A DNA stretch of 54,937 nt, from contig NZ_SMMC01000210.1 in NCBI RefSeq assembly GCF_009711445.1, positions 1-54,937 on the forward strand, in the 5' to 3' direction. Source of the DNA: Curvivirga aplysinae. GTDB taxonomy: Bacteria > Pseudomonadota > Alphaproteobacteria > UBA8366 > Aestuariispiraceae. Below are positions 1-54,937 of this stretch, piece after piece. The stretch's first letter is position 1. Every line of letters begins with the position of its first letter. Under the pieces are notes generated by a model. It saw nothing but the letters and a program-made list of their open reading frames with translations, was not told the origin of the DNA and did not search any database. A program made the position numbers and the translations under genes.

Positions 1-39
1 TTTGTAATAGCATCGGTATAAAATAGGACACAATTGAAT

Positions 40-873
40 ATGGAAATCGACAATACTACATCACAGGTCAACGCACCTCTTATTGGGCAAAATATTCTGT
101 CTATCGGCCAAGGGACTAATGCTTTAGATAAAGATAAAGATAAAGACGACGGATACGGGCCCGCGTTTAAAATCAATCTATCCAAAGAAGCACAGACCCT
201 TTCACTAAAAGCATCTAAGAAGGATGAAAACAACCCGATTGCAGCAGAAGTAAATGCTATGCTGAAAGATGTTTTTAGCGGTGTTGCAGAAGTCTTATCA
301 TTTGCAAATGAGGCGGGCAAAGAAGGCGCCGCAGACATTAATAAAGCGGGTGAGGAATTTCAAGAAGAAGTCCTAAAAATAGCAAAAGAAAATAACGGAA
401 AACCTCTAAACGAAGATCAGATCATTAAGATTTTAAATGCCGAGGAAAAGTTTCTGAAAACCGCGGATAAAGCATTCAGTTTTGATGACATTGAAGAAAA
501 TGGCTTAAACAATTTTGGGGCGTATGGAAGTGAAGGCAATTCGAATGATGGTGCAAACCAGTCACAAAACACCACTGATCGACAAGCTTCTGGAGCCGAA
601 GGAAAACAGTTAAGCAAGCAAGAACTTGAGGCACAAGAAGCAGTAATAGCAGGTGCAGAATCATCAGGGGCAGCTGCAGGATCAGCTGCAAGTAAAAAAG
701 CAAATGCAGCCGCAAAAGCACGTTTAGCAGTTCTTGAAGCACAAGTAAGAGCAAAGAAAATAGAACTTAAATCTGCGGAAAACTCTGAACAGACCACCTT
801 AAAAAATGAAATTACTAAGTTGGAAACTGAGGTAAAAACCTTAAAAGAAAAACAAAAGGCCGATAAGGCTTAA
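40..873 (+). CDS. Hypothetical protein with C-terminal coiled coil
   Basis: I do not recognise this 277-residue protein. It has no signal peptide or membrane segment, so it is probably cytoplasmic or exported by an unusual route. The N-terminal third is polar and holds a short Asp-Lys run encoded by a tandem GATAAA repeat near 127-146. The middle is Asn/Gly/Ser-rich. The last 80 residues are Ala/Glu/Lys-rich with heptad-like spacing, ending in a probable coiled coil. Start: ATG at 40 with AGGA about 10 bases upstream; a TTG at 34 in the same frame is also possible. It is followed by a terminator shared with the convergent MOSC gene. Its coding status is supported by length and by an ordinary RBS, not by homology. 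Confidence 0.65.
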   Translation: MEIDNTTSQVNAPLIGQNILSIGQGTNALDKDKDKDDGYGPAFKINLSKEAQTLSLKASKKDENNPIAAEVNAMLKDVFSGVAEVLSFANEAGKEGAADINKAGEEFQEEVLKIAKENNGKPLNEDQIIKILNAEEKFLKTADKAFSFDDIEENGLNNFGAYGSEGNSNDGANQSQNTTDRQASGAEGKQLSKQELEAQEAVIAGAESSGAAAGSAASKKANAAAKARLAVLEAQVRAKKIELKSAENSEQTTLKNEITKLETEVKTLKEKQKADKA

Positions 874-880
874 TCACGAC

Positions 881-914
881 AAAAAAATAGGCGGCTCCAA
901 TTTGAGCCGCCTTA
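881..914. terminator. Shared hairpin terminator between convergent genes
   Basis: Perfect 9-bp stem AGGCGGCTC/GAGCCGCCT (889-897 with 904-912) and a 6-base loop. The run of seven A at 881-887 gives a U-tract on the minus strand, so it best serves the MOSC gene; the plus-strand side has only a weak T-tract. Confidence 0.75.
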
Positions 915-932
915 CCTTCTATATAGTTAAAT

Positions 933-1697
933 TCACTCCGATATTAGAACATCCTGCCCTTTGACAATCGTACCAGCCTCAACCACCTTCGCATAAACGC
1001 CCATTTCCATATGATCAAAGCCTTGTCTCAGGCTTAAGGGAATATTCATATCAATCTCCCCCGTGCCTGGAACAACATTTGTTGCTGCACAGCGCCCAAT
1101 CCCTTCGGTCACTTCTAAAACAGCATCACCAATTTTAAGTTGCTTTCCAAGCCAATTGCGTTCTCGCCATGCCTCGGCACCTTCAATATATAAATTTCCT
1201 CGAAAGCGAATTGGATCGATAGCTTTACGAATTACACGAGTTTCCAAATCATTCACACTTGCAAGGTTAATAATAGATACCCATTTCGTTGGTACATCTT
1301 GGAAAGAGCTGCCCTTTGGCGCTTCCACAATTCGAGGACGACCACGTGGGCCTTGCTCAACAAAACCAGATAGAAAAGTTTGTAATATATTTCGTCCCAT
1401 CGCTTCATCGAGGCGCCCCTTGCTTATGGTGCGACCTTTACGCAAAATACTGACGGTACGAGTTGCTTCATCAAACGAAAGCCCTAATTGTGCCAGTTTC
1501 TCATCTTTTGCAAGTTGAAGAAAATTCTTCTTCGGCGCCCATTCTACAGCAGCAGGATCAACATCAGAAGCAGCATGAATAATGCCCCATTTACGGTCAA
1601 AAGGTAAGCCGCGCTCTGGCTCTAAGTCCGCGCTATCCATATAATCTGCAGCTAGTCCTTTTACCGGGAAGCGGCAGATGTCTTTTATCGTAATCAT
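933..1697 (-). CDS. MOSC domain protein (molybdenum cofactor sulfurase C-terminal family)
   Basis: A 254-residue protein with the MOSC beta-barrel N-terminal domain (roughly residues 1-110, 'FPVKGL' near the start) followed by the MOSC domain (roughly 130-250). The conserved cysteine is Cys203 in GRCAATNV, the position thought to carry sulfur or molybdenum cofactor ligands in MOSC proteins such as YiiM/YcbX and mARC. Those relatives reduce N-hydroxylated compounds or handle cofactor sulfur. YcbX-type proteins usually carry an extra ferredoxin domain, which is absent here, so the redox partner is unknown. It is divergent from gmhA and shares the terminator at 881-914 with the upstream orphan. 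Confidence 0.85.
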   Translation of the reverse strand: MITIKDICRFPVKGLAADYMDSADLEPERGLPFDRKWGIIHAASDVDPAAVEWAPKKNFLQLAKDEKLAQLGLSFDEATRTVSILRKGRTISKGRLDEAMGRNILQTFLSGFVEQGPRGRPRIVEAPKGSSFQDVPTKWVSIINLASVNDLETRVIRKAIDPIRFRGNLYIEGAEAWRERNWLGKQLKIGDAVLEVTEGIGRCAATNVVPGTGEIDMNIPLSLRQGFDHMEMGVYAKVVEAGTIVKGQDVLISE

Positions 1698-1841
1698 CGT
1701 GGTATCAACATTTTATTTTTATACTGCACTGCAACATACATGAGGTTAGACTTTTGTAAAAGCTAAAAAATATGAATGTATATCTAGCTCCTCTTGTATC
1801 AGTCCTTGCAGCCCCGTTTCGAAGCGACTACATTTGCGCCC

Positions 1842-2438
1842 ATGACTGAACTCGATAATTTTTATAATAGCGAATTTGATGATCATGCAGCGGTAGTTGC
1901 AGCAACCAAAGACGCATGCCGTGATGGCTTTACACATATGTTAGCCGGTTGTGTTGCAGCCATAAGAGACGGCAACAAGATAATGTTCTTCGGCAATGGC
2001 GGTAGCGCAGGTGATGCTCAACATCTGGCAACAGAGCTTGCGGTCCGTTATGTGAAAGATCGTGCACCTATTGCTGCTATAGCCCTGACCACGGACACAT
2101 CGAGCCTCACCGCAATTGGTAACGACATGGGATTTGACGCATTATTCGAACGTCAGGTCCAAGCAATTGGCAAGCCGGGAGATATTGCAATTGGTATCTC
2201 GACAAGTGGTAAAAGTGAAAATGTGAATCGCGCTTTAATCGCTGCTAAGAAAATGGGCATTCAGCCTATGGGCCTAAGTGGTCGCGATGGTGGTGCAATG
2301 ATAGATTTATGCGACCCTTGCATCATTGTTCCTAGTCAAGTAACCGCCCGTATACAGGAAATGCATATTACTTTAGGGCAAATGTTATGTGGTGCCTTGG
2401 AAATTGAACTTGGTCTTGTTTCACCTAGCTCAGACTGA
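1842..2438 (+). CDS. gmhA: Phosphoheptose isomerase, SIS domain
   Basis: GmhA converts sedoheptulose 7-phosphate to D-glycero-D-manno-heptose 7-phosphate, the first step of the heptose used in the LPS inner core. The 198-residue SIS-fold protein has NGGSAGDAQH (52-61), TDTSSLTAIGND (84-95) and the sugar-phosphate loop GISTSGKSENV. The frame opens at a TTG at 1794, but ATG 1842 is chosen because it gives the family's usual length and places His61, Glu65 and Gln172 at the E. coli positions. No clear RBS is visible. The fourth zinc-ligand position (His180 in E. coli) is Gln here. No other heptose or LPS gene is adjacent. A DiaA-like SIS protein is the alternative. Confidence 0.85.
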   Translation: MTELDNFYNSEFDDHAAVVAATKDACRDGFTHMLAGCVAAIRDGNKIMFFGNGGSAGDAQHLATELAVRYVKDRAPIAAIALTTDTSSLTAIGNDMGFDALFERQVQAIGKPGDIAIGISTSGKSENVNRALIAAKKMGIQPMGLSGRDGGAMIDLCDPCIIVPSQVTARIQEMHITLGQMLCGALEIELGLVSPSSD

Positions 2439-2506
2439 TTTTTCATTCTATTTCCTCAAAACGACTGTTATTTGTCGATTCTTCAATAATTCAGGGTGAC
2501 TTCGCA

Positions 2507-2535
2507 TTGACAGGTCCGCTCTGGAACACTATCTC
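2507..2535 (+). promoter_or_regulatory. Candidate sigma-70 promoter for secA
   Basis: A perfect -35 TTGACA (2507-2512), 17-bp spacer and -10-like TATCTC (2530-2535), in the gap between gmhA and secA about 80 bp before the secA start. The -10 is only a partial match. Confidence 0.4.
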
Positions 2536-2616
2536 AAATTGTTCAGTTTTCTATGAACTTCACGAATTTGATTCGTATCTTAATTTAATTTCTTAATTAC
2601 AAATGGGGCGCCTTCC

Positions 2617-5370
2617 ATGATTGGCGGATTATTAAAAGCTGTTTTCGGGTCTACAAATGATCGCATCGTAAAAACACTGGCAAAAAAAGTTGAGCGTATT
2701 AATGCGCTCGAACCAGAAATGGAAAAACTGTCAGATGATGCACTGAAAGCAAAAACCGATGAATTCAAAACACTCCTGTCCGAAGGGACAAGTGAAGATG
2801 ACATTCTGGTAGAAGCCTTTGCCGTTGTCCGGGAAGCCTCCAAACGCGTATTAGGTATGCGCCATTTTGATGTTCAGCTTGTAGGAGCCATGGTCCTTCA
2901 TAGTGGTAAGATTTCCGAAATGCGTACAGGTGAAGGTAAAACACTTGTTGCGACCTTGGCGGTTTATCTAAATGCACTTTCGGGAAAAGGCGTGCATGTC
3001 GTTACTGTGAACGATTATTTGGCTGCACGTGATGCCCGTTGGATGGGACAGCTTTATAACTGGCTTGGACTAACAATCGGAATTGTCGTGCCGGGCATGG
3101 ATGATGCCTCTCGCCAGGCATCCTATAATGCGGACATTACATATACCACCAATAATGAACTAGGCTTCGATTATCTGCGTGATAACCTAAAAACCAGTAT
3201 CGAACAGATGGTACAACGCGATCCTAACTTCGTGATTGTTGACGAAGTAGACTCCATCTTGGTGGATGAAGCCCGTACGCCACTGATTATTTCTGGCCCA
3301 GCAGAGGATTCATCAGAAACATATGCCGCAGTTGATAAATTAATTCCGTTAATGCAAGAAGAACATTACGAAATTGATGAAAAAGCCAAAAACATCACGA
3401 TGACAGATGAAGGTACAGAATTCATCGAAGGTGTCCTTCGAGATCAAACCGACCTTCTTAACGATGGTAATATGTATGATGTGGAAAATGTCAGTATCGT
3501 CCATCACGTCAATCAAGGTTTACGCGCTCATAAGCTTTTCACAAAAGACGTAGATTACATCGTTCAGAACAATAAAGTTGTCATTATTGATGAATTTACA
3601 GGCCGCATGATGGAAGGTCGCCGTTACGGTGATGGCCTTCATCAAGCAATCGAAGCCAAAGAAGGTGTGCAAATTCAAAATGAAAATCAGACATTAGCTT
3701 CTGTAACCTTCCAGAATTACTTCCGCATGTATCCAAAACTTGCTGGTATGACAGGTACTGCAATGACGGAAGCGGCAGAGTTCGAAGAAATTTATAACTT
3801 GCCGGTTGTAGAAATCCCAACAAATAAGCCAACAGAACGTAAAGATTATGATGACGAAGTGTATCGTACATCGCGTGAACGTGATAACGCTGTTATCTTA
3901 CAGGTAAAAGAATGTGTTGAAAAAGGACAGCCTGTCCTAGTTGGTACGGCAAGTATTGAACGTTCCGAAGAACTTTCCGCTTTGATGAAAAAAGCCGGTA
4001 TCAAACATGAAACCCTGAACGCACGCCAACATGAACGCGAAGCGCATATTATTGCTGATGCAGGTATTCGTGGTGCAGTCACATTGGCGACCAATATGGC
4101 TGGTCGTGGTACTGATATTCAGCTAGGTGGTAACCTTGAAATGCGTCTAGAACGTGAATTGGCTGATATTAAAGACGAAGCAAAACGCGACAAACATACC
4201 GAAGAAATTACCGCTGAAATCGAAGCAGAGAAAAAGCTGGTTTTGGAAAATGGTGGTTTATATGTCATTGGTACAGAACGTCATGAAAGTCGTCGTATCG
4301 ATAACCAATTACGTGGTCGTTCTGGCCGTCAAGGTGACCCGGGTGCTTCCAAATTTTATGTATCTCTTGAAGATGACCTAATGCGCATCTTCGGATCAGA
4401 TCGCATGGATGGCATGCTCCGTAAACTGGGTCTAGAAGATGGTGAAGCTATCATCCATCCTTGGGTAAATAAAGCATTAGAAAAAGCACAACAAAAAGTC
4501 GAAGCACGTAACTTTGAAGTACGTAAGCAGCTTTTGAAATTCGACGATGTGATGAATGATCAACGTAAAGTGATCTTCGAACAACGTAAGGATTTGATGC
4601 GCGCGGAAGATGTCAGCGACACTATTGCCGATATGCGTGCTGAAGTCCTAGAGGATATGGTTAATCGCTGTATGCCTGCTGGTTCCATGCATGATCAATG
4701 GGACTTGGATGCATTACATGAAGAATGTATGCGCCTTTTCAGTATGGATATTCCTGTCCAAGAATGGGGCAATGAAGAAGGCATCGCGAACGAAGAGATG
4801 CTAGATCGCATTTCAACCGCTGTTAATAAGAAGATGGCAGAGAAAGCGGCAAATTATGGCCCTGAAATCATGCGGGCTGCGGAAAAATCCTTCTTGCTGC
4901 AAATCCTTGATCACCAATGGAAAGATCATTTATTACAACTAGATCACCTGCGTCAGGGTATTGGCCTTCGTGCATATGCGCAGCGTGATCCATTAAATGA
5001 ATATAAACAGGAAAGTTTTAACCTGTTTGAGAACATGCTGGATAAGCTACGTGAACATGTTACACAATTCTTGTCTCATGTGGAATTCCGCACAGAACCA
5101 ACACCGGAAGAAGCAGCAGCTGAGCAAGAACAACGTCAAGCTTCTGCATCTGCCGCTCAAGTCAATCAGGCTGGTGGTACAGCAACAGCTGGCGGCCAAG
5201 CTAGTCAATATGCATCTTTAGATGAAGCACCTGATGGCTGGGTGGAACATGCTGCTACAGGGCGTATTCTTGACCCTGAAAATGAAGAAACATGGGGAAA
5301 AGTTCCACGCAATGCGGAATGCCCTTGTGGATCGGGCAAAAAATACAAACATTGCCACGGCAAGGCATAA
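2617..5370 (+). CDS. secA: Preprotein translocase ATPase SecA
   Basis: SecA is the ATP-driven motor that pushes unfolded preproteins through SecYEG. The 917-residue protein has the normal family length and order: nucleotide-binding fold with Walker A MRTGEGKT (102-109), the [15 protein letters not shown] segment, preprotein cross-linking region, second nucleotide-binding fold with [10 protein letters not shown], helical scaffold, and an Ala/Gln-rich linker. The C-terminal zinc tail [14 protein letters not shown] has ligands Cys902, Cys904, Cys913 and His914, which serve SecB and lipid binding in the family. It is monocistronic: a promoter candidate lies upstream and a strong terminator directly follows. 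Start at ATG 2617, with only a weak RBS. Confidence 0.98.
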
Positions 5371-5375
5371 CAAGT

Positions 5376-5412
5376 AAAACCGCAAAGTAAACACTTTGCG
5401 GTTTTCTTTTTT
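5376..5412 (+). terminator. secA terminator
   Basis: Perfect 13-bp stem (5376-5388 with 5393-5405), loop AAAC, and a long T-tract to 5412. A textbook intrinsic terminator six bases after the secA stop. Confidence 0.9.
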
Positions 5413-5504
5413 TATTGCCCCATTTTCGATCTTTGGCAATAATACCCTAGAACGTATTGATGTATTTAGACATTCAAGTCAGAGTTCGGAAAGGATAGGC
5501 AATC

Positions 5505-6158
5505 ATGCCAAAGAAGCATAAGCCCCTTATTATCCTCGGCGCAGGTGCTGGCATTAGCTCTATACTCAGCATAGCCTATGCCCGAAATTATGTGGTTTCT
5601 AGACTGGTAGACCCACGCCTTGCAGGGGAAAGTAAATATGACGTACCCATCAAAGCTGATTTCCAAGATGTAGATCCAGATGAATATTATTTTGCGATCG
5701 GTGTAGGAGATAACACCCGTCGTGAAAAAATCTATCAGGAAACTTCCGCCAATTATCCTGAACTTGTCTTTTTGCCGTTAATCCATCCAAGTGCGGTCAT
5801 TTCACAAGGTGCAAAAATTGGTGAAGGTACGATCATTATGCCAAATGTTGTGGTTGGTGCGCAATGTGATATTGGCCAATTCTGTATGTTAAATACAATG
5901 TCATCAATTGATCATGACGGGGTCATGGCTGACTTTTCATCCCTTGCCCCCGGCGCAATCTTAGCAGGACAAGTTACACTTGGCCCAAGAAGCAACATTG
6001 CTATAGGCGCTAAAGTTAAACATAGCGTAACTATTGGTGCGAATACAGTGATCGGCGCCAACAGTTATGTTCATAATGATATGGAAAACAATGTGGTGGC
6101 TTATGGCACGCCCGCACGAGTGATTAGAGCTCGCAGTAAAGATGATCCTTATTTATAA
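5505..6158 (+). CDS. NeuD/PglD-type sugar O- or N-acyltransferase
   Basis: A 217-residue protein with the two-part layout of the NeuD/PglD family: an N-terminal Rossmann-like domain (IILGAGAGISSIL near residues 9-21) that binds the sugar nucleotide, and a C-terminal left-handed beta-helix of hexapeptide repeats (about 95-205) ending in the family's YGTPARVI. The His in SSIDHD is in the place of the catalytic His. Family members acetylate amino sugars or sialic acids for surface polysaccharides. No glycan cluster surrounds it, so the substrate cannot be named. RBS GGAAAGGA precedes ATG 5505. Confidence 0.8.
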   Translation: MPKKHKPLIILGAGAGISSILSIAYARNYVVSRLVDPRLAGESKYDVPIKADFQDVDPDEYYFAIGVGDNTRREKIYQETSANYPELVFLPLIHPSAVISQGAKIGEGTIIMPNVVVGAQCDIGQFCMLNTMSSIDHDGVMADFSSLAPGAILAGQVTLGPRSNIAIGAKVKHSVTIGANTVIGANSYVHNDMENNVVAYGTPARVIRARSKDDPYL

Positions 6159-6284
6159 ACAATAAGTTAACGACCTATATCGATTTTTCACTATTTCCCA
6201 TCGAAATAATTCATTGCGTATTTCGATACATCTCGCCTTATAATTTCAAGAGCTAAATAAAACATATTGCTTAAGGAAGAAAAA

Positions 6285-7358
6285 ATGAGCGAAGTAATGA
6301 AAGGCGTATACCTGACAGGCCATGGGGGTTTTGACAAACTTGAATATCGTAATGATATTCCTAAACCTGTGCCTAATCCAGATGAAGTTCTTGTCAAAAT
6401 CGGTGCCGTTGCAGTCAACAATACTGACATTAACACGCGTGTCGGATGGTATTCCAAAGCTAATACGGGTGATACCGCTTCTATATCTTCAAGTGAAAAT
6501 AGCAATTCTGCGGATTCAGATGATGCCTCATGGGGCGGTGATGCCCTTTCCTTCCCACGCATACAAGGCATTGATATTGCCGGTGAGATTGTTGCTGTTG
6601 GTTCAGGCACCGATGCAGATCGTATTGGATCACGTGTTTTGGTGGCCCCGTGCCTACCGGGAAAAACAATCAATGAAACTCGTTTTGTTGGATCTGAGTT
6701 AGATGGTGGTTTTGCCGAATATGTGGTGATCCCTTCCATCCATGTATTGGATATCAATTCAAATATGACGGATGCAGAGCTTGCCAGTTTCCCATGTTCT
6801 TACACTACGGCTGAAAATATGTTGGAACGCGCAAAAGTCTCGGCAGGCGAGAAAGTATTAATTACGGGCGCATCCGGTGGCGTAGGGTCAGCAGCCGTTC
6901 AGCTGGCAAAACGCCGTGGGGCGCATGTGATCGCAGTGGCGGGCGCTGCTAAAAAAGATGAAGTTATGGATGCAGGTGCGACAGAATTCTTTGATAGAGG
7001 TACAAATCTAATTGAAGCGCTAGGCACGGAAATCGTAGATGTCGTTATCGATGTTGTCGGCGGCAATAGTTGGCCCGACCTGCTTGAAATCTTAAAACGG
7101 AAAGGGCGTTACGCTGTTGCTGGTGCAATCGCGGGGCCGATGGTGGAACTGGATTTAAGAACCTTATATCTAAAAGATTTAACTTTGATTGGTGCCACAG
7201 CCCTAGAAGACTGCGTTTTCCCAAATTTAATTTCCTATATTGAACAACGTGAAATAAAACCATTGATCGCCAAGGAATATCCTCTATCTGACATTGTTCA
7301 GGCGCAAAAAGATTTCCTTGAGAAAAAACATACAGGAAAACTGGTTTTAATTCCTTAA
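6285..7358 (+). CDS. Medium-chain dehydrogenase/reductase, quinone oxidoreductase-like
   Basis: A 357-residue NAD(P)H-dependent oxidoreductase of the MDR superfamily: GroES-like N-terminal domain, then a Rossmann domain with VLITGASGGVGSAAVQLAK. The cysteines of catalytic and structural zinc sites are not in their usual places, so it is probably a zinc-free quinone oxidoreductase/QOR-type enzyme. There is a Ser-rich insertion around residues 65-85 (ISSSENSNSADSDD) compared with typical QOR. Start ATG 6285 is preferred over TTG 6267 because AAGGA lies 7 bases upstream. Substrate unknown. Confidence 0.8.
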   Translation: MSEVMKGVYLTGHGGFDKLEYRNDIPKPVPNPDEVLVKIGAVAVNNTDINTRVGWYSKANTGDTASISSSENSNSADSDDASWGGDALSFPRIQGIDIAGEIVAVGSGTDADRIGSRVLVAPCLPGKTINETRFVGSELDGGFAEYVVIPSIHVLDINSNMTDAELASFPCSYTTAENMLERAKVSAGEKVLITGASGGVGSAAVQLAKRRGAHVIAVAGAAKKDEVMDAGATEFFDRGTNLIEALGTEIVDVVIDVVGGNSWPDLLEILKRKGRYAVAGAIAGPMVELDLRTLYLKDLTLIGATALEDCVFPNLISYIEQREIKPLIAKEYPLSDIVQAQKDFLEKKHTGKLVLIP

Positions 7359-7410
7359 TCCTAGTTTCTAACACGCTGATCACATCTGTTTGATTTGGTT
7401 GTTATAGCTA

Positions 7411-7450
7411 AATCCTGCTATGTATAGATCTCCTAAAACATAGCAGGATT
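7411..7450 (+). promoter_or_regulatory. Perfect 12-bp inverted repeat covering the msrP RBS
   Basis: AATCCTGCTATG (7411-7422) and CATAGCAGGATT (7439-7450) form a perfect 12-bp stem with a 16-base loop. The AGGA that would act as RBS for msrP (7445-7448) lies inside the 3' arm, five to six bases before the ATG. It has no T-tract, so it is more likely an RBS-masking hairpin or an operator than a terminator of the dehydrogenase gene. Confidence 0.55.
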
Positions 7451-7454
7451 ATTT

Positions 7455-8438
7455 ATGATGCTGATTAAGAAGAACCGTGGATGGGATATTAAAGAATGCC
7501 ATCTCACAGATGAAAGTCATTTCCGTAATCGCCGTAATTTAATTAAAGGTTTGGCTGCGGGATCAATTCTTGCTGCAGGCGGCGGCTCTTTACTTGGTAG
7601 CACATCAGCTTTGGCAAATGCACCATCACCGCATCCAATTGAGGATTTATTCCCATCAAAGCTTAATCCTGCCTATCCTCTTGATCGTGAATTAACTTTA
7701 GAAAAATACGCGACCAGTTACTGTAATTTCTATGAGTTTGGCAGCAGCAAAAACATCACCGATGAAGCCCAGGCCATGAAGCTAGAACCATGGACAATCA
7801 CCTTTGATGGCATGGTCGAAAATGAAAAAAAAGTCGACGTATATGACTTGATCCGTCAAATGCCGATGGAAGAACGTACCTATCGTCATCGCTGTGTAGA
7901 AGCTTGGTCCATGGCTGTTCCTTGGACAGGCTTTGCGATGAAATCCCTCATTGATTTTGCAAAACCGTTATCCGGCGCGAAATATGTGCGTATGGAAACA
8001 TTAGAAGATAAAGACACCATGCCTGGTCTATCTGCATTCTGGTACCCGTGGCCTTATGTGGAAGGTTTAACCATTGAAGAAGCAACCAACGACCTTACTT
8101 TTATGGCGACAGGCATTTACGGTAAACCAATGCCAAAACAAAATGGTGCTCCAATTCGCTTGGTAACACCATGGAAATACGGCTTCAAATCTATTAAGTC
8201 CATTGTTCGCATTACTTTCACTGACGAACGACCTGTCAGTTACTGGGAAGAAATCCAAGCATCAGAATATGGTTTCTGGGCAAATGTTAATCCGGATGTA
8301 CCGCATCCACGCTGGCCACAATCACATGAGCGCGTATTGGGTACAAACCAGCGCGTCCCAACCATGCTTTATAATGGATATGGCGACTATGTAGCCGATA
8401 TGTATAAAAACATAAAAAATGAAAAGTTATTTATGTAG
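7455..8438 (+). CDS. msrP: Protein-methionine-sulfoxide reductase catalytic subunit MsrP
   Basis: MsrP (YedY) is a periplasmic molybdopterin enzyme that reduces methionine sulfoxide in envelope proteins. The 327-residue protein has a Tat signal (NRRNLIKG near residues 25-32, hydrophobic stretch, cleavage near SALAN) and the sulfite-oxidase fold with the Mo-ligand cysteine Cys147 in HRCVEAWSM. Length is usual. Two ATGs (7455, 7458) follow the AGGA. The heme membrane partner MsrQ, usually the next gene, is absent here: the next gene is a TauE/SafE permease in its own unit. MsrQ may be elsewhere, or another quinol or ferredoxin donor is used. Confidence 0.93.
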   Translation: MMLIKKNRGWDIKECHLTDESHFRNRRNLIKGLAAGSILAAGGGSLLGSTSALANAPSPHPIEDLFPSKLNPAYPLDRELTLEKYATSYCNFYEFGSSKNITDEAQAMKLEPWTITFDGMVENEKKVDVYDLIRQMPMEERTYRHRCVEAWSMAVPWTGFAMKSLIDFAKPLSGAKYVRMETLEDKDTMPGLSAFWYPWPYVEGLTIEEATNDLTFMATGIYGKPMPKQNGAPIRLVTPWKYGFKSIKSIVRITFTDERPVSYWEEIQASEYGFWANVNPDVPHPRWPQSHERVLGTNQRVPTMLYNGYGDYVADMYKNIKNEKLFM

Positions 8439-8474
8439 AATAATTTTTCCTTTCAATACGTTTCATATCAATTT

Positions 8475-8550
8475 TTGAGGGCTTTGTTACGGTGCTGTCC
8501 TATCGTATCCTGCAAGCATCCCTTTATGCAGGATGTAATAATGCCCTCAA
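8475..8550 (+). promoter_or_regulatory. Nested inverted repeats between msrP and the TauE/SafE gene
   Basis: Outer arms TTGAGGGC (8475-8482) and GCCCTCAA (8543-8550) enclose inner arms ATCCTGCA (8507-8514) and TGCAGGAT (8527-8534). All pairs are perfect. There is no T-tract. It could be the msrP 3' end, a REP-like element, or a structured leader of the permease gene, which starts 76 bases later. The inner core ATCCTGC/GCAGGAT recurs in the repeat just ahead of msrP. Confidence 0.4.
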
Positions 8551-8625
8551 CTTTCCCTTGCTAAATTTGTGATAAAAGCCACAATACCTTCTTAATAAAT
8601 ATCAATGAATTAGGGATGAGTTCCA

Positions 8626-9453
8626 ATGGAAGGCTTGTTAACAGCTGAAACACTTTATCTTGCCTTGGGCATGCTTGCTTGCGGTGCTGTTGCCGGTGTT
8701 CTTGCTGGTTTATTGGGCGTAGGTGGCGGAATTGTTATCGTCCCGGTTTTATATACGACGCTCGGCTTCCTTAATATTGACCCTGACATCCAAATGCATA
8801 TTGCGGTTGGTACGTCTCTTGCGACGATCATACCAACATCCATTTCGTCATCGCGTGCCCATCATAAACGTGGCGCCGTTGATTTCAGTCTTATAAAAAT
8901 ATGGGCCATTTCTATTGTCATTGGTGCTATTATTGGGATAGCGGTTGCCGGTCAGGTTAAAAGTCCGACACTAACAGCTGTCTTCGCTGTTATTGCTCTT
9001 ATCGTCGCTTTAAATATGTTAACCAACCCCAATGGCAAGGCGATTTGGCAAAGCTTACCCGATAAACTGGTCGCACAACCGATCGCAGCGGCTGTTGGTG
9101 GTTTCTCTGTCCTCATGGGCATTGGTGGAGGTACTTTAAGTGTTCCAATCCTGACCCTGTTCAACTTTCCAATTCATAGGGCAGTCGGCACAGCCGCTTT
9201 ATTTGGCTTGCTCATAAGTTTACCCGGAACGATTGGTTTTATTTATAACGGTTGGGGACATCCAAGCCTTCCAGCAGCAAGCCTAGGATATGTAAACCTC
9301 ATCGGTTTAGCGCTTATTTCACCAGTAACAATGCTTTTTGCGCCACTTGGCGCTAAAATCGCCCATAGTATTAGTAAAAAAGCATTACGGATCGCTTTTG
9401 GGATTTTCCTACTCTTAACAAGTATACGTATGTTTTCCGGAAAATTGTTTTAA
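8626..9453 (+). CDS. TauE/SafE family membrane permease
   Basis: A 275-residue integral membrane protein with about eight hydrophobic segments arranged as two homologous halves. It has the family's Gly-rich motifs LLGVGGGIVIVPVL (about residues 30-43) and MGIGGGTLSVPIL (second half). Members export or import sulfite, sulfoacetate, taurine-derived or other small organosulfur anions; the substrate is not shown by sequence. RBS AGGGATGAG precedes ATG 8626. Lying next to msrP may hint at sulfur oxyanions, but the two genes are 187 bp apart and probably separate units. Confidence 0.85.
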   Translation: MEGLLTAETLYLALGMLACGAVAGVLAGLLGVGGGIVIVPVLYTTLGFLNIDPDIQMHIAVGTSLATIIPTSISSSRAHHKRGAVDFSLIKIWAISIVIGAIIGIAVAGQVKSPTLTAVFAVIALIVALNMLTNPNGKAIWQSLPDKLVAQPIAAAVGGFSVLMGIGGGTLSVPILTLFNFPIHRAVGTAALFGLLISLPGTIGFIYNGWGHPSLPAASLGYVNLIGLALISPVTMLFAPLGAKIAHSISKKALRIAFGIFLLLTSIRMFSGKLF

Positions 9454-9458
9454 ATAGC

Positions 9459-9974
9459 CTAACGGCCCTGATAGTCCCGGCCATCCCGCGCGTAGCGGAC
9501 TGTGGCATAGACAATAACCATATCAGGATTCTTATGATCCTTCGCTAATGGTAAAAAAAGACATTCATCTAAAAGATGCATGTCTTTGTGGTCCATAACT
9601 TCATTATGTTCATAGAGAAATTTTCCGGTATTTAAGACGAGGTTATAATTATCTATCGCGGGATGTTCATTGGTCGCTAAATGCCCTTGGGCAACCAATC
9701 GCCCCGTGGGATCTTCTCCCCGCATCTCAACTTCCATGGTACCGACTAAACGATAACGAAGCTCACCGTCTTCGTTTTTATCAACCAAGGTTATACCCGG
9801 TAAAAAAGAGATCATCTCTTCAGGCGTAATATCCTGACGACCAGGCATTCCGTCTTCAGGCTGCTTGCTTTGCCAATATTCATAGAAAGCTTTAATTTTG
9901 GGATGGCAATATGTCAAAAAGCTCTCATCCTGACGTTGGTGATCCTTAATCAGTCTTTGAACAACGTTCGACAT
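9459..9974 (-). CDS. PAS_5 (DUF1457)-type PAS domain protein
   Basis: A 171-residue single-domain protein resembling the PAS_5 family common in Rhodospirillales: 'FYEYWQSKQPEDGMPGRQD' followed by a 'LPGITLVDKNEDGELRYRLVGT' type core and an ERGxDPTGR-like turn (RGEDPTGR). These PAS domains occur without any output domain; their role is unknown, possibly ligand sensing. RBS AGGAAAGG is clear. It lies 16 bp downstream of the U32 gene on the same strand and is probably co-transcribed with it. A second member is at 14003-14545. Confidence 0.75.
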   Translation of the reverse strand: MSNVVQRLIKDHQRQDESFLTYCHPKIKAFYEYWQSKQPEDGMPGRQDITPEEMISFLPGITLVDKNEDGELRYRLVGTMEVEMRGEDPTGRLVAQGHLATNEHPAIDNYNLVLNTGKFLYEHNEVMDHKDMHLLDECLFLPLAKDHKNPDMVIVYATVRYARDGRDYQGR

Positions 9975-9990
9975 ATTTACCTTTCCTAAA

Positions 9991-11715
9991 TTATTCTGCG
10001 GCAGATACCTGCTCTATAGATTGATCTGATAAAGTAAGATCTTCTTTCATATCTCGATCAAACATTTCGCCCTGCTTCTTTTGCTTTAGTAACATACGAG
10101 CTTTTTCATAAATAGGATCATTCCAGAAAATCATACAACCATTACAACCTTTACCGCAACAGCCTTCTGTACCCATGCGCGGGGTTTTAAGCTTACGGTC
10201 TTTACTGCGATCCTTAATGGATGTGCGGAGTTGTTCAGCGCGTTTTTCGTATGTGCTTTCTTTACCAAGGCCCGCTTCCATCATACGGACTTCATAATCC
10301 ACCTTCATACGATCCCATTGATCTTGGGTCAAAGGACGTTCTTTACGCAAGATAGTCATAACGGGGAAATTCTTTTTCAAATTTTCCAAATTTTCTTCAT
10401 GGAACAATGAAAAAGGAATACGAATTTGTGGTTTTTTGCCCGGTTGCACAACTTCTACGGTTTCACCACTACGAATATCTTCAAATTCATACATGCGGAT
10501 CATCATAGGGTCTTGTTGATACGGCGACATGAATTCAAGAACTTCACCTTTGGTAAGTTTATTCTTAATATCCACGATAAATGCATCATCGCGTACTTCT
10601 ATTATCTGGCCTGCATATTCGTAATCACCGATATTCTGATTATCATCATAGGCGTGGGAGTAATTTGTTAAGCGACCTTCATGAAACGCCAGAGTATAGC
10701 CACGGTTTGGTACCGCTGTTAATTCATCCAAATATTTCTTCGGGTTCCAGTTCTCGGGATCATCATACCAATCATCAATCGCCATGCGATAAGCACGTGC
10801 CACCATACCTGCATAATATGCAGATTTACCACGTCCCTCGACTTTTAAACTATCCACGCCAATTTTTAGATAATCATCCAGCTTCGGCATGATACAAAGA
10901 TCACGTGAATTCAGGATATATGATCCACGTGCATCTTCTTCCAATGGCATCAATTCACCTTGGCGATAATCTTCTTCCAAGAAGAATTCAAACTTATCCA
11001 TCTCTTCTTCGGACAGCTCCAATTCTTTTAAGGTACCATCTTTAAGGCGGATATGAACTTTATACCCCCAGCGGCAACTATTCGCACAAGCTCCTTGGTT
11101 TGCTCCGCGCTCTGCCATAAAGTTTGATAACAAACAACGACCTGAATAGGTCATGCACATGGAGCCATGTACGAATGCTTCCAGTTTAATATCTGGACAT
11201 TTCTCGCGGATCTCTGTTAGCTCTTCGTAAGAAACCTCACGACCAAGAACTGCCAACTTTGCCCCAATATCTTGCCAGAACTTCACCGACTGCCAGCTAC
11301 AAATATTTGCCTGTGTAGAAACATGAAGTTCAAGTTCTGGTGCTTTTTCCTTCACAAACATGAAGACGCCTGGATCAGCAACAATCAAACCATCTGGATT
11401 TACCTGACGAACTGTCTCAATATATTCATCAAGCTTATTGATGTCTTTGTTATGCGAAAACAGATTAAGCGTTAGATAGACGCGTTTCCCACGGGCATGG
11501 GCAAATTCTACACCTTCAATCACATCTTCCAGCGTCACACTTGATTTAGTGCGCAAAGACATATCAGGTGTTCCCATATAAACCGCATCCGCGCCATATA
11601 GAATTGCTACCTTCAGCTTCTCTAGAGAGCCGGCAGGCATAAGTAATTCCGAACGTCGTCCGGTTGCAGTTTGGTATGTTGTTTGTTTATCAGAAACAGC
11701 TTTCATGTCAGCCAT
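9991..11715 (-). CDS. Peptidase U32 family protein (TrhP/RlhA-like)
   Basis: A roughly 574-residue U32 family protein: N-terminal TIM-barrel-like U32 domain opening with ELLMPAGSLEKLKVAILYGADAVY-type motif, the signature FVHGSMCMTYSGRCLLSNF, and conserved cysteines of the ACANSCRWGY segment. Despite the peptidase name, characterised relatives hydroxylate RNA (TrhP: tRNA uridine 34; RlhA: 23S rRNA) from prephenate-derived chemistry, probably with an iron-sulfur cluster. A C-terminal extension ends with CCGKGCNGC, a further possible cluster site. The frame extends to a GTG at 11748, but ATG 11715 (or 11706) is more likely; no strong RBS decides. Which RNA it modifies is not determinable here. 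Confidence 0.8.
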   Translation of the reverse strand: MADMKAVSDKQTTYQTATGRRSELLMPAGSLEKLKVAILYGADAVYMGTPDMSLRTKSSVTLEDVIEGVEFAHARGKRVYLTLNLFSHNKDINKLDEYIETVRQVNPDGLIVADPGVFMFVKEKAPELELHVSTQANICSWQSVKFWQDIGAKLAVLGREVSYEELTEIREKCPDIKLEAFVHGSMCMTYSGRCLLSNFMAERGANQGACANSCRWGYKVHIRLKDGTLKELELSEEEMDKFEFFLEEDYRQGELMPLEEDARGSYILNSRDLCIMPKLDDYLKIGVDSLKVEGRGKSAYYAGMVARAYRMAIDDWYDDPENWNPKKYLDELTAVPNRGYTLAFHEGRLTNYSHAYDDNQNIGDYEYAGQIIEVRDDAFIVDIKNKLTKGEVLEFMSPYQQDPMMIRMYEFEDIRSGETVEVVQPGKKPQIRIPFSLFHEENLENLKKNFPVMTILRKERPLTQDQWDRMKVDYEVRMMEAGLGKESTYEKRAEQLRTSIKDRSKDRKLKTPRMGTEGCCGKGCNGCMIFWNDPIYEKARMLLKQKKQGEMFDRDMKEDLTLSDQSIEQVSAAE

Positions 11716-12104
11716 GGTCGATCCATCTGTACTTAAATTATTATCCACTTTTTTGTGAGTGGGCTTTCTATACCCTTATATAGCATGAAATTGCAAGTTT
11801 TCTCATAGAAAACGAAGAATTCTGGCTATGCAAAGCTGCTATGCAGCGAATGCAACTTGACTTGACCTGAAAAAACCTTCATTACCTGCGCCACCGAAAA
11901 AACATTCCGTGATTGCGCATAGAGGGTCGGCGACCAAACGCTGTAAAGAAATGCCCCTTAATCCGAATGCTGGTTTTAAATATTGATACTTCGTCACCCA
12001 CGAGTGCGCCTGGTTGAACGACAAACTGACAAACTAACAATAAAGTTGCTGTGGAATTCGCTACGGCCCAATTCTGTCTTTGTCATATACTTAAGGATGA
12101 GCCC
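11716..12104. other. Divergent intergenic region, U32 gene / DEAD-box gene
   Basis: No supported gene. It holds two small hairpins: GTTTTCT-cat-AGAAAAC (11797-11813) and GCTGC-tat-GCAGC (near 11832-11844). A TTGACTTGACC stretch near 11850-11860 could hold a -35. The divergent promoters of the flanking genes must lie here, but I cannot place them with confidence. Confidence 0.4.
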
Positions 12105-13982
12105 GTGAGCCATACGAATTTTGACGAATTCGGTCTGGATGACCGAATTCTACGTGCCCTTGCAGAAACCGGACATGAAGTCCCAACCCCAATCCAATCG
12201 CAAGCTATTCCAATGCTATTAGAAGGCAAAGATCTTCTTGCAGTTGCTCAAACAGGTACAGGTAAAACTGCCGCGTTTGCGATCCCAACAATCCAGTTAC
12301 TTTCTGAAAAACCAATTAAAGTTGGACCAAATGAAGTTCGTGCCTTGATCTTGGCACCAACCCGTGAGCTAGCTGAACAAATTCATAAAAACATGCGTAT
12401 CTATGCGAACCATTTCCGCATGAAGCATGTTGTTGTTTATGGTGGGACAACCTATCGTTTCCAAATTCAGGCAATGAAAAAAGGTGCAGACATTCTTGTG
12501 GCAACACCAGGTCGTTTAAAAGATTTGTTGGAACGTGGTGTTGTTAACTTAAACTTCCTTGAATTATTGATTCTTGATGAAGCTGACCGCATGTTAGACA
12601 TGGGCTTCATCCATGACATCCGCCAATTGATTGAGCATATGCCGGAAGAACGTCAATCCTTACTCTTCTCTGCAACCATGCCGCCAAAAGTAAAAGAACT
12701 TGGTGCAAGCTTGCTGCAAAATCCTGAATCTATCGAAATCACACCGGAATCTACACCTGTAGATCGTATCACTCAAAAAGTGATGTTTGTAAGTGCAACT
12801 GACAAACTAAACTTACTTATGAAGATCTTCAAAGAGCAAAAAGAAGAATTAGAACGCGTTATTATCTTCACAAAGACAAAGTGGAAAGCGGATAAAGTTG
12901 CGGCTCACCTAGATCGTTCTGGCACACCATCTGAAGCTATTCATGGTGATAAGAAGCAAGCAAAACGCCAACGTGTTTTGAATGCCTTCCAGAAAGGTAG
13001 AATTAAAGTACTCGTCGCAACAGATGTCGCCGCACGCGGTATTGATGTTAGTAACATTACTCATGTGATTAACTTTGAACTACCAATGGAGCCAGAAAAC
13101 TACGTCCATCGTATTGGCCGTACCGCCCGTGCGGGCACCACAGGTCATGCTATTGCATTTTGTGACAAGGCCGAAAAAGGCATCTTGAATTCCATTGAAC
13201 GTATTATGAATATGAAGCTGGATGTGGATGAAAATCATGATTTTCATGACGAGACAGCTGCAAATTCTGGCCGTAAGAAAGATGGTGGACGTTCTCGTAA
13301 CTCCCGTCCTTCAAAAGGCGGCGCGAAGAAAGAGCGTTGGAGCAAAGATCGCAAACAAGATCGCGCAGCTGCAAAAGATGCTCGTGCAAAAAGAGACCGC
13401 AAAAAAGCATCTGAAGATCAAGGTTTCTTTGATAATCCTTCTTCATATCAGGACAACGAAAAGAAACGCAGTCCGTTTAAGAAAGAACGTAGTTTTGATC
13501 GTGGACAAGATCGTGACGAACGAAAAGGTCGTAATGATGGCGGTGATCGCCAAGATCGTCGTGAACGCCGTGATCGTGACGACTATCCTGTACGCGGCGG
13601 ACGTTTTAACCGTGATGAACGCAATGATCGCAGCGGAGACCGAAAATCTCGTGGAGATAGACCACGTCGTGACAATCGTGAAGACCGTTTTGATCATAAA
13701 GAAAAAAGTGATTTTAAACGCAAAGATTCCAACCGTGGAGACCGCAAAGATTTCCGTGACAAAAATGACTTTGACCGTCCTTCACGTGATGATCGTAAAA
13801 CACGTGATCGCAAAAACGATGATCGTAAATGGACAAAAAAATCACGTGGTAAAAATGCGTCTGCTAAACCAGCATCTGACAGAAGCAAAGATATGCATAA
13901 AACATCCAAGCCACGTAAAGGACCAAGCAAGATGGATAGCGGTGGTGATCAACCACTCTTCAGAGGTCGCCCTAAGCGCTAA
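12105..13982 (+). CDS. DEAD-box RNA helicase, RhlE-like, with long charged tail
   Basis: A 625-residue ATP-dependent RNA helicase. The core (about 1-370) has the Q motif (PTPIQSQAIP), Walker A AQTGTGKT, DEAD in LILDEADRMLDMGF, SAT in LFSATMPP, and HRIGRTARAG. The remaining ~240 residues are low-complexity Arg/Asp/Lys/Gly, with many DRxD, RRD and RGG-like units: a disordered RNA-binding tail typical of cold or stress helicases working on ribosomes and mRNA. Start: GTG 12105 with AAGGA seven bases upstream; the frame reaches back to 12051, but that extension lacks family similarity. A strong terminator follows. Confidence 0.92.
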   Translation: MSHTNFDEFGLDDRILRALAETGHEVPTPIQSQAIPMLLEGKDLLAVAQTGTGKTAAFAIPTIQLLSEKPIKVGPNEVRALILAPTRELAEQIHKNMRIYANHFRMKHVVVYGGTTYRFQIQAMKKGADILVATPGRLKDLLERGVVNLNFLELLILDEADRMLDMGFIHDIRQLIEHMPEERQSLLFSATMPPKVKELGASLLQNPESIEITPESTPVDRITQKVMFVSATDKLNLLMKIFKEQKEELERVIIFTKTKWKADKVAAHLDRSGTPSEAIHGDKKQAKRQRVLNAFQKGRIKVLVATDVAARGIDVSNITHVINFELPMEPENYVHRIGRTARAGTTGHAIAFCDKAEKGILNSIERIMNMKLDVDENHDFHDETAANSGRKKDGGRSRNSRPSKGGAKKERWSKDRKQDRAAAKDARAKRDRKKASEDQGFFDNPSSYQDNEKKRSPFKKERSFDRGQDRDERKGRNDGGDRQDRRERRDRDDYPVRGGRFNRDERNDRSGDRKSRGDRPRRDNREDRFDHKEKSDFKRKDSNRGDRKDFRDKNDFDRPSRDDRKTRDRKNDDRKWTKKSRGKNASAKPASDRSKDMHKTSKPRKGPSKMDSGGDQPLFRGRPKR

Positions 13983-13987
13983 ATATG

Positions 13988-14018
13988 AAAAGGGGAAGTT
14001 CTTTAACTTCCCCTTTTT
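13988..14018. terminator. Terminator between helicase and PAS_5 gene
   Basis: Perfect 13-bp stem AAAAGGGGAAGTT/AACTTCCCCTTTT (13988-14000, 14005-14017) with a CTTT loop and T run. It overlaps the stop codon of the convergent PAS_5 gene and can work in both directions. Confidence 0.85.
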
Positions 14019-14545
14019 AAATTCAATACATTTTGCCGCTTAGAAAAATCAGTGTAAGTTACACATAAGATGACATTAACCAATTGATCATCATCGGATA
14101 ATGGCAGCATTACATATTCAAGATTTCTTACATATTTAGTGGAACGATGGGATGGTTTGCCATGATACCAGATAGGAATACCATCTTGGGCAACCATACG
14201 CATATTCATGTAACCAAGACTGTTATAAAAATCTTCTTCGATTTCATCCAAAAACTGCCCCGTTTTATCTTGTCCAACTTTTTCAACGATTTCTGTACCA
14301 GATAAGCGCACACGAAAACGCAACGGATTGTCATGAAATACATCTAACATCCATATACGAGGCATAAATTTTAGTAGGTCTGTGGGGTCTATATCTGCCC
14401 GAGAGGGAAAATTCCGTTTACCTTTACAAGACAACCAATACGCATAGAAATCTTTAATATCATCGCACATAAATTCCGTGGCATCCATTAAAGGGATTTC
14501 GGCTTTATTTATAAATTCAACCGGAATGTCCGGCGCGGTTAGCAT
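14003..14545 (-). CDS. PAS_5 (DUF1457)-type PAS domain protein, second copy
   Basis: A 180-residue single PAS domain. It shares the plan of the protein at 9459-9974: 'DFYAYWLSCKGKRNFPSRAD' before the core, a 'LPRIWMLDV'-type strand (FMPRIWMLDV), 'RFRVRLSGTEIVEKVGQDKTG' region, and a C-terminal beta strand with VILCVTYT. No output domain, membrane segment or signal peptide. RBS GAGGAG is clear. It sits directly downstream of the bamF-like gene on the same strand (23-bp gap) and may be its co-transcribed neighbour. Function unknown. Confidence 0.75.
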   Translation of the reverse strand: MLTAPDIPVEFINKAEIPLMDATEFMCDDIKDFYAYWLSCKGKRNFPSRADIDPTDLLKFMPRIWMLDVFHDNPLRFRVRLSGTEIVEKVGQDKTGQFLDEIEEDFYNSLGYMNMRMVAQDGIPIWYHGKPSHRSTKYVRNLEYVMLPLSDDDQLVNVILCVTYTDFSKRQNVLNLKRGS

Positions 14546-14568
14546 GTAATCTCCTCATAAAAAGAGAA

Positions 14569-15132
14569 TTAGAATAAAGAATTTTCACCTTCACGAATAA
14601 TCATTGGTGTATCGCCTTCGGTCACAGGACGTCCAAGACCTGCATTCTCGCTTAGACGCGCATCTTCCGCTTCAGGGTCAACGATAATGCCTGGTTCTTT
14701 AGTTTTCCAGAACATGAAATCATCAACGAAACTCTCGTTAGCACGGGCCAAAGCATCTGATTCAGAATCAATCACGTCACGGATATCAGCTTTCGCGCCA
14801 ACGGCCCCTGCTTCTTCAAGCATCGCAAATTCACCAGCATCGAACTGTGCTTGCACATTCGCTGCTGTTTTCCGTTTTTCACGACTACTTTGCAAACCAA
14901 ACAAAGCGGCTTCGGCTTGACCTTTCACACGATCTTCTTCCGCTCGTTTGTCACGTGGATCAGGTGGACGCAAACCAAAATCAGGTGGCAATACCAACGG
15001 TGCACGTGTTGCAACCGCAAATTCGTCCGGTGCTTCTTTCTCTAGCCCTAGAACTTTACCTACGCTGCCACCACATGCCGTTAATAAGCTTAAACCAGCG
15101 GTTAAAAAAATTGATCTGACTAATACAGACAT
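14569..15132 (-). CDS. DUF3035 lipoprotein, BamF-like
   Basis: A 187-residue lipoprotein. The signal peptide ends in lipobox LTAC (Cys about residue 20), followed by the DUF3035 signature APDEFAVATRAPLVLPPDF and a Pro-rich GLRPPDPRD. In Caulobacter the DUF3035 lipoprotein BamF belongs to the outer-membrane beta-barrel assembly complex. The rest is polar and probably helical. It lies downstream of ribF-ileS-lspA on the same strand, next to the lipoprotein signal peptidase that would process it. RBS AAGGA precedes ATG 15132. Family assignment is firm; the Bam role is transferred from Caulobacter. Confidence 0.85.
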   Translation of the reverse strand: MSVLVRSIFLTAGLSLLTACGGSVGKVLGLEKEAPDEFAVATRAPLVLPPDFGLRPPDPRDKRAEEDRVKGQAEAALFGLQSSREKRKTAANVQAQFDAGEFAMLEEAGAVGAKADIRDVIDSESDALARANESFVDDFMFWKTKEPGIIVDPEAEDARLSENAGLGRPVTEGDTPMIIREGENSLF

Positions 15133-15198
15133 ACCTGCATCCTTACCATTAATCTACCATGTAATATATGGCGATTCTTTTCTCATCGATCAAGCAAT

Positions 15199-15738
15199 TT
15201 AAGCTGCTTCATCCTTTTTGACAATAAAGCCTTCTAGCAAAACAAGAATGGCGCCTACCGTAATCGCGCAATCGGAAATATTAAACGCTGGCCAATGATA
15301 ATTTCCTACAAAAAAATCAAGAAAATCAAAAACCGCCCCAAATCGTATACGATCCATTATATTGCCGACAGCCCCCCCCAAAATTAGGCCTAAACTAAAC
15401 GCAAGAAATCTATTATTTGCCTTTGTAAGCCAAACCATCATCCCAACTGCGATTGCGCTTGTAACAATAACCAATATCCATCTGGTCATATCCGCGGAGT
15501 TACTAAACAAACCAAAGCTGACGCCTTGGTTCCAAACCGTCACCAAATTGAAAAATGGCAGAAGCTCAATGCGATCTACCCAAGGAAAACCTTGCTGAGG
15601 TGGCCAGAAGGATAAATTGAATACGCCTTCCAGCATCCACCATTTACTCACCTGGTCGGCAACTGCGCAAATCACAGCTACCGTTAATCCCAGTTTCATA
15701 AATGGATATTTATCTGCCAATGTTTCACTTTCAGACAA
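15199..15738 (-). CDS. lspA: Lipoprotein signal peptidase (signal peptidase II)
   Basis: LspA cleaves prolipoprotein signal peptides at the lipid-modified Cys in the inner membrane. The 179-residue protein has four hydrophobic segments and the catalytic dyad motifs GNIMDR (Asp129) and FNISD (Asp156), with the 27-residue spacing of E. coli. The start is a TTG at 15738, supported by GGAG eight bases upstream; the five-base gap to the ileS stop means the RBS lies within the end of ileS, so translation is probably coupled. The ileS-lspA order is conserved in proteobacteria. Confidence 0.95.
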   Translation of the reverse strand: MSESETLADKYPFMKLGLTVAVICAVADQVSKWWMLEGVFNLSFWPPQQGFPWVDRIELLPFFNLVTVWNQGVSFGLFSNSADMTRWILVIVTSAIAVGMMVWLTKANNRFLAFSLGLILGGAVGNIMDRIRFGAVFDFLDFFVGNYHWPAFNISDCAITVGAILVLLEGFIVKKDEAA

Positions 15739-15743
15739 AGGTC

Positions 15744-18578
15744 TTACTCCGCAGCGGCTAAATGAGATGTCGCTTCATCACAACGGTTACAAATAATATG
15801 TTCTTCTGTTATTTCTGGTAAAACTTTCCAGCAGCGCTCACATTTGCCGCCTTCAGCTTCCTTGGCAACAACACCAACACCTTCAACATCATCAAGCTTA
15901 AAGGCATCAGCAGAAACATCACCTGTTTCAATTGTGATATCTGATGTAATAGAAACTTCAGCCATATCAACATCAGACAAAATTGTCGCAATTTCTTCAG
16001 ACACAGTCACAACAGGTGCCGCTTGCAAAGAAGATCCAATACGTTTTTCTGCACGTTCGATTTCTAATGCACCAAGAATAACTCTGCGTACATCACGGAT
16101 TTTTGCCCATTTAGCTGCAAGATCTGCGTCATTCCAAGAAACCGGTGTTTCCGGGAATTGTTGTAGATGAACAGAGTTTTCCATGCTGTCACCATAACGT
16201 TCCAACCATGCTTCTTCAGTTGTGAAAGTTAAGATCGGCGCCATCCAGACAGCTAAACGGTTAAAAATCTCATCCAGAACAGTTAACGCAGCTAAACGTT
16301 TAGGATCATCTGATGCATCGCAATAAAGATTATCTTTACGAATATCGAAATAGAAAGAAGACAAATCGATCGCACAAAAGTCATGCAAGGCACGATACAT
16401 TTTATGGAAATCATATTTATTACATGCTTCACGTACCAATATATCCAACTCTTGCAGACGATGAAGAACCCAACGTTCCAACTCTGGCATATCTTCTACA
16501 GCGACACGTTTGGAGGCATCATAATGCGCCATATTCCCCAACAACCAGCGGAAGGTATTACGGAAACGACGATAGTAATCTGCCAATTGTTTCAATGTGC
16601 CCTTACCGATACGCAAATCCATTGTGTAATCTTCGGAAACCACCCAAAGACGTAAGATATCCGCACCATATTGGTCATTCACTTCTTGTGGTGTTGTCAC
16701 GTTCCCCAAGGATTTAGACATTTTCATGCCTTTTTCATCCAATACGAAACCATGAGTTAACACAGCATCATATGGCGCACGATCCCGTGTTCCACAGCCA
16801 ACAAGTAAAGAGGAATGGAACCAGCCACGATGTTGGTCAGAACCTTCCAGATATAAATCTGCAGGCCATTTTAATTCATCACGACCTTCCAATACGAAGG
16901 CATGTGTAGAACCGGAATCAAACCATACATCCACGACGTCTTTTACTTGTTCAAAATCATCTGCGTTATATTGATTGCCCAAGAATTCTTGTGGATCACG
17001 AGAGAACCACGCATCTGCGCCTTCTTCTTCATAGGCCGCAAAAATACGATCGAGAACTTCCTGATCACGTAATGGTTCACCTGTTTGCTTGCTCACAAAA
17101 ATTGGCAAAGGTACACCCCATGCACGTTGGCGGGATACACACCAATCAGGGCGGTTAGCAATCATGCTATGTAAACGATTACGACCTGTTTCAGGGAAGA
17201 AAGACGTATCATCAATCGCTTTCAACGCCTTCTCACGCAAGTCATTTGTTTCCATAGATACAAACCACTGTGGTGTATTACGGAAAATCAATGGTGCTTT
17301 GGAACGCCAACTATGCGGATAGCTATGGCGAATATTTTCTTTCGCCATCAAACATTTTCGCATTGCCAATTCACGCATGACAGCACCATTGGCTGTCCCT
17401 GTTTTACCATCACTTGTATAGGTACTTTCACCTGCAAAAATCGGCACGGATGGGTAATAGGTACCATCTTCGGCCACGGTATCTGGAATTGGCATACCAT
17501 GCTTAATTGTCAATAATTCATAGTCATCTGCACCATGGCCCGGTGCACAATGCACAAATCCGGAACCTTGTTCCGTGGTAACAAATTCAGCTGCCAATAC
17601 AGGCACGTCATATGGATAGCCTGCATCATGGAATGGGTGATGACAAATAGTTGCTTCCAAACTTTCAGCAGAAACAGATTGCAGATGCTTCCACTCAGCC
17701 ACTTTGAAACGGCCCTGAACATCTTCTGCCATCGCATCTGCAACAACAATCTTCTGTCCCACTTCCGTTGCAGAACCTTCTTCCGCTTCAACCACTTCAT
17801 ATAGGCTATAGTTGATATGTGGACCAAAGGCGATACCGCGGTTTGCAGGGATGGTCCAAGGTGTTGTTGTCCAGATCACGATAGACGCATCTTCCAATGC
17901 CGGCTCGCCCGCTTTCTTAATCGGGAAACGTACAAAGATAGTTGTGGATTTATGTTCTTTATATTCAACTTCCGCCTCAGCCAAAGCTGTTTTCTCAACA
18001 ACAGACCACATAACGGGTTTGGAGCCTTTATAAAGGCTACCATTCATCAAGAATTTGCCTAACTCACGGGCAATCTGTGCTTCCGCTTTGAAAGACATAG
18101 TATTGTAGTAATTATCCCAATCACCAAATACACCTAGACGTTTGAATTCTTCCCGTTGCGTATTGATCCACTCACCTGCAAATTCACGGCATTGCTTACG
18201 AAACTCGTTAATATCAACTTCGTCTTTGTCTAAGCCTTTTTCGCGATATTGTTCTTCGATTTTCCATTCAATCGGCAAACCGTGACAATCCCAACCAGGT
18301 ACATACAAAGAATCTTTCCCCATAAATTGTTGAGAACGAACGATAATATCTTTCAAAATTTTGTTTAACGCATGACCGATATGCAAATGACCATTCGCAT
18401 ATGGAGGGCCGTCGTGAAGAACAAATTTCTCATTGCCTTTGGATTGTTCGCGTTGCTTTTGCCATAGGCCTTGATCTTCCCAACGTTTCAACATGACAGG
18501 TTCTGCTTTTGGCAAACCTGCACGCATTGGGAAATCAGTTTCTGGAAGGGCGATAGTATCTTTATAATCGACGGTCAT
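15744..18578 (-). CDS. ileS: Isoleucyl-tRNA synthetase
   Basis: IleRS charges tRNA-Ile. The 944-residue class I synthetase has PYANGHLHIGHALN with the HIGH motif (about 55-68), the CP1 editing domain (WTTTPWTIPANRG), KMSKS in GMKMSKSLGN, the anticodon-binding domain, and the C-terminal zinc module CERCWK...CNRC that marks the bacterial type. The frame reaches to 18602, but ATG 18578 (MTVDYKDTIALPETDFP) matches the family N-terminus and has AGGA nine bases upstream. It is expressed with lspA. Confidence 0.97.
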   Translation of the reverse strand: MTVDYKDTIALPETDFPMRAGLPKAEPVMLKRWEDQGLWQKQREQSKGNEKFVLHDGPPYANGHLHIGHALNKILKDIIVRSQQFMGKDSLYVPGWDCHGLPIEWKIEEQYREKGLDKDEVDINEFRKQCREFAGEWINTQREEFKRLGVFGDWDNYYNTMSFKAEAQIARELGKFLMNGSLYKGSKPVMWSVVEKTALAEAEVEYKEHKSTTIFVRFPIKKAGEPALEDASIVIWTTTPWTIPANRGIAFGPHINYSLYEVVEAEEGSATEVGQKIVVADAMAEDVQGRFKVAEWKHLQSVSAESLEATICHHPFHDAGYPYDVPVLAAEFVTTEQGSGFVHCAPGHGADDYELLTIKHGMPIPDTVAEDGTYYPSVPIFAGESTYTSDGKTGTANGAVMRELAMRKCLMAKENIRHSYPHSWRSKAPLIFRNTPQWFVSMETNDLREKALKAIDDTSFFPETGRNRLHSMIANRPDWCVSRQRAWGVPLPIFVSKQTGEPLRDQEVLDRIFAAYEEEGADAWFSRDPQEFLGNQYNADDFEQVKDVVDVWFDSGSTHAFVLEGRDELKWPADLYLEGSDQHRGWFHSSLLVGCGTRDRAPYDAVLTHGFVLDEKGMKMSKSLGNVTTPQEVNDQYGADILRLWVVSEDYTMDLRIGKGTLKQLADYYRRFRNTFRWLLGNMAHYDASKRVAVEDMPELERWVLHRLQELDILVREACNKYDFHKMYRALHDFCAIDLSSFYFDIRKDNLYCDASDDPKRLAALTVLDEIFNRLAVWMAPILTFTTEEAWLERYGDSMENSVHLQQFPETPVSWNDADLAAKWAKIRDVRRVILGALEIERAEKRIGSSLQAAPVVTVSEEIATILSDVDMAEVSITSDITIETGDVSADAFKLDDVEGVGVVAKEAEGGKCERCWKVLPEITEEHIICNRCDEATSHLAAAE

Positions 18579-18908
18579 GTCTCTTAATCCTGAAAGGCGC
18601 ATCTGTTGGATTTCATGCGCAATAATCTAAATCTTTTCGAAATGGAAAGAGGCGAAATCTAGCTGTTTAGCAGATGTTTCAGCCTGTGGTCGTTACGGGT
18701 ATTCGGAAAGTTCGAAACCACTGGAACGCCAAAATCCCGGTTCTTCCTCACATCCAGGTGCAGGAAGCCGGGCCAATAATTCGTATGCCAATCGGGCGCA
18801 TAAATCCGATCTCTTTTACATCAGTAAATCTCATGGGCGCGACTTTATGCAGTCTCACCGCTTGGGTCAAGTAAACATCGGAAAAAAGCAGGAATGACAG
18901 GAAAAATT
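18579..18908. other. Gap between ribF and ileS
   Basis: 330 bp without a supported gene on either strand, unusual for a pair that is tightly spaced in many proteobacteria. It contains a GC-rich imperfect hairpin (CCCGGTTCTTCCT near 18736-18748 with AGGAAGCCGGG near 18762-18772) and a small one, ATCGG/CCGAT (about 18791-18810). It is likely the ileS leader with its own promoter. I see no T-box or tRNA. Confidence 0.4.
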
Positions 18909-19865
18909 CTAAGCCCCAGCCGCGCGGGTCAGCAAAATACGTCGTGCGGTTTCGCTATCGATGGCAATTTGCGCTTTTAACTCATCCACGCCGTTAAATT
19001 TCTGTTCAGCACGAATAAATTCGATCAAGGCAACACGAACGGCTTTACCATATAAATCACGATCAAAGTCAAATACATGAACTTCCAAAAGTTCTGTCAA
19101 ACCGTCAACCGTTGGCCTTTTACCCAGATTGGCAACGCCATCAAACCATTCAACGTCACCATCCACTTCAACACCTAGGCGCACGGCATAGACACCATAT
19201 TTTGGTCGAATATATTCCCCAAGGGATAGGTTCGCTGTTGGGAAACCAATAGTGCGGCCTAATTGAGCTCCTTTATTTACATGAGCTTCAATTTCAAACG
19301 GACGACCAAGAATAGCAGCGGCCCAACCCGGTTGCCCTTCACGTAAGTAATCACGAATAATGGTCGAAGAATAAACTTCATCATCTGCACTGGATTGCGG
19401 ATCAACTGCAGTGACACCAAAACCGCCCTTTTCCTTACCAAAGGCAGTCATCATGTCGGCATTACCAACACGGCCTTTGCCAAAGCAAAAATCATAACCA
19501 ACAACTACATGTTTGGCTTTTAAACCATCAACGATCACCTGTTGTAAAAATTCTTCCGCAGTCAGTTCTGAAAAGTTTTCGTCAAAATTTAAAACAAATA
19601 AACTATCAACGTTTAAAGCTTCTATATGATGCACTTTATTACGCATTGGCGTTAGGCGGAACGGATCTTGATCCGGCTTAAAATATTGACGCGGATGTGG
19701 TTCAAAACTCATCACCTGCAACGGTGCGTCAAGATCACGTGCAAGTGCAGCCGCCATGCCGATAACAGCCTGGTGCCCACGATGTACCCCATCAAAATTT
19801 CCAAGAACCACGACGCCGCCTTGATGATCTGGCGGGGTGGTATCGTAATGCCTAAATAATTTCAT
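18909..19865 (-). CDS. ribF: Bifunctional riboflavin kinase / FAD synthetase
   Basis: RibF phosphorylates riboflavin to FMN and adenylates FMN to FAD in the cytoplasm. The 318-residue protein has the nucleotidyltransferase domain first, with VLGNFDGVHRGHQ (about 20-32), and the C-terminal flavokinase domain with GRTIGFPTANL and the KYGVYAVRL strand. The frame extends to a TTG at 19892, but ATG 19865 gives the common MKLFRHYD-type start. It is upstream of ileS-lspA, the usual proteobacterial order. FAD/FMN made here would also serve the sarcosine oxidase encoded nearby. Confidence 0.95.
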   Translation of the reverse strand: MKLFRHYDTTPPDHQGGVVVLGNFDGVHRGHQAVIGMAAALARDLDAPLQVMSFEPHPRQYFKPDQDPFRLTPMRNKVHHIEALNVDSLFVLNFDENFSELTAEEFLQQVIVDGLKAKHVVVGYDFCFGKGRVGNADMMTAFGKEKGGFGVTAVDPQSSADDEVYSSTIIRDYLREGQPGWAAAILGRPFEIEAHVNKGAQLGRTIGFPTANLSLGEYIRPKYGVYAVRLGVEVDGDVEWFDGVANLGKRPTVDGLTELLEVHVFDFDRDLYGKAVRVALIEFIRAEQKFNGVDELKAQIAIDSETARRILLTRAAGA

Positions 19866-20037
19866 GAGGCTAACATACTTGTTACGTCCCAATGCGCAAG
19901 GCTATTTTCGAAATAGCTTATTGAATAAGATCATGATTATTTATCATAACTGTTTAGTCAATAAACCGCTGGCAGTCTTTGGTATTTTTCGCTAAGACAG
20001 CTTAAATATTTTAGACTTGTTGCATCAGGAAATAGTC

Positions 20038-21153
20038 ATGACCGACAATACACAAGAAACAGAACAAGAAATCGAACGTCTTCCGATTACCATCCTCACA
20101 GGTTTTCTAGGAAGTGGCAAAACCACCCTTTTAAAAAACCTGTTGCAACAAGATGACATGGCAAACACCGCCGTGGTAATTAATGAATTTGGTGAAGTGG
20201 GTCTTGATCATATGTTGGTCGAAACTGCGACCGAAGATATGATTGTGATGGATAGTGGCTGTTTATGCTGTACCATCCGTGGAGACTTGATCGAAACACT
20301 TCGTCGTTTATTGAAGCAACGTTGGAATGGTGAAATTCCAAAATTCGACCGTTTGATGATTGAAACCACAGGTCTAGCTGATCCAGCGCCAATTTTACAT
20401 ACCATTATTACCGATGCGGTGATTTCCCATCGTTATCGTTTGGATGGTGTTGTAACCTGTGTTGATGCAATGAATGCAATGGATCAGATGGATAAACAAC
20501 CAGAAGCCGTGAAACAGGCAGCTGTGGCCGATAAGCTTTTGCTCACAAAAACAGACCTGGTCAAAGATGAAGCTGCATTAAATAATCTTGAGATACGTCT
20601 AAAAGATATCAATCCAGCCGCAACTGTGACCAAGCCTATCCAAGGTAAAGTTGCGGCAAGTGAACTTACAGGTTTTGGTTTATTCGATCCAGCAACAAAG
20701 ACATCCGATGTCAAAGCATGGATGAAAGAGGAAGCCTATAAGGAAGAGCATGACCACCACCATCATGACCATCATCATGGGCATGGGCATGGTCATGGGC
20801 CTGGGCACGATCATGACCACGGACATCACCATCACGATGTGAACCGGCATGGTGACGGCATTAAGGCCTTTGTCTTTGAATATGATGAACCAATTAAATG
20901 GGACAGCTTTGTCGATTGGATGGAAAGTATGCTGGCGACCCATGGGGCAAACTTGCTTCGCATGAAAGGCATCTTAAATGTGATTGAGGCGGAAGGTCCT
21001 GTTGTGGTGCATGGCGTACAACATGTATTCCACCCACCTGCGCAGCTAGAAAAATGGCCGGACGATAATCGTAAATCACGTCTGGTGATGATCACGCGTA
21101 ATATCAACAAAGAACCAATCGAAGCCACCTTTAAAAGCTTTATGGCGATGTAA
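20038..21153 (+). CDS. CobW/G3E family GTPase, zinc metallochaperone type
   Basis: A 371-residue G3E GTPase: Walker A GFLGSGKTT (22-30), the metal-binding CxCC motif GCLCC (Cys75, Cys77, Cys78), a TKTD nucleotide-specificity motif, and a C-terminal CobW domain. Between them is a His-rich loop of about 30 residues (encoded about 20748-20838; runs of HDHHHH and GHGHGHG). These features fit the ZNG1/ZigA/YeiR group that delivers zinc to client proteins. Cobalamin or nitrile hydratase service is less likely because no such genes are near. Start ATG 20038 has AGGAAA upstream; the frame reaches back to a TTG at 20017. Zur control is plausible, but I see no convincing Zur box. Confidence 0.88.
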   Translation: MTDNTQETEQEIERLPITILTGFLGSGKTTLLKNLLQQDDMANTAVVINEFGEVGLDHMLVETATEDMIVMDSGCLCCTIRGDLIETLRRLLKQRWNGEIPKFDRLMIETTGLADPAPILHTIITDAVISHRYRLDGVVTCVDAMNAMDQMDKQPEAVKQAAVADKLLLTKTDLVKDEAALNNLEIRLKDINPAATVTKPIQGKVAASELTGFGLFDPATKTSDVKAWMKEEAYKEEHDHHHHDHHHGHGHGHGPGHDHDHGHHHHDVNRHGDGIKAFVFEYDEPIKWDSFVDWMESMLATHGANLLRMKGILNVIEAEGPVVVHGVQHVFHPPAQLEKWPDDNRKSRLVMITRNINKEPIEATFKSFMAM

Positions 21154-21176
21154 TATCCTGTAAGGTCCAGAAACAA

Positions 21177-21210
21177 AAAAGCCTGCAATCATTTGCAGGC
21201 TTTTATTTTT
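21177..21210. terminator. Terminator between CobW gene and GlcG-like gene
   Basis: Perfect stem AAAAGCCTGCAA/TTGCAGGCTTTT (21177-21188, 21193-21204), loop TCAT, then ATTTTT. A-rich on the 5' side, so it can serve both convergent genes. Confidence 0.85.
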
Positions 21211-21227
21211 GTTAGTCGGTTTGGAGA

Positions 21228-21656
21228 TTAAGCTTCCAAGCTTGCCAAGAAATGGTCAATCCCCGCTTGGGCACATTCCATATCCTGTTGTGGGGTACCG
21301 GAACTCAAACCGATACCCCCAACGACTTCGCCATTCACGGAAACAGGTAAACCGCCACCGACAACACAGAGACGACCGCCGATTGCTGTGTGAATACCGA
21401 AGGCTAAACTGCCCGGTTTACAGACTTCGTTATATTCATGGGTCGCTTTGCGTGCGGCTGCCGCCGTATAGGCTTTATCACCCGCAATAATCGCGCTAGT
21501 TACCTTACCGCCATTCATACGTTCAAAAGCAATTGGATTGCCAGATTCATCAACGATGGAAATACACATCGGCACCCCAATCTCGTTAGCTTTATTGCGC
21601 GCACCTTCGATCAATACATAAGCATCTTCAATAGATAAACGGTTCACTGTTAACAT
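21228..21656 (-). CDS. GlcG/HbpS family (DUF336) heme-binding-like protein
   Basis: A 142-residue protein of the GlcG/HbpS family, with the typical VSIVDESGN-like strand (CISIVDESGNPIAFERM) and the C-terminal GGLPVSVNGEVVGGIGLSSG. Members include HbpS, a secreted heme and redox sensor partner, and GlcG of the glycolate operon; several are annexed to catabolic enzymes as putative cofactor-binding or flavin/heme-binding subunits. No signal peptide is seen, so it is cytoplasmic here. RBS AGGAATAACAA precedes ATG 21656. The upstream DNA has an AT-rich imperfect palindrome with arms AAATCAT (21682-21688) and ATGATTT (21709-21715), a possible operator. Confidence 0.85.
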   Translation of the reverse strand: MLTVNRLSIEDAYVLIEGARNKANEIGVPMCISIVDESGNPIAFERMNGGKVTSAIIAGDKAYTAAAARKATHEYNEVCKPGSLAFGIHTAIGGRLCVVGGGLPVSVNGEVVGGIGLSSGTPQQDMECAQAGIDHFLASLEA

Positions 21657-21779
21657 TTGTTATTCCTGTTTAAAAACTTGCAAATCATTATATTTAAAAA
21701 CGTTTTATATGATTTTGCTTTCAAATGATAATCTCAATTCTTGGAAAGTCTTTCTAAAATTATATGAACGACAGCTTAA

Positions 21780-22907
21780 TCAATTAATATCTATAAGCAC
21801 CTCTGTTGAAGCGGGATACCAATCATATTCACTCGTAATCTTTAAACGGGTCGGACATAACTGATCTATCATTTCATTCAAACTGTTTAAAATTACATTA
21901 CGCATGTCATCATCATAGAAGACCAAAATTTGATTTTTTGATTTATTTTTTTCAATTTCAGTCAATTGTTCCAATGAGCAGAAATCTCCGGCTTCAAAAT
22001 CGATCCTGATATCTATCACTTCACCTAATGAAATAGTAAAAAAAGCATCTAAGATTTCAGCGTCAGGAAAATAAAACGACTCAATGAAAAATTTGTACTT
22101 AAAATCTTTGAGCTTTTTTTGCCCCTTCAAACTAACCAATACCTCATAAAACTTTTTCTCATGTAATTTTGCTATCTTCTCATCACTTAAGAATGTTGGT
22201 TTTACTTTCTCTAGTAAATCTAAAGCCTTAGCCCGTGACATATTTTCAAATGTCAAAATGATCCATGAATCCAGAAAATTCAATGGATTTAGAGATTCGT
22301 TAGTTTGAATATGATGGTTTGAACCTTCCTCCAGATCATGAATAAACCAAGAACCACTTAATTCTATGACCGCAGTATCCAAGCCACCATATAATGTAGT
22401 GACCTCATATTTTTTCTGCACTTCTCTCAACTTATTTTCCATACGAGAAAAAATTTCGTCGTTGGAATATCCACGAAAATAAAAAAAACTTACATCATCC
22501 CCCTTGAAGGAAAATTCAACGTTACGAGCATTTTCATAAACTTCTAAAATTAAGAGCACATCCTCAATATAAGTCCTATTAAACTCAATAAAGTCGAGCT
22601 GAATCATAACAGTAAACTCAGCCTGTGCGGTTTCGAAGTTTTTATATATATCATTCACAGGATATCGAATAGGAACATCATGATAATGAAACTGAAAAAG
22701 ATCTTCAGCGACAGCTTTTAAATTCACATCAAATTCTTTTAGGAAAGAACATAAATCCCTAGATTTTATATCTTGAAACGTGATCTGAAGTAGATCATCA
22801 CTGGCTTTGAGTTTTGGATCTTGGATGCGTGCGTCGTATTTTAGAAGCTTTTCAGCATATTGTGATTCAAACAAGCACCTCAACGTAGTTTTCAATAACT
22901 GAAACAT
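21780..22907 (-). CDS. Hypothetical protein, AT-rich orphan gene
   Basis: A 375-residue protein I cannot place in any family. It is rich in Phe, Leu, Glu, Lys and Asp, with no signal peptide, membrane segment or Cys-based metal motif; it reads like a soluble, mixed alpha/beta cytoplasmic protein. Several stretches resemble each other in pattern (acidic-aromatic beta strands such as VSFFYFRGY and FFIESFYFPDAE). The gene is clearly more AT-rich than its neighbours. It has a strong RBS (GGGGAAGGAA) before ATG 22907 and no shared operon: soxG's terminator lies upstream and 120 bp separate it from the GlcG-like gene. Recent acquisition is possible. Function unknown. Confidence 0.6.
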   Translation of the reverse strand: MFQLLKTTLRCLFESQYAEKLLKYDARIQDPKLKASDDLLQITFQDIKSRDLCSFLKEFDVNLKAVAEDLFQFHYHDVPIRYPVNDIYKNFETAQAEFTVMIQLDFIEFNRTYIEDVLLILEVYENARNVEFSFKGDDVSFFYFRGYSNDEIFSRMENKLREVQKKYEVTTLYGGLDTAVIELSGSWFIHDLEEGSNHHIQTNESLNPLNFLDSWIILTFENMSRAKALDLLEKVKPTFLSDEKIAKLHEKKFYEVLVSLKGQKKLKDFKYKFFIESFYFPDAEILDAFFTISLGEVIDIRIDFEAGDFCSLEQLTEIEKNKSKNQILVFYDDDMRNVILNSLNEMIDQLCPTRLKITSEYDWYPASTEVLIDIN

Positions 22908-22954
22908 ATTCCTTCCCCTTAGCGAACATGAATTCGTCGTCCTATTTTAATCAT

Positions 22955-22988
22955 AAAAAAAGGACGTTGAAATCTCAACGTCCTTTTT
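22955..22988 (-). terminator. Terminator of the soxBDAG operon
   Basis: Stem AGGACGTTGA/TCAACGTCCT (22961-22970, 22975-22984) with A/T flanks extending the pairing and loop AATC. The A run at 22955-22960 gives a U-tract on the minus strand just after soxG. Confidence 0.85.
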
Positions 22989-23016
22989 AAATTCTATTCA
23001 AGCTTCAAAATTCGGA

Positions 23017-23592
23017 TTAACCAAACTCACGGGAAGCTTCAACAAAGTAGTTCCATAGATATTCGGCGAAGGAAATACGCACGTTTATATCATATGTTGG
23101 CTCTTCATCACGTTGCACCATGAAGATAGTTGCATGGGCAAAACGTGTGCCTGTGCAGTTACCCGCTTTAAATTTGCTTGGGTGCAAATCTAACGGGGAA
23201 CCTTTTTTCAGCACTTCACGTGCTGCCGGACCGGAAAGGCGCATGGATGCGTAATAGTCAGATACGTTTACAACCTGACTTGGGGTTTCGCCCAATTTCT
23301 CACGCAATGCTGTTTCCAATGCCACTTCACCATCTTCAGGTGTCATGATCATCCATTCATCTGGGCCCATCCAATAGATGGAATATGTTTCGCCTTCGTT
23401 GAATGTCAAAGCTGTTGTTGGAATTTCAACACCAGTTACATCTTTAACCGCCATTACGAAATCTTTGTTGTCGGAGTCACCACGAATGATGACTTTGCCG
23501 ACAAAACCATTGCTGGTTAGTTTTACGTTACCACCAACCGGACCTGCCAAGCCGTCCAGAGGGCTAACTTTTTTGATTGCTGTTTCAACCAT
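23017..23592 (-). CDS. soxG: Sarcosine oxidase gamma subunit
   Basis: The small GcvT-like gamma subunit of heterotetrameric sarcosine oxidase. The 191 residues match the SoxG family: 'YWMGPDEWMIMTP' and 'VSDYYASMRLSGPAAREVL' are its characteristic folate-domain-like strands, and 'FAEYLWNYF' near the end. It stabilises the complex beside the alpha subunit and has no separate catalytic cofactor. It is the last gene of soxB-soxD-soxA-soxG; RBS GGAGG; 21 bp after soxA; terminator follows. Confidence 0.92.
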   Translation of the reverse strand: MVETAIKKVSPLDGLAGPVGGNVKLTSNGFVGKVIIRGDSDNKDFVMAVKDVTGVEIPTTALTFNEGETYSIYWMGPDEWMIMTPEDGEVALETALREKLGETPSQVVNVSDYYASMRLSGPAAREVLKKGSPLDLHPSKFKAGNCTGTRFAHATIFMVQRDEEPTYDINVRISFAEYLWNYFVEASREFG

Positions 23593-23613
23593 TATTAATT
23601 CCTCCAGAACGTC

Positions 23614-26600
23614 TTAGGACGGTTCGCCATCGATACGTTTATTCTCCTTATCGAAGAAAATCGGATCGGTGATTGTTACTTTATGTGCCTTACCGCTCAT
23701 AGTTGGAACCATGAAAGATTGACCTTTCAAGTTCTTACCGTCACGGATCAACGCCATCGCAATAGAACGACCACAGTTAGGCGACATGTAACTGGATGTT
23801 ACGTGACCTAACATGTCCATAGGTGGTTTATCTTTCAACTCACGAACCAGATGCGCCCCTTCCATCAGAACCACATTCGGATCTTCGGTTAGAACACCAA
23901 CCAATTGCTTACGGTCTGTACGGGCTGTATCGGTACGTGTGAAGGAACGGCGACCAAGGAAGTCACCTTTCTTCTTGGAGACGATCCAGTCCATATCAAG
24001 GTCCATAGGTGTGACAGAGCCATCTGTATCTTGACCTGCAATGATAAAGCCTTTTTCCGCACGAAGAACGTGCATGGTTTCAGTACCATATTGGCAGATA
24101 TCAAATTCTTCACCAGCTTCCAACAAAGCATCCCATACATGCAAGCCATAGCGTGCAGGTACATTGATCTCGTAAGAAAGCTCACCTGTAAAGGAAATAC
24201 GATAGATACGTGCTGGCACACCTGCGATATGACATTCTTTCATAGCCATGAACGGGAATGCTTCCGCAGATAGATCAATATCTACTAATTTCTCAAGAAC
24301 CTTACGGGATTTAGGACCGTTCAAGATGGACACTGCCCATTGTTCTGTCACGGAAGTCGCATAAACATCCCAATCAGGATATTCAGTTTGAATCCATTCC
24401 TCAATCCAGTTCGCCACACGACCAGCGCCACCTGTTGTGGTTGTCATGTGATAGTGGTTTTCGCCAATGCATGTGGTCACACCATCATCGAATACCATGC
24501 CATGCTCATTACACATCAAGCCGTAACGACATTTGCCTGGTGCCAGTTTGCTCCATGCATTTGTGTAAAGAAGGTTCAATAGACGAGACGCATCTTTACC
24601 CTGAATGTCCAATTTACCCAATGTGGAACCATCCATGATACCTACGCTATCACGAACCGCTTTACATTCACGTTGAACAGCCGCATGCATATCTTCGCCC
24701 GCTTTCGGGAAATAGTATGGACGTTTCCAGTCACCTACATCCTCATAAATCGCGCCATTGCGATCATGGGCAGAATGCATTGGTGTTTTACGTGCTTGCA
24801 AGAATAGATCTTCGACATCATGACCAGCAATCGCACCGAATGTTACTGGTACGAATGGTGGGCGGAATGTTGTTGTTCCAACTTGTGGAATAGACACGCC
24901 ACGGATTTGCGCCATGATTGCGATCGCGTTTACGTTGGATGTCTTACCTTGGTCGGTACCCATACCTGTTGTGGTATAGCGTTTTAAATGCTCAACAGAG
25001 ATATAACCTTCACGTGCTGCCAAGTGGATGTCAGCAACTGTGGAGTCGTTTTGGAATTCGTGGAAATGTTTCTTGCCACGAGCCAAAGGACGATCCATCG
25101 GGATATACCACAATGTACGCATGTCACCATGTTCAACTTCTGGTGCGGATGGTGTTGCAGGTACAGATTGACCTTCACCAAAACCAGCAGCTTGTGCCGC
25201 TTTCAAACCAGCTTCAAGACCTTCGGACAATGCGCCTTCTAAAGTAAATGTACCGTTACAAGATCCAACGGAATAGTTATCCCACTGGCAATGATCAGGC
25301 ACAAAGCTTGTTAGCTCTTCATCATAACGTAATTTACCACGTGCTTGAGAGAACAAGTTCACTGCAGGGTTCCAACCGGAAGACATCGCAACCACATCAC
25401 AACCGATATGGAATTTTGTGCCTTTCACGCCGTCACCAGCTTCGTTCAGCTCCATAACTTCCACGCCTTTTAGACGACGGTAGCCTTTAGTCCCAACGAT
25501 CGCAGCATTTGTATGGATTGTGATATCCAAACTACGTGCTTGTTCAACCAATGGGCCTTTTGGATCAACACGTGTGTCAACGATTTCAACACGACCACCA
25601 TTTGCAAAAGCATCTAGGGCTGTTTTATACGCGCTGTCATTGTTAGTGAAGACAACCATGTCTTTACCCGGTAATACACCATAACGGTTGATATATGTGC
25701 GAACTGCAGATGCCAACATCACGCCTGGACGGTCATTGTCACCAAACAACATTGGACGTTCGAAAGAACCAGATGCCAAAACAACTTGTTTTGCACGGAT
25801 TTTCCAGAAACGCTGACGTGGTGTGTCATTGCTGTCTTGTGGACCAAGATGGTCAGTGATTTTCTCCATCGCTGTGATGAAATTATGGTCAAAGTAGCCG
25901 ATAACCGCTGTACGGTTCAAAATGGTTACTTCTTCCATTTCTTTCAATTCAGCCAACGCGGCATCAACCCAGTCCATTGCTGGTTTGCCATCGATTTCCG
26001 CGCCATGATCAGATAGTAAAGAACCACCGAATTCATTTTGTTCATCAATCAAGATTACACGCGCGCCTGTGCGCCCTGCTGTCAAAGCAGCAGATAGACC
26101 AGCAGGACCACCGCCTGCGATCAACACGTCACAATATTCGTGTTTCACAGCATATGTATCTGGATCGCCTTCTTCAGGCGCAACACCCATACCAGCAGAG
26201 GCACGAATAATTTCCTCATATTTCATCCACATGGATTTTGGCCACATGAATGTTTTATAGTAGAAACCAGCCGGGAAGAAACGGGATAGTTTGTTGTTGA
26301 TACCACCAATGTCAAAGTTCAAAGACGGCCAGCAGTTTTGGCTAGACGCTTCAAGACCATCAAACATTTCAACAACTGTTGCACGTGTATTTGGATCAGA
26401 ACGCTTACCGGAACCAATAGTTACGATTGCGTTTGGCTCTTCAGAACCTGCAGACAAAACACCACGTGGACGGTGATATTTAAAGGAACGACCCATTAGG
26501 TGCACGTTGTTTGCCAACAATGCAGAAGCCAATGTATCGCCTTCAAAGCCTTGGAAGGTTTTTCCATCAAATGTGAAAGAAACCGGTTTATTGCGATCAA

Positions 26601-26637
26601 TACGACCGCCAGTTTTAATACGGTTAGACTGGCTCAT
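23614..26637 (-). CDS. soxA: Sarcosine oxidase alpha subunit
   Basis: The 1007-residue alpha subunit of the heterotetrameric enzyme that oxidises sarcosine to glycine, with methylene-tetrahydrofolate (or formaldehyde) and H2O2 as co-products. It has an N-terminal ferredoxin-like domain without the cluster cysteines, a dinucleotide-binding domain (LIAGGGPAGLSAALTAG, about 171-187) that holds NAD, and a C-terminal GcvT/aminomethyltransferase domain for tetrahydrofolate. Length is standard. The start is two bases past the soxD stop, so translation is coupled; RBS GAGG lies inside the soxD end. Expression is likely driven by the GbdR-type regulator upstream. Confidence 0.96.
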   Translation of the reverse strand: MSQSNRIKTGGRIDRNKPVSFTFDGKTFQGFEGDTLASALLANNVHLMGRSFKYHRPRGVLSAGSEEPNAIVTIGSGKRSDPNTRATVVEMFDGLEASSQNCWPSLNFDIGGINNKLSRFFPAGFYYKTFMWPKSMWMKYEEIIRASAGMGVAPEEGDPDTYAVKHEYCDVLIAGGGPAGLSAALTAGRTGARVILIDEQNEFGGSLLSDHGAEIDGKPAMDWVDAALAELKEMEEVTILNRTAVIGYFDHNFITAMEKITDHLGPQDSNDTPRQRFWKIRAKQVVLASGSFERPMLFGDNDRPGVMLASAVRTYINRYGVLPGKDMVVFTNNDSAYKTALDAFANGGRVEIVDTRVDPKGPLVEQARSLDITIHTNAAIVGTKGYRRLKGVEVMELNEAGDGVKGTKFHIGCDVVAMSSGWNPAVNLFSQARGKLRYDEELTSFVPDHCQWDNYSVGSCNGTFTLEGALSEGLEAGLKAAQAAGFGEGQSVPATPSAPEVEHGDMRTLWYIPMDRPLARGKKHFHEFQNDSTVADIHLAAREGYISVEHLKRYTTTGMGTDQGKTSNVNAIAIMAQIRGVSIPQVGTTTFRPPFVPVTFGAIAGHDVEDLFLQARKTPMHSAHDRNGAIYEDVGDWKRPYYFPKAGEDMHAAVQRECKAVRDSVGIMDGSTLGKLDIQGKDASRLLNLLYTNAWSKLAPGKCRYGLMCNEHGMVFDDGVTTCIGENHYHMTTTTGGAGRVANWIEEWIQTEYPDWDVYATSVTEQWAVSILNGPKSRKVLEKLVDIDLSAEAFPFMAMKECHIAGVPARIYRISFTGELSYEINVPARYGLHVWDALLEAGEEFDICQYGTETMHVLRAEKGFIIAGQDTDGSVTPMDLDMDWIVSKKKGDFLGRRSFTRTDTARTDRKQLVGVLTEDPNVVLMEGAHLVRELKDKPPMDMLGHVTSSYMSPNCGRSIAMALIRDGKNLKGQSFMVPTMSGKAHKVTITDPIFFDKENKRIDGEPS

Positions 26638-26639
26638 TT

Positions 26640-26933
26640 TTATTTGCCCTCGTCAGAAGGAATAGCAGGCTTTTCTTCGCCTATTTTATAAGTATCTACG
26701 AACTGATCTGTCACAGAGTTGCGAAGCGCGTTGAACCAACGGCCACAACCATGATCATGAGACCAACGTTCGTACTGGTAACCTTTGATGTTTTGGCGGA
26801 AGAAAATATAATCCCCCCATTGCTCATCAGTTAACTCATCAGGGTTTTCAGGACGCGCGATATGCGCCTCACCATGACATGTAAATTCTGTTTGATCACG
26901 TTCACCGCAGAAAGGGCATTTAATAACTAACAT
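26640..26933 (-). CDS. soxD: Sarcosine oxidase delta subunit
   Basis: A 97-residue zinc-binding subunit. Cys6, Cys9, His59 and Cys63 (CPFCG at the start and HDHGCGRW later) coincide with the zinc ligands of characterised SoxD. It holds alpha and beta together at the complex interface. RBS GGAGAAG; 19 bp after soxB. Confidence 0.95.
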   Translation of the reverse strand: MLVIKCPFCGERDQTEFTCHGEAHIARPENPDELTDEQWGDYIFFRQNIKGYQYERWSHDHGCGRWFNALRNSVTDQFVDTYKIGEEKPAIPSDEGK

Positions 26934-26952
26934 CTAAACTTCTCCTCTTTCC

Positions 26953-28197
26953 TTAGTGAGCCACAGCCGCAGCTGCACCTTCATCAATCAATGCACCTGT
27001 ATTAAAACGGTTCATTGTAAATGGTGCTGCAATTGGGTGAAGTTCACCATTTGCAATGGAATGTGCGAATACGTTACCGGAACCAGGTGTTGCCTTAAAG
27101 CCACCTGTACCCCAACCACAGTTGAAGAACATGTTTTCAACTGGTGTTTTTGTGATGATCGGAGAACGATCAACTGTCACATCAACAATACCGCCCCATT
27201 GACGCATCATGCGCAGACGAGATGTGAACGGGAACAATTCTTTCAATGGGCCAACAATGTGGTCCATCATATCGAAGCTACCGCGTTGGGAATAACTTAC
27301 AAAGTTATCGGAACCCGCACCTACAACCAATTCACCTTTATCGGATTGTGAAAGGTATACGTGAACCGCACCAGACATGATCACTGTGTTGATCACTGGT
27401 TTCAATGGCTCAGACACCATCGCTTGCAGTGGGAAACTTTCTAGTGGCATACGGAAACCAGCCATATTCGCCATTACAGAAGAATGACCCGCTGTTACCA
27501 CACCGACTTTCTTTGCACCAATATGACCACGGGAAGTTTCAACACCTTTCACAACGCCGTCTTGAATATCAAAGCCTGTTACTTCACAGTTTTGGATAAT
27601 ATCAACGCCCATATCGTCAGCTGCACGCGCATAGCCCCATGCAACCGCATCATGTCGTGCACTACCACCGCGACGTTGCAACAACGCACCAAGTACTGGA
27701 TAACGACAATCCAAGTTGATTGTTGGCTCGATTTCCTTCACTTGTTCAGGTGTTAGGAATTCACTGTCGATACCGTTCAAGTGAATTGCATGGCCGCGGC
27801 GACCAATTTCCTGCATATCATGAACGTTGTGCGCCAAATGCAACAAACCACGTTGGGAGAACATCACATTGTAGTTTAAATCTTGGCTAAGATTTTCCCA
27901 CAATTTCATCGCATGTTCATAAATCGCAGAAGATTCATCCCAGAGATAGTTGGAACGTACGATTGTTGTGTTACGACCTGTGTTACCACCGCCTAACCAG
28001 CCTTTCTCAAGAATAGCAACATTTGTAATGCCACATTCTTTTGCAAGGTAGTATGCTGTAGCCAAACCGTGGGCTCCACCACCAACGATCACAACATCGT
28101 ATTCTTTCTTTGGATCCGGGCTACGCCAAGCCTTTTGCCAATTTTCATGATAACTCATCGCGTTACGGACGAGTGAGAAAACAGAATATTTATTCAT
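26953..28197 (-). CDS. soxB: Sarcosine oxidase beta subunit
   Basis: The 414-residue catalytic subunit. It has the N-terminal FAD-binding motif [18 protein letters not shown] (about 35-52) where sarcosine is oxidised, and His182 in [13 protein letters not shown], the likely covalent FMN attachment site of the family; electrons pass FAD to FMN to O2. It is first in soxBDAG, with RBS GGGAAGAG. The upstream 724-bp region is shared with the divergent gbdR-like gene and carries repeated GCGACA boxes beginning about 130 bp before the start codon. No glyA or serine dehydratase gene accompanies it here. Confidence 0.96.
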
Positions 28198-28329
28198 TCT
28201 CTTCCCATTTCCTGCTCAAAAAACACCTGCTTCTTTGCCCTTCCCGAATGGAAGTTCAATTGGTCAGGCCGAAATAATGCTAAACTTAAATCCTTTTATG
28301 GGAGAAGAGCCTGCTATAAGCGCGGTTGC

Positions 28330-28356
28330 GCGACAGGAAAAAAGTAAAAAGCGACA
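28330..28356 (-). promoter_or_regulatory. Direct repeat of GCGACA, candidate activator site for soxBDAG
   Basis: Two identical GCGACA boxes (28330-28335 and 28351-28356) are 21 bp apart start to start, two helical turns. Direct repeats with this spacing are the typical target of AraC/XylS-family proteins. They lie 133-160 bp upstream of soxB. Binding by the adjacent GbdR-like protein is inferred. Confidence 0.5.
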
Positions 28357-28594
28357 TAACACATCTTTTCTTAAAATCCTCGCCCTAATCCCGCAGAAAA
28401 CCAAGGTTTAATGCAATTATAAAAAGCCATTTTTCTTTATATTATTACGGAAAAACGTCACGAGTGAAATCAATTTTAAAACTTACACCAATAATACTCA
28501 AAAATGCGACACAGTTGAAACCATATGTCACTCACATCGAACGTAATTTATTTACAAATTCTTACCACAAACACCTAGACGCCATTTCCCGATA

Positions 28595-28705
28595 TGTCGC
28601 TTTAACGACAAGCCACCAATATTTAAGATTTCCTCTTTAAAAAAATTCATAGTAAACATCCTCAAAAGCGACTAACATTCACAATAATTGTCGCTACCGT
28701 GACAA
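28595..28705. promoter_or_regulatory. Cluster of inverted TGTCG/CGACA boxes
   Basis: TGTCG-ctttaa-CGACA (28595-28610), GCGAC at 28668 facing GTCGC at 28690-28694, and TTGTC-gctaccgt-GACAA (28688-28705). They share the core of the 28330 repeat but in inverted form, closer to the regulator gene. This may be an autoregulatory or looping site. Confidence 0.45.
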
Positions 28706-28802
28706 TATATTATATTTCAATTATAAAATGGGAATACATCTGATAAAGAAGAAGCATTTTAATAAAAACGCGATTGACAGAAATTTCACTTCCTATTATT
28801 TG

Positions 28803-28814
28803 GCAGTGCACTGC
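28803..28814. promoter_or_regulatory. Perfect 12-bp palindrome upstream of gbdR-like gene
   Basis: GCAGTGCACTGC lies 107 bp before the regulator's ATG, some 25 bp downstream of a TTGACA at 28774-28779. It does not share the GCGACA core, so a different repressor could bind here. Nothing else supports it. Confidence 0.3.
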
Positions 28815-28921
28815 GTTAGAAATTAAAAAAAATGTAACAAACGCTTTTAGTGATTATTTGTCAGTAGGATCGATATAAAACGGCAACTCTACTGCATACA
28901 GTTTTATAAGGTAGCAAAGAT

Positions 28922-29944
28922 ATGCAAACAGCTGCGATGTATAAAGATGTAGGGGAAGACAAACCGGAACATATTTCTTTGTTCCTGATTCCACAGTTTT
29001 CTATGATTGCCTTCACAAGCCTTCTAGAACCATTACGTCTGGCAAATCAGATTGCTGAAAGAACCCTTTACACTTGGGAATTAATTAGCCGAGACGGCCT
29101 ACCTGTCATGGCATCAAATGGCATAGAGATTACACCCAATACTACAGCAACAGAAGTGGTTCGCCCAACCAATGTCGTGGTATGCTCAGGGGTAGATGCA
29201 CATATATATAATGATGCATTAACATTTGGTTACTTACGTCGTTGGGCACGCGAAGGCACGCAAATGGGAGCAATTTGTACGGGCGCACATATCTTAGCAC
29301 ATGCTGGTTTGTTAAATGGTTATCGCTGCACTATCCACTGGGCGAATTTAGATAGTTTTTCTGAAGAATTTCCGGATATTGATGTACGCGCTGAGCTATA
29401 TGAGATTGATCGTGATCGCTTTACCTGTGCAGGCGGCACGGCCGCACTTGATATGATGTTAAACGAAGTCGGTCGTAAACATGGGTCTGATTTCGCGGGT
29501 GCCGTTTCAGAACAATTTATGCATGAACGAATCCGCGAAGGTAACGACAATCAGCGCTTACCATTACAAGCGCGCCTTCGTGTAAGTCATCCAAAATTGA
29601 TCAAAGCAATTTCGGAGATGGAAAAAAACACTGAAGAAGCCCTAAGCCGTGATGAGATTGCACGCCGTGTAGGATTATCCCGTCGCCAACTGGAACGTTT
29701 GTTTAGTCGCTATCTCTCCACAAGTCCGGCACGCTATTATTTGAAACTTCGCTTAAATCGTGCTCGCAAACTACTCACACAAACAACAATGCCTGTGACA
29801 GAAGTTGCTTTTGCTAGTGGTTTTACATCCGCCTCTCATTTCTCCAAATGCTATCGGGATATGTTTGGCAAAACCCCACGGGCAGAGCGACGTGGTCTAG
29901 ACATGATTGATGAAGAAGATGAAGCAGATTACGCAGAAGAATAA
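28922..29944 (+). CDS. gbdR: GlxA/GbdR-type AraC-family transcriptional regulator
   Basis: A 340-residue regulator with an N-terminal class I glutamine-amidotransferase-like (DJ-1/PfpI) ligand domain (about 15-200, GAICTGAHILAHAGLLNG) and a C-terminal AraC-type double helix-turn-helix (about 225-325, SRRQLERLFSRYL and VAFASGFTSASHFSKCYR). This is the layout of GbdR, which senses glycine betaine or dimethylglycine in Pseudomonas and activates betaine catabolism including soxBDAG. Here it is divergent from soxBDAG, which supports the same role. CdhR or ArgR-type relatives are alternatives, so the symbol is by similarity of domain plan and context. Confidence 0.8.
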   Translation: MQTAAMYKDVGEDKPEHISLFLIPQFSMIAFTSLLEPLRLANQIAERTLYTWELISRDGLPVMASNGIEITPNTTATEVVRPTNVVVCSGVDAHIYNDALTFGYLRRWAREGTQMGAICTGAHILAHAGLLNGYRCTIHWANLDSFSEEFPDIDVRAELYEIDRDRFTCAGGTAALDMMLNEVGRKHGSDFAGAVSEQFMHERIREGNDNQRLPLQARLRVSHPKLIKAISEMEKNTEEALSRDEIARRVGLSRRQLERLFSRYLSTSPARYYLKLRLNRARKLLTQTTMPVTEVAFASGFTSASHFSKCYRDMFGKTPRAERRGLDMIDEEDEADYAEE

Positions 29945-29963
29945 TTCCGCAAAACTCGAATAC

Positions 29964-29996
29964 AAAAATGCCCGCAAATTTGCGGGCATTTTTTTT
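29964..29996. terminator. Terminator between gbdR-like gene and zapA
   Basis: Near-continuous palindrome AAAAATGCCCGCAAA/TTTGCGGGCATTTTT (29964-29993) with a T run to 29996. Bidirectional between convergent genes; it touches the zapA stop codon. Confidence 0.88.
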
Positions 29997-30348
29997 AAGT
30001 TTCTACAGGCTGCTCCAACCTTGCAGCTATTGCCTCTATCCTATTGGTCATATTCGCAAATATTTCCAAAGTTCCTTGGTCCGGCGTGACTTGTGATGCG
30101 TTCTTTTGAAGCGTTATCATATCTTCTTTTAATCTCTCAACTTCAGCATATGCATCAGATAATTCATCAGCAACCACCAAGCCTGCCATCAGCATCAAGC
30201 GAGCATCCCCCACTTGCCCCATCGCAGCAGCGAGTTCCTCGACTCTATCACTAAAAAACTTGCCCAGTTTCTGTAGATGCTCTTCCTGGCCATCATCACA
30301 AGCAATATTATAGTTACGTCCGTTAATTTGAATATCTAATTGGCTCAT
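29995..30348 (-). CDS. zapA: Cell division protein ZapA
   Basis: ZapA binds FtsZ and bundles protofilaments at the division site. The 117-residue protein has the N-terminal globular part (MSQLDIQINGRNYNIACDDG), the characteristic DARLMLMAGLVVADEL segment and a C-terminal coiled-coil region. Its ATG overlaps the stop of the upstream gene by four bases (ATGA), so the two are translationally coupled. RBS GGGG. Confidence 0.92.
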   Translation of the reverse strand: MSQLDIQINGRNYNIACDDGQEEHLQKLGKFFSDRVEELAAAMGQVGDARLMLMAGLVVADELSDAYAEVERLKEDMITLQKNASQVTPDQGTLEIFANMTNRIEAIAARLEQPVET

Positions 30349-30647
30349 AAGACAGCCCCTTGTTGATGCACTTCTTCATCAACTTCATCATCACCAGCGA
30401 TTACAATATCAAGGCGCTGCAGCGCAGTACTTAAACGCTGAACTAAACCAGCCGCATCTTGACGTAACAATGCATTCTCCTGCTGTAGTTGATCACGCTC
30501 GGAACATAACTGTTCAATCTTTTTAGCCATTTCCGCGCCGTCTTCTAGATTCACATTTGATGCATTCTGCAGGCGCGTCTCCACAGCCCCTTCAAGACGC
30601 TCCAAAGCAGCATCTAAATTACGTGCAATTTCGTCCAACTGACTCAT
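30345..30647 (-). CDS. DUF4164-type coiled-coil protein, zapA partner
   Basis: A 100-residue protein, mostly one coiled coil (about 5-80, heptads through QLCSERDQLQQENALLRQDA). Small coiled-coil proteins of the DUF4164 type lie directly upstream of zapA in many alphaproteobacteria and are believed to act with ZapA at the Z-ring, a role comparable to ZapB; this is inference from position. It overlaps zapA by four bases. Confidence 0.8.
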   Translation of the reverse strand: MSQLDEIARNLDAALERLEGAVETRLQNASNVNLEDGAEMAKKIEQLCSERDQLQQENALLRQDAAGLVQRLSTALQRLDIVIAGDDEVDEEVHQQGAVL

Positions 30648-31046
30648 TTGCCTTTAAACCTTCCAACCTGCGACCCAACTGAAAGTCAATCATAGAATCT
30701 CCCAGTTATCTTAATTAATTACTTTGAAATTAAGTGGTGATCTCTTTCTCGTCAACAGGACAACTGGATTAATATAGCAAAGTAGAATGGATAGCACACA
30801 ACTTCTTTGTGGGAATTTTGACGAATAAAGAGAAAGAATCATTGACCTTCCAGTCCATTTTGTGCATTTTGCGCGCGCTATCTGTGGGGAAATCTATTGG
30901 ATAGTTATTTTGCGCAACTTGCCCCAAATAATCCGGCCCGGGTTTTTACCGGATATATAAGGGGAAAACCGAGCATCCCTTACTGATTCTATATGATATA
31001 TGAGATGTAGGGCGATGTTGCTGGAACGCTAAAGAGCTTTATACAT
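30648..31046. other. Structured divergent region between zapA operon and tkt
   Basis: 399 bp without a supported gene but rich in pairing. TCTTTCTC (30743-30750) and GTCAA (30751-30755) can pair with GAGAAAGA (30830-30837) and TTGAC (30818-30822), enclosing CACAA/TTGTG (30797-30801, 30807-30811). CTATC/GATAG lies at 30878-30904. CCCC and ATCCGG (30922-30936) can pair with CCGGAT and GGGG (30949-30964). It may be the tkt leader, an sRNA locus, or both. zapA is a frequent neighbour of 6S RNA, but I cannot confirm a 6S fold. Confidence 0.4.
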
Positions 31047-33035
31047 ATGTCTGCTGTTTCGCATAAAGATTTGGCCAATGCTATCCGTGCTTTGGCTATG
31101 GATGCTGTCCAACAAGCAAATTCAGGTCACCCTGGCATGCCAATGGGCATGGCCGATGTGGCGACTGTTTTGTTCACTAAATTTCTAAAATTTGATCCAA
31201 AGACACCAAACTGGGCTGATCGTGACCGCTTTGTTTTGAGCGCAGGTCATGGTTCTATGCTTCAATATGCTTTGATGTATCTAACTGGGTATGAAGATAT
31301 CACTTTAGAAGAGATCAAAAATTTTCGTCAGCTTCACGCGCGTACAGCAGGACATCCAGAATATGGTCATGCCGCAGGCATTGAAACAACGACTGGCCCT
31401 CTAGGTCAAGGTATCGCCAATGCGGTTGGCATGGCTCTGGCTGAACGCATCCTAAACGCACGTTTCGGTGACGATGTTGTTGATCACTACACCTATACAA
31501 TCGCTGGTGATGGTTGCTTGATGGAAGGTATCTCTCATGAAGCAATCTCCATGGCTGGCCATTTGAAATTGGATCGTTTGATCGTATTATTCGATGATAA
31601 CGGTATTACAATTGACGGTTCCACGGACGTTTCTGTATCAGATGATCAATTAGCACGTTTCAAAGCAAGCGGCTGGGACGTATCTGCTTGTGACGGTCAC
31701 GATGCAGAGGCAGTTGAAAAAGCAATCGCAGCTGCAAAATTGACAGATAAGCCTTCCTTGATCGCTTGTAAGACGACAATCGGTTATGGTTCCCCTGCAA
31801 AAGCTGGTAAATCTTCTTCCCATGGTTCTCCATTAGGCGATGATGAAATCAAGCTAACAAAAGACGCTATCGGTTGGGCCCATGGTCCATTCGACATTCC
31901 AGCAGAAATTTTGGACGCATGGCGTGCTGCAGGCTCACGTGGTCAAGCAGATCGTGATGCCTGGAACACACGTATGGCATCTATTGATGCTGATAAACGT
32001 GCTGAGTTTGAACGTGGACAAGCCGGTGAGTTAAAGGATGGTTGGAAAGAAGCGCTTTACGCTTTCAAAAAACAAACATCTGAAGCACAAGAAAAAACAG
32101 CGACACGTAAATCTTCTGAATTGGTATTGAACGTTCTTACCGAAGCTATCCCTGAAATGTTGGGTGGTTCTGCAGATTTGACAGGCTCTAACAATACCAA
32201 AGCAAAAGGCATGGAAGGTATCCAAGCTGGCTCTTATGAAAACTCTTACGTTTACTATGGTGTTCGTGAACATGGCATGGCTGCAGCTATGAATGGTATC
32301 GCTCTTCACGGTGGTCTGATTCCTTACGGCGCGACATTCCTGGTCTTCACAGATTACTGTCGTCCATCCATGCGCCTATCTGCATTGATGGGTCTACGCG
32401 TTGGTTATGTAATGACTCACGATTCTATTGGCTTGGGCGAAGATGGTCCGACTCATCAACCCGTCGAACATCTAGCTGCATTGCGTGTTATTCCAAATAT
32501 GCATGTTTTCCGTCCTTGTGACACAGTTGAAACTGCTGAAGCATGGGCATTAACACTTGAACACACAAATACACCTTCAACTATGGCATTAACACGTCAA
32601 GGTCTTCCAATTCTTCGTACCGAACATACTGAAGAAAACCTGACAGCCAAGGGCGGTTATGTATTACGTGAGGCTGAAGGTGGTGAACGTAAAGTTACCT
32701 TGATGGCAAGCGGTTCCGAAGTTGAAATCATGATGAATGCACGCGATGCGTTACAAGCAGAAGGTATCCCCACAGCAGTTGTTTCCATGCCATGCATGGA
32801 ATTGTTTGATGCGCAACCACTAGACTATCGTTTATCCGTATTGGGTGAAGGTGCAGCACGTGTGGCTTGTGAGGCAGCTCTACGTGATAGTTGGGATAAA
32901 TATTTAGGGATCAAAGGATCCTTCATTGGTATGAACGGTTTTGGGGCATCAGCACCAATAGCCGATCTCTACAAACATTTCGGCATCACTTCAGAAGCCG
33001 TTGTCGAAGCTGCCAAGGGGCAACTTGAGGCATAA
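31047..33035 (+). CDS. tkt: Transketolase
   Basis: Transketolase moves two-carbon ketol units in the pentose phosphate pathway (and Calvin cycle if present) using thiamine diphosphate. The 662-residue protein has full length, [14 protein letters not shown] near the start, the ThDP/Mg motif [27 protein letters not shown] in the pyrimidine domain, and the C-terminal domain. RBS is weak. A terminator follows, so gap, 148 bp downstream, has its own promoter. tkt next to gap is common in alphaproteobacteria; pgk and fba are not in this window. Confidence 0.97.
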
Positions 33036-33048
33036 ATAACTATTGAAT

Positions 33049-33078
33049 CGGCCCTTTACTCAAAAGGGCCGTTTCTTT
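33049..33078 (+). terminator. tkt terminator
   Basis: Stem CGGCCCTTT/AAAGGGCCG (33049-33057, 33063-33071), loop ACTCA, then TTTCTTT. Confidence 0.88.
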
Positions 33079-33183
33079 ATTGAGGCAAAAATACTAGAGG
33101 CGAATGGATAGCGACTTGCTATTCAGCTAGTAGGTCACAAACAAGGTTTGGGGCCATATTAAAAAGAAACGGAGACTTACAAA

Positions 33184-34188
33184 ATGGCTATTCGCGTAGC
33201 AGTGAACGGTTTTGGTCGTATTGGACGTTTGGTGACACGTGCAATCTATGAATTAGGCCGCAACGATATTGAATTAGTAGCAATCAACACCCCTGGTTCC
33301 ATCGACGCAACAACTCATTTGTTGCAATATGACAGTGTACATGGTCGTTTCCCTGGCGATGTAGAAGCTGGTGCTGACTGGTTGGATATGGGGATGGGTA
33401 AAGTAAAAGTTTCCAGCCATCGTGATCCGCATAATGCACCTTGGAAAAGTCTAGGCATTGATATTGTCCTTGAATGTTCCGGCCACTTTAACAGCACAGA
33501 AAAATCAAATTCTCACATTAAAGCAGGTGCCAAGAAAGTATTACTTTCCGCCCCTGCGAAAGATCAGACAAAAACCGTCGTTTATGGTGTAAACCATGAA
33601 GAAATCACAGCAGATGATTTAATTGTTTCTAACGCATCTTGTACAACAAACTGCTTAGCGCCAATGGCAAAAGTGCTAGAAGAAAATCTAGGTATTGAAC
33701 ATGGCTTCATGACAACAGTTCACGCCTATACAGGTGATCAACGCATCCTAGATAACAGCCATAAGGACCTTCGTCGTGCCCGTGCTGCAGGCTTATCCAT
33801 GGTTCCAACTTCCACAGGTGCAGCCAAAGCTGTTGGCTTGGTATTACCATCCTTAAAAGGTAAATTAGATGGTTCTGCGATCCGTGTACCTACAGCAAAT
33901 GTATCCTTGGTTGACTTGAAATTCAACTCTGTGCGCGACACAAGCATTGAAGAAATTAATCAATTAATGGCTGACGCAGCTTCTGGCCCAATGAAAGGCG
34001 TACTTGCTGTCAACAATCTTCCTTTGGTTTCCACAGATTTCAATCATCATCCAGCGAGCTCCATTTTTGACCAAACACAAACACAAGTGATGGATGGTCG
34101 CTTGGTGCAAGTGATGAGCTGGTATGATAATGAATGGGGCTTCTCTTGCCGTATGCTGGATACAGCAGCACATATGGGAAATATGTAA
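33184..34188 (+). CDS. gap: Type I glyceraldehyde-3-phosphate dehydrogenase
   Basis: GAPDH interconverts glyceraldehyde 3-phosphate and 1,3-bisphosphoglycerate in glycolysis and gluconeogenesis. The 334 residues include GFGRIGR (9-15), the catalytic SNASCTTNC (Cys153) and His180. RBS GGAG precedes ATG 33184. Two cofactor positions differ from NAD-specific enzymes: Thr36 stands where Asp32 normally contacts the adenosine ribose, and Asn191-Ser192 replace the Leu187-Pro188 pair. All four positions fit a constant offset of four. That suggests NADP or dual use. A leader hairpin with arms near 33093-33131 lies just upstream. Confidence 0.95.
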   Translation: MAIRVAVNGFGRIGRLVTRAIYELGRNDIELVAINTPGSIDATTHLLQYDSVHGRFPGDVEAGADWLDMGMGKVKVSSHRDPHNAPWKSLGIDIVLECSGHFNSTEKSNSHIKAGAKKVLLSAPAKDQTKTVVYGVNHEEITADDLIVSNASCTTNCLAPMAKVLEENLGIEHGFMTTVHAYTGDQRILDNSHKDLRRARAAGLSMVPTSTGAAKAVGLVLPSLKGKLDGSAIRVPTANVSLVDLKFNSVRDTSIEEINQLMADAASGPMKGVLAVNNLPLVSTDFNHHPASSIFDQTQTQVMDGRLVQVMSWYDNEWGFSCRMLDTAAHMGNM

Positions 34189-34209
34189 TTCTATTTCCCC
34201 CAAATAATT

Positions 34210-34245
34210 CTAAAAAGCCTCAACAAGGATGTTGAGGCTTTTTAG
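34210..34245. terminator. Terminator between gap and the binding-protein gene
   Basis: Perfect 15-bp stem CTAAAAAGCCTCAAC/GTTGAGGCTTTTTAG (34210-34224, 34231-34245) and a six-base loop. Usable from both convergent genes; it overlaps the stop codon of the minus-strand gene. Confidence 0.88.
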
Positions 34246-35015
34246 TTTTGTAAACTTTCCGCCTCATCATGTTGTATAATTTCAGCGTGCCTGCCCAAAT
34301 ATTCTTGCGCTCGACCATCTTGGGCGAGTATGGGGATCACTTGATCGACATAACTGATAAATCGGCGGTTTTCTGGTGTATCATGACATACAAAATGCCC
34401 TGTCGCCTTAAATAATGTCAGCCGGGTTGAGTGAATTAAATCGTGGTATCCCAAATCATCAAAGGCAATCGCAATATCTGGATGGAAACCTATAATCGCC
34501 TCAATTCTGCCTGCCTTTAACATCTTCATTAAATTTTCATTATTACGCGCTGCATGTAAATACGGTGCCTTGTCTTGGATCAATCCCGCGGCAACATTGC
34601 CAATCACATGTCCAATAGGTAAATCTTTCAATTCATCAATCGAATGCGGAGGCTCTATACCTCTAGGGACATAAACATATACAGAAATAGCATCTACAGC
34701 TTTCGAAGAAAGCAAACCCATTTCCGATGCTTCAGGATAACGTGCCGCGATCGCACGTATATTGGCAGGAAAGGCACAAGAAGAAAAATCACGAATAAAA
34801 TTTGTAGAATTCCGTTTTATTGGGGCATATTTTTTCTCAATCTCCCCTTCAAACCTATTTAATAAATCTTTTAAATAGAGGTTATATCCACGGTCTTCCT
34901 CAGGTGTTAAGCGGTCATCAAGTTCATATAAATGCAGAATCACTTCGGCCTTCACCGAATTGGCACATGTCAACAGTGATAAAAAAAGCGCCAATATCTG
35001 GGAGCTTCTCCGCAT
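34242..35015 (-). CDS. Periplasmic solute-binding protein-like (SBP family 3)
   Basis: A 257-residue secreted protein: signal peptide (residues 1 to about 23, ending SVKAE), then a two-lobe fold of the family 3 amino-acid-type binding proteins, with weak conservation. The pattern 'DELKDLPIGHVIGN...LIQ' and 'MLKAGRIEAIIGFHPDIAIAFDDLG' matches the second-lobe entry and hinge of such proteins. No ABC permease or ATPase gene is adjacent, so it is an orphan: a sensor, or a binding protein sharing another transporter. RBS AAGG. Ligand unknown. Confidence 0.65.
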   Translation of the reverse strand: MRRSSQILALFLSLLTCANSVKAEVILHLYELDDRLTPEEDRGYNLYLKDLLNRFEGEIEKKYAPIKRNSTNFIRDFSSCAFPANIRAIAARYPEASEMGLLSSKAVDAISVYVYVPRGIEPPHSIDELKDLPIGHVIGNVAAGLIQDKAPYLHAARNNENLMKMLKAGRIEAIIGFHPDIAIAFDDLGYHDLIHSTRLTLFKATGHFVCHDTPENRRFISYVDQVIPILAQDGRAQEYLGRHAEIIQHDEAESLQN

Positions 35016-35235
35016 TCTTACAAACCTTCATTATATTTCTGGATACAACGTGCTCCCCTTGGTATGTATCATGAATTAGATAGCGTTCAATTAAAAGCTT
35101 TTCTCTAGCTTTTTATGAAAAAAACTGTTATAAAGCGTTTGTCAGAAGAATCTGGCCCGATGTTTGCTTTACATCGTGAGAGGAATTTTTTCACAAGTTA
35201 ATTCCTGATTTTGCTAGAAAGGCGAGGATAAACAA

Positions 35236-36300
35236 GTGGCTATTACAGTAAATGGCGGCGCAGCAGCCGCAAGTATGTTGAATGTAGCTTTGTCAAAGAC
35301 GAAGCCTGGGGAGTTTAAGCCCAAAACATCTGCTGTGACCAATATCCAAACAACGCTTAGTCAAAATGACGTTAACGCTAATAATCGTTTGATTATGAAT
35401 TCTGCAATAAATCGTTTAAACGGTATTGCACAAGGTATTGTCGAGCCTAATCAAGATCGTGAATGGGAAGTTGTAGGTGCCTATCTTCAAGCGACAGGTC
35501 AACCTTATCAAATAAAAATCGCAACAAATGGTGCTCTTTCTGTGGAGGCGCAGGCAGACGGCAAATTGGATGACTTCAACCAAGCCCAAAAACTTGGTAT
35601 TGCAAATGCAATACAAAAATTTGATAGCATCGCTATTCAGGTAGATCAGGAAACAGCACGTAACGGCTATTTAAACTCTTATAATACGGCTGCAGCCAGA
35701 CTTATAATGATGCAGCAATTTGCACCGGCTCAAGATCCATGGGAAATAGACTTCCAGCGATATGCTGAACTTGGACGTCCCGTCCAAGTTGGCCTAAATG
35801 GACAAGGAGAAATTGTTGCAATTAACCAGCTAGAGCACGATTTTTCAGAAGTCGAGAATGTTGATGATCGTCTCAAACTTATCGCAGCACGTAATGAATT
35901 AAGTAATATATTAGATGGAACGTCTGCAGCAACTGAAGCATGGCATTATCTTGCTTTAGGGAATAAACAAGATGGCGATGACTATCTTATCGTACTAGAC
36001 GACGATGGCAATGTCACCGTTAGGAATAATCTTCATCGTGACACTCCTAGTTCACAATTAAGCCTAAATCATATTACACCGCAATTCTTAAAAGATGATT
36101 TCAAAGTAGAGACATCTGCGCAATGGCAAGAAGATGCTGCAAACCTCTATCGTCAAGGTAAAGGTTTCTATTTCGATTTTGACAATACAGGAACTAATAT
36201 TGTGACACGGGAACTCAATCTTACATATGCAATGAATCTGCATAAGCCCGTGGACCGGACGCAAGATATTATCAACGCTCAGCTTTCTATTCTCACCTAG
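35236..36300 (+). CDS. Hypothetical protein, lineage-restricted
   Basis: A 354-residue protein I cannot name. No signal peptide or membrane segment. The first 60 residues are Ala/Asn/Thr-rich and polar, like the flexible ends of secreted axial proteins but without a flagellin motif. The middle (70-110, 'YLQATGQPYQIKIATNGALSVEAQADG') and 165-200 ('RYAELGRPVQVGLNGQGEIVAINQL') look like two copies of a beta-rich unit with the pattern Y-x-G-[RQ]-P-[YV]-Q-[IV]. Start GTG 35236 with GAGGA seven bases upstream. It is monocistronic and flanked by unrelated genes. Function unknown. Confidence 0.65.
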   Translation: MAITVNGGAAAASMLNVALSKTKPGEFKPKTSAVTNIQTTLSQNDVNANNRLIMNSAINRLNGIAQGIVEPNQDREWEVVGAYLQATGQPYQIKIATNGALSVEAQADGKLDDFNQAQKLGIANAIQKFDSIAIQVDQETARNGYLNSYNTAAARLIMMQQFAPAQDPWEIDFQRYAELGRPVQVGLNGQGEIVAINQLEHDFSEVENVDDRLKLIAARNELSNILDGTSAATEAWHYLALGNKQDGDDYLIVLDDDGNVTVRNNLHRDTPSSQLSLNHITPQFLKDDFKVETSAQWQEDAANLYRQGKGFYFDFDNTGTNIVTRELNLTYAMNLHKPVDRTQDIINAQLSILT

Positions 36301-36326
36301 AAAAAGAAATTATTTTGCATGACATT

Positions 36327-36375
36327 GGGGCCTATTGGGCCCCATTGCTATCTATACCATATATAGATAGCAATG
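36327..36375 (+). promoter_or_regulatory. Tandem hairpins ahead of thiE
   Basis: GGGGCC/GGCCCC (36327-36332, 36338-36343) is followed at once by a perfect 14-bp repeat, arms 36343-36356 and 36362-36375 (CATTGCTATCTATA and its complement), loop CCATA. It starts 26 bp after the orphan gene's stop and ends 30 bp before the thiE ATG. No T-tract and no TPP riboswitch box. A terminator without U-tract, a leader structure or an operator are all possible. Confidence 0.45.
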
Positions 36376-36405
36376 CGTCAGAAAACTTTAAAATAGGAAA
36401 CGTCC

Positions 36406-37062
36406 ATGGCCGATATACTGCCCCCTGCAGAAATTTATCTTATTACGCCAGAAGAAATAGAATTTGATCAATTCAAATCCTCTTTAAAAAGCGTGCTGAG
36501 TGAAGTGCCAATTTCCTGTTTACAAATTCGTCTTCCAAATGCGGACAAGAACAGCCTTAAGGCCGCAGTTGAAATGCTTGCCCCCATCGCTTGGGAGCAT
36601 GAAGCAGCCGTCTTATTATGTGATCAGCCTGACTTGGCAATCGAAATGGACCTAGATGGCGTGCATTTGGAAACGAATGTAGATGCCAAACACGTCAAAG
36701 CTGTTCGTAAAATTATTGGAAATGATCGTTCCATTGGCGTTTCTTGCTTAAATTCTACACATACAGCAATGCTTGCAGGCGAAGCAGGTGCTGACTATGT
36801 TAGTTTTGGTCCACTTTTCCCATCTCCAACCAAAGGTATGCCTGCGGAAGAAGGAGTTGAGGAATGTTTGCGTGCCTGGGCCTTAGCAATGGAAGTTCCT
36901 TGCGTAGCCATAGGTGGGATCACCACAGATAATGTAAATATTGCCTTGGCAACTGGTGCTGAATTCGTCGCGCCGTTATCAGGGATATGGCAACATCCCG
37001 ATGGTCCAGCTGTTGCAGCTAAGATATTTTACGAAGCAACACAGACATACAAAAAATCTTAA
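36406..37062 (+). CDS. thiE: Thiamine phosphate synthase family protein
   Basis: ThiE joins HMP pyrophosphate to the thiazole phosphate to give thiamine phosphate. The 218-residue TIM barrel has LYLI-like first strand (IYLITPEE), QIRL, DLDGVHLETNVD, IGVSCLNS, ADYVSFGPLFPSPTKG and AIGGI, in family order. The phosphate-binding and pyrophosphate loops are a little divergent (GVHLETN rather than GVHLGQ), so a ThiE-like TenI role is possible. RBS AGGAAA precedes ATG 36406. Thiamine diphosphate is the cofactor of the nearby transketolase. Confidence 0.82.
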   Translation: MADILPPAEIYLITPEEIEFDQFKSSLKSVLSEVPISCLQIRLPNADKNSLKAAVEMLAPIAWEHEAAVLLCDQPDLAIEMDLDGVHLETNVDAKHVKAVRKIIGNDRSIGVSCLNSTHTAMLAGEAGADYVSFGPLFPSPTKGMPAEEGVEECLRAWALAMEVPCVAIGGITTDNVNIALATGAEFVAPLSGIWQHPDGPAVAAKIFYEATQTYKKS

Positions 37063-37206
37063 CAAACATACGCTATGCAGAAGGTGCAATGCTGTATTGC
37101 ACAAATCCATTTTAGGAAAAGGCTTGTCTAGACCAGCTTTTTACCATATAGAAAACGCCGATTTTGTTCTTTGAAAATTTGGCACTCCAACTGATTGGTG
37201 AGACTC

Positions 37207-37776
37207 ATGAAGATTGATGGCAACGCTATTCGTCCAGGTAACGTTATTGAACATAAAGGTGGCTTGTGGCGCGCAGTAAAAACACAACATGTAAAGCCTG
37301 GTAAAGGCGGCGCATTTTTACAAGTAGAATTAAAAGAAATTCGCACCGGCACAAAATTGAATGAGCGTTTCCGCTCTTCAGAAACAGTTGAAAGAGTGCG
37401 TTTGGAACAAAAAGAGTTCCAGTTCCTTTTCGCTGACGGTTCCGATTTTACATTTATGGATCAAGAAACTTTCGATCAAATCACATTGAACGAAGACATG
37501 ATCGGTGAAGATCAGGCAAAGTTCCTACAGGACGGAATGGTTGTTGTGATAGAATCTTTTGAAGAAAGTCCAATCGGCGTGGAATTGCCACAACATGTCA
37601 CTGTTGAGGTCTTAGAAGCAGATGCAGTTGTAAAAGGTCAGACCGCTTCCTCTTCCTATAAACCTGCTGTTGTTGAAGGTGGAGTACGTGTCATGGTACC
37701 GCCTTATGTTGAAACAGGTATCCGCATTGTAGTAAACACAGATGATGCAACTTTCGTAGAACGCGCGAAAGACTAG
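37207..37776 (+). CDS. efp: Elongation factor P
   Basis: EF-P relieves ribosome stalling at polyproline stretches. The 189-residue protein has the three OB-like domains of normal length; the modification loop KPGKGGAF has Lys33 where EpmA adds beta-lysine. The C-terminal domain has '[11 protein letters not shown]'. The frame extends to 37195 but ATG 37207 matches the family start. It lies upstream of suhB with a 30-bp gap, an order common in alphaproteobacteria. The window encodes a Pro/Ala-rich OmpA protein whose synthesis could need EF-P. Confidence 0.96.
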
Positions 37777-37806
37777 CTCTAACCATAAAAATGGAAGGCA
37801 AACACA

Positions 37807-38613
37807 ATGTTTGTACGATCCCCAAATATCAACGTCATGATCAAAGCAGCCGAAAAGGCGGGCCGCGGTCTTGTACGTGACTTCGGTGAGGTAGAACAAC
37901 TACAGGTTTCCAAAAAAGGGCCTGCCGATTTTGTATCTACAGCCGACAAACGCGCGGAAGAAACAATCCGCCGTGAACTGGAAAAAGCACGCCCTGAATA
38001 TGGCTTTCTTATGGAAGAAGGTGGTATTGTTAAAGGTGAAGACGAAGATTACCGTTGGATCATCGACCCGCTTGACGGCACCACAAACTTTCTTCATGGC
38101 ATTCCACATTTCGCCATTTCCATTGCCTTGGAAGAAAAAGGGGAAATTGTTGCTGGCGTTGTTTACGATCCTGTAAAAGATGAAATGTTCTGGGCGGAAA
38201 AAGGCAAAGGCGCCTTCGTGAATGATCGACGTTTACGTGTGTCGGCACGTACACGCCTATCAGAAAGTGTTTTCGCAACAGGCATTCCTTTCATGGGCCG
38301 CGATACCGAAGATGATGGCCATGGTTTATTTCTACGTCGCCTTGAGAAAATCATGGAAAAAACAGCGGGTGTTCGTCGTTTTGGTGCCGCATCCCTTGAT
38401 CTCGCATATGTAGCTGCAGGTCGCTATGACGGTTTCTGGGAACGTGGACTAGCCCCATGGGATGTAGCTGCCGGCATATTATTGGTTAAAGAAGCTGGCG
38501 GCTTCGCAACAGATGCCCAAGGGCGCGCCTTCAGTTTCAAACGGGCTGATGTGGTTACAGCCAATGAAAAAATTCACAAAAGCTTATTAGATGTTTTGAG
38601 AAGCGCTAAATAA
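37807..38613 (+). CDS. suhB: Inositol monophosphatase family protein SuhB
   Basis: A 268-residue Mg-dependent phosphatase of the inositol monophosphatase family, with EEGG (71-74), the metal site IDPLDGTTNFLHG (86-98) and the second motif APWDVAAGILLVKEAGG (about 217-233). It hydrolyses inositol 1-phosphate; SuhB also joins ribosomal RNA antitermination complexes in E. coli, unproved here. RBS AAGG. It follows efp closely and ends at a terminator. Confidence 0.93.
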   Translation: MFVRSPNINVMIKAAEKAGRGLVRDFGEVEQLQVSKKGPADFVSTADKRAEETIRRELEKARPEYGFLMEEGGIVKGEDEDYRWIIDPLDGTTNFLHGIPHFAISIALEEKGEIVAGVVYDPVKDEMFWAEKGKGAFVNDRRLRVSARTRLSESVFATGIPFMGRDTEDDGHGLFLRRLEKIMEKTAGVRRFGAASLDLAYVAAGRYDGFWERGLAPWDVAAGILLVKEAGGFATDAQGRAFSFKRADVVTANEKIHKSLLDVLRSAK

Positions 38614-38639
38614 GCTTCTTATTCTATCAAAAACGAATC

Positions 38640-38688
38640 AAAAAGCCTCGCATTGGAAAATATTTTTCTCAATCGAGGCTTTTTTGTT
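38640..38688 (+). terminator. suhB terminator
   Basis: Stem AAAAGCCTCG/CGAGGCTTTT (38641-38650, 38674-38683), extended inward by ATTG/CAAT past one bulged base, followed by a T run to 38685. Confidence 0.85.
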
Positions 38689-38848
38689 TCCTTCAAAAAT
38701 ACAAATAACATATAAATTACAAATACTTAACTTATAAATCACGGCTTTTTCAAGCTAGCTATTGTCCGCGAAAGAAGCCTAGTCTATGATATTTTAAATG
38801 GGGATAGGCCACTGTTTCTGGCCTATGAAATAATTATGCGAGTTGGGA

Positions 38849-39976
38849 ATGACTAAAACAGTAAAAACGCATTTTGCTACCGCTGCTTCTATAACAGCGT
38901 TGACTATTGGTCTATTCGCCACAGTGTTATCTACATCTGAGGCAAATGCACAAAACTCCTATTATTGGGGAAATACACAACTTGATAACGCAGTTAGTGT
39001 AAATTTAAATGTGTTAGATAGCCTAGGTGATCAACAGACCTTACCAGGTCTACTTAACCCGCGAGCTAGTGCAACCACTCCAGTTTTAACAAATGAACTA
39101 CCACGTACAGTAAATTCAAATCCTATTACGCGTTCCACAAGTACAACCAATGGAATGCCTGTATCTGGTTTAACAACAAATGTTGCGCCGCAAGCAGCAC
39201 CACGAGCGGTAAAACCAGCGGCATCGAAGGTCGCTGCCAGCCCGACACCAAAAGCAGCTGACGTCTCTACAATGCCATCTAGCGCCCTTGTGGCTGCGGC
39301 TCCAAAAACGGAAGCAGTTCCTACAAAATCAGCACCCAAGAAAGTTGAAGCCAAAGCAGAACCAAAAGTTGTAGCAACAGCGCCAGCGCCAAAACCAGCG
39401 CCTGCACCAAAGCCTGTTGCAAAGGCAGCTAAGCCTGCTCCAGCTCCTGTTCCGGCACCAGCTCCCCCGAAGGTTGAAGAACCCAAAGTTGTTGAAGCAC
39501 CTAAGGTCGTTGAGGCTCCAAAAGAAGAACCCAAACAGGTTTCAATTACACCTGATGCTGCACCAGCTCCGGCACCTGTTCCAGCAGCCCCCAAGGTCGA
39601 AGAACCTGTACAACCTAAACAAACGGCTACGTTAACTAAACTAGAAGATAGTGATATTATCCAAAAGAAAGACGGCATCGTCAGTGTTGTATTTGACCCT
39701 GTTGAAACTGATTTACCGAAAGCTGCTGAGGGTGAGCTGGATAACATCGTGGCTCAAATGAAAGCAGATGAGAATTTAAAGCTGTTCCTTGAAGGATATG
39801 CCTATATTCCTGACGCATCACCAAACCAATCACGTCGCATGTCTTTATTCCGTGCAATTTCTGTTCGTAATTATCTTGTAAAACAAGAAATTCCTAGCCG
39901 ACGGATTAAGGTACGCGCCTTTGGTGACAAGGCTGATGGTGGCAATACTGATCGTGTTGATATCTTTTTTGAGTAA
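38849..39976 (+). CDS. OmpA-like envelope protein with Pro/Ala/Lys-rich linker
   Basis: A 375-residue exported protein. The signal peptide (about 1-34, ending EANAQ) is followed by a Thr/Ser/Asn-rich stretch, then about 180 residues of Pro/Ala/Lys/Val repeats (KPAPAP, APKVVEAPK units), a linker long enough to span the periplasm, as in TonB. The last 105 residues are a divergent OmpA C-terminal domain. Its peptidoglycan motif is changed: EGYAY replaces the EGHTD in which Asp contacts diaminopimelate, while the downstream Arg (FRAISV) is kept. Start ATG 38849 rather than the in-frame TTG 38843. It lies 165 bp before the MotA/MotB-like pair, after a terminator, so co-function is inferred. Confidence 0.8.
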   Translation: MTKTVKTHFATAASITALTIGLFATVLSTSEANAQNSYYWGNTQLDNAVSVNLNVLDSLGDQQTLPGLLNPRASATTPVLTNELPRTVNSNPITRSTSTTNGMPVSGLTTNVAPQAAPRAVKPAASKVAASPTPKAADVSTMPSSALVAAAPKTEAVPTKSAPKKVEAKAEPKVVATAPAPKPAPAPKPVAKAAKPAPAPVPAPAPPKVEEPKVVEAPKVVEAPKEEPKQVSITPDAAPAPAPVPAAPKVEEPVQPKQTATLTKLEDSDIIQKKDGIVSVVFDPVETDLPKAAEGELDNIVAQMKADENLKLFLEGYAYIPDASPNQSRRMSLFRAISVRNYLVKQEIPSRRIKVRAFGDKADGGNTDRVDIFFE

Positions 39977-40001
39977 AGCATTTATATTGCTATAGTGTTT
40001 T

Positions 40002-40039
40002 AAAGCCTGCGACTCCTTGAGTTTGCAGGCTTTATTCTT
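40002..40039 (+). terminator. Terminator of the OmpA-like gene
   Basis: Stem AAAGCCTGC/GCAGGCTTT (40002-40010, 40025-40033) with ACTC/GAGT inside the loop, then TATTCTTT. Confidence 0.75.
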
Positions 40040-40141
40040 TCAGCTATGCATTTTTTCACTGACAGGATTCATAGAATCATCGTAATGGAATAAACATGTT
40101 TCTGCCCTATTCATGCCCCGATTGGCTTTGAAACTGGGTAT

Positions 40142-41311
40142 ATGACAAAACAGACATTTACAAATTCACAGCAATATGGCCGTCCCTTTGGTACATTGGA
40201 CCTTTTCCGTGGGAGATTTACATTGAAACAGCCAACCCGTTACCTGATGATCATGATGATTTTCACCCTGACCATCATTGCCGGCGTCGTCTTAATTCAC
40301 CAACCTCTCATGCAGGCATTCAACGCCAACATATTCCTAAACGGAATTATTCTGGCTGTTTTAGTAATTGGTATTGGGCATGCATTTAGAACTGTTGCCA
40401 TGTTGGGCCGTGAAGTTACCTGGATTGAAGATTTCAAACGCGCATCTCAAGGGGGGGTAACACCATCAGGAAGACCACCTCGTCTGATGGCGCCTGCCGC
40501 GACCATGCTTGGTGACCGAAATGAAAGATCAGCTCAGTTGAATCTTTCCACCACAGCTATGCAAACCTTATTAGATGGTGTTGGCACGCGCCTTGATGAA
40601 ACCCGTGAAACAGGCCGCTACATGGTCGGTCTTCTTGTTTTCCTTGGCCTGCTTGGCACTTTTTGGGGGTTAATGGGCACTGTTGCCAGTGTTGGCGATG
40701 TCGTAGCAAATTTAGAAATCAGTGGCGCAGGTGGTGAGATATCAGATGCACTAGCTGCCTTAAAAGAAGGCTTACAAGCGCCTTTATCCGGAATGGGCAC
40801 GGCCTTTAGTTCTTCTCTATTTGGTTTAGCTGGCTCCCTAGTCCTCGGTTTCTTATCCCTTCAAGCTTCACAAGCGCAAAACCGTTTCTATAATGATTTT
40901 GAAGAATGGCTGTCTGGTCTGACACGATTGAGTGGTAGTGGTCCAATTGCAGATGGTGAACAATCTGTTTCTGCCTACACAAATGCATTACTTGAAAAAA
41001 CAGCGGACAGTGTAGAATCTCTACAACGTCTAATTTCCCGCAGTGAAGAAGGTCGGTTGCAGGCTGAGCGCAATATGAATACCTTAAATGATCGCTTGGA
41101 AGATTTAGTGGATGTTATGAAATCCGGCCAAAGCAGCAGTGGTGGCATGGATGCATCTGCTGTCAGCACTTTACGCAATATTGAACATCACCTCTCTCAT
41201 ATGTCAAAGGATGCCCCCAAGGGACGTGAGGATGCCGTTCAGGAAATTCGTAGTGAAATCCGCTTACTTGCACGTACAATTGCGGCACTTGGCGAAACTT
41301 CTTCTAACTAA
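40142..41311 (+). CDS. MotA/TolQ/ExbB-type proton-channel protein
   Basis: A 389-residue inner-membrane protein. Two hydrophobic segments (about 32-53 and 65-85) are followed by a cytoplasmic loop, then two more with the family motif GLLGTFWGLMGTV (about 168-190) and SSSLFGLAGSLVLGFL (about 222-240), and a cytoplasmic tail with coiled-coil character (about 290-350). This is the MotA/TolQ/ExbB motor-protein fold. The next gene is a MotB-like protein with a 30-bp gap, so the pair is a proton-driven stator. No flagellar, Tol or Ton genes are near, so the driven machine is unknown. Confidence 0.82.
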   Translation: MTKQTFTNSQQYGRPFGTLDLFRGRFTLKQPTRYLMIMMIFTLTIIAGVVLIHQPLMQAFNANIFLNGIILAVLVIGIGHAFRTVAMLGREVTWIEDFKRASQGGVTPSGRPPRLMAPAATMLGDRNERSAQLNLSTTAMQTLLDGVGTRLDETRETGRYMVGLLVFLGLLGTFWGLMGTVASVGDVVANLEISGAGGEISDALAALKEGLQAPLSGMGTAFSSSLFGLAGSLVLGFLSLQASQAQNRFYNDFEEWLSGLTRLSGSGPIADGEQSVSAYTNALLEKTADSVESLQRLISRSEEGRLQAERNMNTLNDRLEDLVDVMKSGQSSSGGMDASAVSTLRNIEHHLSHMSKDAPKGREDAVQEIRSEIRLLARTIAALGETSSN

Positions 41312-41341
41312 GATTTAGATACGATGTAAGGCGGATAGATC

Positions 41342-42523
41342 ATGGCACTTGCAAGACGAAATCGCAATAATATGGATATCTGGCCAGGCTTTGTAGATGC
41401 CTTGGCAACCTTGTTGATGGTAATCATCTTCTTATTACTTATCTTTGTTATTTCACAAGTATTCCTAAATGATGCGTTGGTAGGACGTGACAAAGCCTTA
41501 GATAAATTAAATCTGCAAGTCTCGGAACTCGCAGATATGTTAAAACTTGAACGGGCCAGCAGTGCAGATTTACGCAATCAGGTATCTGATCTTTCGTCTG
41601 AGTTACGTGCCTCTCTTGCAAAGCGAGCAGATCTAGAAGCCCAACTAAAATCTTTAAGCGGTGAAAATGAAGGTCTAAAGAAAGAATTAGAAGCAAGTGA
41701 AGGTGCTTTGGCCGTTGTAAGTGCAGATCTTGAAGATGCCTATAAAACCATTGAAGCGAATAAAGAAACGATTGAGGCCCAATTAGGCCAACTCGCTTTA
41801 TTGGAGAATCAGATCGAAGCGTTAAAAGCCTTAAAAGAAGAACTTGAATCTGAAGCGGCCTCTAAGTTGGCACAAGCTGATGAAGAAGTTGTTGCTGCAC
41901 GTGCTGAAGCAGCCCTTCTTAACCAGCAACTAAAGGCACTAGGGGCACAAATAGAAGAACTCAACAACATCTTGGCGGCATCCGAATTAAAAGATGCGGA
42001 ACAACAAGCCCAAATCGAAGCCTTAGGTAAGCGATTAAACAAGGCCCTTGCAAGCAAAGTGCAAGAGTTAAGTAAATATCGTAGCGAATTCTTTGGGCGA
42101 CTACGCGAGATTTTAGGAAATCGTCGTGGCGTCCAAATTGTAAACGATCGCTTCGTTTTCCAATCTGAAGTCTTGTTTACATCCGGTTCAGCTGATCTAG
42201 GCCCTTCAGGTGAAGAACAGCTTTCACGCTTGGCAACTACTTTACTTGATATTTCCCGCGATATTCCGGAAAAACTAAATTGGGTTTTACAGGTAGAGGG
42301 TCATACCGATGCCCAACCTATCAGCACCGCGCAATTCCCATCTAACTGGGAACTATCCGCAGCACGCGCGATTTCCGTGGTGAAATTCCTACGTAGTCAG
42401 GGCCTGCCAGCGCAGCATCTGTCCGCCGTGGGATATGGGGAATTCCAACCACTTGATCCACGTGATGATGAAATCGCCTATCGTCGTAATCGCCGTATTG
42501 AATTAAAACTGACCCAACGCTAG
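41342..42523 (+). CDS. MotB-like protein with long coiled coil and OmpA domain
   Basis: A 393-residue partner of the MotA-like protein. It has a short positive N-terminus, one transmembrane helix (about 16-40) with Asp19 in the position of the MotB/TolR proton-carrying Asp (WPGFVDALATLLMV), then about 190 residues of coiled coil (50-235), and a C-terminal OmpA peptidoglycan-binding domain with EGHTDAQ, SAARAISV and YRRNRRIEL. The coiled coil is far longer than in MotB, where a short plug-and-linker is usual. RBS AAGGCGGA. Conserved pairs of this type are annotated as MotA plus peptidoglycan-binding protein in other alphaproteobacteria. Confidence 0.82.
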   Translation: MALARRNRNNMDIWPGFVDALATLLMVIIFLLLIFVISQVFLNDALVGRDKALDKLNLQVSELADMLKLERASSADLRNQVSDLSSELRASLAKRADLEAQLKSLSGENEGLKKELEASEGALAVVSADLEDAYKTIEANKETIEAQLGQLALLENQIEALKALKEELESEAASKLAQADEEVVAARAEAALLNQQLKALGAQIEELNNILAASELKDAEQQAQIEALGKRLNKALASKVQELSKYRSEFFGRLREILGNRRGVQIVNDRFVFQSEVLFTSGSADLGPSGEEQLSRLATTLLDISRDIPEKLNWVLQVEGHTDAQPISTAQFPSNWELSAARAISVVKFLRSQGLPAQHLSAVGYGEFQPLDPRDDEIAYRRNRRIELKLTQR

Positions 42524-42656
42524 GAAAAGCCAAATAAAAGCTTGCATCTGGTCTATTAATCCAGTAAATACGCGCGATCATTCATGAGAATGAAGTTATT
42601 TTAACCAAATACATCGCAGCCCACATTATGGCGCGATGGTTTGCAGGAGCCGAACA

Positions 42657-42875
42657 ATGAAACAAGAAATCCACCCGGATTACCACTGGATCACTGTCGA
42701 AATGACAGATGGTACAACATACAAAACACGTTCCACATGGGGCAAAGAAGGCGACACAATGCGCCTAGAGATCGACCCAAAAGCTCACCCAGCGTGGACA
42801 GGCGGTCAGCAACGTATTCTTGAAGGTGGTCAAATGGCTCGCTTCAACAAACGTTTCTCTGGTTTCGGCCTATAA
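42657..42875 (+). CDS. rpmE: 50S ribosomal protein bL31
   Basis: A 72-residue bL31. The sequence has the alphaproteobacterial start [19 protein letters not shown] and the conserved [16 protein letters not shown] and HPAWTGGQQ. It lacks the CxxC pairs of zinc-binding bL31, so it is the cysteine-free type. RBS AGGAG seven bases before ATG 42657; the frame begins at GTG 42636, which is not used. It is monocistronic, with a terminator directly after. Confidence 0.95.
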
Positions 42876-42912
42876 GAAACAGACTCCTTACATTTGTAAG
42901 TCAGAGTTTAAG

Positions 42913-42946
42913 AAAACCCGGATCATTTGGTCCGGGTTTTTCTTTT
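42913..42946 (+). terminator. rpmE terminator
   Basis: Stem AAAACCCGGA/TCCGGGTTTT (42913-42922, 42931-42940) with an eight-base loop and a T run. Confidence 0.88.
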
Positions 42947-42968
42947 GTCAAAAATTTGAAAAATAAAT

Positions 42969-42996
42969 CTTGAAAGCAAAAAATACACGCCCATAT
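42969..42996 (+). promoter_or_regulatory. Sigma-32 (RpoH) promoter for hsp20
   Basis: CTTGAAA (42969-42975), 13-bp spacer and GCCCATAT (42989-42996), matching seven of eight bases of CCCCATNT and the whole -35 of the sigma-32 consensus. Transcription would begin near 43003, giving a leader of about 147 bases to the hsp20 start. Confidence 0.75.
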
Positions 42997-43003
42997 CAAT
43001 AGG

Positions 43004-43149
43004 GTAACAAATGAAAAGGATGCCTAATGCTGGGTCCTTGAAGGTTACAAGTAAATCGTTTCGTCGACCATAATACCCATTAGGATCAAAAGGATCGGGT
43101 GGTGGCGTGACATTGACATTAATCGCTCATTGATAAGAGGATTTATATT
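43004..43149 (+). promoter_or_regulatory. ROSE-like RNA thermometer in the hsp20 leader
   Basis: Three hairpins can form. First: GTAAC/GTTAC (43004-43008, 43044-43048) around AAGGA/TCCTT (43016-43020, 43035-43039). Second: ACCA and CCC (43067-43078) with GGGTGGT (43097-43103). Third, next to the gene: TCGCTC (43123-43128) with the RBS GAGGA (43137-43141), where G43125 bulges out so that UCGCU pairs with AGGA. This is the ROSE signature (UYGCU against the RBS with an unpaired G), seen ahead of small heat-shock genes in alphaproteobacteria. Confidence 0.7.
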
Positions 43150-43602
43150 ATGCGAGATTTAGACTTTTCCCCATTATTCCGTAACGCAATCGGCTTTGAC
43201 CGTATGGCACGTCTGATGGATAACATTGCCTCAGAAGGCGCAGGGAACAGTTACCCCCCTTACAATATCGAACAATTAGATGAAAATGGATATCAGATTT
43301 CCATGGCGGTCGCAGGCTTTTCCGATAACGAACTCGATATCGAAGTTCTGGAAAACCAACTCAAAGTAACAGGCAAAAAAGATCTGGATCAAGACTCTGA
43401 AGATCAGCGAAACTTCCTACATCGCGGCATTGCCCAACGCGCCTTTGAACGTCGTTTCTCACTAGCAGACTATATCAAAGTGACCGGTGCGAAACTGGAA
43501 CATGGCCTTCTACATATCAAACTGGTTCGTGATATCCCCGAAGCTAAAAAGCCTAAAGCTGTTCAGATTGAAACATCTGCACCGAAATCTTTAGAAGCTT
43601 AA
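43150..43602 (+). CDS. hspA: Class A small heat shock protein Hsp20
   Basis: A 150-residue ATP-independent holdase that binds unfolding proteins on heat stress. It has the alpha-crystallin domain (about 36-135), opening with YPPYNIEQLDENGYQISMAV-type strands, the conserved VLENQLKVTGKK, RGIAQRAFERRF and LADYIKV, with the terminal AHxENGLL-like motif as AKLEHGLLHIKL. IbpA-type class A members of rhizobia share this. AGGA lies nine bases before ATG 43150. It is preceded by a sigma-32 promoter and a thermometer leader, which fits its role, and is followed by a terminator. Confidence 0.93.
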   Translation: MRDLDFSPLFRNAIGFDRMARLMDNIASEGAGNSYPPYNIEQLDENGYQISMAVAGFSDNELDIEVLENQLKVTGKKDLDQDSEDQRNFLHRGIAQRAFERRFSLADYIKVTGAKLEHGLLHIKLVRDIPEAKKPKAVQIETSAPKSLEA

Positions 43603-43673
43603 GTAACCCTATATCAGACGCTATAGGTGAGTCCCCTCCCTCTTCCCCTATACTTGCCTATAGCAAAAGGAAT

Positions 43674-43706
43674 ACGCGTGGTCATTTGATCACGCGTTTT
43701 CTTTTG
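43674..43706 (+). terminator. hsp20 terminator
   Basis: Stem ACGCGTGGTC/GATCACGCGT (43674-43683, 43688-43697), one G-U pair, loop ATTT, then TTTCTTTTG. Confidence 0.8.
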
Positions 43707-43730
43707 AAACCTGTATTCACAACTGCTTAC

Positions 43731-43746
43731 CATACGCATGCGTATG
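43731..43746. promoter_or_regulatory. Perfect 16-bp palindrome upstream of mmsA
   Basis: CATACGCATGCGTATG is a perfect dyad with no spacer, 202 bp before the mmsA ATG and downstream of the hsp20 terminator. It looks like a dimeric repressor operator. The regulator is not encoded next to it. Confidence 0.5.
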
Positions 43747-43947
43747 TTTTTTGTGTATTGGCTATTGCATGGAAACTTTTTTCCCCTATAGTACTGTCCA
43801 GAAACGCGGATTTCCGGCATTTATCAACTGGCCTATCGGTTTGCATAACACTGGCCCTTGAGAGTTGGAAGGCGCAGATATAAACCGAATAACGGTAAAA
43901 TTCTGCAAACTTGCAGGTTAACAATAATAGTTGGTAGGAGTGCTTTC

Positions 43948-45447
43948 ATGGCTGAAGAATTATTCCACTGGATCAATGGCGAACGCGTAAAAGGCAAAAG
44001 CGGTCGTTTTGGCGATGTGTTTAACCCGGCAACAGGCGAAGTAATTGGTCAATGCCCGTATGCGTCCAAAGAAGAAGTTGACGCTGCAGTTGCAAATGCA
44101 AAAGAAGCTTTCGAGATATGGTCTGAAACGCCAAGCGTGAAACGCGCACAAGTGATGTTCAAGTTCCGTGAAATCATGCTACGCGAATGGGATAACCTTG
44201 CCGAAGCAATGGGTAAAGAACATGGTAAGACCCTACCAGATGCTAAAGGTGAATTGGCACGTGGCCTAGAAGTTGTTGAATTCGCAACAGGTATTCCACA
44301 TCTTCTAAAAGGTGAAAACAGCCAAAATGTAGGCGGCGGTATCGATATCACTTCTATCCGTATGCCGGTTGGTGTTGTTGGCGGTATTACCCCATTTAAC
44401 TTCCCGGTTATGATTCCATTATGGATGGGTGTTATGGCTGTTGCATGTGGTAACACATATGTAAACAAACCATCTGAACGCGATCCATCTTCCTCCCTTA
44501 TGCTTGCTGAAATGTGGAAAGAAGCTGGTCTTCCAGATGGCGTATGGAATGTGATTAACGGTGATAAAGTTGTTGTAGATAGCTTGTTACATCATCCAGA
44601 TGTTGAAGCAATTTCCTTCGTAGGATCCACAGGTGTTGGTGAATATGTTTATCAAGAAGGTTGCAAACATAACAAACGTGTTCAATCTTTCTGTGGGGCG
44701 AAAAACCATATGGTGATTATGCCGGATGCAGATATGGACAACGCAGCTGATGCGCTTGTTTCTGCTGGTTTCGGTTCTGCTGGTGAACGTTGCATGGCGA
44801 TTTCCGTTGCTGTTCCAGTTGGCAAAGGTACACAAGAGGCGTTGATCGAACGTTTGGTACCACGCATTGAAAAACTAAGCATTGGCGCATATGACGATCC
44901 AAATGCAGATGTTAACCCAGTGATTACAATGCAGGCTAAAGAGCGTATCGAAGGCTTGATCACATCTGGTGTTGAAGAAGGTGCTGACCTGCTTGTCGAT
45001 GGTCGCGGTGCACGTTTACAAGGCTACGAAAACGGCTATTTCGTTGGTGCATCCTTGTTCAACAATGTTACAGAAAACATGAACATCTACAAGACAGAGA
45101 TCTTTGGCCCTGTATTATCTGTGACAACACCACAAACATATGAAGATGCGGTTCGCATGGTGAATGAGCATGAATATGGTAACGGTGTAGCAATCTTTAC
45201 ACGTGATGGTGAATCTGCGCGTCACTTCCAACGTAATGTTGATGTTGGTATGGTTGGTGTAAACGTGCCAATCCCTGTGCCGTTGAGCTTCCACACATTC
45301 GGTGGTTCCAAACGTTCTAAATTCGGTGATACACAGATGTATGGTCCAGAATCCATCAACTTCTTCACCAAATTGCGTACAGTGAGCTCCCGTTGGCCAA
45401 CAGGTGGCATCAAAGACGGTGTTCAACTGGCATTCCCATCTAACTAA
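43948..45447 (+). CDS. mmsA: CoA-acylating methylmalonate-semialdehyde dehydrogenase
   Basis: MmsA converts methylmalonate semialdehyde to propionyl-CoA (or malonate semialdehyde to acetyl-CoA) with NAD and CoA, the last step of valine and myo-inositol or beta-alanine breakdown. The 499-residue ALDH has the MmsA-specific VQSFCGAKNHMVIMPDAD and catalytic Cys282 in GSAGERCMAISV. Start ATG 43948 with TAGGAG seven bases before; the open frame extends to 43858 with no family match. No other valine gene (mmsB, bkd) is adjacent. The 16-bp palindrome upstream may control it. Confidence 0.95.
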   Translation: MAEELFHWINGERVKGKSGRFGDVFNPATGEVIGQCPYASKEEVDAAVANAKEAFEIWSETPSVKRAQVMFKFREIMLREWDNLAEAMGKEHGKTLPDAKGELARGLEVVEFATGIPHLLKGENSQNVGGGIDITSIRMPVGVVGGITPFNFPVMIPLWMGVMAVACGNTYVNKPSERDPSSSLMLAEMWKEAGLPDGVWNVINGDKVVVDSLLHHPDVEAISFVGSTGVGEYVYQEGCKHNKRVQSFCGAKNHMVIMPDADMDNAADALVSAGFGSAGERCMAISVAVPVGKGTQEALIERLVPRIEKLSIGAYDDPNADVNPVITMQAKERIEGLITSGVEEGADLLVDGRGARLQGYENGYFVGASLFNNVTENMNIYKTEIFGPVLSVTTPQTYEDAVRMVNEHEYGNGVAIFTRDGESARHFQRNVDVGMVGVNVPIPVPLSFHTFGGSKRSKFGDTQMYGPESINFFTKLRTVSSRWPTGGIKDGVQLAFPSN

Positions 45448-45472
45448 GTTAGATATGGAAGCAGAAAAGATT

Positions 45473-45500
45473 AAGGGCAGCGAATTCGCTGCCCTTTTTA
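45473..45500. terminator. Terminator of mmsA
   Basis: Palindrome AAGGGCAGCGAA/TTCGCTGCCCTT (45473-45496), folding with a short loop, followed by TTTTTATTTTC. It is convergent with the downstream phosphodiesterase gene, which may use it too. Confidence 0.85.
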
Positions 45501-45554
45501 TTTTCTTAAGCTTTCAAGCTAAACTTATATAAGTATCCATCTATAAGTATGTTT

Positions 45555-46286
45555 CTACTTTAAACCCTTCATGCGATCAGGGTAGTCCGTAAAAATACCT
45601 TCGACTCCCCAACCAATCAGTTCAGCAGCACGTTCTTTATCATTCACCGTATAACAACGTACTGGTGATCCAGAATCGATAAATGCCTTACATTGTGTTT
45701 CCGTCAACTTATCCGCATCTACATGGATGGCATCTGCCTTTAAACTCTCAACTTCATCTTGCCAATTCGAGGGAATATCTTCCCACAGAATCGCATGTTC
45801 TACACGCGGCAACACCTCATGAGAAGCTGCAAGGGCATCACGATCAAAACTAGAGATAATTGGTGATGGTAATTGGCTAGGCCAATTATCACGCACATAT
45901 TCAGCTATCTTTTTACCCGTTTCTTCCTCAAAACCCTTATCAGGTTTCAATTCAAGGTTAACTCCCATTCCAAGAGCAGTTAACAGGCTCAAAAATTCGG
46001 ATACTGTCGGAACAGTCTCGCCAATGAATTCATCACTGAACCAACGCCCGACATCTAATGCCTTAATCATATATAAGGGGGTCTCAGCACAGGTACGCTC
46101 CGCATTTGCGGTACGGCTAAAGTCATCATCATGAAAAAGAACGATGACACCGTCTGAGCTCAGCTTCAGGTCAACTTCAACCCATTTGCAACCTAGCGCG
46201 GCTGCCTTTGCAATTGCAGATAAAGTATTTTCAGGCGCATGACCAGATGCACCACGATGACCAAAAATTTTCGAAGAAAGACTCAT
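45555..46286 (-). CDS. ugpQ: Glycerophosphodiester phosphodiesterase
   Basis: A 243-residue cytoplasmic GDPD-family enzyme that cleaves glycerophosphodiesters to glycerol 3-phosphate and an alcohol. It has the first catalytic motif HRGASGHAPENTLSA (11-25), then EVDLKLSSDGVIVLFHDDD with the second catalytic His and metal-binding Glu and Asp, and 'GVNLELKP'. There is no signal peptide, which fits UgpQ rather than the periplasmic GlpQ. RBS AGGGGAA. 14 bp after the antiporter gene, so they probably share a transcript. Confidence 0.9.
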   Translation of the reverse strand: MSLSSKIFGHRGASGHAPENTLSAIAKAAALGCKWVEVDLKLSSDGVIVLFHDDDFSRTANAERTCAETPLYMIKALDVGRWFSDEFIGETVPTVSEFLSLLTALGMGVNLELKPDKGFEEETGKKIAEYVRDNWPSQLPSPIISSFDRDALAASHEVLPRVEHAILWEDIPSNWQDEVESLKADAIHVDADKLTETQCKAFIDSGSPVRCYTVNDKERAAELIGWGVEGIFTDYPDRMKGLK

Positions 46287-46300
46287 AATTCAAATTCCCC

Positions 46301-47266
46301 TTAACCCATCAATCCAGGAACACGGAATGCCAAGCTACCGATATATACAAAATAGGCAACTAACAAGAACCCTGCATCCCAGCGGCAGATTTTATAATCT
46401 TTGAGCAACAAAGGCCCCAATGCCAAACATGCTGCCATCATGACCCAAACATCAATATGCGCAATATCGTCCGCAATTTCTAAAGGTGTAATCATTGCCG
46501 TAATACACAAAATGGATAAAACGTTGAATAGACATGAACCTACCACATTACCAATGGCTACATCTGTATGACGGCGCATTGCAGCAACTGCCGTTGCTGC
46601 CAGTTCAGGTAACGAGGTTCCCAATGCCACAATTGTTAAACCGATAACGGATTCAGGAATTCCAAAGGATGTCGCAATATTCACCGCCCCAATCACCAGA
46701 ATATTTGCGCCCCCAACAAGCCCGATAAGACCGAGAATAATGAAAGCTGCAATAATGAGCCAATTTTCTGGTACATTCTGCATTTCTTCGGTTTCTTTTT
46801 CATGAAGCTCGGCAGCGTCATCCTGTTTTTTGTCTTGGTAATAAGACCATACAAGGAAGCTCACAAGTGCGCATAACATCATCACACCTTGCCAAAATAC
46901 AATCCAACCTGTCATAGCCAGACCTGTTAATAAGGCCATAGCCAAAACCATCGCTGTGCCATCACGACGTAACGCTTTAGGATCGCAAACAAGCGGATAG
47001 ATCAATCCACCCACGCCTAGGATTAGCAAAATATTAGAGATATTACTTCCAACGACATTGGCGATCGCCAAATCCGGTTGTCCGTGAAGAGCAGCTTTTA
47101 CAGTCACAAGCAATTCAGGTGCCGAGGTACCAAATCCAATAACGGTCAAACCAATAATTGCAGGGCTAACACCAAGTTTCTTTGCCAAGGCAATTGCACC
47201 GCGTAAGCTGATTTCACCACCAACAAACAACAATACCAAACCTGCAATAATATAAATAAAATCCAT
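46301..47266 (-). CDS. CaCA family calcium/sodium antiporter
   Basis: A 321-residue inner-membrane antiporter (YrbG/NCX-like) with about ten hydrophobic segments in two inverted halves. Each half has an alpha-repeat: GFGTSAPELLVTVKAAL with VGSNISN, and VALGTSLPELAATAVAA with VGSCLFNVLSI. A charged cytoplasmic loop of about 30 residues sits between the halves. It exchanges Ca2+ (or K+) with Na+ or protons. The frame reaches 47281, but ATG 47266 gives the usual short N-terminus. It leads the transcript that continues into the phosphodiesterase. Confidence 0.9.
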   Translation of the reverse strand: MDFIYIIAGLVLLFVGGEISLRGAIALAKKLGVSPAIIGLTVIGFGTSAPELLVTVKAALHGQPDLAIANVVGSNISNILLILGVGGLIYPLVCDPKALRRDGTAMVLAMALLTGLAMTGWIVFWQGVMMLCALVSFLVWSYYQDKKQDDAAELHEKETEEMQNVPENWLIIAAFIILGLIGLVGGANILVIGAVNIATSFGIPESVIGLTIVALGTSLPELAATAVAAMRRHTDVAIGNVVGSCLFNVLSILCITAMITPLEIADDIAHIDVWVMMAACLALGPLLLKDYKICRWDAGFLLVAYFVYIGSLAFRVPGLMG

Positions 47267-47643
47267 AGATCCAGATACCACTAATATAACGTGTCGATAT
47301 AATTTTTTAGTATGTCTTCAATAAACAGACAGACAAGTCTATACAACCCATCTTTTGTAGAAAGGTGTTAAACTTTCCTGATGATTTTGGGAAAACTGCC
47401 TTCATGAGCTGAATATGAGGTGTTCAGTTTAATTTACAAGCCCTTCACAACATGTTGAATGTTTTTCTATACCGAACTTTTGTCAGTATTGGCTGAAATC
47501 TGCTATGAAAAAACTGGAAAATTCCCTCAACACCAAGTATATGTCGCCCAAAGATTATAAATGGGTATAATGATTTGTTACTTTGAGACCTTGTCGACAA
47601 ATAAATTCGACCCGAAGACAATAACGTGAAGACAGGCAAAGAA
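47267..47643. other. Divergent region between antiporter gene and pabB
   Basis: 377 bp without a supported gene. It holds GAAAG/CTTTC around position 47360-47376, a consensus -10 (TATAAT, 47566-47571) likely for pabB, and a palindrome TTGTCGACAA (47591-47600) in the expected early leader of pabB. Confidence 0.45.
47543..47571 (+). promoter_or_regulatory. Candidate promoter of pabBAC
   Basis: A perfect -10 TATAAT (47566-47571) with a poor -35 at the right distance (GTCGCC, 47543-47548), 73 bp before the chosen pabB start. The weak -35 implies help from an activator or a low-level promoter. Confidence 0.4.
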
Positions 47644-49107
47644 ATGGCATTTCCTGCCCTTTATAAAGAAATTCCTTATCAGGATCCCGCATTGATCTTT
47701 CCTGTTCTGGAACAGGAAAAGCATCCATTATTCTTAGATAGTGCAATGGCAGACCCACGTTTGGGTGCAGTTTCTTATATCGCTATCGATCCATTTATCG
47801 TTTTTGAGGCAAAAGAAGGTAAATGTCAGCAAAATGGTGATACAATTTCTATTGACCCCATTACCTATTTAACTGACCTCTTAGACGCATATAAGTTAGA
47901 ACGCCTCGAAGATGAAGATGTTCCCCTTTTCCAAGGAGGCGCCGCGGGTTTATTTAGCTATGATCTGGGGTGGTATCTTGAAAAACTACCTACTCATCAA
48001 GGTGATGATGCAAAGATACCAGAATTAGCAATTGGTCTATATGATCTAGTAATCGCATTTGATCATAATCAGCAACGTAGTTGGATTATTTCCACCGGTC
48101 AAAATTCTGATAGTGTAGAACCAGATGTGAATCTTGCTGAAAAACGATTATCTTATATACAAGGCCTGTTATCTCAGGCAACAGATTATAGTTGGCCTGA
48201 CCAAATCATCCCCCCTTTAACTTGGCGAACAGATCTTAGCCGTCAGGATTATGAAGACCAAGTTCAAAAAGTTGTCGACTACATATATGCAGGCGATATT
48301 TTTCAGGCCAATCTATCACAGCAATTTCGGGCGCACTTACCTGAAGGCTTCAATCCGCTCGCTTTCTATAAAACTTTGCGCAAAGTAAATGCTGCGACAT
48401 TTGCAGGTTACTTTAAAACCGATGACATGGTCATTGCCTCCTCATCACCGGAACGTTTCATCAAAGTTCAGGACGGACAAGCAGAGACACGCCCCATAAA
48501 AGGCACTCGTCCACGTTTTGATGATCCTGAGCAAGACCGTGCATCTGCAGCAGATTTACTAGCGGCAGAAAAAGACCGATCTGAAAATGTAATGATCGTT
48601 GATTTATTGCGTAATGATTTGTCAAAGAACTGCGCGCCACACACTGTTACTGTTCCAGAACTATGTGCACTTGAAAGTTATGCATCTGTTCATCATCTGG
48701 TTTCGAGTGTAACGGGTCGTTTAAAATCAAACCGCAGTAGTTTTGATTTACTTTCCGAAGCTTTTCCTGGCGGGTCAATCACCGGTGCTCCAAAATTACG
48801 TTCTATGGAAATTATTGCCGAACTAGAACCATGGCGCCGCGGTGCCTATTGTGGCTCTCTAGGTTTTATCAGTTTTGCGGGTGATATGGATACATCCATC
48901 TTGATCCGCACAGTTACCATAAAAGATGGAACTGCTCGCTTTAATGTAGGTGGCGGCATCGTGGCGGATTCTACTCCGGCAAGCGAATATGAAGAGACAC
49001 TTGTAAAAGCACGCGGTATTTTTGACACTTTTGATGCGATGAGTTCTGGGCAGTCTGTTATCTTATCTGGCCGTAATGAAGAAAAAACTTCAAAGGTGGC
49101 ATCATGA
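47644..49107 (+). CDS. pabB: Aminodeoxychorismate synthase component I
   Basis: PabB turns chorismate and ammonia from PabA into 4-amino-4-deoxychorismate for folate. The 487-residue chorismate-binding enzyme has ASSSPERFI, the motif RPIKGTRPR whose Lys distinguishes PabB from TrpE (Ala in PIAGT), NVMIVDLLRNDLSKNC, and a C-terminal FPGGSITGAPKLRSMEII with GGGIVADSTP. The frame starts at GTG 47626, but ATG 47644 is better placed after AGG. It overlaps pabA by four bases. Confidence 0.92.
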   Translation: MAFPALYKEIPYQDPALIFPVLEQEKHPLFLDSAMADPRLGAVSYIAIDPFIVFEAKEGKCQQNGDTISIDPITYLTDLLDAYKLERLEDEDVPLFQGGAAGLFSYDLGWYLEKLPTHQGDDAKIPELAIGLYDLVIAFDHNQQRSWIISTGQNSDSVEPDVNLAEKRLSYIQGLLSQATDYSWPDQIIPPLTWRTDLSRQDYEDQVQKVVDYIYAGDIFQANLSQQFRAHLPEGFNPLAFYKTLRKVNAATFAGYFKTDDMVIASSSPERFIKVQDGQAETRPIKGTRPRFDDPEQDRASAADLLAAEKDRSENVMIVDLLRNDLSKNCAPHTVTVPELCALESYASVHHLVSSVTGRLKSNRSSFDLLSEAFPGGSITGAPKLRSMEIIAELEPWRRGAYCGSLGFISFAGDMDTSILIRTVTIKDGTARFNVGGGIVADSTPASEYEETLVKARGIFDTFDAMSSGQSVILSGRNEEKTSKVAS

Positions 49108-49700
49108 TCCTCGTCATCGATAATTACGATTCTTTCGTCTATAACCTTGCCCGTTATTTTGAAGAGTTAGGGCGTGAGGTAAAAGTTGTACGTAATGATG
49201 TTCTGAGTTTAGAGGAAATCAAAGTCCTTGCGCCCGACGCCATTGTGATATCCCCAGGCCCGTGCACGCCAAATGAAGCCGGTTTATCCTTAGATATCAT
49301 TAAAACATTTGCGCCAACCATACCAATTCTAGGTGTTTGTCTTGGGCATCAAGCTATTGGCCAGGTATTTGGTGGTGACACCGTGCGAGCGTCACAACCA
49401 ATGCATGGTAAAACAAGCGATATTGAACATGATGGGAGCGGCTTATTTACTCACCTCCCTTCACCTTTGACTGTAACACGCTATCATTCTTTAGTTATCG
49501 ATCCTGAGTTAACTCAGAATTCTCCATTGCGTGTTCAATCACAAACAGCTAACGGCGATATCATGGCTGTTTTTCATGAAGAATACCCTGTTTATGGTGT
49601 TCAGTTCCATCCAGAAGCGGCATTAACCCAAGGCGGTCACAAACTAATCGAGAACTTCCTTCAAATCACTGACCACTTTTGGCAGAAAGAAGCAGCATGA
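49104..49700 (+). CDS. pabA: Aminodeoxychorismate synthase component II, glutamine amidotransferase
   Basis: A 198-residue class I glutamine amidotransferase that supplies ammonia to PabB. It has NYDSFVYNLARY at the start, catalytic Cys79 in GVCLGHQAIG, and the His-Glu pair in VQFHPEA. TrpG has the same fold and may be shared with tryptophan synthesis; the pabB and pabC neighbours argue for folate. The start ATGA overlaps the pabB stop and its end overlaps the next gene the same way, so all three are coupled. Confidence 0.92.
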   Translation: MILVIDNYDSFVYNLARYFEELGREVKVVRNDVLSLEEIKVLAPDAIVISPGPCTPNEAGLSLDIIKTFAPTIPILGVCLGHQAIGQVFGGDTVRASQPMHGKTSDIEHDGSGLFTHLPSPLTVTRYHSLVIDPELTQNSPLRVQSQTANGDIMAVFHEEYPVYGVQFHPEAALTQGGHKLIENFLQITDHFWQKEAA

Positions 49701-50473
49701 TCTTTTGGGTTAATGGCGAATTAAGAGAAGACACCTCTGCGATTGCCATTAATGATCGCGGTTTCCTTCTTGGCGATGGGATTTTTGAAACTTTTTATGT
49801 AGAAAATGGTCTCGCTTGCGAAGTGACAGAACATCTAGACCGTCTCTATCAAGGTCTTAATATTCTTGATATTGCATGTTCTTATTCAAAACAGGAACTC
49901 GCCGAAGCTATCCAATCTTGCCTCAAAAGAAACAAGCTGGAAATTGGCTCTCTTCGCCTAACTGTTTCACGTGGTATAGGACCACGCGGATTACTTCCCC
50001 CTACAAATTGTCAAAATACTGTACTTATTACTTGCGTTGCAGGTAGCATTAAACGCAATGAATTCCCCCCTATAAGCCTAACAATTTCAAGAATTAGACG
50101 AAATGAAACATCGCCAACCAGCCGTTTTAAAACTATTGGTGGCTATCTTGATAATGTCTTAGCACTTAAAGAAGCAAAAGACGCCGGTTTCGATGATGCG
50201 ATCTTGCTGAACACAAAAGGCCATATAGCATGTACAAGTAGTGCAAATATTTTTCTTAATATTGAGGATATTTGGTATACCCCTCAAAAAGAAGATGGCA
50301 TTCTATCTGGCATTTATCGTGGCATAGCCATCAAGAAACTCAAGGTTGACAAACAAATTATTCTAGAACGTAGTCTTTCTTTATCCGATCTGGAGAAAGC
50401 CGGCAAAGTCTTGATTTCCAACTCACTTATCGGCTTGAGAAAAGTTTATTCCGTCAATATCACCAAAAACTAA
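49697..50473 (+). CDS. pabC: Class IV aminotransferase, probable aminodeoxychorismate lyase
   Basis: A 258-residue PLP enzyme of fold type IV. It has the NDRGFLLGDGIFETFYVENG opening typical of the class and the PLP Lys145 in FKTIGGYLDNVLA. PabC removes pyruvate from aminodeoxychorismate to leave p-aminobenzoate. The Lys-region motif is closer to branched-chain or D-amino-acid aminotransferases than to E. coli PabC, so the function rests mainly on the pabB-pabA context. The start overlaps the pabA stop by ATGA; the frame extends to 49679. Confidence 0.8.
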   Translation: MIFWVNGELREDTSAIAINDRGFLLGDGIFETFYVENGLACEVTEHLDRLYQGLNILDIACSYSKQELAEAIQSCLKRNKLEIGSLRLTVSRGIGPRGLLPPTNCQNTVLITCVAGSIKRNEFPPISLTISRIRRNETSPTSRFKTIGGYLDNVLALKEAKDAGFDDAILLNTKGHIACTSSANIFLNIEDIWYTPQKEDGILSGIYRGIAIKKLKVDKQIILERSLSLSDLEKAGKVLISNSLIGLRKVYSVNITKN

Positions 50474-50526
50474 TTTTACTATGCAATTGTACAATTAGTA
50501 TTATTATTACAATTTTAAATAATTTT

Positions 50527-50555
50527 TTGACATTTACTTAGAATTGATCTAACGT
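50527..50555 (+). promoter_or_regulatory. Promoter of the candidate small RNA
   Basis: Perfect TTGACA (50527-50532), 17-bp spacer, and TAACGT (50550-50555), which keeps the key T, A and final T of the -10. There is no gene downstream except the structured segment at 50562-50688. Confidence 0.55.
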
Positions 50556-50561
50556 TTAGTT

Positions 50562-50688
50562 ATTAATCTACCAGTGTCTACCCCATGGGCCCATAACCCA
50601 CCCTTACCCAACACTCGGGCCCTGACACTCAATAAAAAAGACCCCTGTTCGCCTGAGCCGTCTATACTTAGACGGCTCATTTGTCTTT
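50562..50688 (+). ncRNA. Candidate small RNA with C-rich loop
   Basis: About 127 nt from the predicted start to the terminator. AGTGTC (50573-50578) pairs with GACACT (50624-50629), and GGGCCC (50587-50592) with GGGCCC (50617-50622). They enclose a C-rich loop with CCCACCC and ACCC that could pair with Shine-Dalgarno sequences. ATGGGCCCAT (50585-50594) can also pair with itself. The 3' end is an intrinsic terminator. There is no reading frame of note. Family unknown; support is from signals only. Confidence 0.55.
50654..50688 (+). terminator. Terminator of the candidate small RNA
   Basis: Perfect 11-bp stem TGAGCCGTCTA/TAGACGGCTCA (50654-50664, 50669-50679), loop TACT, then TTTGTCTTT. It could instead terminate a pabC transcript, but pabC ends 180 bp upstream. 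Confidence 0.8.
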
Positions 50689-50826
50689 ACATTACAAAAA
50701 ACAACCTAAAGTTTAATGTTTAGCATGTATAACTAGAACTTATTTGCGCGGAACAGAAAAACAGGAAAAAACAAGTAAAAAAAGTTTCATTTTTGTTAAT
50801 TTTTTGCTTTGCCAAATTCACATATA

Positions 50827-50961
50827 GGGGTAACTTTCTTTCAGCGCAGGTAAGCGAGTTGAACAGGGGACACGGTTCAGAGTCGGAAATAATCCAGACC
50901 AACTGTGTATCAACAAGCAAAAATGCGAGAGAGGTCGTCCAAATTGAGACGGCCTCTTTTC
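50827..50961 (+). ncRNA. Second, weaker small RNA candidate
   Basis: ACACGGTT (50870-50877) can pair with AACTGTGT (50901-50908), one G-U pair, followed about 20 bases later by a terminator hairpin. No convincing promoter is seen. It could be part of the leader of the hydrolase gene, which starts 79 bp after the terminator. Confidence 0.25.
50930..50961 (+). terminator. Hairpin terminator upstream of the hydrolase gene
   Basis: Stem AGAGGTCGTC/GACGGCCTCT (50930-50939, 50948-50957), one G-U pair, eight-base loop, then a short T run. It lies in front of a gene start, so it may be an attenuator. Confidence 0.6.
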
Positions 50962-51040
50962 ATATCTACGTCATTTTGCAACTATATTTTATATGCATTG
51001 CATAAACGAAAATCATACCAATCAATATGGGGAGGCAGTT

Positions 51041-51820
51041 ATGCCATTTAATTCTTTTGCGTCCGATATTTCCTTAATCTTACATGGCGAAGCGAATGAT
51101 AACCCAACCATCCTATTTTTACATGGGGCAGGTATGGATCATACTGTTTGGTCAGAGCAAATTACTCCACTTATAAATGCCGGTTTTCATGTTGCAGAAT
51201 TAGACCTTCCTCAACATGGTAGCAGCAAAGGGGAAGCAGCAAGCAGTATTACAGACATGGCTGAGGACGTGATATCAATTATCAATGCCTCTGGATTAGA
51301 AGATATTTTAATCACAGGCCATTCTATGGGCGCCTTGATCTCTTTGGCCGTCGCAGCCTCAGGTAATAAAAATGTCTCCTCGGCATGTTTCTGTGGGGTG
51401 TCAAGCCGTATGCCTGTTCATCCAGACTTATTAGGACTAGCTGAAGCAAATGATATTGCGGCTGCAAAAATGATAGCTAAATGGAGTTATGGTAGCGCCC
51501 TATCCGATGAAGCTAAAGAAGCTCGAATTGATACAACTATCACTTTGGTTGATGGTTGTGCTGATGGTGTACTTGGTAAAGATATGAATGCTTGTAATAA
51601 TTTTTCCGAAGCACAAGAGTTAACCGAAAAAATCGACATCCCGGTTCTTTTACTTCTTGGGGAAGAAGATAAGATGACCCCAGTTAAAGGTGGCGAAAAG
51701 CTGGAAGCAATGCTTTCCAAGAGCCATAAGGTAATCTTACCTAAAGCTGGACATATGATGATGCAAGAAGATGCAGAAGGTTTTAACAAAGCCCTTATGG
51801 ATTTTGCAGGCATAGAGTAA
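51041..51820 (+). CDS. Alpha/beta hydrolase
   Basis: A 259-residue soluble alpha/beta hydrolase with the oxyanion motif LFLHGAGMDHTVW, nucleophile elbow GHSMGALISLAVAA (Ser near residue 95), late Asp in LLLGEEDKMTP and catalytic His in KAGHMMMQEDAEGF. Substrate unknown; relatives include esterases, lactonases and 3-oxoadipate enol-lactonase-like proteins. Start ATG 51041 with the strong RBS GGGGAGG; the open frame extends to 50993. The thioesterase gene follows after 16 bp, so they probably form a pair. Confidence 0.85.
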   Translation: MPFNSFASDISLILHGEANDNPTILFLHGAGMDHTVWSEQITPLINAGFHVAELDLPQHGSSKGEAASSITDMAEDVISIINASGLEDILITGHSMGALISLAVAASGNKNVSSACFCGVSSRMPVHPDLLGLAEANDIAAAKMIAKWSYGSALSDEAKEARIDTTITLVDGCADGVLGKDMNACNNFSEAQELTEKIDIPVLLLLGEEDKMTPVKGGEKLEAMLSKSHKVILPKAGHMMMQEDAEGFNKALMDFAGIE

Positions 51821-51836
51821 TCAAGGCAGCTCTTTT

Positions 51837-52271
51837 ATGGCAGAAAATAGAAAGCTCACACGTCAAGATTTCAGACATTTTTTATCTATCCCCACACGAT
51901 GGATGGATAATGATGTTTATGGACATGTGAACAATGTGACCTATTACAGCTATTTCGACACTGTGGTGAATGAGCATCTTATAACACATGCCAAACTTGA
52001 TCCAAAAACCAGTAGAGAGATCGGTCTGGTGGTTGAAACCAAATGCAAGTTTATGGAAGAGCTTTCCTTCCCCGAGATCATAGACGCAGGTTTACGCGTT
52101 TCCAAACTAGGCAATAGCAGTATCATTTATGAAATAGGCCTTTTTAAAAAAGAAAAAAGTACCCCATCAGCATTTGGTCATTTTGTACATGTATATGTTG
52201 ATAGAGAAGAAAAGCGGCCAGTTACAATTCCTCAACGGGTAAGAAATGCTGTCGAACCTTTGCTTATTTAG
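51837..52271 (+). CDS. Acyl-CoA thioesterase, hotdog fold (4HBT/FadM-like)
   Basis: A 144-residue single hotdog domain with the signature RWMDNDVYGHVNNVTYYSYFD (catalytic Asp in the DNDxxGHxNN type motif), common to 4-hydroxybenzoyl-CoA thioesterase and FadM/YbgC proteins. These hydrolyse acyl-CoA thioesters; the acyl group is not inferable. It follows the hydrolase gene on the same strand, 16 bp away. Confidence 0.88.
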   Translation: MAENRKLTRQDFRHFLSIPTRWMDNDVYGHVNNVTYYSYFDTVVNEHLITHAKLDPKTSREIGLVVETKCKFMEELSFPEIIDAGLRVSKLGNSSIIYEIGLFKKEKSTPSAFGHFVHVYVDREEKRPVTIPQRVRNAVEPLLI

Positions 52272-52392
52272 GCACTGATACCTCCGTTTATTTAATCTAA
52301 TTCATTAGACAAATATCTAACAATAAGTATGATAGCGGCTCATTATCGAAAAAATCGATAAATCCAATTTTCACTAGGATTTACGTTCCGCA

Positions 52393-53310
52393 ATGCCTTT
52401 ACCAACGATCCGCCAGCTTCAATATCTACAAGCCGTCTCTGAAACACTTAATTTTAGTCTCGCCGCAGATCAATGTTTTGTGACGCAATCCACACTTTCT
52501 TCCGGGATAAAAGAATTAGAAAATATGATTGGTGCTCAAGTTGTAGAACGCACCAAGCGAAAAGTCATGCTTACGGATCTGGGTCAAGAAGTTCTGCATA
52601 AAGGTAACCAAATCATAGAGTTGGCACAGGAAATTGAATATATTGCCAAGGAAAAAGATACACCATTAAGCGGACCTGTGCGCCTTGGAGTTATTCCAAC
52701 TATTGCCCCATTTTTACTCCCCCGGCTACTACCAGACTTACAAAATGAATATCCCCAAGCAAAATTTTCAATTCAAGAAGATCTTAGCGCCAATCTGATA
52801 CAAAAACTACAAACGGGAAGACTAGATATACTACTTCTAGCTTTGCCGTATGAATCAGCAAGTACAAAATCATTTGTTTTATGTGATGATAGTTTTCTTT
52901 TAGCAGAACAGATATCTGACAAAAATGTCGATACACCTTTATCAGTAAGTGACATTATGAGAGACGACCGCCCACTTCTTCTACTTGAAGATGGTCACTG
53001 TTTAAGAGATCACGCATTATCGGCATGCCGTCTAGATGTTGCTTCTGACGAATTTAGGGCATCTTCCTTACATACTTTGGTTGCCTTAGTTGCCCAAGGG
53101 TCAGGTATTACTCTATTGCCAGAAATCGCCTTAAACAAAAACTCTTCTGGTAATTTATCCAAATTCGCGGACTTACATTTGCGTAAATTCAAAGATCCAC
53201 AACCCATTAGACATATTGGTCTTTGTTGGCGACAAAGCAGTAGCCGGGATTCTGACTTCACCCTACTTGCAAACTATATGAAAGAATGGCTGAAAAAGCA
53301 TCGGACTTAA
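52393..53310 (+). CDS. oxyR: Hydrogen peroxide sensor and regulator OxyR
   Basis: A 305-residue LysR-type regulator: N-terminal winged HTH (LNFSLAADQCFVTQSTLSSGIKELE), linker helix and a substrate-binding-type domain. The peroxide-sensing cysteines are kept: Cys203 in EDGHCLRDHALSACR and Cys212, the nine-residue spacing of E. coli Cys199-Cys208. Oxidation forms the disulfide and activates catalase and peroxiredoxin genes. No katG or ahpC gene lies beside it. It stands alone, tail-to-tail with the GST gene with two bases between the stops. Confidence 0.92.
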   Translation: MPLPTIRQLQYLQAVSETLNFSLAADQCFVTQSTLSSGIKELENMIGAQVVERTKRKVMLTDLGQEVLHKGNQIIELAQEIEYIAKEKDTPLSGPVRLGVIPTIAPFLLPRLLPDLQNEYPQAKFSIQEDLSANLIQKLQTGRLDILLLALPYESASTKSFVLCDDSFLLAEQISDKNVDTPLSVSDIMRDDRPLLLLEDGHCLRDHALSACRLDVASDEFRASSLHTLVALVAQGSGITLLPEIALNKNSSGNLSKFADLHLRKFKDPQPIRHIGLCWRQSSSRDSDFTLLANYMKEWLKKHRT

Positions 53311-53312
53311 TT

Positions 53313-53936
53313 TTAGGCCGTGATATGCCTATAGGTAATAGGTTTATAATCACCTAGTGCCTCTATCCGCTTAATCCAATCTTGTATAGCTGGATATCGA
53401 TCCAATTCAAAACCACCTTCTTCGGCCACATGTGTATAGGCAAATAACGCTATATCTGCGATGCTGATGCTATTTCCAACAAGCCATCCAGAAGGGCTAT
53501 ATTTAACGCCCATTTCAAGGATGTCCAATGCTTCATAGCCCGCCTTTTGTTTTTCTGGGACACGTTTCTTCTGCTCATCGGTCATATTAATATAATGATG
53601 CCAAAACCTTAGCACCGCGATATTTGGCTCATGAGAATATTGCTCGAAGAAAAGCCAGCTCATAACTTGTGCCTGGGCAAACTCATCTTCAGGCATTAAC
53701 GCTGTATCACGCGCTAGATAAGTCAGGATGGCATTGGATTCAAAAAGAATGCGACCATCTTCAATCTGTATGGCAGGGATTTTCCCCACTGGATTGATCT
53801 GCAAAAAATCTGCCGATCGCGTTTCACCTTTTAAAATATTTTTCTCAATTAACTTATAATCTAGCCCAAGCAGATGCATGGTTAATCTTACTTTATACCC
53901 GTTACCGGATTCTAAGAAATCATATAAAGTAATCAT
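53313..53936 (-). CDS. Glutathione S-transferase family protein
   Basis: A 207-residue protein with N-terminal thioredoxin-like GST domain (SGNGYKVRLTMHLLGLDYKL, INPVGKIPAIQIEDGRILFESNAILTYLA, the cis-Pro and glutathione Ser motif) and the all-helical C-terminal domain (about 85-207). Detoxification or a specific isomerase role is possible; the substrate is unknown. The frame extends to 53969; ATG 53936 follows an AGG and matches the family start. It precedes nothing on the same strand except kynA upstream (70-bp gap), which suggests co-transcription. Confidence 0.85.
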   Translation of the reverse strand: MITLYDFLESGNGYKVRLTMHLLGLDYKLIEKNILKGETRSADFLQINPVGKIPAIQIEDGRILFESNAILTYLARDTALMPEDEFAQAQVMSWLFFEQYSHEPNIAVLRFWHHYINMTDEQKKRVPEKQKAGYEALDILEMGVKYSPSGWLVGNSISIADIALFAYTHVAEEGGFELDRYPAIQDWIKRIEALGDYKPITYRHITA

Positions 53937-54006
53937 TAAAGACCTCATTCCTATAAATGAAAGAAACAAAACTTATCTCAGTTCTTTCATATGCGATAGA
54001 GTGGTT

Positions 54007-54852
54007 CTAAAGCGACGCACGTAAATCCCAAAGTTCAGGAAAGAAACAATATTGAAGCGCTTTTTCGAGATAGTTAATTCCGGCCGTCCCACCTGTCCCT
54101 CTGCGATGTCCAATAATTCGAGAAACTGTTTTTAAATGTCGGAAACGCCATTGTTGGAAACTATCTTCCAGATCAACCAGCTTCTCTGCTAATTCATATA
54201 AATCCCAGAATTCTTCCGTATTATGATAAATCTTACTCCATGCGGCCTCAACAGAAGCATGAGCTTTATGACGCTCCTGCCAGTCTCGATTAACAATTGC
54301 GGGATCAATATCAAAACCACGACGTTCTAGTAGCAGTATAGCTTGGTCATACAGACTTGGATCAGACAAAGCCTTCTCTAGCTTAACACGCAAATCTTCC
54401 CGATGAGCATGAGGTTTTAATAAAGCACGGTTTTTATTGCCCAAACGATATTCTATCTCTCGATATTGATAAGATTGAAAACCAGATGATTGCCCCAAAC
54501 TATCCCGAAAACTTAAATAATCAGCAGGTGTCATAGTTGCCAAAACACTCCAGCTTTGAATCATTTGAGTTTGAATTTTGGAAACACGTGACAACATCTT
54601 AAAAGCCGGAGAAAGATTATCTTCTGAAATAAGTTTCTGTGCAGCCGCAATTTCATGAATAATCAATTTCATCCATAATTCTGTTGCTTGATGAATGATA
54701 ATGAAAAGTGGCTCATCATGTTCCGAGCTTTGTGGATATTGCGCTGATAAAATCTTATCTAATCCCAAGTAATCACCATAAGACATTTCACCATCAAAAT
54801 TTTCATGCGCGCCTTCTGGCATGACCTGCACGTCATTAAAGTCCTGACTCAT
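54007..54852 (-). CDS. kynA: Tryptophan 2,3-dioxygenase
   Basis: TDO opens the indole ring of L-tryptophan with O2 to N-formylkynurenine, the first step of the kynurenine pathway. The 281-residue heme protein has usual length, with [13 protein letters not shown], '[22 protein letters not shown]' and the C-terminal [19 protein letters not shown], where His249 is the predicted heme ligand. RBS GGTGGGG. kynB and kynU are not in view; they may lie beyond the window. It is probably followed by the GST gene in the same transcript. Confidence 0.95.
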
Positions 54853-54937
54853 TGTTTAACCCCACCTATCTCTTCTCTCATTCTTTTACTATTACACATA
54901 TTGGAAAATATAATCAGGATAAAGTGCGCTGATACAT

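Follow-up and report, generated by a model that had tools for sequence, protein, structure and literature searches.

A conserved C-rich small RNA and a candidate antisense sponge encoded in tandem in Curvivirga aplysinae and related Alphaproteobacteria

Sponge RNAs are usually discovered by interactome experiments in model bacteria. CrfA of Caulobacter is a sponge of the alpha-r8 siblings SisA–D (PMC12559287), and QrrX of Vibrio is a sponge of Qrr1–4 (PMC9732341). An anti-Shine–Dalgarno motif has been defined for the cuckoo RNAs (PMC10746234), and CcnA has also been linked to CtrA (PMC8959179). In the literature searched, coverage of which was incomplete, BjrC1505 (RF02356) was mentioned in a single paper, as a table entry, and no description was found of the pair of RNAs reported here.

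The window examined is a 54,937-nucleotide stretch of C. aplysinae DNA. Directly downstream of pabC it encodes what sequence comparison identifies as a genuine small regulatory RNA (sRNA-1), one representative of a family spread across the Alphaproteobacteria; its expression and function we infer. The next unit on the same strand is a candidate antisense partner, RNA-2 (Table 1).

Table 1. Features of the sRNA-1 and RNA-2 region of the window
Feature	Position	Strand	Basis
Candidate sRNA-1 promoter	50527–50555	+	TTGACA 50527–50532, 17 nt, TAACGT 50550–50555
Degenerate CtrA-like box(es)	50527–50552	+	TTGA-N7-TTAG 50527–50541 or TTAG-N7-CTAA 50538–50552
sRNA-1, window copy	50571–50688	+	Covariance-model match: R1 E 3.4e-16; genome-wide E 1.2e-14
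Hairpin 1	50573–50629	+	Outer AGTGTC/GACACT, inner GGGCCC/GGGCCC, C-rich loop; fold and covariation of both helices
Conserved unpaired linker GACCCCTGTTC, probable seed	50640–50650	+	Conservation, predicted fold, RNA-2 complementarity
sRNA-1 intrinsic terminator	50654–50689	+	Terminator prediction; helix 3 covariation
RNA-2 weak promoter, TTTGCC ... TAACTT	50808–50836	+	Aligned with TTGAC-N17-TAnnnT promoters of relatives
RNA-2, candidate antisense sponge	50838–50962	+	Fold z −4.8 to −5.3; conserved in family
RNA-2 antiseed GTTGAACAGGGG	50858–50869	+	Exact complement of family seed CCCCTGTTCAAC; ACAGGGG part predicted unpaired
RNA-2 terminator-like stem, short U-tract	50930–50961	+	Sequence and fold

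Structure and relatives of sRNA-1

The elements that the first-pass annotation had described in this segment were all located. The TTGACA box is perfect, the outer arms lie at 50573–50578 and 50624–50629 and the inner arms at 50587–50592 and 50617–50622, enclosing the loop ATAACCCACCCTTACCCAACACTC, and the terminator stem (50654–50679) has 11 pairs and is followed by TTTGTCTTT. As had also been stated, the segment is free of reading frames, with no ORF of at least 60 amino acids overlapping 50527–50690. The −10 element, TAACGT, is weak; the promoter was not among the sites listed by a promoter scan, and promoter-like sites were not in excess (6 found, 6.3 in shuffles). A comparable TTGACG-N17-TAACGT is carried by RNA-2 of two relatives. 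Folding of RNA 50562–50690 gave −38.1 kcal/mol (z −6.1), which none of 200 shuffles equalled; for the hairpin part by itself z was −2.9. The 5' end may lie some 10 nt downstream of the previously proposed 50562, because relatives have the CtrA-like box at the −35 position and the start of their RNA would be near hairpin 1.

By BLAST the segment was also found in G004, with two copies, and in G001, where a second, tandem copy was spotted by eye; both genomes are of the same family. An initial covariance model was built from four copies, and with it the search of related genomes that had been suggested as a check extended to homologues in 12 of 14 family genomes, with weak matches in other families of the order. 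The window's own genome contains two tandem siblings beside bdhA (3-hydroxybutyrate dehydrogenase; G000:C81:9764-10111, L022), of which the window copy is a diverged sibling with a longer linker. The relatives' sRNA-1 likewise follows bdhA rather than pabC, in the order bdhA, sRNA-1, RNA-2, metY, alpha/beta hydrolase, thioesterase; the window departs from this in that metY is missing, pabC takes the upstream place and the siblings linked to bdhA sit on a different contig.

For 16 copies of sRNA-1, 89.9% of pair cells in hairpin 1 and the terminator held standard pairs, against 72.7% when shuffled, in an alignment that was fitted to the model and so favours structure; slid controls dropped to 30–42% paired. 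Changes on both sides were found in 18 of 22 pairs, taking both hairpin-1 stems and the terminator together, and double changes affected all six pairs of the inner stem. Both hairpin-1 helices therefore covary, contrary to the lack of covariation in the arms that the first-pass annotation had named among the observations refuting its reading.

A further sRNA was observed at G000:C177:25059-25131 (L168, L177). It has the seed GCCTCCCTGTTCAACTT, resembles SorX/suhB below the Rfam cut-offs and is also predicted to be able to pair with RNA-2. This alpha-r8/SorX-like sRNA has similar counterparts with the same seed elsewhere in genomes G005 and G013.

Seed and antiseed

The conserved unpaired region of sRNA-1 is the linker GACCCCUGUUC between hairpin and terminator. 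Its consensus, GACCCC(C)TGTTC(AAC), is nearly invariant across the family members found, CCCTGTTC is present in all f1 copies of alignment A11, and the window linker is predicted to be unpaired except for its first C. The linker, and not the C-rich loop, is probably the binding region.

Downstream of sRNA-1 on the same strand, the stretch 50845–50965 also folds better than expected (z −5.3). The conserved core of RNA-2, GUUGAACAGGGG, is an exact complement of the sRNA-1 linker. In the predicted fold of RNA-2, some antiseed positions are base-paired. In relatives, separate signals flank RNA-2: a TTGAC-N17-TAnnnT promoter in front and a terminator with a U-run behind. The core GCAGGTAAGCNAGTTGAACAGGGG is confined to the three genomes with BLAST-detectable sRNA-1 and was absent from 40 other genomes of the order. 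The shorter GTTGAACAGGGG was found in 14 of 14 family genomes (2 hits for a reversed control), although some of these matches fall on the sRNA-1 reverse strand or at unrelated sites. Of 20 loci examined in the order, a set found partly through the antiseed motif itself, 19 have the antiseed on the strand of the seed and 83–256 nt downstream of it; it was upstream in none and on the opposite strand in one, and the reversed pattern gave none. RNA-2 occurs without an adjoining sRNA-1 in G005 and G013, and Marivibrio has sRNA-1 without an adjoining RNA-2.

That RNA-2 arose by inversion and decay of an sRNA-1 copy was considered and rejected, as the RNA-2 minus strand lacks the hairpin with a C-rich loop and folds worse. 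Other GTTGAACAGGGG sites were also rejected as mRNA targets: most are inside genes or isolated, and no shared target was found. At one site, positions 1501–1516 of G002:C20 (L019/L142), GAGTTGAACAGGGGAC stands 14 nt before a possible ORF start codon, either as an mRNA target or by chance.

Seed and antiseed were found to change together. The combination CUGUUCAAC/GUUGAACAG occurs in one clade and CUGUCCAAC/GUUGGACAG in others; f3 and f4 loci have the seed CTGTCCAAC with GTTGGACAG in RNA-2, and f1 loci have CTGTTCAAC with GTTGAACAG, a matched U-A to C-G change. Over 21 sRNA-1/RNA-2 pairs the longest perfect complement was 9–15 nt, a length reached by none of 500 dinucleotide shuffles in 13 pairs and by at most 5 of 500 in 18. 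The weakest pairs were those of the window (23 of 500 shuffles as long), G001 (42 of 500) and G004 (10 of 500), so that the 9–10 bp complement of the window copy is not clearly better than shuffles. Cofolding with RNA-2 brought a gain of −20.1 kcal/mol for the C81 siblings (0 of 60 shuffles) and −12.1 kcal/mol for the window copy (7 of 60). The C81 siblings are thus predicted to bind RNA-2 more strongly and to be its better partners in this genome. For all four siblings of the genome the seed landed on the antiseed, and mean duplex energy was −27.0 kcal/mol for seed and antiseed of the same group versus −19.6 kcal/mol for other combinations. As would be expected of a sponge, RNA-2 complements the seed common to the siblings, with compensatory changes retained. 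Whole-RNA duplex energies against mononucleotide shuffles were dropped as uninformative, since G+C-rich stems dominate them, and the longest complement, cofolding and the cognate/non-cognate comparison were used instead.

CtrA-like boxes and reach across the class

Upstream of sRNA-1, TTAA-N7-TTA(A/G) was found at 13 of 19 order loci (0.3 expected) and at 16 of 25 class loci (0.6 expected). The spacing is that of the CtrA site, TTAA-N7-TTAA. Most relatives have an intact box; each of the two candidates in the window matches TTAA-N7-TTAA at 6 of 8 positions, and a CtrA-like box is assigned there tentatively, by comparison with relatives. The window genome encodes a CtrA orthologue (NF045991, 384 bits; cut-off 350).

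Rfam searches with the window and its relatives returned no family at cut-off, and a permissive search gave only weak matches to SorX, SorY, suhB and BjrC1505. For RF02356 (gathering cut-off 50 bits) the window gave no match, an f3 relative scored 35.0 bits over the full model and the f1 copy of G009 scored 25.9 bits. In the reverse direction, model R2, built from the present family alone, matched the majority of RF02356 loci at coinciding positions (for example L188, E 5.8e-8). With this reciprocal match, the CtrA-like box and shared neighbours, the wider sRNA-1 family is judged homologous to the BjrC1505 loci, and sRNA-1 belongs, on these comparisons, to a wider family distantly related to BjrC1505.

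Of 385 genomes in a sample of the class, 39 had an RF02356 match. A class-wide seed pattern matched none of the 385, because other orders differ in the seed. About 8 of 25 class loci are followed by an RNA that carries ACAGGttGAGG, which complements CCTCCCTGT with a bulge. In other alphaproteobacterial orders (L184–L186, L188, L192, L193, L200 and L201) a small terminator-ended RNA was observed after the BjrC1505-like sRNA, carrying ACAGGTTGAGG(C/T) or a close variant (L193: ACAGGTCGAGGC). Most of the 89 stretches from a scan of named records were set aside as chance hits, having neither terminator nor box.

Interpretation and comparison with known systems

The reading that we favour, with a probability of roughly 0.7, is that of a family of C-rich base-pairing sRNAs to which an antisense sponge is dedicated, working in the manner of CrfA and SisA in Caulobacter. 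Positions 50571–50690 would encode a base-pairing sRNA-1, one of several siblings in the genome with a common unpaired C-rich seed (core CCCUGUUC) immediately ahead of the terminator, and RNA-2, the next transcription unit on the strand, would be the antisense sponge whose core complements that seed. Both RNAs would be transcribed, most siblings (those with the CtrA-like box) being driven by CtrA and RNA-2 by an ordinary sigma-70-like promoter. The siblings would repress mRNAs by pairing near ribosome-binding sites, and RNA-2, probably together with Hfq, would titrate or destabilise the siblings and so set the regulon's threshold. What the sequences show is that sRNA-1 has a covarying structure and siblings in its own genome, that the tandem is conserved, that seed and antiseed change in matched fashion between clades, and that both RNAs have promoter-like and terminator-like ends. 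Counting against a sponge pair, outside the order only the minority of sRNA loci noted above have a partner, and its complements are bulged.

RNA-2 might instead be the terminated 5' leader, or attenuator, of a metY–alpha/beta hydrolase–thioesterase operon, regulated in trans by the sRNA-1 siblings through pairing with that leader. It does stay upstream of metY or the genes downstream of metY where sRNA-1 has moved (G001, G004) or is missing (G005, G013), and its terminator precedes the first gene of the operon. Against this, RNA-2 is retained in the window, where metY is gone, and stands before the thioesterase alone in several f3/f4 loci; f3 RNA-2 consists of little beyond promoter, antiseed and terminator, and no alternative antiterminator pairing was seen in RNA-2. 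We consider the leader reading unlikely.

Two further readings concern sRNA-1 itself. It could be an ordinary C-rich anti-Shine–Dalgarno sRNA with the CCCACCC hairpin loop as its seed, the nearby complement being unimportant. The loop is C-rich in many members and CCCACCCTTACCC is identical in four copies, but the loop sequence is common to three closely related genomes only and is lost beyond them, whereas linker and complement are kept and co-vary, which makes this reading very improbable. In the first-pass annotation's proposal of a C-rich regulatory RNA, the free-standing, structured, terminator-ended sRNA is upheld by homologues and covarying stems, and the loop as seed is not. The extra GGTAAG of RNA-2 (window 50845–50870) complements CTTACC of the loop (50593–50616), both being present in the same three related genomes; this CUUACC/GGUAAG pairing was set aside, as it is of 6 bp only and restricted to those genomes. 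Almost no weight is given to the window RNA being a mere pabC 3' untranslated region with its terminator, or a functionless decaying copy. Its place directly after pabC, its weak promoter and its divergence from the siblings, with a longer linker, would fit; relatives without pabC upstream carry the RNA nonetheless, and stems, linker and terminator are intact, with pair changes compensated.

More broadly, it is possible, at somewhat less than even odds, that BjrC1505-like sRNAs form a widespread CtrA-controlled alphaproteobacterial family in which, in many lineages, the next unit is a dedicated antisense sponge that coevolves with its target's seed; such a two-RNA cassette would tie the CtrA programme to genes of carbon and sulfur metabolism (bdhA, metY). 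With seed and antiseed side by side, changing together over a whole order and leaving traces in others, a sponge pair could be traced by evolution alone. For the little-studied BjrC1505, CtrA would become the probable regulator, and a seed and a partner would be added; each of these could be tested in relatives that can be cultured, Hwanghaeella among them.

Among known sRNAs, BjrC1505 shares with f3 relatives of sRNA-1 the CUCCCUGU..AACUU..GAGCCGC core, the CtrA-like box and, in places, an adjoining metY or thioesterase; the partner RNA is not part of that Rfam family. The alpha-r8 RNAs (MmgR, RF00519 suhB; SisA–D of Caulobacter) are alike in hairpin, unpaired C-rich linker, terminator and several siblings per genome. 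They differ in that sRNA-1 adjoins pabC, and its siblings bdhA, rather than N-formylglutamate amidohydrolase. The window copy lacks the unpaired 10-mer UUUCCUCCCU that precedes the terminator in alpha-r8 RNAs, its linker being AAAAAAGACCCCUGUUC; f3/f4 relatives have only CCUCCCU, and for RF00519 (cut-off 41 bits) the window gave no match and the f3/f4 relatives 23 and 19.6 bits. C-rich unpaired stretches are also shared with the alpha-r14/cuckoo RNAs (NfeR1, CcsR) and CcnA. The cuckoo/alpha-r14 anti-Shine–Dalgarno motif CCUCCUCCC is absent from the window sRNA-1, and CcnA, unlike sRNA-1, is sited at the replication origin and acts on ctrA and gcrA through a CCCC loop.

Among sponges, QrrX is similarly directed against sibling sRNAs, Qrr1–4, but the sequences are unrelated and RNA-2 stands in tandem with one sibling. 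By analogy, the closest working precedent for sRNA-1 and RNA-2 is CrfA–SisA. Like RNA-2, CrfA is a small RNA in its own right that complements a seed shared among sibling sRNAs; it differs in its G/A-rich stem-loop and its induction by carbon starvation (PMC12559287). RNA-2, unlike CrfA, immediately follows the gene of one of its predicted targets, and the two sequences co-vary.
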